NCBI RefSeq assembly: GCF_017315945.1 | Contig: NZ_JAFLWI010000024.1 | Location: 1-36,033 of the forward strand | Direction of reading: 5' to 3' | Origin: Candidatus Enterococcus courvalinii | GTDB lineage: Bacteria; Bacillota; Bacilli; Lactobacillales; Enterococcaceae | DNA length: 36,033 nt | In this document: positions 1-36,033 of the stretch, one piece after another | Layout: each line of letters starts with the position of its first letter | Numbering within the stretch: the first letter of the stretch is position 1 | The notes under the pieces: generated by a model | Seen by the model: the letters and a program-made list of their open reading frames with translations, nothing else | Databases searched by the model: none | Told to the model about the DNA's origin: nothing | Made by a program: the position numbers and the translations under genes

Positions 1-490
1 GACGGTCGCACATATGAACTAAAAGCGACACTGAACGACAAAGAAGTCGGCACAAGCAAAGTTGAAGCAGGGAAAGAATTCAGTATGGACTTACCTGAAC
101 GGACAACGCTAAAAGAAGGTGACAAAGTAGCAGTGTCAGAGGTGTATCAACAAGCAGGTAAAGAAGACAAAGTCAGTGAACAAGCAAAACAAGTTGTAGT
201 TGACGGAACCAACTGGTCAGACTGGCAAGTCAATGGCCCAACGTTAAACGAAGTCAAAACAACAGATACACAATTGACAGGAAATGTGAACGAACAAGAT
301 GTTGAAGCCGGTCGCACATATGAACTAAAAGCGACACTGAACGACAAAGAAATCGGCACAATCAAAGTTGAAGCAGGGAAAGAATTCAGTATGGATTTAC
401 CTGAAGGGACAACGCTAAAAGAAGGTGACAAAGTAGCAGTTCAAGTGATTGGTCATCAAGTAGGTAAAGAAGACAAAGTCAGTGAACAAG
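1..490 (+). repeat. 306-bp in-frame tandem repeat (Ig-like units)
   Basis: The block starting GGTCGCACATATGAAC at base 4 recurs at base 310, an offset of exactly 306 bp (102 codons). The two copies differ at only a few bases except at 133-156 versus 439-462, where the encoded residues change from VSEVYQQAG to VQVIGHQVG. The array probably continues to the left of the window. Confidence 0.85.
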
Positions 491-1284
491 CGGAACAAAT
501 CGTTACAGCGGTTAAACATCAAACAGTTTCTGAGTTTGATAAGGGGTATTGGAGAAATTATGGCTTAGTCTTTGAAGGAAAAATTGAAAATGAAGACTGG
601 GATTTATCTGATGCTTCTCGTATTCAAAAACAAGGATTGATTTATGATGAATCAGGCAAAATCATCAAAGAAATGCCAGCAGCAAACCATAACTGGTATG
701 ATTCAGAGAAATTCAATGGCTACCAAGTGATTGTTGACAATGATTTATTAGGTGAGTTAGCAGTCGGAAATTATACGATTGGCATGCGTGTGACAATTGA
801 TGGAGAAATTGTGGATGAACTACCATTACAAATCAAGCAACAAATGACAAGAATGGGGCCAATTCATAATGAGTATAACGATTTAGAAGAAGTAACACTG
901 AAACAAAATAGAATCAAGCCAGGCGTCATCAATAATGCACCAGGATTCAACGTTTCGAAATTAAATGAAACAGAAGAAGTTCATTTGTTTAATAAATATT
1001 GGAACGATGAAGATCAATTAGTTTTTGATGGCTACTTCACTAATGTTGAACAAAAAGGAACAACGAAAAAACTACGAATCACAGATAAAAACGGTCAGGA
1101 AGTTTATCAAAAAGAAGAGTTAAAAGCAGCGCCAGATTCATGGGGAATCCCAACGGGTGTGGATGACAATGACACATTCCAAGCGATTATTCCAATCGAA
1201 TTTCGTGACCAAGGACAATATGACTATGCGATTTGTTTAGTTACAGAAGATGGAACAGAAATTTACACACATCTATTAGATTAA
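1..1284 (+). CDS. C-terminal part of a repeat-containing surface/secreted protein (5' truncated by window)
   Basis: The reading frame is open from base 1, so the gene starts outside the window; the ATG at 85 is internal. The visible part has two kinds of module. First come tandem 102-residue bacterial Ig-like units (core pattern GRTYELKATLNDKE ... EGDKVAV), one partial and one complete, of the kind that form stalks in Gram-positive surface proteins. Then come two related beta-rich domains, one beginning near FDKGYWRNYGLVFEG (about base 530) and one near FNKYWNDEDQLVFDG (about base 985). The protein ends in THLLD with no LPXTG motif, membrane anchor or WxL domain, so it is secreted or held non-covalently. 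The lysine- and glutamate-rich repeats fit an extracellular protein. Ligand unknown. It lies upstream of a polysaccharide-type gene group, but a decayed gene separates them. Confidence 0.75.
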   Translation, partial: DGRTYELKATLNDKEVGTSKVEAGKEFSMDLPERTTLKEGDKVAVSEVYQQAGKEDKVSEQAKQVVVDGTNWSDWQVNGPTLNEVKTTDTQLTGNVNEQDVEAGRTYELKATLNDKEIGTIKVEAGKEFSMDLPEGTTLKEGDKVAVQVIGHQVGKEDKVSEQAEQIVTAVKHQTVSEFDKGYWRNYGLVFEGKIENEDWDLSDASRIQKQGLIYDESGKIIKEMPAANHNWYDSEKFNGYQVIVDNDLLGELAVGNYTIGMRVTIDGEIVDELPLQIKQQMTRMGPIHNEYNDLEEVTLKQNRIKPGVINNAPGFNVSKLNETEEVHLFNKYWNDEDQLVFDGYFTNVEQKGTTKKLRITDKNGQEVYQKEELKAAPDSWGIPTGVDDNDTFQAIIPIEFRDQGQYDYAICLVTEDGTEIYTHLLD

Positions 1285-1307
1285 AACTGTGAATAAGATA
1301 GAGTAGC

Positions 1308-1560
1308 ATGAGCAAAGTCAGTTAGAAGTAAGCCGAACGATTCAAAAGGAATCCCCTATTTTTGAATTTGTTCGGTCTATTTCTTGCTGGAATAATACTC
1401 GCTATGCATGGCCAATCAGAATTATGCAATGAATGTATCGCTAAAAATGATAAATAAGAATTAAAAGAGCTGCCTTCTTGTACCGATAACCAAGCGGAAG
1501 TTGGATAGCTACCAGCAAGTGTTAAGAAGTCAGACCAGTATGAAAAGCTCATGTGATTCG
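1308..1560 (+). pseudogene. Decayed gene of the YgbA_NO (nitrous oxide-stimulated promoter) family
   Basis: No intact frame exists here, but fragments in different forward frames line up in order with the YgbA_NO family. From 1331 one frame reads SRTIQKESPIFEFVRSISC, like the family start R-x-I-x-K-E ... Y-C. From 1407 another frame reads HGQSELCNEC, matching H-x(n)-LCxEC, and continues to ELPSC after one stop. From about 1522 the bases spell KCY and then, after a one-base shift, KKSDQYEKLM, a stop (TGA, one change from CGA Arg) and FA, matching the family ending HCYKP...VMRxAGPRM. Several frameshifts and stops are needed, so it cannot make the protein. The family match is from memory, not a search. 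Confidence 0.5.
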
Positions 1561-1562
1561 CA

Positions 1563-1596
1563 GAGTTGCGACAAGACGTTTGTCACAACTCTTTTT
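1563..1596 (+). terminator. Rho-independent terminator just upstream of the GT2 gene
   Basis: GAGTTG-C-GACAA (1563-1574) pairs with TTGTC-A-CAACTC (1580-1591) with one C/A mismatch and is followed by five T. It ends only 24 bases before the next start codon, inside what must be the leader of that gene if it is transcribed from upstream. Confidence 0.75.
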
Positions 1597-1620
1597 CTAT
1601 GAAAAGAAAGAGGAGAAAGA

Positions 1621-2940
1621 ATGTTTAATTTACCAAACTATGTATTTTTACCAATGAAATGGCTCGCAATTTGTATGGTCATCATTGTTTTTGCTAACTT
1701 GATCTATTTTACAACGTTATCGATTTTTGGCTTAAGAAAACCAAAACGTGATTATAAAATGGTGCCTGATCAAAAGAAATTTGTTTTTGTTGTACCTGCT
1801 CATAACGAAGAAGCAGTAATCGGCCCCACAATCAAAAGTCTAGTGAATCAAAATTACGATCCAGATTTATTTGATATTGTGGTCATTGCAGACAATTGTA
1901 CGGATCGAACAATTGATGTTATCCACTCTTACCCACGTGCAACTGCTTTTGAAAATGTTTCTGGACCAGAAGATCCACGTGGGAAGCCACATGCAATTGC
2001 TAGATATGTCGAAACAAATCATTGGAAAAATTATGATTATATTGCATTTATTGACGCAGATAATATTGTTGATGCCAATTATTTAAGAGAAATGAATGCT
2101 CAAGTTATTACTCATCCAGAACTAACAGTGGTTCAAGGTTACTTAGGAATTAAAAATGTTCGCTCTTCCATCACGGCTTCTGGTTATGCTGCTGTTTACT
2201 TTATTACCAACCGTGCTGTTCAAGCAGCGAATTATTTACTAGGTTGGAATGCAGCGATTGGTGGAACAGGTTTCATTCTTGATACGAATTACTTAGCAGA
2301 ACATGGCTGGAACCCACGCAGTTATACAGAAGATTTTGAATTACAAGTGGAACTTTCCATTGCCGGAAAACGCAGTGGCTGGAATCATTTTGCGGTGGTT
2401 CATGATGAGAAACCAGATTCCCTGATTGCTAGTCATAATCAACGTACACGGTGGGCACAAGGCCATTGGTATGTTGCTTTCACAACAACTTGGCGCCAAA
2501 TTCTTTCATTATTTAAATCAAAAAGCATAACAGAATTCTTAAGTAAAGTTGAAACACTTTTTTATTCGTATTCAATGGTCAGACCGGTAGCAATGCTAGG
2601 TATTTTATTGTTAAGTTTGATTGACAAAAGAATTTTTGATTATTTACCAAATTTGTTCTCCTTATTGACATTTTGGGTAGGAATTGAGGTATTGAACTTC
2701 TTGATTATCCCAATTGTATACTTTTCGCAAGAAGCAAAAGAATATTTTGCGGATGAAAAAGGAATTATCAGAAAGCTAATCTTTTTTATTCGGCTCGTCA
2801 TTGCATTTATTTACAATTCAATTACTTATATGGCTGCCCAGCTAGTTGGTTTTTGTACTTGGTTCAAACCACAAAATAAATGGAATAAAACCGTTCACAA
2901 GGCGACATTTGATCGAAATGAAGAGGAGGTACCAGAGTGA
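1621..2940 (+). CDS. Membrane glycosyltransferase, family 2 (processive type)
   Basis: This 439-residue protein has the layout of processive GT2 synthases (cellulose/hyaluronan/PNAG synthase-like). A transmembrane segment sits at about 14-36. The catalytic domain follows: VPAHNEE (58-64), DNCTD (91-95), DAD (145-147, metal/UDP binding), GGTGF (214-218), TED (236-238, catalytic base region) and QRTRW (274-278, the QxxRW acceptor motif). Three or four hydrophobic segments fill 310-425. It should polymerise or transfer sugar from a UDP-sugar on the cytoplasmic face and may pass the product through the membrane. The ATG has AGGAGAAAG just upstream. Its stop overlaps the GTG of a 26-codon ORF, and wecB follows, so the product may contain GlcNAc or ManNAc; that is inference. 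Confidence 0.85.
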   Translation: MFNLPNYVFLPMKWLAICMVIIVFANLIYFTTLSIFGLRKPKRDYKMVPDQKKFVFVVPAHNEEAVIGPTIKSLVNQNYDPDLFDIVVIADNCTDRTIDVIHSYPRATAFENVSGPEDPRGKPHAIARYVETNHWKNYDYIAFIDADNIVDANYLREMNAQVITHPELTVVQGYLGIKNVRSSITASGYAAVYFITNRAVQAANYLLGWNAAIGGTGFILDTNYLAEHGWNPRSYTEDFELQVELSIAGKRSGWNHFAVVHDEKPDSLIASHNQRTRWAQGHWYVAFTTTWRQILSLFKSKSITEFLSKVETLFYSYSMVRPVAMLGILLLSLIDKRIFDYLPNLFSLLTFWVGIEVLNFLIIPIVYFSQEAKEYFADEKGIIRKLIFFIRLVIAFIYNSITYMAAQLVGFCTWFKPQNKWNKTVHKATFDRNEEEVPE

Positions 2941-3017
2941 AAAAGAAATGCCTGAAGAATTTAGAATTCATTGTAGTAGTTGTACTATTATTAAGCTTTT
3001 TTTATTTATCCATTTAG
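2937..3017 (+). CDS. 26-residue membrane microprotein between GT2 and wecB
   Basis: A short frame starts at GTG 2937, overlapping the stop of the glycosyltransferase (GTGA), and ends at TAG 3015-3017. GAGGAGGT (2923-2930) lies 6 bases upstream, one of the best ribosome sites in the window, and the wecB ribosome site begins right at its stop. The peptide starts with three lysines, Cys and LKNLEF, then a run of about 15 hydrophobic residues (IVVVVLLLSFFYLSI) to the end: a single membrane helix with a positive cytoplasmic tail. Overlap, ribosome site and placement argue that it is translated. By analogy with small partners of polysaccharide synthases (IcaD, PgaD) it could help the GT2 protein, but I recognise no family. 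Confidence 0.65.
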   Translation: MKKKCLKNLEFIVVVVLLLSFFYLSI

Positions 3018-3031
3018 AGAGGAACTTGAAG

Positions 3032-4138
3032 TTGATTAAAATCATGACAATCTTTGGCACACGCCCTGAAGCAATCAAAATGTTGCCAATTGTAAAAGAA
3101 ATTGAAAAGCAATCACATAAAATAAAAGGAATCACAGTCGTTACGGGCCAACATCGGGAAATGTTAGACCAAGTTCTAGCTGTTTTTCAGGTAACGCCTG
3201 ACTATGATTTAGCACTAATGAATCAAAATCAGACCTTGACAGGACTAACTACTGGTATCTTGTCTGAATTAGACAGTATACTGATGATAGAAAAACCGGA
3301 TATTATTTTAGTTCACGGTGATACGACAACTACGTTTGCTGCAAGTTTAGCTGCTTTTTATCATCGAATCCCGATTGGGCACGTCGAAGCAGGTTTGCGA
3401 ACTTGGGATAAGTATAGTCCGTTTCCGGAAGAAATGAATCGTCAATTGACAGATGTCTTAACTGATTTTTATTTTGCACCTACTGAGGTAAGTAAAGAAA
3501 ACTTATTAAAGGAAAATCATCGAGCAGACCGAATTTTTATTACAGGAAATACGGTGATCGATGCGTTGCAGTATTCAATTACACCAGACTTCAATCATGA
3601 CATTCTAACAAAGATGGATCCCAAAAATAAATTGATTTTACTTACGATGCATCGTAGAGAAAACCAAGGGGAACCAATGGAAAATGTGTTTCAGGCCATC
3701 AAGCAATTAGTCCAACGTCAACCAGATGTCGAAGTCGTTTTTCCTGTTCATCTTAGTCCCACGGTGCAAGCCATTGCTAAAAAACATTTAGCTGATGTGG
3801 CGCGTGTTCACTTAGTAGAACCCTTAAGTATGGTGGATTTTCATAATTTAGCTGCTCGAAGCTACTTGATCTTAAGCGATTCAGGTGGCGTCCAAGAAGA
3901 AGCGCCTTCATTACACAAACCTGTTTTAGTTTTACGTCAAGAAACGGAAAGACCTGAAGGGGTGCAAGCTGGCACATTAAAAATTATTGGTACTGAAACG
4001 AAAAATGTTTTGACAGAAATTGAAAAGCTGCTTTTAGATTCAAACGCATATCAAAAAATGGCGACGGCTAAAAATCCGTATGGTGATGGTCGTTCATCTG
4101 CCCGAATTTTAAGCATTATTGAGCAATACCTTACTTGA
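3032..4138 (+). CDS. wecB: UDP-N-acetylglucosamine 2-epimerase (non-hydrolysing)
   Basis: It converts UDP-GlcNAc to UDP-ManNAc for surface polysaccharide or teichoic acid linkage units. Family signatures are in order: FGTRPEAIKM near the N-terminus, HGDTTTT, HVEAGLRT, PFPEEMNRQL, TGNTVIDAL, TMHRREN and SDSGGVQEEAPSL followed by RQETERPEG. I place the start at TTG 3032: AGAGAGGA lies 8 bases upstream and the protein then begins IKIMTIFGTRPEA at the usual distance, 368 residues in all, the normal family length. The frame stays open upstream to 2846, but that part overlaps the GT2 gene and the microprotein and matches no epimerase N-terminus. It is probably cotranscribed with the genes on both sides. 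Confidence 0.92.
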   Translation: MIKIMTIFGTRPEAIKMLPIVKEIEKQSHKIKGITVVTGQHREMLDQVLAVFQVTPDYDLALMNQNQTLTGLTTGILSELDSILMIEKPDIILVHGDTTTTFAASLAAFYHRIPIGHVEAGLRTWDKYSPFPEEMNRQLTDVLTDFYFAPTEVSKENLLKENHRADRIFITGNTVIDALQYSITPDFNHDILTKMDPKNKLILLTMHRRENQGEPMENVFQAIKQLVQRQPDVEVVFPVHLSPTVQAIAKKHLADVARVHLVEPLSMVDFHNLAARSYLILSDSGGVQEEAPSLHKPVLVLRQETERPEGVQAGTLKIIGTETKNVLTEIEKLLLDSNAYQKMATAKNPYGDGRSSARILSIIEQYLT

Positions 4139-4177
4139 TGCAATAGTTAAATAAAACTATACATGGAGGAGATAGGC

Positions 4178-5680
4178 ATGCATGAGTTTTTTTTGAGTAA
4201 AAAAAATGAAGGAAAATTAGCTATTTATAAGTTTTTGCTTTTTTCTAAAGTGGGCCGAACAGAAGACGAAATTATGAATGAGTTTCAGCTGAATAAAACC
4301 ACACTTAAACGGTACATGAACGAATTGGAAATTGATTTAAAAACGGTTTTTCAGTTGGGGGTGATGATTCAGTATAATTCATTTGGTAATCTGGCTATCA
4401 TGCGCTTGCCAGAATATACGATTGGTTACACGATTGATCAGTTACGAATTCTTTATATAAAAGAAAGTTCACTTTTCCAAGTGTTAACTGCTCTTTTTTC
4501 TAAAAGTTATGTATCTGTTGAGCAGTTAGCCTTAGATTTGAATCTTAGTACGCCACATGTGTACAAAAGTTTAGCCATGATTAAAACGATTTTGAAGAAA
4601 TTTGGTGGAACAATCTATTTAAGCGAATTTGGCAACTTAGAAGGTAGTGAGTTGGGTATTCGCTTTTTTTCATTTTTGATTTATTGGAATGTATTTAAAA
4701 CGAGTACAATGAATCCTTTTTCAACTCGAATGATTCCTGAATTTTTAGAAATTGATTTTTTGAAAGAAAAGATGGAAATTGAAAAAAATTTAAGTATCTC
4801 ACAAGAAATGAAAATCAGAATGTTACATGGCATTACTTGTTTTCGTTTAGCAAATCGAAAGAAGGAGATCGACCCAACAGAAGAATGTTTGACTGATATT
4901 CAGTTTTTTTACCGTGGTAAAAATAGTTTGAACTTGACGGATTTCCGAGTAGATCAAGAGGTCTTGATCAAAGAGTCAATGATTTTGAGTTTCTTTATCC
5001 GTGGCTTAACTTTTGATATCGATACACCAGAGATGAGAAGAGAGATTGTTGAATCCTATCAAAAATCAGATTTACCGATTGCTCGACTGACAGAACACTT
5101 ATTGAGTGATTTTCAACAACAGTTTCAATTTAACTATGTAGAGGGCAATTATTATGAATCTTATTACTTATTATTGTTCTTTCTGCTTTATTGTAAACAT
5201 ATTCATTTAGAAGTGGATGAATACTTTGAAAATCCTATTCAAAAAAATGAACAGATAGTCAAAGATAACCCTAATTTCATTCTTTTAAATCAAAAACTTA
5301 CGCATTTTATTGCCGCCTATGAAGAATTATCTGAGCTGTCGAAGTTGGCTAAAACCCAATTAGCTCATTTGCTCTTTTTTATTTTCGATCTCAATACAGC
5401 ACCACCAAAAGTGAAAGTGTTTGTGATGAATAATGGAGCAATCGGCAATGGCTATTTGATTAAGAATGGTATCCAAGAAGTCTTTCATCCAGAAATTTTA
5501 CAGATTGTTGAAGATCCGGAAGTGGCAGATTTGATTATTTCTGATGTCTATGAAGGTGCAGAAGTAAAAGTAGAACGATTTTACTTTAATAATATTTATG
5601 ATGAAAAAAATTGGGAAAGGTTGATCCAGTACCTCTCAAGATTTATTTTTAAGAAAACTTTTTTTAAAGATTCAATTTAG
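4178..5680 (+). CDS. Mga-like transcriptional regulator (HTH, PRD-like, EIIB-like)
   Basis: The 500-residue protein resembles streptococcal Mga and enterococcal Mga-like regulators. An N-terminal helix-turn-helix (about 15-60, KVGRTEDEIMNEFQLNKTTL) is followed by the Mga DNA-binding helix-turn-helix (about 100-150, YVSVEQLALDLNLSTPHVYK), a long helical PRD-like middle and a C-terminal EIIB-like region (VKVFVMNNGAIGNGY onward). I choose ATG 4178, 5-6 bases after GGAGGAGA; the ATG at 4163 lies inside that ribosome site. Only 39 bases separate it from wecB with no terminator, so it is probably in the same transcript. It may control this cluster or the surface-protein gene; the target is not visible in the sequence. 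Confidence 0.8.
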   Translation: MHEFFLSKKNEGKLAIYKFLLFSKVGRTEDEIMNEFQLNKTTLKRYMNELEIDLKTVFQLGVMIQYNSFGNLAIMRLPEYTIGYTIDQLRILYIKESSLFQVLTALFSKSYVSVEQLALDLNLSTPHVYKSLAMIKTILKKFGGTIYLSEFGNLEGSELGIRFFSFLIYWNVFKTSTMNPFSTRMIPEFLEIDFLKEKMEIEKNLSISQEMKIRMLHGITCFRLANRKKEIDPTEECLTDIQFFYRGKNSLNLTDFRVDQEVLIKESMILSFFIRGLTFDIDTPEMRREIVESYQKSDLPIARLTEHLLSDFQQQFQFNYVEGNYYESYYLLLFFLLYCKHIHLEVDEYFENPIQKNEQIVKDNPNFILLNQKLTHFIAAYEELSELSKLAKTQLAHLLFFIFDLNTAPPKVKVFVMNNGAIGNGYLIKNGIQEVFHPEILQIVEDPEVADLIISDVYEGAEVKVERFYFNNIYDEKNWERLIQYLSRFIFKKTFFKDSI

Positions 5681-5687
5681 GAAAACA

Positions 5688-5743
5688 AACACCCGCTACC
5701 AGAATTGACTGAATGATCAATTTTGGTAGCGGGTGTTCTTTTT
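5688..5743. terminator. Bidirectional terminator between mga-like gene and nrdG
   Basis: AACACCCGCTACCAGAATTGA (5688-5708) pairs with TCAATTTTGGTAGCGGGTGTT (5716-5736), loop CTGAATGA, with a T run on the plus strand and a T-rich flank on the minus strand. It serves the convergent genes on both sides. Confidence 0.9.
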
Positions 5744-6345
5744 TAGATTAGGTCTTGTTTTTTGATTTGTTCGTATGTTTGCGTAGCGTCGAAACATTTT
5801 TCCCAGATAACGACTTTATTCTGTGCTAAAGATTTTTGAACATCGACAATTCGCTGGTTACTGCTTCCACGAAATTGTAGCTTCAAGTCACGTTTGGAAA
5901 GATCGAAACGACCATCGACTAAGATATCGATTTCTGCTAATAAAGCTAACTTGTCTTCAGAGTCTTGTAACAATTCATCAAACGTATAACCAGTCCATGA
6001 CCAGATATCTTTGGTATGTCCAAACTCTTGACGGATTCGACGAACAACTTGCAAACAAACATCCGTATTCAAAAAGGGTTCACCACCAAGTAGGGTCAAA
6101 CCTTGAACATAATCATGGCGCAGATCTTCGATTATTTGTTCTTCTAGCTCTTGAGTGAATGGTTTTCCATAGCGAAAATTTTGAGCTGCTTTATTGAAAC
6201 AACCTTCGCAAGCAAACAGGCAACCACTGACGTACAAACTATTGCGGACACCCTCACCATCGACAAAATTAAATGCTTTATAGTCAGCAATATAATTTTG
6301 ACTGTATTCCTCAGCTAACCATTCTTTTGGTTTTGGATTTCTCAT
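5743..6345 (-). CDS. nrdG: Anaerobic ribonucleotide reductase activating protein
   Basis: A radical-SAM enzyme that uses SAM and a 4Fe-4S cluster to place the glycyl radical on NrdD. The cluster motif C-x3-C-x2-C is seen as CLFACEGC (Cys 42, 46, 49), followed by FNKAAQNF; LTLLGGEPF (about 100) is the glycine-rich SAM-binding motif. With ATG at 6345 it has 200 residues, slightly longer than the shortest NrdG proteins. A TTG one codon upstream is also in frame, but the ATG has GAAGTG at a better distance. It lies downstream of nrdD on the same strand, about 150 bases away with a terminator between, so it is expressed by readthrough or from its own promoter. Confidence 0.93.
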   Translation of the reverse strand: MRNPKPKEWLAEEYSQNYIADYKAFNFVDGEGVRNSLYVSGCLFACEGCFNKAAQNFRYGKPFTQELEEQIIEDLRHDYVQGLTLLGGEPFLNTDVCLQVVRRIRQEFGHTKDIWSWTGYTFDELLQDSEDKLALLAEIDILVDGRFDLSKRDLKLQFRGSSNQRIVDVQKSLAQNKVVIWEKCFDATQTYEQIKKQDLI

Positions 6346-6423
6346 CAAAACACTTCTTTCTATAGTGTAAGTTCTTGCAATCTAGCTAACAAAGCAATCT
6401 AAGTGTTAGTAGAAAAGTGCTTA

Positions 6424-6469
6424 TCAAAAAAGTTGTGACAAAAAGTAATTTGACTTTTATCACAACTTT
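6424..6469 (-). terminator. Terminator between nrdD and nrdG
   Basis: On the minus strand AAAGTTGTGATAAAAGT (6469-6453) pairs with ACTTTTTGTCACAACTTT (6446-6429), with one mismatch and one bulged base, followed by a T run. It should end or reduce transcription after nrdD, lowering nrdG relative to nrdD. Confidence 0.8.
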
Positions 6470-6492
6470 CAGTTTTACAATAAGGTAGTGGA

Positions 6493-8676
6493 TTACTTCA
6501 TGTGTTTTACACGAGAAGAAATTTCTTTATGACGTCCATGAACCATTGGGCGAGCTTGAGGATTACCTAAATAACCACAAGTCCGTTTCACCACGTCACA
6601 AGTTTTTGGATCATGATTACCACATTCAGGACATTCAAAGCCACGTTCTGTTGGGGTGAAATCACCTTCAAAACCACATTCATAGCAATGATCGATTGGT
6701 GTATTTGTTCCAAGATAGCCAACTTTGTCGTAAGCAAAATCCCAAACAGCTTCCAATGCTTTTGGATTCTGTTGTAACATTGGATACTCACAGTAATGGA
6801 TGAACCCACCAGAACAATATTGTGGATAATCTTTTTCAAAATCAAGTTTTTCAAAAGGTGTTGGATTTTTGCGAACATCATAATGGAAACTATTTGTGTA
6901 ATACTCTTTATCTGTAATATTATCGACGAGACCAAATTTCTCAGTATCTAAACGACAGAAACGATCGGTCAAACTTTCACTTGGTGTTGAATAGACACTA
7001 AAATGATAGCCATATTCATCGCCCCAATGATCTGCATTGGCTTTTAATTTTTTAAGAATAGCTAAGGTAAATTCTTTTGCTTCCGGATCTGATTCCCATT
7101 CACCACCATAAAAAGCAGAGGCTACTTCATATAATCCAATGTAACCAAGGGAAACAGTTGCTCGACGATTTTTAAAGAGTTCATCAACGGCATCTGTACG
7201 TGAAAGACGTTTACCAAAAGCCCCGTACATATATAAAATTGGTGCATTTGCAGGGATAGCTTCTTTACAACGTTCGACACGATAAACCAAAGCATCCTTC
7301 ATGATTTCAAGACGATCAGCTAGTAGTTGCCAAAACTTTTCTTGACTTCCTTTTGCTTCCATTGCAATTCGAGGTAAGTTAAGCGTGACAACACCTAGAT
7401 TCATGCGTCCCACATTGATTTCTGTTCCATTTTCGTCTTTCCATCCTTGTAAGAATGAACGACAACCCATTGGGACTTTAAAACTACCTGTTAGTTCAAC
7501 GATTTTGTCATAATTTAAAATATCTGGGTACATCCGTTTGGTTGCACATTCCAAAGCTAATTCTTTAATATCGTAGTTTGGATCCGTTGGGGCAAGATTT
7601 ACGCCAGCTTTGAGTGTAAAAATGAGTTTCGGAAAAATGGCTGTTCGCTTTTCGCTTCCAAGTCCATTGATTCGAATTTGTAAAATGGCTTTTTGAATTT
7701 CACGTTCAAACCAATTTTCACCAAGTCCAAAGCCAAGAGAGGTGAAAGGTGTTTGTCCGTTAGAGGTAAACAAAGTATTGATTTCGTATTCTAAACTTTG
7801 CATCGCATCAAAAATATCTTTTTTTGTTTTTGCTTTGGCGTAAGCTTCTTGTCGCTCCGTTGTTTCGACCCATTCTTGTGCATCTTTTAAATGCTTTTGG
7901 TAATTTAATTCAGCAAATGGCGCAAGTAGTTCATCCGTCCGGTCAGCCGAACAACCACCATACTGACTAGAGGCTACATTTGCGATGATTTGTGAGATTT
8001 GGGCAGTTGCTGTTTGAATCGATTTTGGTGATTCAACTTCAGCATTCCCAATTTTAAACCCATTATTTAACATGCCTTTAAAATCAATCAAACAACAATT
8101 GGTCATTGGTGTATATGGGTGATAGTCCAAATCATGATAATGGATATCGCCTTTTTGATGAGCATTGGCAATATGAGGAGGTAACATCTTCAAACCAATT
8201 GACTTACCAACGATTCCAGCAGTCAGATCACGTTGCGTATTAAAAACATTACTGTCTTTATTCGCATTTTCGTTGACAACTGTTTGATCCTTGTTGATCA
8301 ATTTTTCAATGGAAAAGTTGATATCAGTTGCTTTGCTACGTTCAAAATCACGTCGTGTACGATAGTGGATATATTCTTCAGCAAGTTCATATTCATTTTT
8401 TTCAAGTAGAATGTGTTCAACGATATTTTGAACTTCATAGATTTTGACATTTTCAACAAAACGGCTGTTGATTTCAGCAACGACTAAGTCAACGATTGAC
8501 TGAATTCGTTCATAGGCAAGGGGAGACAAAGAGCCATGAATTTTCTTTTCAGCTTTGACTAATGCTTCATTGATTTTTTGTTCATCAAAATCGACGTGAC
8601 GACCATCACGTTTGATGATTTTGATTGTGGGCGTTTGTACTTCGTTGGCTGGAATTTCTTTATAGTTTAGCTTCAT
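6493..8676 (-). CDS. nrdD: Anaerobic ribonucleoside-triphosphate reductase
   Basis: Oxygen-sensitive class III reductase that makes dNTPs from NTPs. The 727 residues include an N-terminal ATP-cone (about 15-105, IKRDGRHVDFDEQKINEAL), the catalytic barrel, a zinc site near the C-terminus (CYECGF ... CPECGN) and the glycyl-radical motif TCGYLG with Gly at about 701. ATG 8676 is chosen because TAGGAGTTGAG lies 8 bases upstream and family members begin here; the frame extends 20 codons further without support. NrdG, encoded next, activates it. Two NrdR-like boxes lie 58-115 bases upstream, so repression by NrdR at high dATP is likely. Normal in length and motifs. Confidence 0.97.
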   Translation of the reverse strand: MKLNYKEIPANEVQTPTIKIIKRDGRHVDFDEQKINEALVKAEKKIHGSLSPLAYERIQSIVDLVVAEINSRFVENVKIYEVQNIVEHILLEKNEYELAEEYIHYRTRRDFERSKATDINFSIEKLINKDQTVVNENANKDSNVFNTQRDLTAGIVGKSIGLKMLPPHIANAHQKGDIHYHDLDYHPYTPMTNCCLIDFKGMLNNGFKIGNAEVESPKSIQTATAQISQIIANVASSQYGGCSADRTDELLAPFAELNYQKHLKDAQEWVETTERQEAYAKAKTKKDIFDAMQSLEYEINTLFTSNGQTPFTSLGFGLGENWFEREIQKAILQIRINGLGSEKRTAIFPKLIFTLKAGVNLAPTDPNYDIKELALECATKRMYPDILNYDKIVELTGSFKVPMGCRSFLQGWKDENGTEINVGRMNLGVVTLNLPRIAMEAKGSQEKFWQLLADRLEIMKDALVYRVERCKEAIPANAPILYMYGAFGKRLSRTDAVDELFKNRRATVSLGYIGLYEVASAFYGGEWESDPEAKEFTLAILKKLKANADHWGDEYGYHFSVYSTPSESLTDRFCRLDTEKFGLVDNITDKEYYTNSFHYDVRKNPTPFEKLDFEKDYPQYCSGGFIHYCEYPMLQQNPKALEAVWDFAYDKVGYLGTNTPIDHCYECGFEGDFTPTERGFECPECGNHDPKTCDVVKRTCGYLGNPQARPMVHGRHKEISSRVKHMK

Positions 8677-8733
8677 CTTCTCAACTCCTACTAAATTCTT
8701 CTTGTCTATCATAAAACAAATTAGTAAAACGGG

Positions 8734-8791
8734 CAACTATATGTAGGGGGTTATTTGATGTATAAATAAGTGAATATACCATATATGGTGT
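8734..8791 (-). promoter_or_regulatory. Pair of NrdR-like boxes upstream of nrdD
   Basis: ATACCATATATGGTGT (8776-8791) matches about 13 of 16 positions of the NrdR consensus ACACWATATMTWGTGT. A weaker copy CAACTATATGTAGGGG (8734-8749) matches about 11. The starts are 42 bases apart, four helical turns, in keeping with the paired, phase-matched boxes known for NrdR. The consensus is from memory. Confidence 0.65.
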
Positions 8792-8930
8792 ATATTCCTT
8801 TGTGAAAAAAAGTGAAAACGTGCAAACACAGGATTTATAAAATGAATAAAAAAATCAAAAAAAACATTTTTTTTGCTCAAAGTGACAAAAACTAAAGAGA
8901 AAAAAACAAAAGACTATGCTACGATGCAAG

Positions 8931-8936
8931 TATAAT
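8931..8936 (+). promoter_or_regulatory. Candidate -10 element of the BceAB-type operon
   Basis: A perfect TATAAT lies 36 bases before the transporter start. At 16-18 bases upstream there is only A-rich sequence, no -35 match, which would suit an activator-dependent promoter. Confidence 0.4.
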
Positions 8937-8971
8937 AAAAGTAGCGAGGAATATTTTAGGAGGGCAAACAC

Positions 8972-9739
8972 ATGGAACGAATGATTGAGGTGAAACATCT
9001 CAGTAAAATTTATGGAAATAAATTAGCGCCCGTCAAAGTACTAGACAATCTTTCTTTCACTGTGGACGAAGGAGAATTCGTAGGAATTATGGGTCCAAGT
9101 GGTGCAGGGAAAACAACTTTGATGAATATCTTATCAACAATCAGTTTGCCGACTATGGGAAGTGTCACGATTGAAGGAAAAGAAATCACTAAAATGAAGA
9201 GTAGTCAGCTTAGTGATTTTAGACGAAAGCAATTAGGTTTTATTTTTCAGGAGTTTAACCTAGTTGATACTTTAAATGCCAAAGATAATATTTTATTGCC
9301 GTTAGCAGTGGAACGGATGTCAAAAGAAGAAATGGAGCGACGTGTCTTACATGTTGCACAACTGCTCGACATTGAAGAAATCATGAAACGCTATCCAGAT
9401 GAATTATCGGTCGGACAACGTCAACGAATTGCGGCGGCGCGTGCCTTAGTTGTTCACCCAAAAGTTATTTTTGCAGATGAACCGACAGGCTCACTTGATT
9501 CAAAGTCAGCAACAGAATTATTAAATTATTTAACATTGATGAATCAAAAAGAAAAAGCAACAGTATTGATGGTAACCCATGATCCTTATACCGCAAGTTA
9601 TTGTAATCGCATTTTATTTATTAAAGATGGCGTGATTTTTTCTGAAGTTGTTCGTCGCGGCTCGCGAAGTGAATTTTTTGAAAAAGTAATTGATATGCAA
9701 GCGACAATCGGGGGAGGTGGCAAGATCAATGCTTTATAA
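8972..9739 (+). CDS. sapA: BceA-type ABC transporter ATP-binding protein (probable SapA)
   Basis: ATPase of a Bce-type antimicrobial-peptide sensing/resistance transporter, 255 residues. Walker [10 protein letters not shown] (41-49), Q-loop near FIFQEFN (90-96), signature LSVGQ (145-149), Walker B VIFADEP (about 165-171) and the H-loop MVTHD are all seen; the signature has Val in place of the usual first Gly. ATG follows AGGAGGG by 8 bases. The permease start overlaps this gene by 11 bases. The place between nrdD and dlt matches what I recall for E. faecalis SapAB (EF2752-EF2751), the transporter that senses bacitracin and signals through an SapRS two-component system encoded elsewhere. No kinase/regulator pair is adjacent, in agreement. 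The symbol rests on synteny and recall. Confidence 0.8.
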
Positions 9740-11813
9740 GTTGGCTGCCAGAAGTTTACTTAGACAGTCGCGGGGGTACTTGATTTATTTTTTTAGTTTG
9801 ACCTTTTCAGTCATGATTTACTATTCTTTTAATTCGATGACGTACGACCAATCGTTAGTTCGCCGTGCGAGTCAAGACGGATCGATTGATGGCGCGCTCG
9901 ATTTCGGAACGTTTATGATTACGTTGGTGTTACTATTTTTTGTTTTTAGTGCGAATCGTTTTTTTCTAAATCGTCGTGAAAAAGAAATTGGCATCTATCA
10001 ATTGTTTGGGGTAAGCAAATTTCAAATTTCTTCAATCTATATGATTGAGACGATGGTGATTGGTTTATTCTCTTGTGTGACAGGCATTTTGTTAGGGATT
10101 GTTTTTTCAAAACTTTTCCAAATGATTTTAGTCCGAATGATGCGAATGCAAATTGATAGTCCATTTTTTGTTTCTTGGACATCCATCGTTGATACATTGG
10201 TTGCATTTTTCTTGATTATCTTAATCGTATCGGTGCATTCTACTTGGAAAATTTGGCGTTACCCAATGATTCAAAGTTTTGGGAATACAGAACGAGTAGT
10301 TAGTAAAAAAATGCGTTTACGAACCAGACATCGTTTGCTGGGCATTATCGGATTATTTCTACTGACAAGCGGTTATTTTGGCGCAATTCATTTTCGCGAG
10401 TATTTAACGTGGTTAGTAGAAAATGATGCGCAAGTTGGCTTGATTTTTAGTTACCCATTTTTAATTTTTATATTATGTGTGATTGGTACGTATCTGTTTT
10501 TCTGCTTTTCTTTACGTTTCTTACTGAATAGTTTGAGCAAATGGAGGGTTGGTTACCGTGGGATCAATTTGTTGATGATCGGCAATACACAGATTCATTT
10601 GATGAAGGGTTGGCGAACGAGTTCCTTGATTACGTTGATCTTAGGCGTTTCTTTAGCAACTATTGGTGGTGTAACTTCTTTAGCTACCTTGGTTATTCAT
10701 ACAACGGATATTGAGAACGCAACGGATTATCAATTGGACGCTCAGACAGCTGAGTTTATTGCACCGATTCTGGCCAAAGAAAAACAAAAAATTACCCAAG
10801 AAATGGTCTTGAACTATAAAGTAGTTGGAAGTGTACATGATTTTCGTTTGGGACAAGTAGAAGACGGGCAAGAGTTTCAATTGGTGAATTTAATTACAGA
10901 AAAAGAATATCAAGACTTCCGAAAAATGAATCCTCGATTACCAAAAATCCAGTTGAAGTCGGATAAGCTCACGGTATTGTTGGATGAAGTCCAGTCTTTA
11001 GTGAGAAATTTCTCGATTTACGGGAAAAGAATCTACCTACCAAATCAAACGGCTTTGAAAATCCAATCGATTCATCCGGACATGCTAGGTGAAAGCATGA
11101 TGCGTTATAGTGGTCCAACGTTAATTGTCAGTGAAAAAATTTATGAAGCAACACAAGGAGCAGCGTATCAAGTTGTTCATTGGAATGTAACTGGCGGAAA
11201 TAATGAAGCAATCAATGAGATTTTGGATCGGAAAGTTGAAATTAATTGGAATCATTCTGTTGAGTATCAATATGAGATTGATCAGCAAAAATTGTCTGGA
11301 GAAATCGTTGCAAAAACGACAGAAGATGATGAGGGATTTGAAGATAGTTCCACGGAAGATTTTGCTGATACGAGTAAAGAATCAGGGCAGTCTGTACGCT
11401 TGAATTTTACAGCAAGGTATCCACAGATGCGTTCGGTTTATCGTCAAACGGGCAGTTACACGTTTGTTTCGTTATTTGTTGGGATGATTGTTGTCATTAC
11501 GACTGGTAGTATCTTAATGGTTCGTCAGTTAGCAGAAGCCGAGGAAGAAAAAGGTAATTATCATTTACTTACGAAACTAGGTATTCCACAAAAAAGAGTA
11601 AGTTTGATGATTTATGGTCAAAATGCGATTACTTTTTTCCCGTCAATGATCTTAGGTATTTTACATGCTGTTTTTGCAATCAATGTCTTCACTCAATACA
11701 TTAAGACAGCTGACTACTGGCTGGCTTACCTCGTTTGTGGACTACTAGTAGTCGTCTATGTGTTGCTTTATGTGATTACTTGTCGTTGGTACTATCGAAT
11801 TATCAAAGAATAA
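9729..11813 (+). CDS. sapB: BceB-type ABC transporter permease (probable SapB)
   Basis: FtsX-like permease of 694 residues. Four hydrophobic segments lie within the first 190 residues, more at about 210-320, and three after 565, in keeping with the ten-helix BceB layout. The large extracellular domain typical of this family lies at about 335-565 and contains a very acidic stretch ([18 protein letters not shown]). I start at ATG 9729, 8 bases after GGAGGTGG; the frame extends 13 codons upstream without reason. BceB-type permeases form a sensory complex with a histidine kinase, so this protein probably detects peptide antibiotics or their lipid targets at the membrane. It lies directly before the dlt operon, which also protects against cationic peptides. 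Confidence 0.82.
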
Positions 11814-11829
11814 AATAAAACGAAACCCA

Positions 11830-11873
11830 CAACACTTTTATCGATGGATGGTCGGTAGGAGTGTTGTTTTTTT
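11830..11873 (+). terminator. Terminator after the BceAB-type operon
   Basis: CAACACTTTTATCGA (11830-11844) pairs over 15 bp, with G-T wobbles, with TCGGTAGGAGTGTTG (11852-11866), loop TGGATGG, then seven T. It separates this operon from dlt. Confidence 0.88.
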
Positions 11874-12131
11874 GCGACTGAACAGGACAAGGGAGAGGCG
11901 GAAAGATTGCACGAAGAATTACTAAAAATAGTTTGGAAAAAAGTTTAAATTTTTTTGAAGTAATTAGAAAAAATTCTGTCAATTTCTAGTTATTTTTTTG
12001 TTCAGAATCCTTATTCCTTAACCTTGTGACAAAAGTGTTAGCCTGAAATCGCTTATCGTAAGCTGGATAGATGTTCCCTTAGACGAAAAATCGTTAAAAT
12101 TTCTGTAGAAGTTTGATATGGAGGTGTTTTG
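11874..12131 (+). other. Intergenic leader region of the dlt operon
   Basis: About 258 bases, AT-rich, no gene. Small hairpins are seen (GCTTA-TCG-TAAGC at 12051-12063; ACGA-AAAA-TCGT at 12083-12094) and a TTGTGACAAAAG stretch near 12024 like the arms of other terminators here but without its partner. The dlt promoter must lie here, but I see no convincing -35/-10 pair. GGAGGTG before 12132 is the dltX ribosome site. Confidence 0.5.
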
Positions 12132-12281
12132 ATGAAGAAGTGGTGGGCACAACCTCAAGTTAATTATTGGGGGAAATTTTTCATTCGCACCCTTTTTTAT
12201 AGTTTGATATTCCTTGCATTGATTTATTTGTATCACTATAAAAATATCCAAGGAGGATCCTTTATCTACAATGAGTTTTAG
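12132..12281 (+). CDS. dltX: DltX, small membrane protein of the dlt operon
   Basis: A 49-residue protein recognised by its place before dltA, one membrane helix (about 17-36) and the conserved C-terminal motif FIYNEF. In Gram-positive bacteria DltX is needed for D-alanylation of teichoic acids; its C-terminal motif carries D-alanine across the membrane between DltC/DltB and DltD. The start ATG at 12132 follows GGAGGTG. The dltA ribosome site AGGAGGGA overlaps the end of this gene, so the two are likely translated together. It is easily missed because of its size. Confidence 0.95.
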   Translation: MKKWWAQPQVNYWGKFFIRTLFYSLIFLALIYLYHYKNIQGGSFIYNEF

Positions 12282-12291
12282 GAGGGACATC

Positions 12292-13806
12292 ATGAAATTT
12301 AGCACAATCATTGAAGCAATCGATCGCTGGGGCATAACTGAGCCTGAACGCGTGGTTTACCGCACGGCAAATGAAGAGTACACATATGGAAAATTGAAAG
12401 CAGCATCTGATGCTTTTGCACATTATTTGGAAGTCAATGTAGAGGATACGAAACCAATCGTCGTATTTGGTAATTTAGAATTTGAAATGCTGGTTGCTTT
12501 TTTAGGAGCTGTCAAAGCAGGACATGCTTATTTGCCAATTGAAGAGCAAACACCCCAAGAGCGAGTCGAAGCTATTTTAACGGTGGCGCAACCAACTTTG
12601 GTTGTAAGCTTAGGTGAGTGGCCAGAAGCGTTGAACCAACAGCCCGTTTTAACAAAAAAAGAATTTGTTTCTATCGTTGGAGAAAAAGTTTCATTTCATC
12701 CTAGTCATCCAGTAGAAATGACGGAAAACTTTTATATTATTTTTACTTCGGGAACAACGGGACAGCCAAAAGGTGTTCAAATCAGTCACGATAATTTAAA
12801 AAGTTTTGTGGAATGGACATTAACTGATTTTACTATCCAGCCTGGGATGCGTTTTTTAGCGCAAGCACCCTTTTCATTTGATTTATCAGTCTTCTCCATT
12901 TACCCAGCATTGGTTTCTGGCGGAATACTTGTTCCATTGGCAAAAGCAATCATTCAAGATTTTAAGCAATTATTTCAGACTTTACCAAAGTTAAAATTGG
13001 AAACATGGGTTTCGACACCGTCCTTTATGGATATTTGTTTGATGGAACCACAATTTGATGAACAGCATGTTCCTGAGTTACAGCAATTTATTTTTTGTGG
13101 AGAAGAGCTGACGAAAAAAACGGCCCAAGAGTTATTGAAACGATTCCCAAGTGCAGCAATTTACAACACTTATGGTCCAACTGAAGCTACAGTTGCGATT
13201 TCCAGTGTTCAAGTTACGCAAACGGTATTAGATGCGTATGAACGGATTCCAATTGGGAAAGTGAAATCAGATACAAAAGTTACGATTTTTGCAGAAGATC
13301 AGCCTTGTGCAGTTGGTGAAACAGGTGAAATCATTATTTCAGGGCCGAGCGTTTCAAAAGGTTATTTGAATAATCCAGAAAAAACGGAAGCAGCATTCTT
13401 TGAATATGAAAATCAGGCAAGCTACCGAACAGGTGATGCAGGAAGTCTGACTGCAGATGGCATGCTTTTGTATGAAGGTCGTTTGGATTTTCAAGTTAAG
13501 TTACATGGTTATCGAATTGAACTTGGCGACATCGAACATTATTTAGGGATGAATCCAAATGTTAAACAAGCAGTAGTTGTACCTAAATATCAAGGAGTCA
13601 AGGTTCAGCAATTGGTAGCGTTCATCGTTTTAGAGAAAGAAATCGAGCCATCGTTTCAGTTAACGAAAGCAATCAAACAAGCGTTAGGCCAATCGGTGAT
13701 GGAGTACATGATTCCACAAAGAATCAACTATCTTGAACAATTGCCCCAGACACCAAACGATAAAATCGATCGTAAGAAATTACTTGCTGAGGTGAATCCA
13801 ACATGA
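12292..13806 (+). CDS. dltA: D-alanine--D-alanyl carrier protein ligase
   Basis: Activates D-alanine with ATP and loads it on the phosphopantetheine arm of DltC in the cytoplasm. The 504-residue protein shows adenylation-domain motifs in order: FTSGTTGQPKG (P-loop), AQAPFSFDLSVF, YGPTEAT, YRTGDAG, GRLDFQVKLHGYRIELGDIE and the C-terminal catalytic lysine in NDKIDRKKL. ATG 12292 is 4 bases after AGGAGGGA; an in-frame ATG at 12271 lies inside dltX and before this ribosome site, so I reject it. The stop overlaps the dltB start (ATGA), a sign of coupled translation. Confidence 0.97.
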   Translation: MKFSTIIEAIDRWGITEPERVVYRTANEEYTYGKLKAASDAFAHYLEVNVEDTKPIVVFGNLEFEMLVAFLGAVKAGHAYLPIEEQTPQERVEAILTVAQPTLVVSLGEWPEALNQQPVLTKKEFVSIVGEKVSFHPSHPVEMTENFYIIFTSGTTGQPKGVQISHDNLKSFVEWTLTDFTIQPGMRFLAQAPFSFDLSVFSIYPALVSGGILVPLAKAIIQDFKQLFQTLPKLKLETWVSTPSFMDICLMEPQFDEQHVPELQQFIFCGEELTKKTAQELLKRFPSAAIYNTYGPTEATVAISSVQVTQTVLDAYERIPIGKVKSDTKVTIFAEDQPCAVGETGEIIISGPSVSKGYLNNPEKTEAAFFEYENQASYRTGDAGSLTADGMLLYEGRLDFQVKLHGYRIELGDIEHYLGMNPNVKQAVVVPKYQGVKVQQLVAFIVLEKEIEPSFQLTKAIKQALGQSVMEYMIPQRINYLEQLPQTPNDKIDRKKLLAEVNPT

Positions 13807-15008
13807 CGATCCCTCATATGATTCCTTATGCGCAACCACTCTACTTTTTGCTATTGCTGGTGGCATTAGCACCAATCATTTTTTCTTTGCTCGTGCGGAA
13901 CAAGCGACTACCGATTTATCAGGCAATTGTCACTTTCTTTTTCTTATTCATTAGTTTTGGTGGGGCAGATTGGCGACAAGGAGTGGCTTTGTTTGGCTAT
14001 GTTGTCTGGCAAGTCATTTTAGTGTGGCTTTATTTCAACTATCGACAGCAAAAGAATGCAACGGGTTGGTTTTACTTAGCAGTATTTTTGGCAATTGCAC
14101 CTTTGACGATTACTAAAATCATGCCATTACTGACAGATAAACCAATTTCATTCATCGGATTTTTAGGGATCTCATATCTGACTTTTAAATCTGTTCAGAT
14201 GATCATGGAGATTCGCGATGGCATGATCAAAGAATATCATCCGCTACGTTATATTCAATTTTTACTTTTTTTTCCAACCATTTCCTCAGGACCAATCGAT
14301 CGCTATCGTCGGTTTGAAAAGGAAGAATTGCAAGCGCCAAATGCTGAGAAGTATGTTGAGCTGTTGGGGAAAGGTGTCCAAAATATTTTTGTTGGTTTTC
14401 TTTACAAATTTATTATTGGGTATTACCTAGGGCAAATCCTAGAACCAGCGTTGAAACATATGGTGATCCATAATGGCGGGATTTCGTGGGCATTACTTGG
14501 TTATATGTATGTCTATAGTTTGTACCTGTTCTTTGATTTTGCTGGCTACAGTTTGTTTGCGATTGGTACGAGTTATCTTATGGGATATGAAACACCAATC
14601 AACTTTAACAAACCATTTTTATCTTGGAACATCAAAGAGTTTTGGAATCGTTGGCACATGACGTTATCTTTTTGGTTTAGAGATTATATTTATATGCGTC
14701 TGATGTTTTTCTTGATGAAGAATAAAGTTTTTAAAAGCAAAATCGTCGCCTCTAATGTCGGATACTTTGTGTTATTTCTAATCATGGGTGTCTGGCATGG
14801 GTTAACTTGGTTTTACATTGTTTATGGGATTTATCATGCAACTTTGATTTGCCTGACCGATGCGTGGATTCGTTTCAAACGCAAGCACAAAGGTCAGTTA
14901 CCTGCAAATAAGTTAACACACGCATTTGCAGTTTTCTTAACATTTCAGGCAATCTGTTTTGGTTTATTGATTTTTTCAGGAATTTTAAATACCTTACTTT
15001 TTGCTTGA
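13803..15008 (+). CDS. dltB: D-alanyl transfer protein DltB (MBOAT family)
   Basis: Membrane-bound O-acyltransferase that moves D-alanine from DltC on the inside towards the outer face for teichoic acids. The 401 residues are mostly hydrophobic, with about ten or more membrane segments. MBOAT landmarks are FNKPFLSWNIKEFWNRWHMT, SFWFRDYIY and MGVWHGLTWFY, in which the His is the catalytic residue (about 336). The start overlaps dltA by 4 bases. The gap to dltC is 50 bases without a terminator. Length and motifs are normal. Confidence 0.96.
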   Translation: MTIPHMIPYAQPLYFLLLLVALAPIIFSLLVRNKRLPIYQAIVTFFFLFISFGGADWRQGVALFGYVVWQVILVWLYFNYRQQKNATGWFYLAVFLAIAPLTITKIMPLLTDKPISFIGFLGISYLTFKSVQMIMEIRDGMIKEYHPLRYIQFLLFFPTISSGPIDRYRRFEKEELQAPNAEKYVELLGKGVQNIFVGFLYKFIIGYYLGQILEPALKHMVIHNGGISWALLGYMYVYSLYLFFDFAGYSLFAIGTSYLMGYETPINFNKPFLSWNIKEFWNRWHMTLSFWFRDYIYMRLMFFLMKNKVFKSKIVASNVGYFVLFLIMGVWHGLTWFYIVYGIYHATLICLTDAWIRFKRKHKGQLPANKLTHAFAVFLTFQAICFGLLIFSGILNTLLFA

Positions 15009-15058
15009 TTTTTGATTCAAAAAAAGAAAATGACATTTATTAAAAGGAGAGAATAGAC

Positions 15059-15292
15059 ATGGGAGAACAAATTTTAACAATTTTAACAGACATTACGGGA
15101 ACAGATGAGGTTCGAAACAACCGCGATATGAATTTATTTGATGAAGGATTACTTGACTCACTTGCAACTGTTCAATTATTAGTAGAATTAGATGGCGAGT
15201 TAGGAATTCAAGTACCTGTTTCTGAATTTGAACGTGAAGAGTGGGCGACTCCAAATAAAATTATTGCACAAGCAGAAAACTTAAAGGGTTAA
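15059..15292 (+). CDS. dltC: D-alanyl carrier protein
   Basis: Acyl-carrier protein of 77 residues that holds D-alanine as a thioester. The phosphopantetheine attachment site is the Ser of [10 protein letters not shown] (Ser34). Helical, acidic and of normal length. ATG 15059 follows AAAGGAGAG. The stop TAA touches the dltD start region (TAATGATG), so translation is coupled. Confidence 0.97.
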
Positions 15293-15294
15293 TG

Positions 15295-16554
15295 ATGAAA
15301 AAGAAACTTTTTGCCATATTTGGACCAGTTGTTTTGGCAATCGGATTATTAGTTTTCTTATTTATTTCGCCCTATCGTGTGAATGTACATGATCCAAAAG
15401 TTATTCATGAAGCAGCTAGTTCAATGTCTGGCAATTTGCTGAAGGGGGACGCTATCAAAAACGAAGCGTTAGCCGAAGAAAAATATGTACCCTTTTTTGG
15501 TTCAAGTGAATTAAGTCGAATCAGTCCATTTCATCCTAGTGTTTTAGCAAAAAAATATCATCGTGATTACGAGCCTTTTTTATTAGGCGCTCCAGGTACC
15601 CAATCATTTAGTCAATTTATGTTGATGCAATCTGCCGGGAGTCATTTGAAAGAGAAGAAAGCAGTTTTTATTATCTCCCCTCAATGGTTTGTTAAGAAGG
15701 GTGTAAGTAAAGAGTACTTCAATATGTATTATTCAGAGTTACAAACATATGATTGGCTTTTTGGATTGAAAAAAGTAACCTCGGCTGATCGCTATGTTGC
15801 TCGTCGATTGCTGAGCTTTCCTAAAGTAACGGAAAATCAAACGCTGACTGAGCTACTCCAAGAAATCAAAGCAGGTCGGTTACCAACTGAGAAAAGTCGT
15901 AAGAAACTTTATCCAGCATGGCAGTTATTGAAAAGAGAAGATGAGTTATTTAGTCAAATTGGCCTAGTAGGAAAACAAAAACGAATTGATCAGGCAACTG
16001 GACAATTACCAGAAGTTTATCAAGATGCACAATTGAAAAAACTAGCAAATAAAATTGGGGAAAAATCGACGAACAATAATCCATATGGACTAAAAAATGA
16101 ATTTTATACACATCGTGTACGTCCAGAAATTGAAAAATTAAAGCAGTCACAGACAAACTGGGATTATCGTTGTTCGCCAGAGTTTTCTGATTTTCAGTTA
16201 GTTTTGGAACAATTTGCTAAACAAAAAATGCAAGTGCTGTTTATCATTCCACCAGTGAATGAAAAATGGAGTGATTACACTGGCTTGTCTCAAGAAATGT
16301 TGCAACAATTTGCAAAAAAAGTGAAATTCCAATTAACCAGTCAAGGTTTTGGACAAGTTGTTGATCTAACAAAGCAAGCAAATACCCCCTATTTTATGGA
16401 AGATACGATTCATTTAGGTTGGCAAGGTTGGCTAGCTGCCGATCAAAAAATTGCACCGTTTTTAGCAGAAAAGCAAGCACCAGTTCATTACAAGTTGGAT
16501 AATGCTTTTTATAGTAAAGAATGGCAACAAAAAGAACCAGATAAGCTAGACTAA
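15295..16554 (+). CDS. dltD: DltD, D-alanyl transfer protein
   Basis: Extracellular, membrane-anchored SGNH-like enzyme that completes D-alanine transfer to lipoteichoic acid. An N-terminal helix (about 5-25) anchors it. The catalytic Ser is in FFGSSELSR (about 65) and the Asp/His pair in MEDTIHLGWQGW near the C-terminus. I take the second of two adjacent ATGs (15295), 6-7 bases after AAAGGG; the first is at 15292. The 419 residues are normal. No terminator follows directly: the next lies about 420 bases on, beyond a repeat array, so the operon mRNA may carry a long 3' region. Confidence 0.95.
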   Translation: MKKKLFAIFGPVVLAIGLLVFLFISPYRVNVHDPKVIHEAASSMSGNLLKGDAIKNEALAEEKYVPFFGSSELSRISPFHPSVLAKKYHRDYEPFLLGAPGTQSFSQFMLMQSAGSHLKEKKAVFIISPQWFVKKGVSKEYFNMYYSELQTYDWLFGLKKVTSADRYVARRLLSFPKVTENQTLTELLQEIKAGRLPTEKSRKKLYPAWQLLKREDELFSQIGLVGKQKRIDQATGQLPEVYQDAQLKKLANKIGEKSTNNNPYGLKNEFYTHRVRPEIEKLKQSQTNWDYRCSPEFSDFQLVLEQFAKQKMQVLFIIPPVNEKWSDYTGLSQEMLQQFAKKVKFQLTSQGFGQVVDLTKQANTPYFMEDTIHLGWQGWLAADQKIAPFLAEKQAPVHYKLDNAFYSKEWQQKEPDKLD

Positions 16555-16585
16555 TTGGGTTTCATTAGTAAGTCTTTCAAACAGG

Positions 16586-16969
16586 TTGTTTTGGGAACGC
16601 TGTAAATAAGGTTGTGGCACAAAACGTTCAGCTCCGACAAGATAGTGAGCGAGCACTCAAAATAGCTTCCAATATTTTGAAGTGAATGCAAACTATTTTG
16701 AGGAGTTGTTTTGGGAACACCGTGGATAAGGTTGTGGCACCAAGCGTTCAGCTTCAAACAACAAGAAATATTTTCTAAAAATAGCTACTCGTATTTAGGA
16801 AAAAAGACTTGTTGCCGAAGAGGCTATTTGGAGAACACCATGGATAAGCGGGTGAACGAAGTGCCCAGCTCCAATAAATAAGAATAAATTTTCAGAGATT
16901 CCTTCTCATTTTTTTGTGAAATTCAGATTTATTTTGAAGGAGTTACTTCTTGAACACCGTTTATTCATA
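16586..16969 (+). repeat. Imperfect ~119-bp tandem repeat array, four units
   Basis: A core of the form TTTTGGGAACACCGTGGATAAG, then GTTGTGGCACCAAGCG and TTCAGCTYC, recurs. Counting from GAACRC, the copies begin at 16595, 16715, 16833 and 16952, steps of 120, 118 and 119 bases; the last is cut short. Units 1 and 2 are highly similar, units 3 and 4 diverged. The spacers also match (AAAATAGCT...TATTT). GGAGTTG before the core can pair with CAGCTTC after it, so each unit could form a hairpin. No credible ORF. This fills most of the 547-base gap between dltD and the next gene. Confidence 0.75.
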
Positions 16970-17016
16970 AAAAGGAGGTTTGACAAGACTTTTGTCAAAC
17001 CTCCTTTTCTTTTTTG
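16970..17016 (+). terminator. Strong terminator after the repeat array
   Basis: AAAAGGAGGTTTGACAA (16970-16986) pairs perfectly over 17 bp with TTGTCAAACCTCCTTTT (16992-17008), followed by CTTTTTT. It probably ends the dlt transcript. Confidence 0.9.
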
Positions 17017-17059
17017 TACGATTTTCTTGAAAACCTTTTTCTCCATTCTTATAGAGAAA

Positions 17060-17068
17060 TGGTATAAT
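17060..17068 (+). promoter_or_regulatory. Extended -10 promoter of the M42 peptidase gene
   Basis: TGGTATAAT combines a perfect TATAAT with an upstream TG, an extended -10. There is no good -35. It lies 34 bases before the start codon and after the terminator. Confidence 0.6.
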
Positions 17069-17101
17069 TTAGTTTACTAAATAAGAAAAGAGGGAACGAA
17101 T

Positions 17102-18181
17102 TTGGATAAAAAGGAAGAAGAATTATTAATTAAATTGACATCTGCTAAAGGTGTCCCTGGAAATGAAGAAGAAGTGCGTGAAGTCTTCAAAGAGTATGCG
17201 CAATCATTTGCAGATGATATTTTCTTTGATGGCTTAGGGAGTGTCATAGCCAAACATGGTGCTGGTGGCGGGCCAAAAGTGTTTATTTCTGGTCATATGG
17301 ATGAAGTGGGTTTCATGGTTACAAAAATTACAGAAAAAGGGTTTTTAGAGTTTCAAACACTTGGTGGCTGGTGGGGACAAGTCATGCTTGCACAACAAGT
17401 TGAAATCAAAACGCAAGCAGGAAATGTGATTCACGGCGTGATTGGTTCAAAACCGCCCCACGTTTTAACCCCCGCGGTTAGAAATAAACCATATGATATC
17501 AAAGATATGTTTATCGATATTGGTGCAACCAGCGACAAGGAAGCCAAAGAGTGGGGCATTCGACCTGGAGATATGGTTACACCTTATATTGAATATAAAC
17601 GATTGAATGGTGGCAAATTTTTATTAGCTAAAGCTTGGGATAACCGCATCGGAACAGCTGTTTCTTTACGCGTTTTAGAGAACTTAGCTAAAGAAGGGCA
17701 TCCGAATGTTTTATTTGCGGGGAGTGATGTTCAAGAAGAAGTTGGTTTACGTGGTGCGCGAACCAGTACTCATTTGGTAAATCCAGATATTGCCTTTGCA
17801 TTAGACACTGGAACAGCTGGCGATACACCTGGAATGACGCCAAAAGAAGCAGATTCTGTTTTAGGAAAAGGCCCACAAATCTTGATCTTTGATGCGTCAA
17901 TGATTCCGCATAAAAAATTATTGAACTTTGTGATTGATGTGGCAGAAGACCTGGAAATTCCTTTCCAATACACAGTCATTACTGGCGGTGGAACAGATGC
18001 AGGTCAAATGCATTTGACAAGAGATGGTGTTCCTTCAGTTGCAATCACTGTTCCAGTTCGTTACTTACATTCACATACATCAGTTATTCATGAAGATGAC
18101 TATTTAAATACAGTCAAATTGGTGACTGAATTGGTCAAACGTCTTGATCATGAAATTGTTGAAAAGATTCGGAGCTACTGA
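17102..18181 (+). CDS. M42 family metallo-aminopeptidase (glutamyl aminopeptidase-like)
   Basis: Cytoplasmic zinc or cobalt aminopeptidase of the PepA/FrvX/YsdC type, cutting N-terminal residues (often Glu/Asp) from peptides. The metal-binding motifs are in order: SGHMDEVGF (His/Asp, about 67-69), AWDNRIG (Asp, about 180), QEEVGLRGA (Glu pair, about 212), ALDTGTAGD (Asp) and PVRYLHSHTSV (His). The 359 residues are normal. The start is TTG 17102 after AGAGGGA; no ATG fits. The next gene follows without a gap. lactococcal PepA is a known relative, but I cannot settle the exact substrate. Confidence 0.9.
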   Translation: MDKKEEELLIKLTSAKGVPGNEEEVREVFKEYAQSFADDIFFDGLGSVIAKHGAGGGPKVFISGHMDEVGFMVTKITEKGFLEFQTLGGWWGQVMLAQQVEIKTQAGNVIHGVIGSKPPHVLTPAVRNKPYDIKDMFIDIGATSDKEAKEWGIRPGDMVTPYIEYKRLNGGKFLLAKAWDNRIGTAVSLRVLENLAKEGHPNVLFAGSDVQEEVGLRGARTSTHLVNPDIAFALDTGTAGDTPGMTPKEADSVLGKGPQILIFDASMIPHKKLLNFVIDVAEDLEIPFQYTVITGGGTDAGQMHLTRDGVPSVAITVPVRYLHSHTSVIHEDDYLNTVKLVTELVKRLDHEIVEKIRSY

Positions 18182-18184
18182 TTG

Positions 18185-18997
18185 ATGGATAAAACAGTAA
18201 GTATCTCAGACTATCGTGCGCAGGCGCGTACAGCGTTAAAAGAACAGTGGGGTATTAATGCTGGGTTAATTTTCTTAGCTGGCTTGATCTCAGGTATCAT
18301 TGAGATGATTTTTGGGAATATGACTTCCTTTGCTCCAGATAGTTCGCAAGAAAACATTCTCGGCTTTTTGCTAGATAACTTTTTACTATTTGCATTTACT
18401 TATTCGCTCTTGTATATTGCTTTGTTTGTGATGCGTGGTGGGAAGGCAAAAATGAATCTACTACTAGTTGTGTTTCAAAAGGAATACTTTGTACCGTTGC
18501 TACTGATCCATTTATTGAATACTGTAGTAAATTGGTTGATTAATTCATTGATTTTTTTACCAACAATTTTGATGTCTGGTGTTCGTTCATATGCCAGTTT
18601 GATTTTAAATTCATCTGGGACAGTGGCAGTCAGTGTGACGGAGAGTGATTTTCTTGATTTTGGTGTCATTATTGGCATGTTACTCTTGCTTTTTGTTTCA
18701 GTTATTGTGATGAATATCGTGGGTGGTTTATTTCAGTTTGCTGTCTGGGCAAAATTTGATTATCCAGAATTAACGGTGATGCAAGCTCTTCGGTATGCTT
18801 GGTATTTGATGAAGGATCGTTGGATCACTTATATTTTATTGCAGTTGTCATTCGTTGGTTGGTACATTTTAGGGGCGTTGGCTTTGGTCTTTGGATTATT
18901 ATGGGTCATTGCTTATGTTAACGTGACTGCCGCTGGATTTTATGATCATGCAAGAAATGAAAAAGGTACGCCTGCAGAATATTTTGCACGAGTGTAA
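18185..18997 (+). CDS. DUF975 family membrane protein
   Basis: A 270-residue integral membrane protein. The N-terminus SISDYRAQARTALKEQWG is typical of DUF975, followed by about six hydrophobic segments (about 20-45, 62-84, 100-125, 155-185, 215-250). The C-terminus is cytosolic and ends GFYDHARNEKGTPAEYF, close to the family ending. Function unknown. GGAG at 18171-18174 serves either TTG 18182 or ATG 18185; I prefer the ATG. It follows the peptidase by 3 bases and is probably cotranscribed. Confidence 0.85.
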   Translation: MDKTVSISDYRAQARTALKEQWGINAGLIFLAGLISGIIEMIFGNMTSFAPDSSQENILGFLLDNFLLFAFTYSLLYIALFVMRGGKAKMNLLLVVFQKEYFVPLLLIHLLNTVVNWLINSLIFLPTILMSGVRSYASLILNSSGTVAVSVTESDFLDFGVIIGMLLLLFVSVIVMNIVGGLFQFAVWAKFDYPELTVMQALRYAWYLMKDRWITYILLQLSFVGWYILGALALVFGLLWVIAYVNVTAAGFYDHARNEKGTPAEYFARV

Positions 18998-19059
18998 GCA
19001 GTTTATTCATCGAAAAGATTACTTTTGTGGTAGGATAAGTTTTTGAGGAGGAATGTACG

Positions 19060-19800
19060 ATGAAACTAACGGTTTTGGGCTGTTTAGGTGCCTATCCTTA
19101 TCAAAATCAAGGAACAACCGGTTATTTATTACAATCTGACCAGTTCCATTTACTAATTGATGCAGGAAGTGCAACGTTAGTCAAACTGGAAGAACATCTT
19201 GAACCACTGGAGTTGGATGCGGTGATCTTGAGTCATTATCATCACGATCATATCGCAGATTTAGGTGTGTTGCAGTACTATTGGCAACTTCATCCTGAAA
19301 AAGACCCAGAGGCAGTATTACCGATTTATGGTCATACAGAAGATGCTTTTCATTTTGCTGAATTAAGTATGCCAAGTGTCTCAAAAGGAATAGCTTATGA
19401 TGAACCAGAAGAATTAAAAGTGGGGCCGTTTCTCATTACTTTTATGAAGACGATCCATCCAGTTCCATGCTATGCGATGCGAATCGTAGAAGAAGCTACT
19501 GGAAAAGTATTCGTGTTCACTGGTGATTCTGGTTATCTGGAAAGTTTTATTCCGTTTGCGCGAGAAGCTGATTTATTTTTAGCAGACACTTATTTATTTG
19601 AAGGAAATGAACGTCATCACGCGCATTTTACGTCAAAAGAGTCTGGTGAATTGGCACAAGCAGCACAAGTGAAAAAACTTGTTTTGACACATTTACCTCA
19701 ATTTGGTGATTTGGAACAACTAAGAAACGAAGCACAAAAAGCTGCTGGTCCAGATGTGATCGTTGAATTGGCAGCTGTCGATAAAGTATTTGAAATCTAG
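19060..19800 (+). CDS. Metallo-beta-lactamase-fold hydrolase (YhfI/RNase Z-like)
   Basis: A 246-residue metal-dependent hydrolase. The metal motif HYHHDH (about 60-65) is the HxHxDH signature; FTGDSGY (about 148) supplies the bridging Asp and LVLTHLPQF (about 209) the last His. The N-terminus MKLTVLGCLGAYP fits short RNase Z-like proteins such as B. subtilis YhfI, but it lacks the extra exosite arm of RNase Z, so it may act on a small ester or phosphodiester. The ATG has GAGGAGG 8 bases upstream. lplA follows after 10 bases, probably in the same transcript. Confidence 0.85.
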   Translation: MKLTVLGCLGAYPYQNQGTTGYLLQSDQFHLLIDAGSATLVKLEEHLEPLELDAVILSHYHHDHIADLGVLQYYWQLHPEKDPEAVLPIYGHTEDAFHFAELSMPSVSKGIAYDEPEELKVGPFLITFMKTIHPVPCYAMRIVEEATGKVFVFTGDSGYLESFIPFAREADLFLADTYLFEGNERHHAHFTSKESGELAQAAQVKKLVLTHLPQFGDLEQLRNEAQKAAGPDVIVELAAVDKVFEI

Positions 19801-19810
19801 GAGGACGACC

Positions 19811-20815
19811 ATGATTTTTGTACCGAATGAAAACCACGACCCAAGAGTAAATTTAGCAATTGAACAATTTTTATTACAAGAAATGCCACTGGATGAACCT
19901 ATTTTACTTTTTTATATCAATGAACCTTCGATCATTATTGGACGCAATCAAAATACGATTGAAGAAATCAATCGTGACTACGTTGAAGAACAAGGAATCC
20001 ACGTGGTTCGCCGATTGAGTGGTGGAGGAGCTGTCTATCATGATCTTGGTAATTTGAATTTTAGTTTTATCATGCCTGATGATGGAAATTCTTTCCGTGA
20101 TTTTGCAAAAGTCACACAACCAATCATTCAAGCGCTTCATGAATTAGGCGTTACAGGCGCCGAGTTAAAAGGACGAAATGATTTAGTGATTGATGGGATG
20201 AAGTTTTCTGGGAACGCAATGTACGCGACAAGTGGTAGAATGTTCGCCCATGGGACGATTATGTTTGATTCTGATATCAATGAAGTTGTTAATGCTTTGA
20301 AAGTGAAAAAAGACAAGATTGAATCAAAAGGAATCAAATCTATTCGTTCCCGTGTGACAAATATCAAACCATTCTTGCCAGAAGAGAAACAAGGAATGAC
20401 TACAGAAGAGTTTCGTCAAGAAATCTTGCTAAAAATCTTTGGTGTAGAGTCAGAAGCTGATATTAAAGAATATCAATTAACTGAAGCAGATTGGAAAAAA
20501 ATCAATCAAATTTCTGAAGACTATTACAGAAATTGGAATTGGAACTATGGTAAATCACCTGATTTCAATTTTTCACGTCAAAAACGTTTTCCAATTGGTT
20601 CAATTGAAGTTCATCTGGATGTTGCTGATGGATTGATTGATGATGCAAAAATTTATGGTGACTTCTTTGGTTTAGGAAATATCGCTGATGTTGAACAAGC
20701 GTTGATTGGTCAAAAATATGAGAAAGCTTCATTAGAAAAAACAGTCGATGCAATCGACGTCAAAAAATATTTTGGGGCAATCGAGTCAGAAGACTTGCTT
20801 TCATTACTTTATTAA
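19811..20815 (+). CDS. lplA: Lipoate--protein ligase
   Basis: Attaches free lipoate, via lipoyl-AMP, to lipoyl domains of 2-oxoacid dehydrogenases and GcvH. The 334-residue protein has the lipoate-binding motif RRLSGGGAVYHDLGN (about 70-84) and the family lysine motif KGRNDLVIDGMKFSGNA (about 120-136), plus the C-terminal accessory domain (about 250-334). I start at ATG 19811, 8 bases after TAGGAGGA; the frame extends upstream into the preceding gene without support. A strong terminator follows. Confidence 0.94.
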   Translation: MIFVPNENHDPRVNLAIEQFLLQEMPLDEPILLFYINEPSIIIGRNQNTIEEINRDYVEEQGIHVVRRLSGGGAVYHDLGNLNFSFIMPDDGNSFRDFAKVTQPIIQALHELGVTGAELKGRNDLVIDGMKFSGNAMYATSGRMFAHGTIMFDSDINEVVNALKVKKDKIESKGIKSIRSRVTNIKPFLPEEKQGMTTEEFRQEILLKIFGVESEADIKEYQLTEADWKKINQISEDYYRNWNWNYGKSPDFNFSRQKRFPIGSIEVHLDVADGLIDDAKIYGDFFGLGNIADVEQALIGQKYEKASLEKTVDAIDVKKYFGAIESEDLLSLLY

Positions 20816-20835
20816 AAAGTGACCAATTGATAAGA

Positions 20836-20870
20836 AAAAAGCTTCCGGAAACATTTTCCGGAAGCTTTTT
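20836..20870. terminator. Bidirectional terminator between lplA and the GHKL gene
   Basis: AAAAAGCTTCCGGAAA (20836-20851) pairs perfectly over 16 bp with TTTCCGGAAGCTTTTT (20855-20870), loop CAT. A/T tracts on both sides serve both convergent genes. Confidence 0.92.
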
Positions 20871-20879
20871 TAGTATTTT

Positions 20880-22712
20880 TTAAATACGAGAAAGTTGAAT
20901 CGTCACTCGATCAAAAATTTCATCTTTTTCTTGAGTCAATTTACCAGAATACTTATCAGTGACAAGTTTTATCATCATTAAATCAAAGCGTTCTTGACTT
21001 TCTAATTCAGTTGTTATTCCACGATCAAAAATATTTGTATCGTAATGTGCGTTGTGTTCACAATGAATAATTAAATCATCATCATTGACACGCATCGAAA
21101 GGAAAATCTTTCGTTGTAATGGATTTTCGATTGCGTGCGATTCTCTGAAAGAATGCTCCAAGATATGAATCAGTAACTGGGTCAAATCGTCATCGTGAAC
21201 AAATAGCTCTCCAGGAAGCTCGGCATTAAAGTGGATCTCAATACTTTGTTTGCTTGCGATTTCTTGGTAACGTGCCAAAATCAAATTTGTCAATGAATGA
21301 CCAGATAAAGAAGTCATGATCTCAAACTTTTGTGCTTCATCAAGCAGTTCATTCAGATAGTTTTCTGCTTGTTCTGGCTGATTGGTTTGTAGCATTGCTT
21401 GAATTGTTGTCATTCGATCTAAAAAGTCTAAACGAAGGGTACTGATTTCTTTCATATGTGTGCGTAAAGATTCATAGTGTGCTTCAAGAAGATCTGTTTT
21501 GGTTTTCAAAAAATTCGCTTCTCGAATATTTTGATCTACGGCACGAATATGTTCTGAAATATTGTCAATCACAATTACTAATAAAATAATCATGTAAAGA
21601 ATTGTTGACCAGTTGAGTGTGCTGACATAATTTCCCAAGGTACTTTGAATAAATAAGTAACAGTGACTAATCGCAATCAGAATGATCCAAGGCGTACAGG
21701 AAACGAAGAAGCGATTTCCATGATATGCTTCACCAATACAGGCAAGTGAGGTCACCAATGTGCTGAAAACTCGAATGATACTGATCAATTGCATCATCTC
21801 AGGAAGCTCTTCTGGTGTGAAGAGAGCATATAAAATTGGCAAGAAAGAAAAGAAAACCTGAAGAAGGCACCAAATGCCAAACAGTCGTCGATAACGTTCC
21901 ATGCGCAACGTATAATAGGAAATCAGGAGTAATGCACTTAAAACGGTAAAAAGATGCGAAAGAGTAGAGTGAACGATTGGATCAAATAATAACCCACTCA
22001 AAATATCTTCAGACATTGCGCTAAAGCCAACAATTAATGCAAAGCAACTTAAAAAGATCAAAGAAAGATCCAGTCGCTGCTGCTTGTACATGATATAAAT
22101 CGTCATAATCAATGTTCCAACGGCTAATAAAATTGCAATAATCATAGTCAAAAATTGTGGGACTGATTTGGAGAAAATAAACGTGACCATTGAAGAGGCT
22201 GTACCAATATAAACCTTTGGTGGGATTCCTGCAAAATTTACGTAAGGAGAGGTAACTTCAATGGATAATTTCTTTCCAGCATAATTATCGGGCAAATCAA
22301 TGACCGCTAATGATAAACCAGGATTTTTGATAGTTGTGTCGCCCGTTCGTTCATAAAGAACTTGTTGATCTAATTGAACTTTGATCCATTGATGATTTCC
22401 TTTTAACAAAATATTCGCTTGGTCGAGTTTTTTTGTTAAGGTAGTCTCCATCACGAACGTTTCATTTTTAGAGACTTGTGGGACTTTTTCCAAATAATCA
22501 CTATTGTAGCGAGTCTCAGGGTCATCTTTTGAATAAAAATCCCAAGCTTGTTGGATTTCTTTTGTTTCATCACCATCTGCTGGTGAAAGGATAAAATAGA
22601 AGAAATAGCTAATGCCAAATAAAAATAACAAGGATAATATTATTATGGAAAGCCATTTCATTTTTGTTGAAAAAAAATCTTTTTTATTATATGTGTTATT
22701 TAAAGGAATCAT
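20880..22712 (-). CDS. Seven-helix membrane protein with degenerate GHKL histidine-kinase domain
   Basis: Start ATG 22712 (AAAGGA 9 bases upstream), 610 residues. A membrane helix lies at about 20-42, then an extracytoplasmic beta-rich domain (about 50-180), then about seven helices (190-385), like 7TMR-DISM receptors. A helical linker and a NatK/AgrC-type kinase region follow. The phospho-acceptor motif, normally LRHDFxNHLxTI, here reads LRLDFLDRMTTI: His is replaced by Leu428. The N-box reads LLIHILEHSF instead of NLLDNA. No G-rich nucleotide-binding motif remains (SQERFDLMMIK where GxGL is expected). It is probably a receptor or scaffold without kinase activity, not a broken gene, since the frame is intact. 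No response regulator is adjacent. Confidence 0.75.
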   Translation of the reverse strand: MIPLNNTYNKKDFFSTKMKWLSIIILSLLFLFGISYFFYFILSPADGDETKEIQQAWDFYSKDDPETRYNSDYLEKVPQVSKNETFVMETTLTKKLDQANILLKGNHQWIKVQLDQQVLYERTGDTTIKNPGLSLAVIDLPDNYAGKKLSIEVTSPYVNFAGIPPKVYIGTASSMVTFIFSKSVPQFLTMIIAILLAVGTLIMTIYIMYKQQRLDLSLIFLSCFALIVGFSAMSEDILSGLLFDPIVHSTLSHLFTVLSALLLISYYTLRMERYRRLFGIWCLLQVFFSFLPILYALFTPEELPEMMQLISIIRVFSTLVTSLACIGEAYHGNRFFVSCTPWIILIAISHCYLFIQSTLGNYVSTLNWSTILYMIILLVIVIDNISEHIRAVDQNIREANFLKTKTDLLEAHYESLRTHMKEISTLRLDFLDRMTTIQAMLQTNQPEQAENYLNELLDEAQKFEIMTSLSGHSLTNLILARYQEIASKQSIEIHFNAELPGELFVHDDDLTQLLIHILEHSFRESHAIENPLQRKIFLSMRVNDDDLIIHCEHNAHYDTNIFDRGITTELESQERFDLMMIKLVTDKYSGKLTQEKDEIFDRVTIQLSRI

Positions 22713-22925
22713 ATGTAGCAGTCCTTTCTGATTGGAGTACATTTAGGTTAAACTTTTTTTTATTTGTAGTCAATGCCTTTATAACACTTAAATAGACATT
22801 TAATTAAGAATATAAGGAGAATTTCAAGTTTTAAATATCATTTTTCTAATAAAAAAGAAAAATAGATGAAATTTTGTGTTATTATATTGTTGCTTAAGTA
22901 AATTAGAAAAATGGGGTGGAAAACG

Positions 22926-23438
22926 GTGCCTTTTAACAAAAAAATAACTCTTGTTGGCTCAATCATATTGATTTTATTCTTAGCCATTATCTTGTGCGTT
23001 GTTTTGTTGCCACATTTACTTGGTTTGACGCCACAAATCATTGATGATAAAGATATGGCTCCGTTGTATTCAAATGGAAGCGTCGTCTATGTGCGACCAC
23101 AAAATGCGGAAGATATTTTAGTCGGTGATGTGATCACTTATTATGAAAATTCTGGTGAGCGAGTGAAGACTCGGCGTGTGATTGCGGTAGGTGATAACCA
23201 AGAATATTTTTATACAAAAGCAGATACACAAACACAAGTCGAATCAGGCAGGATAAAGCCACGAAGTGTGATTGGAAAACCAGTTTTTCAAATTCCTTAT
23301 ATAGGTGCATTATTGTCTAAAGACAGTTTCTCAAAAATGAATTTTTTATTTTGGAGTGTGGCAATTTGTCTAACTGCTGCTACGACATGGAACACGATAG
23401 ATGAATTTCGGAAAAAGAAAAATTGTAGAATCATTTGA
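22926..23438 (+). CDS. SipW-like signal peptidase I homologue, apparently inactive
   Basis: About 170 residues with helices near 9-32 and 138-157 around a signal-peptidase S26 core: DMAPLYSNGSVVYV, GDVITYYE, TRRVIAVGD, YTKADTQ and VIGKPVFQIPYIG follow SipW/archaeal enzymes in order. The catalytic Ser of S-M-x-P is Asp (D43-MAP) and the catalytic His of THRV is Arg (R83), so peptidase activity is unlikely. The start is uncertain: GTG 22926 has GGGGTGG upstream, ATG 22911 has no ribosome site. It diverges from the GHKL pseudokinase gene and has its own terminator. It may bind signal peptides or another protein; inference only. Confidence 0.75.
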   Translation: MPFNKKITLVGSIILILFLAIILCVVLLPHLLGLTPQIIDDKDMAPLYSNGSVVYVRPQNAEDILVGDVITYYENSGERVKTRRVIAVGDNQEYFYTKADTQTQVESGRIKPRSVIGKPVFQIPYIGALLSKDSFSKMNFLFWSVAICLTAATTWNTIDEFRKKKNCRII

Positions 23439-23448
23439 TAGAGTACTT

Positions 23449-23479
23449 AGTTCGACAGAATTTCTGTCGAACTTTTTTT
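23449..23479 (+). terminator. Terminator after the signal-peptidase-like gene
   Basis: AGTTCGACAGAA (23449-23460) pairs with TTCTGTCGAACT (23462-23473), tight loop, followed by six more T. Confidence 0.9.
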
Positions 23480-23551
23480 GCCAAGAAAAACTTTTAGGAA
23501 CTTGTACAATAAATTTGTTCTAAGTATAATGTTGGAAAGAGGAGGAGAAGT

Positions 23552-24247
23552 ATGCGCAATGAAATGATGCATCGTCCAGTTATCAAGGAAGAATTACTGG
23601 ATTTTATGCGAACACAACAAAAAAAATTACCTGGTGAGCTAGGACTGCTTGAAGAAGAGGCGCATGAGGCAGGGGTTCCTGTCATTCCTCATGAAACGGC
23701 ACTCTTTTTGAAATTTTTCCTTGGTCAAATGAAACCAGAAAATATATTGGAAATTGGTGCTGCCATTGGCTTCTCGTCTAGTTTGATGGCAACTTCTATT
23801 AGTGAATCAGGTCACGTCACGACGATTGATCGTTTTGATGTGATGATTGAAAAAGCAAAAAAAAATTATGAACGTCTTGGTTTAACGGATAAAGTAACGT
23901 TGCTTGAAGGACAAGCGGCTGAAATTCTACCAACATTAACGGGTCCATACGATTTTATTTTTATGGATAGTGCGAAGTCAAAATATATCGAATTTCTTCC
24001 AGAATGTTTACGTCTATTAAGAAAAGGTGGCGTTCTGATGGTAGATGATATTTTTCAAGGTGGTACAATCTTATTACCAGATGAAGAAATTCCAAGAGGA
24101 AAACGGGCAATTCATCGCAAATTAAATGAGTTTCTAAAAGTCGTCATGAATCATCCTGAACTAACATCGAGCATCTTGCCATTGGGTGATGGTGTGATTC
24201 TGATTACTAAAGAAGCCGATGATATTTTCTTAGCCAAAGGTGAATAA
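23552..24247 (+). CDS. SAM-dependent O-methyltransferase (TrmR/YrrM-like)
   Basis: A 231-residue family 3 O-methyltransferase. The SAM motif EIGAAIGFSS is at about 65-74, the acidic motif TIDRFDVM at about 94 and the metal-site region FIFMDSAKSKY at about 137-147 with VDDIF at about 165. The B. subtilis relative TrmR (YrrM) methylates 5-hydroxyuridine in the tRNA wobble position; the same job is likely here but close relatives act on small catechols. The ATG has AGGAGGAG upstream. A tRNA-Arg gene lies 280 bases on, probably by chance. Confidence 0.85.
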   Translation: MRNEMMHRPVIKEELLDFMRTQQKKLPGELGLLEEEAHEAGVPVIPHETALFLKFFLGQMKPENILEIGAAIGFSSSLMATSISESGHVTTIDRFDVMIEKAKKNYERLGLTDKVTLLEGQAAEILPTLTGPYDFIFMDSAKSKYIEFLPECLRLLRKGGVLMVDDIFQGGTILLPDEEIPRGKRAIHRKLNEFLKVVMNHPELTSSILPLGDGVILITKEADDIFLAKGE

Positions 24248-24295
24248 GTGGTAAAAGCTAAGAAATTGCTGGTGTTAAAATAAAAATAATTACTT

Positions 24296-24326
24296 GGCTG
24301 GGTAGTTGAGCTCCCAGCCTTTTTTA
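24296..24326 (+). terminator. Terminator after the O-methyltransferase gene
   Basis: GGCTGGG (24296-24302) pairs with CCCAGCC (24313-24319), followed by six T. Confidence 0.88.
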
Positions 24327-24457
24327 TGAAAATCGTTTAGCTAATCCTCCAATCTGATCCTTCATAAAAAGATCTGTAGAAAAAAGACCTTAACTTGTAT
24401 TTTATGATTTCGTTTATTTTTCAAAAAAATTTTTGTAATTAAATAACTTAATTCTTG

Positions 24458-24486
24458 TTGACAGAATCTTTTTGTTTCTCTATAAT
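24458..24486 (+). promoter_or_regulatory. Consensus sigma-A promoter of tRNA-Arg
   Basis: TTGACA (24458-24463), exactly 17 bases, TATAAT (24481-24486): a perfect consensus promoter 38 bases before the tRNA. Confidence 0.92.
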
Positions 24487-24523
24487 TACCTTGTTGCGCT
24501 AATTCATGTGATGAACATGTGAG

Positions 24524-24597
24524 GTCATAGTAGCTCAGCTGGATAGAGCATCCGCCTTCTAAGCGGACGGTCGGGGGTTCGAATCCCTCCTGTGACG
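24524..24597 (+). tRNA. tRNA-Arg (anticodon UCU)
   Basis: A 74-base cloverleaf. The acceptor arms GTCATAG and CTGTGAC pair over 7 bp (one G-T); the D arm contains AGCTCAGCTGGATAGAGC; the anticodon stem TCCGC/GCGGA holds the loop CTTCTAA with anticodon TCT; the T arm is GGGGGTTCGAATCCCTC. The discriminator base is G and CCA is not encoded. It reads AGA/AGG codons. Single gene with its own promoter and terminator. Confidence 0.97.
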
Positions 24598-24600
24598 TAG

Positions 24601-24640
24601 AAAAACCGTTAGAAACGTTTGTTTCTAACGGTTTTTCTTT
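24601..24640 (+). terminator. Terminator of tRNA-Arg
   Basis: AAAAACCGTTAGAAAC (24601-24616) pairs perfectly with GTTTCTAACGGTTTTT (24621-24636), loop GTTT, T-rich tail. Confidence 0.92.
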
Positions 24641-24856
24641 ATTTTTGTGCCAAACTTTTGGCAAAAAAGTTTTTACTCAGTTAAAGTTAGGTTAGCTAGA
24701 TCTTTTAAATGCGTGTATTTGACACTTCAAAATAGATAAGAATTTATCGAAACATAATTCGTATCATGAACAAATAACTAGATGTCTTTGAGAAAATAGA
24801 TACAGAAATAATCTATTCAGAATACCAAAAAATTATTATTAAATAAGGAGAAAAAT

Positions 24857-25300
24857 ATGTTGGAGTATAAAAAAGCTGTACCAGATGATTACACTAAAGT
24901 GCTAGAAGTTTGGGAAAAATCAGTTAAAGAAACACATGATTTTTTATCACAAAAAGATCTTGAATTTTATAAAGCAGCTATTCCAGACTACTTAGATGTT
25001 GTGGAACTACTGCTGTGGTACGAGGATAAACAGTTGATAGGATTCAGCGGTACACAGGATGAAGAGTTAGCGATGCTGTTTCTCGTCCCAGAATTTATTG
25101 GAAAGAAATTTGGCAGTAAAATGTTGATTTGGTTACTAGAAAATAAAAACATTCAAAAAATAGATGTAAATGCGCAAAATAAAAACGCCAAAGCATTTTA
25201 TTTGAAACATGGCTTTGTAATTGATTCAGAAGATGAAACAGATGGTTTTGGGAAAAATTATCCTATCCTTCATTTAGTTAAACAGAAGGAGAACGAGTAA
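24857..25300 (+). CDS. GNAT family N-acetyltransferase
   Basis: 147 residues with the GNAT fold: MLEYKKAVPDDYTKVLEVWEKSVKET at the N-terminus, the acetyl-CoA loop LVPEFIGKKFGSKMLIWL (about 77-94, in place of the usual R/Q-x-x-G-x-G/A) and the end NAQNKNAKAFYLKHGF (about 114-129), the usual helix before the last strand. It acetylates an amine; the substrate cannot be told. ATG follows AAGGAG. A DUF1697 gene starts 20 bases after the stop, so the two may share a transcript. The 220 bases upstream hold no gene. Confidence 0.85.
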   Translation: MLEYKKAVPDDYTKVLEVWEKSVKETHDFLSQKDLEFYKAAIPDYLDVVELLLWYEDKQLIGFSGTQDEELAMLFLVPEFIGKKFGSKMLIWLLENKNIQKIDVNAQNKNAKAFYLKHGFVIDSEDETDGFGKNYPILHLVKQKENE

Positions 25301-25320
25301 GAGTAAGAAGGAGTAATTAA

Positions 25321-25872
25321 ATGAACTACATCGCATTTTTTCGGGGAATCAACGTTGGGAGCAAAAATCGGATCAAGATGATCGATTTAAGAGAATTATT
25401 TAGTTGCTTAGGCTATCAAAATGTCAAAACGTATATCCAAAGTGGAAATGTAATTTTTGAGTCAAATAAACAAGAATCAATGATTATGGTTGAACTTGCC
25501 CAAGCTTTTACTGAACGATTTGGTTTTGAAAGCAAACTTGTTTTACGGACAGCTGAGGAATTAGCGACTATTTTAGCTGACTTTCCATTTACAGCAGCTG
25601 AAATCCAGACAGTGAATGATCGGTTGCCAGCGGCCGAGCACGTGTATTTTTATCTTAGCAATAACGAGGTCGATGTATCTGCTGTAGAAAAACTGGCTGA
25701 GGAGTTTATAGAGGAAGACAAGGTTTTTGTTGGAAAAAGAGAAATTTATTTTTTGAGTGCGCAGAGTATTCGGAATTCTAAATTAGGAACTAAATTGGCA
25801 AAACTCGATGACTCTTTCACTGTCCGTAATCGAAAAACCTTAAATAAAATTAGTGAATTATTGACTAGCTGA
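25321..25872 (+). CDS. DUF1697 family protein
   Basis: 183 residues. The start MNYIAFFRGINVGSKNRIKM, the motif YIQSGNVIFES (about 39-49) and the end RNRKTLNKISELL are hallmarks of DUF1697. The family is widespread and cytosolic; its function is not known, and a role similar to nucleic-acid-binding ferredoxin-like folds has only been suggested. ATG follows AGAAGGAG. A terminator lies about 50 bases downstream. Confidence 0.88.
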   Translation: MNYIAFFRGINVGSKNRIKMIDLRELFSCLGYQNVKTYIQSGNVIFESNKQESMIMVELAQAFTERFGFESKLVLRTAEELATILADFPFTAAEIQTVNDRLPAAEHVYFYLSNNEVDVSAVEKLAEEFIEEDKVFVGKREIYFLSAQSIRNSKLGTKLAKLDDSFTVRNRKTLNKISELLTS

Positions 25873-25924
25873 TTTTTTCACGGTAAAAAGCAAACAATTG
25901 AGTAAAAAAGAATTGAAAGCGAAA

Positions 25925-25970
25925 GGAGGTCGATCAACAAGAAGTTTGTTGGTCGATCTTTTGTTCTATT
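25925..25970 (+). terminator. Terminator after the DUF1697 gene
   Basis: GGAGGTCGATCAACAA (25925-25940) pairs, with several G-T wobbles, with TTGTTGGTCGATCTTT (25946-25961), loop GAAGT, T-rich tail. Confidence 0.8.
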
Positions 25971-26071
25971 TTGTTCTAATTTGTTCTCTCACAATTTTTT
26001 AGTTATAGGGATAGAAAAGTTGGCGAATGAGTAAGGACTTTGTGAATGTTCTTACTTTTAGACTAAACTTA

Positions 26072-26080
26072 TGCTATTCT
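26072..26080 (+). promoter_or_regulatory. Possible extended -10 promoter of the SulP gene
   Basis: TGCTATTCT combines a TG with TATTCT (4 of 6), 45 bases before the start. The -35 region is weak. Confidence 0.35.
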
Positions 26081-26125
26081 AATGATTGTGTCTTTAAGAA
26101 ATTTTCATGAAAAGGAGTTTGTAGG

Positions 26126-27754
26126 TTGTTCAAAAATTATCGTTTGTTGTTAAAAAAAGAATTTTTAGGGTACGATTTAGCAAAGTTTCAAAAAGATTTG
26201 TTGGCAGGTGTAACAGTTGCAGCAGTTGCGTTGCCTCTTGCGTTAGCGTTTGGAGTTTCGAGTGGTGCTGATGCTGCGGCGGGTCTGATTACTGCGATTT
26301 TGGCAGGTGTCATCATTGGTGGATTGTCAGGTGGTTTTTATCAAATTTCTGGACCAACTGGAGCAATGGCAGCAATACTAATGTCCATTGTAGCGACGCA
26401 AGGAATACATGGGGTGTTACTAGCGACTTTCTTAGCTGGGATTTTCTTGTTGATTGCTGGGATTTTTCGATTAGGAACATTGACCTCTTTTATTCCAGCA
26501 CCGGTAATTACAGGCTTTACGTCAGGAATCGCGATCATTATTGCATTGGGACAAGTGGATAATTTATTTGGTGTTCATTCACAAGGAGCGAATGTGATTG
26601 AAAAATTAAGTAGTTATCAAACGTTAGGCTTTACGGTTAACTGGAGTGCCTTGTTCATGGGAAGCTTAGTGATCCTAGGGATGACTTTTTATCCGAAAAG
26701 CTGGGCACAAAAAATGCCAAGCTCGCTTTTAGCAATTATTCTGGCGACGGGCGCTATGTTGATTTTTCATTTGCCTGTGGCAACAGTAGGTAAGATTCCA
26801 CAAACAATAATTAGTAGTAATCGTTTAGTTCTAAGCGATTTCCAGATGACAGATCTCCAACAAGTAGCAGTTCCAGCAGTAAGTATCGCGCTTTTAGGAA
26901 TGGTAGAGAGCTTATTATGCGGAGCATCCGCTGGCAGAATGGCTAACAAACCATTAGATAGCAATCAAGAATTAGTAGCGCAAGGAATCGGTAATTTATT
27001 ATTACCTTTCTTTGGTGGAATTCCTGCGACAGCGGCAATCGCACGAACAAGTGTGGCAATTAAATCAGGTGCTCAAACACGTTTAGCTGGAATTATTCAT
27101 GCGGGTGTTCTATTCTTATCTATGCTTGTTTTTGCACCAGTGATGTCACAAATTCCAATGCCTGCATTGGCAGGTGTTTTGATTGTCACTGCTTGGCGGA
27201 TGAATGAATGGGAGACAATCCATGAATTGTTTTCAAAAAAATATTGGACGTCTATTCTTCTATTTATTCTAACAATGATTTGTACGGTTATTTTTGATTT
27301 AAGTATTGCGATTGTCATTGGAATTATCGGTGGGTGCATTTTCTTTGTCATGAAAAGTGCGGCGATTACGATTTCACTTGAAACCATCGATTGGAAACGA
27401 ATGGATTTACCTGAAACTGAAAAATTAAAAGATTGGACAGTTGTTTACATCAGTGGCCCATTATTTTTCATGTCGTCAGAGAAATTAAAATCAAAATTAA
27501 CTGAGTTGAGTGACCAAGATGGTATTATTTTTTCAATGCGCGGTGTTCCGAGTATCGATTTGACTGCGCTGTCTGTCTTTGACGAATTTCAAGCAAATGC
27601 TGACAAGAGAGGCCAACTAGTCATCTATACTTCACTACAGCCAGAAGTAGAAAATTATATGAAGCATTTGTGGCAAGGAGACGGCACGGAACAACATCAA
27701 ACTGTAGCGCACGCATTATCTGCATTGCATGCACGCTACGAAATGAATCAATAA
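26126..27754 (+). CDS. SulP family anion transporter with STAS domain
   Basis: 542-residue secondary transporter of the SLC26/SulP family. The N-terminal part (about 20-420) is strongly hydrophobic with about 12-14 segments; LPLALAFGVSSG and QISGPTGAMAAI match the substrate-site helices TM1 and TM3, and GGIPATAAIARTSVAIKSG is the family signature. The STAS domain occupies about 430-535 (SMRGVPSIDLTALSVFDEF). Substrates of relatives include sulfate, bicarbonate and dicarboxylates; the sequence does not decide. The start is TTG 26126, 8 bases after AAAGGAG, without an ATG alternative. A terminator follows. Confidence 0.9.
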   Translation: MFKNYRLLLKKEFLGYDLAKFQKDLLAGVTVAAVALPLALAFGVSSGADAAAGLITAILAGVIIGGLSGGFYQISGPTGAMAAILMSIVATQGIHGVLLATFLAGIFLLIAGIFRLGTLTSFIPAPVITGFTSGIAIIIALGQVDNLFGVHSQGANVIEKLSSYQTLGFTVNWSALFMGSLVILGMTFYPKSWAQKMPSSLLAIILATGAMLIFHLPVATVGKIPQTIISSNRLVLSDFQMTDLQQVAVPAVSIALLGMVESLLCGASAGRMANKPLDSNQELVAQGIGNLLLPFFGGIPATAAIARTSVAIKSGAQTRLAGIIHAGVLFLSMLVFAPVMSQIPMPALAGVLIVTAWRMNEWETIHELFSKKYWTSILLFILTMICTVIFDLSIAIVIGIIGGCIFFVMKSAAITISLETIDWKRMDLPETEKLKDWTVVYISGPLFFMSSEKLKSKLTELSDQDGIIFSMRGVPSIDLTALSVFDEFQANADKRGQLVIYTSLQPEVENYMKHLWQGDGTEQHQTVAHALSALHARYEMNQ

Positions 27755-27780
27755 AAGAAAAGTAAACCTCAACTTAAAAT

Positions 27781-27819
27781 AAAAAAGGAAACCTGCAATT
27801 ATTCAGAGTTTCCTTTTTT
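27781..27819. terminator. Terminator between convergent SulP and uracil-DNA glycosylase genes
   Basis: AAAAAAGGAAAC (27781-27792) pairs with GTTTCCTTTTTT (27808-27819). The right arm lies within the last codons of the minus-strand gene. Confidence 0.8.
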
Positions 27820-28458
27820 TGTATCATGGATGAGTGCCTCTAATGTTTCCCAATCATGCTCAATAAGTGGAGTTAAAGAACGATTGTAAAAAATAGCAGC
27901 GGGATGGAATAAGGGAAGAAGACGATAAGTGTCTTTTGACCATTCGTAATGTGTTTTTTGCTTGTTCAACTCTAAAATAGGCCCCACGTATAATTGCCCA
28001 TGATTTTTTGAAACAGTGTAGTCTTTTCCGAGCAAACGTTGAAGACCAATATTCCCTAAAGTAGCAATCAATTCAGGTTTGATTGTTGCAATTTCATAAT
28101 CCAGAATTGGTGCGTGAGCAAAAACTTCAGCTTTAGTAGGCGTTCGATTTGGATGAACGACTTCTTCTTTCTTGGTACGCTTATTCACTCGTTCAACGGT
28201 ACTATAAGGACGGCTACGAACGGCACTAGTAATATAAACATCTGCTCTAGTTAAACTTAATTTTTCCAGACAAGTCATCAACTCTTTTCCAGCTTGTCCG
28301 CTAAAGGGGATATGATTCTCAACTTCGTTTTTTCCGGGGGCTTCACCAACAAACATTATTTTTGGTTCAAGAGAACCCTGTCCTGCGACGAAACCTTCAA
28401 CAGGGCGGTTATTCATTCGTTGTTTTGCTTCTTTGATTAATTCAGTAGGATAGTTCAT
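27799..28458 (-). CDS. Uracil-DNA glycosylase, family 4-like
   Basis: 219 residues, DNA base-excision repair: removes uracil arising from cytosine deamination. Motif 1 FVGEAPGKNE (about 36-45) with PFSGQAG (about 51-57), and motif 2 LFHPAA (about 188-193), match the family 4/5 superfamily. Family 4 enzymes usually carry four Cys for a 4Fe-4S cluster; here the N-terminal segment before motif 1 has none (GQGSLEPK) and only one Cys is present overall, so no cluster is expected. The ATG at 28458 has no strong ribosome site, only GAAAATGAAAAACG. It stands alone. Confidence 0.88.
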   Translation of the reverse strand: MNYPTELIKEAKQRMNNRPVEGFVAGQGSLEPKIMFVGEAPGKNEVENHIPFSGQAGKELMTCLEKLSLTRADVYITSAVRSRPYSTVERVNKRTKKEEVVHPNRTPTKAEVFAHAPILDYEIATIKPELIATLGNIGLQRLLGKDYTVSKNHGQLYVGPILELNKQKTHYEWSKDTYRLLPLFHPAAIFYNRSLTPLIEHDWETLEALIHDTKKGNSE

Positions 28459-28556
28459 GGATTCATCTACTTTCGTTTTTCATTTTCTTCTTTTTAGTAT
28501 AAAGTGAGTGCCTGAAAATTGCGACTAATATAGGTGAGTGTGAACAGAATTTATAG

Positions 28557-28585
28557 TTGACGAATCGTATTTATTTTGTTAAGCT
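28557..28585 (+). promoter_or_regulatory. Promoter of the rplU operon
   Basis: TTGACG (28557-28562), 17 bases, TAAGCT (28580-28585) with an upstream TG (TGT before TAAGCT). It lies just before the L21 leader. Confidence 0.6.
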
Positions 28586-28599
28586 AGTAACGTTGTAAT

Positions 28600-28690
28600 T
28601 GTGGACTCCACAGCTACAACCGCACAGAGTAAGTAGTAAGCACAGCTTAGCTGTCACTTAGGATGGCGAGTCTAAGTATAAAATAAGGAG
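28600..28690 (+). ncRNA. L21 ribosomal protein leader
   Basis: The structured 5' leader seen before rplU in Firmicutes. Visible hairpins: GTGG-ACT-CCAC (28601-28611), ACAGC-TTA-GCTGT (28642-28654) and ACTTAG...CTAAGT (28656-28661 with 28672-28677). The position between promoter and rplU and the stretch CCACAGCTACAACCGCAC fit the family (Rfam L21_leader). It is thought to mediate feedback by L21. Boundaries are approximate. Confidence 0.8.
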
Positions 28691-28702
28691 GTGCTTTATA
28701 GC

Positions 28703-29011
28703 ATGTACGCAATTATTAAAACTGGTGGTAAACAAGTAAAAGTTGAAGTTGGTCAAGCAATTTACGTTGAAAAACTTGACGTTGAAGCAGGTGAAAAAGT
28801 TGTCTTTGACGAAGTTATCTTAGTAGGTGGCGAATCTACAAAAGTAGGTGCTCCAACAATCAATGGTGCAACTGTTGAAGGAACTGTTGAAAAACACGGC
28901 AAACAAAAGAAAGTCGTTACTTTCAAATACAAACCTAAAAAACATTCACACCGCAAACAAGGTCACCGTCAACCATACACAAAAGTGGTTATCGACGCAA
29001 TCAACGCTTAA
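28703..29011 (+). CDS. rplU: 50S ribosomal protein L21
   Basis: 102-residue large-subunit protein that contacts 23S rRNA. The N-terminus [18 protein letters not shown] and the end [18 protein letters not shown] are the L21 signatures. ATG 28703 follows AAGGAGGTG; the frame runs four codons further up, which I reject. First gene of the rplU-prp-rpmA operon; codon use is that of a highly expressed gene. Confidence 0.98.
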
Positions 29012-29039
29012 TTAGTGTTTGAGAAAGAAGGCCTGAATG

Positions 29040-29384
29040 ATGATCAAAGGAACATTTAAGCGAAATGACGCTGGTCAAATCGTTTCATTTACTTTGACAG
29101 GGCATGCTGATGCAGGTCCTTATGGAAGTGATATTGTATGTGCAGGTGTTTCTGCATTAGCAATCAGCACAGTCAACGGGATTGCTTCATTAGCTGGTTT
29201 TGATCCGATTGTTGACGTGAATGAAGAAGATGGCGGGTATCTTTATACCGAAGTTAGCTCAATCATGACACAGGAACAAACGAATATTGCCGAAATTCTA
29301 TTGGAAAATCTTTTGCTAGGTTTACAATCCATAGAAGCTGAGAATTCAGAATATATCCAAATTAAAACAATTACTGATAAATAG
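29040..29384 (+). CDS. prp: Ribosomal-processing cysteine protease Prp
   Basis: Removes the N-terminal extension of L27 so that it can be built into the ribosome. The 114-residue protein starting at the second of two adjacent ATGs has GHADAG with His22 and DIVCAG with Cys34, the same numbers as the catalytic pair of S. aureus Prp as I recall. The first ATG is at 29037. It lies, as always, between rplU and rpmA, 13 bases before the latter, and shares their transcript. Also called YsxB. Confidence 0.95.
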   Translation: MIKGTFKRNDAGQIVSFTLTGHADAGPYGSDIVCAGVSALAISTVNGIASLAGFDPIVDVNEEDGGYLYTEVSSIMTQEQTNIAEILLENLLLGLQSIEAENSEYIQIKTITDK

Positions 29385-29396
29385 GAGGTGCAGACC

Positions 29397-29690
29397 ATGT
29401 TATTATCTATGAATCTTCAATTATTTGCCCACAAAAAAGGTGGCGGTTCTACATCTAACGGCCGTGACTCAGAATCAAAACGTTTAGGTGCTAAACGTGC
29501 TGATGGACAAACTGTTACAGGTGGATCAATTCTTTACCGTCAACGCGGTACAAAAATCTATCCAGGTGTAAACGTGGGTATTGGTGGAGACGACACTTTA
29601 TTTGCTAAAGTTGATGGCGTAGTACGTTTCGAACGTAAAGGCCGCGACAAAAAACAAGTGTCTGTTTATCCAGTAGCTCAAGAAGCTTAA
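29397..29690 (+). CDS. rpmA: 50S ribosomal protein L27 with cleavable N-terminus
   Basis: 97 residues. The body [20 protein letters not shown] and [20 protein letters not shown] is canonical L27. It is preceded by the extension [11 protein letters not shown], the LQxFA site cleaved by Prp in Firmicutes. The mature tail then reaches the peptidyl-transferase centre. ATG 29397 follows AGGAGGTG by 6 bases; the GTG inside that ribosome site is rejected. A terminator follows directly. Confidence 0.97.
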
Positions 29691-29700
29691 TAAACAGTTA

Positions 29701-29737
29701 GCTCCATCCCTTGCTTGGCGAGGGATGGAGCTTTTTT
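29701..29737 (+). terminator. Terminator of the rplU-prp-rpmA operon
   Basis: GCTCCATCCCT (29701-29711) pairs perfectly with AGGGATGGAGC (29721-29731), followed by six T. Confidence 0.93.
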
Positions 29738-29821
29738 GTTTTTAGGTGAGTGTATATAATTTTTGATTACACATTGGTTGAGCAACTTTTTAAGAAAAAG
29801 AATATAAGAAATATCAATCAA

Positions 29822-30529
29822 TTATTTAGCTTCTACTTCTATTTTTGTTTTGAAATATTTCCAATGCTTGTAACTAATGATGTACTCCGCAACACTTTTA
29901 TCTGGCAAATAAGTGTGTTTGACTTGTTTAACGGCGGGTTCTCTAAAACTTAGATTTAACAAACGAAGTAATTCAGAATCATCGGGAAACACAATTTCAT
30001 TTGTTTCAACAGACCCTAGAGAAAAAAGATCAATGCCGAAATCTAAGCGGATTCGTTCGTAGACACTTGCGTAGGCTGATAAGTCATCTGTAAGTGGTTG
30101 TTTCATCAGTTTTTTTGGTAAATGAGTAAGATGAACCAAGAAAGGTGTCTCGTCGAAATAACGAACTCGTTTAATTTTATAGTAGGTTTCTTCGCTAGAT
30201 AATTTCAATTCGTGCAGAATCTTAGCATCATTTTTTTCTTCGATGGATAAAACAGTGACATGTTCTTTATCGAATGAATTACGTTCGATATCTGAGAATT
30301 TAACGGTCTCAGCTATTTTTGATCTTGAAATGAAGGTTCCTTTTCCTTGAATTCGGTAGAGGTATCCAGCATTCGTTAATTCATTAAGCGCTTTAACCGC
30401 TGTGATTGAGCTGACAGCATATCTTTTCTTAATCGCAGCTTCTGAATAAAATTTATCTCCAGGAACAAATTTATTTGTTTTGATTTCAGCTAGTAAGTCT
30501 TGTTTGATTTGTTCATACTTGGGAATCAT
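29822..30529 (-). CDS. GntR family regulator with UTRA domain
   Basis: 235-residue repressor/activator of the HutC/FadR-like UTRA branch. The winged helix-turn-helix (about 1-70) shows YEQIKQDLLAEI, PGDKFYSEAAIKKRYAVSSI, ALNELTNAGYLYRIQGKGTF; the UTRA ligand domain (about 90-232) follows with IKRVRYFDETPFLVH and VAEYIISYKHWKYF. UTRA domains usually bind sugar phosphates or amino-acid derivatives. ATG 30529 follows GAAGGTG. No obvious target operon is adjacent in the same direction, so its regulon is unknown. Confidence 0.88.
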   Translation of the reverse strand: MIPKYEQIKQDLLAEIKTNKFVPGDKFYSEAAIKKRYAVSSITAVKALNELTNAGYLYRIQGKGTFISRSKIAETVKFSDIERNSFDKEHVTVLSIEEKNDAKILHELKLSSEETYYKIKRVRYFDETPFLVHLTHLPKKLMKQPLTDDLSAYASVYERIRLDFGIDLFSLGSVETNEIVFPDDSELLRLLNLSFREPAVKQVKHTYLPDKSVAEYIISYKHWKYFKTKIEVEAK

Positions 30530-30773
30530 TCGATCACCTTCCGAAAATAGTGGTGTATTAGTATCAATTTAAGAATAGCATGTTCATTTTTCTTTCGCAA
30601 TAAAAGGAGGAATAGCGAACTTAGCAGTTGTTAAAAGAATGAGAAAGAAGGGGAGTTTCGACCAACTACTTCAAATAGTTTTGTTTTCTAGCTGACTGAA
30701 AAAAGTGGTCTTTTTGTCCACAATTGACCGATTGAGAAAAGCGCATTATATAATTAACAAAAAGGATTTCATT

Positions 30774-31001
30774 ATGAAGAAATTATATTATTTACGTAAG
30801 CAGCATCAGCTAACGATTCGAAAATTAGCTGAACATCTTCACTGTGATTATTCTGTCTATTCAAAATATGAGCGAGGTGAGCGAGAAGTTCCACTATATA
30901 TTTTGATTGAACTTGCTGATTTTTTTGAGACGAATTTAGATTTTTTGTTAGGGCGCACGGATTTTTCAAAGAAGTTGCCAGAGCCAAGAAGAAAAAAATA
31001 A
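30774..31001 (+). CDS. Small Xre-type helix-turn-helix regulator
   Basis: 75 residues, almost all of them a Cro/CI-type helix-turn-helix: LRKQHQLTIRKLAEHLHCDYSVYSKYERGEREVPLYILIELADFF, then a basic tail PEPRRKK. It lacks a ligand or oligomerisation domain. ATG 30774 follows AAAGGA by 8 bases; the frame extends upstream to 30705 without support. It lies just before a promoter with a palindrome and a 51-residue membrane protein gene, which may be its target. Confidence 0.85.
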   Translation: MKKLYYLRKQHQLTIRKLAEHLHCDYSVYSKYERGEREVPLYILIELADFFETNLDFLLGRTDFSKKLPEPRRKK

Positions 31002-31035
31002 GGGAAAGAAAGCGGAACCAAACAGTTTGCAAATT

Positions 31036-31069
31036 TTGTCTATGGTAAATGATTAAGATACATTGTATC
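31036..31069 (+). promoter_or_regulatory. Promoter with overlapping palindromic operator
   Basis: TTGTCT (31036-31041), 17 bases, TACATT (31059-31064). The perfect inverted repeat GATACA-T-TGTATC (31057-31069) covers the -10 box, a typical repressor arrangement. It lies between the Xre gene and the 51-residue ORF. Confidence 0.5.
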
Positions 31070-31122
31070 GTGAAGGAAAGTTGGGGGAGTGAATAAGTCA
31101 CAGGACAAAAGAGGGGCTTTTG

Positions 31123-31278
31123 ATGAAGGGAAGATCAGTGAACCTGAATGGGCATCCATTGCTGCAAGTATTATTGTTTGTAGCGGAAGTTTTATTTGGA
31201 CTGGTTGCCTGCCTGTTGGTAAGTGTTTGGTTTGGACGGTTGATGCAAGTGGTCATTGGTTACTTTGCAGGTTGGTAG
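31123..31278 (+). CDS. 51-residue membrane protein, unknown
   Basis: ATG 31123 follows GAGGGG by 6 bases and the frame runs to TAG 31278. The product starts MKGRSVNLNGHP, has a strong hydrophobic stretch (about 13-37, LLQVLLFVAEVLFGLVACLL), then WFGRLMQVVIGYFAGW, perhaps a second amphipathic segment. The basic N-terminus suggests it faces the cytoplasm. A candidate promoter with palindrome lies 59 bases upstream, and an Xre regulator before it. An overlapping 65-codon frame (31089-31286) has a poorer ribosome site. I recognise no family; small toxin-like or regulator-controlled membrane peptides look similar. Confidence 0.55.
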   Translation: MKGRSVNLNGHPLLQVLLFVAEVLFGLVACLLVSVWFGRLMQVVIGYFAGW

Positions 31279-31317
31279 ACGAATGAGTAAGTAATTTTTT
31301 TGAAAAGTAAATGCTAA

Positions 31318-31361
31318 AATAATAAAACGAGTGTGAGGGTAATCACACTCGTTTTATTATT
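31318..31361. terminator. Bidirectional terminator before the LRR gene stop
   Basis: AATAATAAAACGAGTGTGA (31318-31336) pairs perfectly over 19 bp with TCACACTCGTTTTATTATT (31343-31361), loop GGGTAA. T-rich on both strands; serves the convergent genes. Confidence 0.92.
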
Positions 31362-31363
31362 TT

Positions 31364-32872
31364 TTAGAACCAACGTGAAAAGAAAAGTTCTTCCGAGTAA
31401 TCAGAAATTTTACCTGTGAAATCTACTGCACGAACTTTGATTTTCCATTGACCAGGACCGTTGATTTGATAATCACAATAAGAAGTGTCAGTCGTAGTCG
31501 TTATTAATCGATCATCTCGATAATATTCATAGTGACGAATACCAGAGTCATCTGTCGAAGCATCCCAACTGAGTATCGTACCAAAGTGTTCATATTTTTG
31601 TACCTTAAGGTTTCTTGGTGTGGTTGGATTATTCCAATCTGGTGCCGCATACTGAATATATATACCAGAAAATTGCTCACTTGAATTAGCATTGCTGAAA
31701 GACCAAGAAAGGTTATTTGTTCCAGCTTCTAGCCAGGAAACATTTGTCCCATCATAAGTTCCTGGTTGATTAAACGTGACGTTTGGTCTTTCACCGTGAA
31801 TTGTCCGGAGTTTTAAAGGTGTTTTATGGTTGGTCCAAGTATTTGATCCAGAAACAGTTTGATTGAAAGCGACAACTTTTTGAAGACTAGGAATATCTTC
31901 TAACACTTCTAAGCTAGTCAACTCATTTCCTGAAAGAGTCAGATGTTTCAAATTTGGCAATTCAACGAGTGGACTAATATCATTAAGTTCATTACTTGAT
32001 AGACCGAGCTGTTGGAGATTTTTAAATTCAGCAATTTTTCTTAGATTTTCAATTTGTGGGAAATTATTACCAGGTAAACTAAGTCGATTTTCACTTAGTT
32101 CTAAAGCGACTAAATTAGGAAAGTCAAGTTGAGTGTCGACACGTTGGATTTTATTTTCAGCGCCATAAATTCCTTGAAGTTTTGTATGTTTTTTTAAAGG
32201 TGCGAGGTCGATTATGTTGTTAAAGTTAAAATTAATCATACGTAAATCATTTATGTAATAGAGATCAACCAATGATGAGAGTTGGTTGTTATCGACCCAA
32301 AGTTGCTTGATGGTTGGAAACTTGCTTACACCATCGAGAGAAGTCAACTGATTATTGCTTAATGCCAACTGCTCTAGTGCTGGCAAATGATTCATAGTAT
32401 CAATGGATGAGATCCCGTTGTTAGTCGCACCAATGATTCTTAATTTTGTGAGATTTTGAATGGGGGTTAAATCTGTCACTAAGTTATTGTTCAAGCGAAA
32501 GTCTGTTAGGTTCAGTGCGAATTCAATTCCGGTAATATCTTTGATGCTCAATCCGGAAATATCTAAGGTAACTAGGCTTTCCATATGTTGCGATGTGATT
32601 GGTTCGTCTGTGGTCAAATGAAATATTTCTTTTAGTTTGCTTTCAAAAGCTGGATCATTGATCGTGATTGTTTGAGTGGATTTTGCTGCTAGCTGGGAAT
32701 CAATTTGATTTTCTTTTAAAGGAGCGAGTGTGTCAGTGAAATAGTTACTTACTTTGATTGTTTGTTCTTGCTGTGGCACATTTTCATTCGCGTAACTGAT
32801 TGGTGAAAAAGTTCCAAGTGCGGTACTAAATAATACAAGTGAAGCGACTGTAAAGAATAGTTTTCTTTTCAT
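31364..32872 (-). CDS. Secreted leucine-rich-repeat (internalin-like) protein
   Basis: 502 residues. A signal peptide (1-29, MKRK then a hydrophobic core, ending SYA) exports it. A cap (about 65-110, TITINDPAFESKLKEIF) leads to about ten internalin-type leucine-rich repeats (about 100-330, e.g. LPALEQLALSNNQLTSLDGV). An Ig-like inter-repeat region (about 340-400) and a fibronectin type III domain (about 415-498, PRNLKVQKYEHFGTILSWDAS) follow. It ends FFSRWF without LPXTG, so it is released or loosely bound. Such proteins often bind host or wall ligands. ATG follows GGAGG by 9 bases. It stands alone as a single gene. Confidence 0.88.
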   Translation of the reverse strand: MKRKLFFTVASLVLFSTALGTFSPISYANENVPQQEQTIKVSNYFTDTLAPLKENQIDSQLAAKSTQTITINDPAFESKLKEIFHLTTDEPITSQHMESLVTLDISGLSIKDITGIEFALNLTDFRLNNNLVTDLTPIQNLTKLRIIGATNNGISSIDTMNHLPALEQLALSNNQLTSLDGVSKFPTIKQLWVDNNQLSSLVDLYYINDLRMINFNFNNIIDLAPLKKHTKLQGIYGAENKIQRVDTQLDFPNLVALELSENRLSLPGNNFPQIENLRKIAEFKNLQQLGLSSNELNDISPLVELPNLKHLTLSGNELTSLEVLEDIPSLQKVVAFNQTVSGSNTWTNHKTPLKLRTIHGERPNVTFNQPGTYDGTNVSWLEAGTNNLSWSFSNANSSEQFSGIYIQYAAPDWNNPTTPRNLKVQKYEHFGTILSWDASTDDSGIRHYEYYRDDRLITTTTDTSYCDYQINGPGQWKIKVRAVDFTGKISDYSEELFFSRWF

Positions 32873-33060
32873 TTTCTAAACCTCCAAAAGTTTTTGTTGT
32901 GTTACAAGTTAATCTTAATAAAAAACGTTAAAAAATAAAAATGATAGCTTTAGTTATTTTTAAAATAAGTTTTCTAAATGAAAAAAAAACAATAGTTTGT
33001 AGAAGTAAATGCTTGTTTAACAAATGTTTCGTTTATTTTGAAAAAGCATGAGGTAAATAG

Positions 33061-33089
33061 TTGACGAATCCTCTAGAAATCCATAGTAT
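33061..33089 (+). promoter_or_regulatory. Promoter of the LevR-type gene
   Basis: TTGACG (33061-33066), 17 bases, TAGTAT (33084-33089), about 100 bases before the chosen start. A second TATAAT at 33128-33133 lacks a -35. Confidence 0.6.
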
Positions 33090-33187
33090 TATGTTTTGTA
33101 GTTAGCTATTTTTAGTTATGTTTGTTCTATAATAGTAAGAAAAATAGTGTAGCAGGAAATTTGGAAACACAGGAAGGGGCGTATCAA

Positions 33188-36001
33188 TTGACAAAGCGTA
33201 TTGACCGAATTTATCTCTATGTCAAAGAAAAAACCGCTCATTTAACAAAAGCAGAAGCCGATCAAGGAGTAACCACTCAAGAAATCGCTGAAATATTAGG
33301 AATTCAACGAACAAATAGTAGTAAAGATTTAAACCAGTTAGTTCGTGAAGGAAAATTAGTCAAGTCCGATGGCAGACCAGTCCGTTACATATATCAAAAG
33401 GCAGACGTATATCAAAAACCTGTAAGCAAGCACGTGGTTAGTTACAAAGAGGATGTTCTACCAGTTGAGGAACCAATCGTTCATATTGATACAAAAGATA
33501 TTTTTTCCAAAATTATTGGTGAAAATGGCAGTATGAAAAATGCTGTTGAACAGGCAAAAGCTGCCATCTTATATCCGCCTAGAGGGTTAAATTGTTTGAT
33601 TACAGGGCCAACTGGCTCAGGGAAAACTTATTTTGCACATGCAATGTTTCATTTCGCCAAAGCAAATCATGTGATTGATGAAGAAAAAGAATTGATTGTG
33701 TTTAATTGTGCCGATTATGCAAATAATCCAGAATTATTGATGAGTCATCTTTTTGGTTATACAAAAGGAGCATTTACGGGTGCGGCTGAAGAAAAAATGG
33801 GGATTATCGACCAAGCAGACGGTGGGATGCTCTTTCTAGATGAAATTCATCGTTTACCGCCGGAAGGACAAGAAATGATCTTTTATTTTATGGATCACGG
33901 AACTTATAGCCGACTAGGTGAGACAACAAAATCACATGAAGCAAATGTCCGCATCGTTGGTGCAACGACAGAAGACCCAGGTTCTTCCTTATTGGAAACG
34001 TTTGTGAGACGGATTCCAATCAACATCCAACTACCGTCTTTCGAAAAGCGACCTGCTAATGAAAAAGTCGATTTGGTAAAGATTATGATTGCTCATGAAG
34101 CGAATCGAATCCAACGAAAAATTTCTCTGACAGAAGATGTTGCTAAAGCCTTGATTGGTAGCGTTACTTATGGGAATATTGGACAATTGAAATCAAACAT
34201 TCAATTGATTTGCGCACGTGGATTCCTAAACCATATGAACTCACCTGAAATTTCGATTACTGTTAGTGATTTGACAGAAGGGATTCGAAGCGGGCTAATT
34301 CAATTAGCTAGCAACCGCGTAGCAATGGCAGAGCTATCAAAAATTTTAGAACCAAAATTAACCATCGTACCAAACGATGACATGATGAAAATCCAATCAG
34401 ACTCGTATGAATTGCCTTATAACTTATACGATATTATTGGGGACAAAGCGGCTTTGTTGAAATCTGATGGCTTAGATCAAGAAGCAATCAACCATTTTAT
34501 TTCGACAGATATCAATATTCATTTGAAATCTTTTTATAAAGATCATGGATTTTCTTTCAATGCTGATAATAAATTGGCTGAATTTGTTGATCCTAAAGTC
34601 ATTGAAGTGACACATCAAATTTATAGTATGGTTAAGAACTCTTTGCCTTATGAATTTCAACAGAATTTTATTTATGCGATGAGTTTGCATATCAGTTCAT
34701 TTTTGAAAAAAATCAATTTAGGGGAAGAACGACACACGAATGATAACATTCGAGAAATGACGTTTGATTTTCCAGAAGAGTATGCAGTTGCAAAAGAAGT
34801 CCGTAAATACATTGAAGAATACTTTCAAGTTCGTATTCCAGAAAGTGAAGATTATTATTTGACAGTCTTGCTAGTGTCTTTACGAGCAAATCAAGCAACT
34901 GGCCGCATCGGCGTTGTGGTCGCAGCTCACGGAAACAGTACAGCTAGTAGTATGGTTCAAGTAGTAAAACAACTTTTAGATGTTGAAAATGTTCGAGCAG
35001 TTGATATGCCGTTGGACATGGATCCTAAAACGGCTCTTAGCCGAATTGAACGAAAGGTTCAAGAGGTTGATGAAGGAAGCGGTGTTATCCTGTTAGTTGA
35101 TATGGGCTCATTGGCTTCGTTCAATACGCAAATTCAGCGAGAGACAGGAATTCCGATTCGAACAGTAGATATGGTGACAACATCATTAGTTTTAGAAACT
35201 GTTCGAAAAGTTTCTGTTTTAGGAACAGATCTAGACACGCTTTATGACTCCTTAAAAAACTTTCGTGGGTACGCGGCTGTTTCTCCTGTGACAGCTAGTG
35301 AGAAGCCAGTTCAAGAGCGAAAAGCAATTTTAGCTATTTGTGCTTCAGGAGAAGGTACGGCAAAAAGAATCAAGGAATTGATTGAGCGTGCGGTAAGTAA
35401 ACGACAAGAAGCAGAACTGACGGTTTTAGCTTTATCCATCGTTGAATTAGAAAAAGAACTACCGCGTATTCAAGCAGATTATCAAGTGATTGCTACTACA
35501 GGAATCACTGATCCTAAAATTGCGGCACCGTTTATTCCGCTTGAGCGCTTTATTGATCAAAATATTGAATTGATTTTAGACCAATTGTTACTTGAAGCAG
35601 ATTTAGAAGAAGCACCAGAGGTTTCTTTAACTGAAGAAACGGCGAAAGAAACATGTGTGGAATTCATATCAGATAACTTTACTTTTATTAATGGAAGAAA
35701 ACTGATTGATCCTATTTGGGATTTTGCTGAAGATGTGACAGAAAGTATTGGATTAGCTAACAAAGAATATGGCTTTAAAATCAATTTGGTTATGCACACA
35801 GCAGGGATGATTGAACGAATCGTATTAAATGAACCGTTGACTGCCGAAAAAACAGAGTTGGATCAAATGGTTCAAGATCCGTTTTATACAATGCTTCAAA
35901 GTTTAATTGCTCCGTTAGAGAAAAGAGTGAACTTAAAGGTTCCTTTAGTTGAAAGCTATTATATTTTACGTTTGATCCATAATCAGTTGGCAAAAATTTG
36001 A
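33188..36001 (+). CDS. Sigma-54-dependent PTS operon regulator (LevR/MptR-type)
   Basis: 937-residue activator of a mannose-class PTS operon. Domains in order: winged helix (about 5-60), AAA+ sigma-54 interaction domain with Walker A GPTGSGKT (130-137), GAFTGA (184-189, contacts sigma-54) and Walker B FLDE (about 206-209), PRD1 (about 430-560, His491 in SLHISSF), EIIA-Man-like domain (His571 in AAHGNST), EIIB-like domain (Cys708 in AICASGEGT) and PRD2 (His860 in VMHTAG). PTS phosphorylation of the His/Cys sites sets activity. I start at TTG 33188, 8 bases after AGGAAGGGG; the frame upstream to 33122 crosses a TATAAT. The controlled operon and its -12/-24 promoter probably lie beyond the window. 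Confidence 0.93.
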   Translation: MTKRIDRIYLYVKEKTAHLTKAEADQGVTTQEIAEILGIQRTNSSKDLNQLVREGKLVKSDGRPVRYIYQKADVYQKPVSKHVVSYKEDVLPVEEPIVHIDTKDIFSKIIGENGSMKNAVEQAKAAILYPPRGLNCLITGPTGSGKTYFAHAMFHFAKANHVIDEEKELIVFNCADYANNPELLMSHLFGYTKGAFTGAAEEKMGIIDQADGGMLFLDEIHRLPPEGQEMIFYFMDHGTYSRLGETTKSHEANVRIVGATTEDPGSSLLETFVRRIPINIQLPSFEKRPANEKVDLVKIMIAHEANRIQRKISLTEDVAKALIGSVTYGNIGQLKSNIQLICARGFLNHMNSPEISITVSDLTEGIRSGLIQLASNRVAMAELSKILEPKLTIVPNDDMMKIQSDSYELPYNLYDIIGDKAALLKSDGLDQEAINHFISTDINIHLKSFYKDHGFSFNADNKLAEFVDPKVIEVTHQIYSMVKNSLPYEFQQNFIYAMSLHISSFLKKINLGEERHTNDNIREMTFDFPEEYAVAKEVRKYIEEYFQVRIPESEDYYLTVLLVSLRANQATGRIGVVVAAHGNSTASSMVQVVKQLLDVENVRAVDMPLDMDPKTALSRIERKVQEVDEGSGVILLVDMGSLASFNTQIQRETGIPIRTVDMVTTSLVLETVRKVSVLGTDLDTLYDSLKNFRGYAAVSPVTASEKPVQERKAILAICASGEGTAKRIKELIERAVSKRQEAELTVLALSIVELEKELPRIQADYQVIATTGITDPKIAAPFIPLERFIDQNIELILDQLLLEADLEEAPEVSLTEETAKETCVEFISDNFTFINGRKLIDPIWDFAEDVTESIGLANKEYGFKINLVMHTAGMIERIVLNEPLTAEKTELDQMVQDPFYTMLQSLIAPLEKRVNLKVPLVESYYILRLIHNQLAKI

Positions 36002-36033
36002 TACACTCAATGAACAATACACAAAAAGGATAC

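What the first reader, a model, noticed from the sequence alone, without database searches (positions are those of the whole stretch)
20880..22712. GHKL receptor that has lost its phospho-acceptor histidine and ATP-site motifs
Seen: the motif region reads EISTLRLDFLDRMTTI, aligning position by position with the NatK/AgrC-type pattern ExxxLRHDFxNHLxTI, but with Leu428 instead of His. The N-box Asn is His520 and the glycine-rich box is gone, yet the frame of 610 residues is intact and the receptor half (extracytoplasmic domain plus about seven helices) is complete. Known: such kinases need that His and the N- and G-boxes. Inference: an envelope receptor that signals by protein contact, perhaps by titrating another kinase.
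Basis: partly seen in the sequence, partly recalled or inferred. Interest (0 to 1): 0.72.

Follow-up and report, generated by a model that had tools for sequence, protein, structure and literature searches.

The report
Dead kinase paired with dead peptidase
Enterococci carry a cell-surface receptor whose kinase half has lost its enzyme parts but is kept by selection, next to a signal peptidase that has almost always lost its own, so the two probably work together as a non-enzymatic sensor at the membrane.

Summary
The frame 20880-22712 (-) is intact: an envelope receptor plus a GHKL/AgrC-type transmitter with Leu at the phospho-acceptor place, His at the N-box Asn and no glycine box. It is not a damaged copy: receptor-type relatives occur in 50 of 105 Enterococcaceae genomes (my sorting), and the transmitter half is under purifying selection (dN/dS 0.037-0.151). 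The His is missing in 28 of 29 aligned orthologues, with varied replacements. A relative from another class, with the same layout, keeps H-, N- and G-box and has a divergent LytTR response regulator. In Enterococcaceae that place is held by a Sec11/SipW-type signal peptidase, divergently adjacent in 40 of 41 loci (the 41st ends at a contig edge). In 39 of 40 copies it too has lost both catalytic residues; 10 of 10 relatives picked from outside the pair keep them. The locus is thus a conserved divergent pair of pseudoenzymes. Best reading: they form a non-catalytic envelope sensing complex acting by protein contact on an intact kinase or regulator, as RocA acts on CovS. The target is unknown.

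The parts
20880..22712 (-). Receptor pseudo-kinase CDS, 610 aa (alternative upstream ATG at 22742)
   Evidence: conserved start in the family
22179..22583 (-). Predicted extracytoplasmic beta-rich domain, residues 44-178
   Evidence: secondary structure (low confidence), hydropathy; 48% mean pairwise identity across 17 g1/g4 rows
21543..22178 (-). About seven membrane segments, residues 179-390
21309..21542 (-). Linker helix and degenerate DHp, residues 391-468
   Evidence: sub-threshold SPOB_a
21402..21449 (-). H-box equivalent EISTLRLDFLDRMTTI, residues 422-437; Leu428 at 21429-21431
20883..21308 (-). Degenerate GHKL (CA) domain, residues 469-610
21141..21167 (-). N-box equivalent, His516 to Glu524, with His516, Glu519 and His520 in place of Asn, Asp, Asn
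21054..21062 (-). Cys551-Glu-His553; His553 lies at the canonical Asn of this strand
22713..22910 (.). Divergent intergenic region; conserved TTGACT for the receptor at 22768-22773 (-) and a conserved GTTATTATATT block at 22878-22888 before the peptidase gene
   Evidence: alignment of 12 genus loci
22911..23438 (+). Pseudo-signal peptidase (Sec11/SipW type), 175 aa; Asp48 at the Ser place, Arg88 at the His place
20835..20871 (.). Terminator-like hairpin between lplA and the receptor

Best explanation
The receptor and the divergently encoded signal-peptidase homologue form a membrane sensing unit that works by binding, not catalysis. Shown by sequence: the receptor keeps its ectodomain and seven-helix module, while its transmitter lacks the phospho-acceptor His, the N-box Asn and the glycine box; the partner matches the signal-peptidase profile but lacks Ser and His. 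Both are under purifying selection and inherited together. Inferred: the pseudo-peptidase, with a peptide groove predicted to lie outside the membrane, binds a secreted peptide or envelope component and acts as co-receptor. The receptor passes the change through its helices to the transmitter-like domain, which now only docks on a partner: most likely an intact sensor kinase (as RocA does with CovS), otherwise a response regulator (as DivL does with DivK). The GHKL part, not the DHp, is the conserved surface, so the contact or ligand site is probably the former ATP pocket.
For: Loss of kinase motifs is family-wide (28 of 29 lack the acceptor His; 28 of 29 lack the N-box Asn). The intact same-layout relative L140 fixes the register and ancestry. 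Purifying selection on the transmitter half, dN/dS 0.037-0.151 in 9 of 11 pairs, no value in 2. The former ATP-pocket segment 505-540 is the best conserved of the ten segments measured (63% mean pairwise identity, 12 of 36 invariant), while the DHp helices have 34% and 27% and no invariant residue (17 rows, 6 near-copies of the 23 left out). Pseudo-peptidase divergently adjacent in 40 of 41 loci, also in L067, L069, L081 and L085, where no LplA lies in the fetched stretch, and in L083, where it is displaced. Co-occurrence in 395 order genomes (E below 1e-50): 30 have both (2 of these receptors broken), 0 receptor alone, 1 a truncated peptidase without receptor (G035), 364 neither. In one locus, L081, an intact HisKA/HATPase kinase is the next gene to the pair. 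Precedents: RocA, DivL, SipA.
Against: No physical interaction was or could be tested. No output gene is constantly linked: by my receiver and HATPase profiles only 3 of 41 loci (L079, L081, L085) have a two-component system within four genes, of different families, and 38 of 41 show none in the stretch fetched; the target is unknown. Two genomes (G004, G011) have a broken receptor but an open peptidase frame, so the peptidase can be kept at least briefly without it. In G065 (L085) the peptidase keeps Ser and His while the kinase motifs are gone, so the two losses are not locked together. For RocA an overexpressed form lacking the CA domain is reported to complement, whereas here CA is the conserved part, so the parallel is incomplete. 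In genus g3 the DHp is shortened by about 35-47 residues and CA is very divergent. No conservation profile of an intact kinase was obtained as a control.
Confidence: 0.55

Rival explanations
1. The pair is not a signalling unit but an assembly or secretion factor: the pseudo-peptidase chaperones a surface protein (as SipA does for pili) and the receptor only anchors it.
For: SipA, a signal-peptidase fold with Asp and Gly at the catalytic places, is needed for pilus polymerisation (passages). No response regulator is constantly linked (38 of 41 loci show none in the stretch fetched). In L081 a 1690-residue fn3 protein with a signal-peptide-like start lies three genes from the receptor, and in L085 an ordinary signal peptidase I lies two genes from the pseudo-peptidase gene's side of the pair.
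Against: Such neighbours are single cases; no sortase or pilin was recognised beside the pair in the neighbours annotated (most neighbours were not annotated). A mere anchor would not be expected to keep a transmitter-like domain under selection.
Confidence: 0.2
2. The dead transmitter sequesters or reads a response regulator directly (DivL type), not a kinase.
For: DivL binds DivK~P with a dead kinase core (passages). The intact relative pairs with a LytTR regulator.
Against: The DHp, the usual regulator-docking surface, is the least conserved part (0 of 56 invariant positions) and is shortened in g3.
Confidence: 0.15
3. It is a decaying kinase on the way to loss.
For: Broken copies in 2 of 15 genus genomes and a shortened one in a third; motifs lost.
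Against: Purifying selection, invariant new residues in 23 of 23 g1+g4 rows, retention over deep divergence.
Confidence: 0.04
4. The transmitter still has an enzyme or binding activity with other chemistry, for example a metal or small ligand in the former ATP pocket.
For: All three canonical Asn of the pocket became His (516, 520, 553), with Cys551, invariant in 23 of 23 g1+g4 rows.
Against: Genus g5 keeps only His516 and Cys551; Cys also occurs at 551 in the intact kinase L140, so it is not itself new; the structure models are too weak for geometry; no metal measured.
Confidence: 0.2

Closest known systems
RocA, pseudokinase of Streptococcus pyogenes (PMC7028121, passages seen)
   Same: Membrane receptor, DHp plus CA with missing kinase residues, predicted acceptor His dispensable, acts without own catalysis (on CovS)
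   Different: RocA's sensory part is described as residues 1-219 with six membrane segments; the passages seen mention no peptidase partner; descent from a common pseudokinase was not tested
DivL, pseudo-histidine kinase of Caulobacter (PMC4211667, passages seen)
   Same: Acceptor His replaced, transmitter repurposed for binding
   Different: Tyr at the place, PAS sensors, binds DivK~P; a different sensor architecture
SipA of S. pyogenes (PMC4049620, passages seen)
   Same: Signal-peptidase fold, nucleophile replaced (Asp48), second catalytic residue lost, still essential for its process
   Different: SipA lost Ser and Lys of the bacterial type; here Ser and His of the Sec11/SipW type are lost, and the partner is a receptor, not a pilus locus
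   Same: Ectodomain, seven helices, DHp and GHKL in the same order; receptor half matches at E 7e-52
   Different: H-, N- and G-box present; a response regulator sits where Enterococcaceae have the pseudo-peptidase

Membership tests
GHKL/AgrC-type sensor histidine kinase | Phospho-acceptor His in the H-box | tested here: not met
   Leu428; His in 1 of 29 orthologues
GHKL/AgrC-type sensor histidine kinase | N-box Asn | tested here: not met
   His520 in the window; His in 23, Tyr in 5, Asn in 1 of 29
GHKL/AgrC-type sensor histidine kinase | Glycine box | tested here: not met
   ERFDL at that place
GHKL/AgrC-type sensor histidine kinase | Homology of the CA fold | tested here: met
   Family profile A1 hits the canonical own-genome kinase (C29, = L002) at E 1.9e-16 (stronger partial hits, to 7.8e-24, were not checked one by one). 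A HATPase profile made from 7 kinases (not from this family) hits the window protein at E 9.7e-5. Relative L072 scores 44.2 against a cut-off of 22; 7 of 36 members match HATPase_c_5 at E <= 0.01. Foldseek's nine hits with E <= 0.001 are all DesK, TM only 0.26-0.28
7TMR-DISM receptors | Pfam 7TMR-DISM_7TM match | tested here: not met
   No match in the window protein at E up to 1 nor in any of 36 members at E <= 0.01; distant relatives L141 and L143 pass the cut-off
7TMR-DISM receptors | Ectodomain followed by seven membrane helices | tested here: met
   (hydropathy and low-confidence model only)
Signal peptidase I, Sec11/SipW type | Family profile score | tested here: met
   TIGR02228 54.2 against 51.85; 37 of 37 aligned members match it at E <= 0.001. 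The Bacillus SipW equivalog cut-off is not reached (42.4 of 190)
Signal peptidase I, Sec11/SipW type | Catalytic Ser and His (roles recalled) | tested here: not met
   Asp48 and Arg88 in the window; lost in 39 of 40 copies, kept in 10 of 10 relatives picked from outside the pair
RocA-like accessory pseudokinase | Physical interaction with an intact sensor kinase | not testable with these tools
   needs co-immunoprecipitation
RocA-like accessory pseudokinase | Common descent with RocA | not tested
   no RocA sequence was compared

The most novel reading that the evidence does not exclude
A receptor complex built from two dead enzymes: a peptidase that captures signal peptides or secreted peptides without cutting them and hands the information to a dead kinase, whose ATP pocket has been rebuilt with three histidines and a cysteine into a metal or ligand site that sets its contact with an unknown regulator. 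It would be a secretion- or envelope-state sensor with no phosphotransfer of its own.
Probability: 0.17. Interest if true: 0.86.

Novelty: new variant of a known kind. Interest (0 to 1): 0.64.

Why it matters
Pseudo-histidine kinases and pseudo-signal peptidases are each known singly. Here a pseudo-kinase and a pseudo-peptidase are held together as a divergent pair in about half of the Enterococcaceae genomes sampled (50 of 105 carry the receptor), and an intact relative shows what the kinase looked like before. It offers a direct, testable case of how a two-component receptor is rebuilt into a contact sensor. It also shows that profile-based annotation as a signal peptidase I (TIGR02228 is passed) would mislead.

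Tried and rejected
Decaying pseudogene: rejected. Alternative acceptor His at 419: present beside the true H-box His in L140, so judged structural. Structure prediction: two AlphaFold runs with 4 and 5 sequences gave mean pLDDT 47 and 55, too weak to judge geometry of the His cluster; Foldseek gave kinases but TM 0.26-0.28 for the nine hits with E <= 0.001. Solved-structure searches with the window protein and with the receptor half gave nothing useful. Control conservation profile of an intact AgrC-type kinase: failed, because the two own-genome kinases tried each occur in 1 of 105 family genomes at the thresholds used (1e-40, 1e-60). Family of G772 for more intact relatives at E <= 1e-20: 1 of 45, G772 itself. 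Linkage to dlt-like genes or to the FtsX-type transporter: shared regional order in part of the loci, so no weight was put on it. Papers: the searches listed no paper that, from its title and start of abstract, describes this pair; some lists were capped (15 of 87 shown, 20 of 22, 20 of 407). Beyond listings I saw only passages of PMC4049620, PMC7028121 and PMC4211667. The catalytic roles of Ser and His in SipW and Sec11, and the labels H-box, N-box and G-box, are from recall.

Full report
What is there. The gene at 20880-22712 on the minus strand encodes 610 residues. A Shine-Dalgarno-like AGAAAGGA precedes ATG 22712, and homologous starts align there. The genome is an Enterococcus: the protein is 97% identical to one of Enterococcus sp. 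DIV0660C and 93% to one of E. thailandicus. Hydropathy of the family shows one N-terminal segment and about seven further segments; between them lies a predicted beta-rich ectodomain (low confidence).

The kinase half. Pfam gives only sub-threshold SPOB_a and HATPase_c_5. Against canonical kinases of the same genome the register is gapless over H-box and N-box for L002. Among 29 aligned orthologues (13 of genus g1, 10 of g4, 5 of g5, 1 of g9) the acceptor place has Leu 9, Gln 7, Asn 3, Phe 2, Thr 2, Lys 2, Asp 2, Gly 1 and His 1. The single His (L018) lies deep within the genus clade (as L051 in the tree) and keeps His at the N-box, so it does not mark an intact kinase. At the N-box Asn there is His in 23, Tyr in 5 and Asn in 1. 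Three canonical Asn (516, 520, 553) are all His in 23 of 23 g1+g4 rows, with Cys551 also invariant. For 553 the alignment with L140 could shift by one; the gapless alignment with L002 and L011 is preferred.

Ancestry. The receptor half was sought in 398 genomes drawn across the phylum, and 8 matched at E <= 0.001, the window's own genome included. The best of the other 7, G772 (L140), is a full-length homologue with LKHEIKNH, NMLDNALEA and GHGYGL, HATPase_c_5 at 72.4 bits, and a divergent LytTR response regulator. The other six are weaker: two carry HATPase outputs (L141, L143, both above the 7TMR-DISM_7TM cut-off) and four carry GGDEF (L142, L144, L145, L146). Within the Enterococcaceae, L072 still has a recognisable GHKL domain (44.2 bits) but Gln at the acceptor place, L085 has Asn there and Pro at the N-box place, and the eight g3 copies looked at (of 17 g3 genomes matched) have a shortened DHp. 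So the acceptor His is missing even where the ATP site is still recognisable, which suggests that it went first. The receptor-half tree puts g1, g3, g4 and g5 each on one side of a branch (g4 with support 91/93 only), consistent with vertical descent; L085 and L140 sit on long branches, so their places are unsure.

Function is kept. dN/dS for the transmitter half (last 225 residues, 165 in g3) is 0.037-0.151 in the 9 of 11 close pairs with a value; some pairs are saturated at silent sites (dS near or above 1), so those ratios are rough. In 17 g1/g4 rows (6 near-copies of the 23 left out) the segment 505-540 is the best conserved of the ten segments measured, 63% against 48% for ectodomain and seven-helix region; the DHp helices have 34% and 27%, without an invariant residue. 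I lack the matching profile for an intact kinase because the two controls tried were found in this genome only.

The partner. In 40 of 41 loci examined (40 fetched neighbourhoods plus the window) a signal-peptidase homologue lies divergently next to the receptor; in the exception, L071, the contig ends some 170 bases beyond the receptor start. LplA, the commonest other neighbour, is within three genes in 34 of 41; of the other seven, L051 and L054 are cut by contig ends, L083 has it displaced, and L067, L069, L081 and L085 have none in the stretch fetched. Of 37 aligned copies all match TIGR02228 at E <= 0.001. The nucleophile Ser before Met is Asp, Gly, Glu, Ala, Lys, Asn, Gln or Thr, and the His of THR is Arg, in 39 of 40; L085 alone keeps Ser and His. 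Ten of ten relatives from nine loci that I picked from the lower-scoring hits keep both. In 395 genomes of the order, 31 have this peptidase clade and 30 have the receptor (E below 1e-50; two of these receptors are the broken ones of G004 and G011); all 30 are among the 31. The 31st, G035, has a truncated peptidase and no receptor. G065, which holds the pair, is not among the matches listed for that sample.

Linked regulators. Profiles made here from receiver domains and HATPase domains find two-component systems near the pair in 3 of 41 loci: L081 (HisKA/HATPase kinase next to the pseudo-peptidase, then its regulator), L085 (a WalK/WalR-like system three and four genes away) and L079 (three and four genes away); none is seen in the other 38 within the stretch fetched. 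So there is no constant output gene.

How it probably works. Shown: two conserved proteins, without catalytic residues in all but the cases named, one divergent locus, shared inheritance. Inferred: they form one sensing unit. SipA shows that a dead signal peptidase can keep a peptide groove and a non-enzymatic role. RocA shows that a dead membrane kinase can act through an intact one, and DivL that a dead transmitter can read a regulator. I put RocA-like action on an intact kinase first because the DHp, the usual regulator-docking surface, is the least conserved part. The target is unknown, and RocA differs in that an overexpressed form lacking CA is reported to complement.

Limits. Structure models are weak. 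Genomes other than the four named records (L008-L011) are unnamed. The literature search covers open-licence papers only; searches listed no description of this pair, and some lists were capped.

Noticed in passing
L085:8269-8775 (G065): In this genus the partner peptidase keeps Ser (DDSMEP) and His (THTV) while the receptor's kinase motifs are gone, so the peptidase may still be active there.
   Followed up: partly
L081:8869-10946 (G020): An intact-looking HisKA/HATPase kinase and its OmpR-type regulator lie directly beside the pseudo-peptidase; a candidate partner system in that genome, not linked elsewhere.
   Followed up: partly
L085:9661-13035 (G065): An ordinary signal peptidase I (Peptidase_S26, 135 bits) and a WalK/WalR-like two-component system lie close to the pair.
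   Followed up: partly
L058, L059 (G004, G011): Receptor gene broken by stops in two genus genomes while the pseudo-peptidase frame stays open.
   Followed up: partly
L128:6913-7311 (G035): Truncated pseudo-peptidase in a genome without the receptor: probable loss of the pair.
   Followed up: no
L002 and L004 (own genome): Two intact AgrC-type kinases of this genome each occur in 1 of 105 family genomes at the thresholds used (1e-40 and 1e-60), so they look accessory while the dead receptor is widespread.
   Followed up: partly
window 8972-16554: ABC transporter with FtsX-type permease followed by genes that look like a dlt operon (AMP-binding, MBOAT, DltD), upstream in the same region; regional order shared by part of the loci.
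   Followed up: partly
window 31364-36001: Leucine-rich-repeat protein beside a sigma-54 activator with PRD and EIIA domains.
   Followed up: no
window 22878-22888 and 22768-22773: Strongly conserved AT-rich block before the peptidase gene and a conserved TTGACT before the receptor gene in 12 aligned genus loci.
   Followed up: partly
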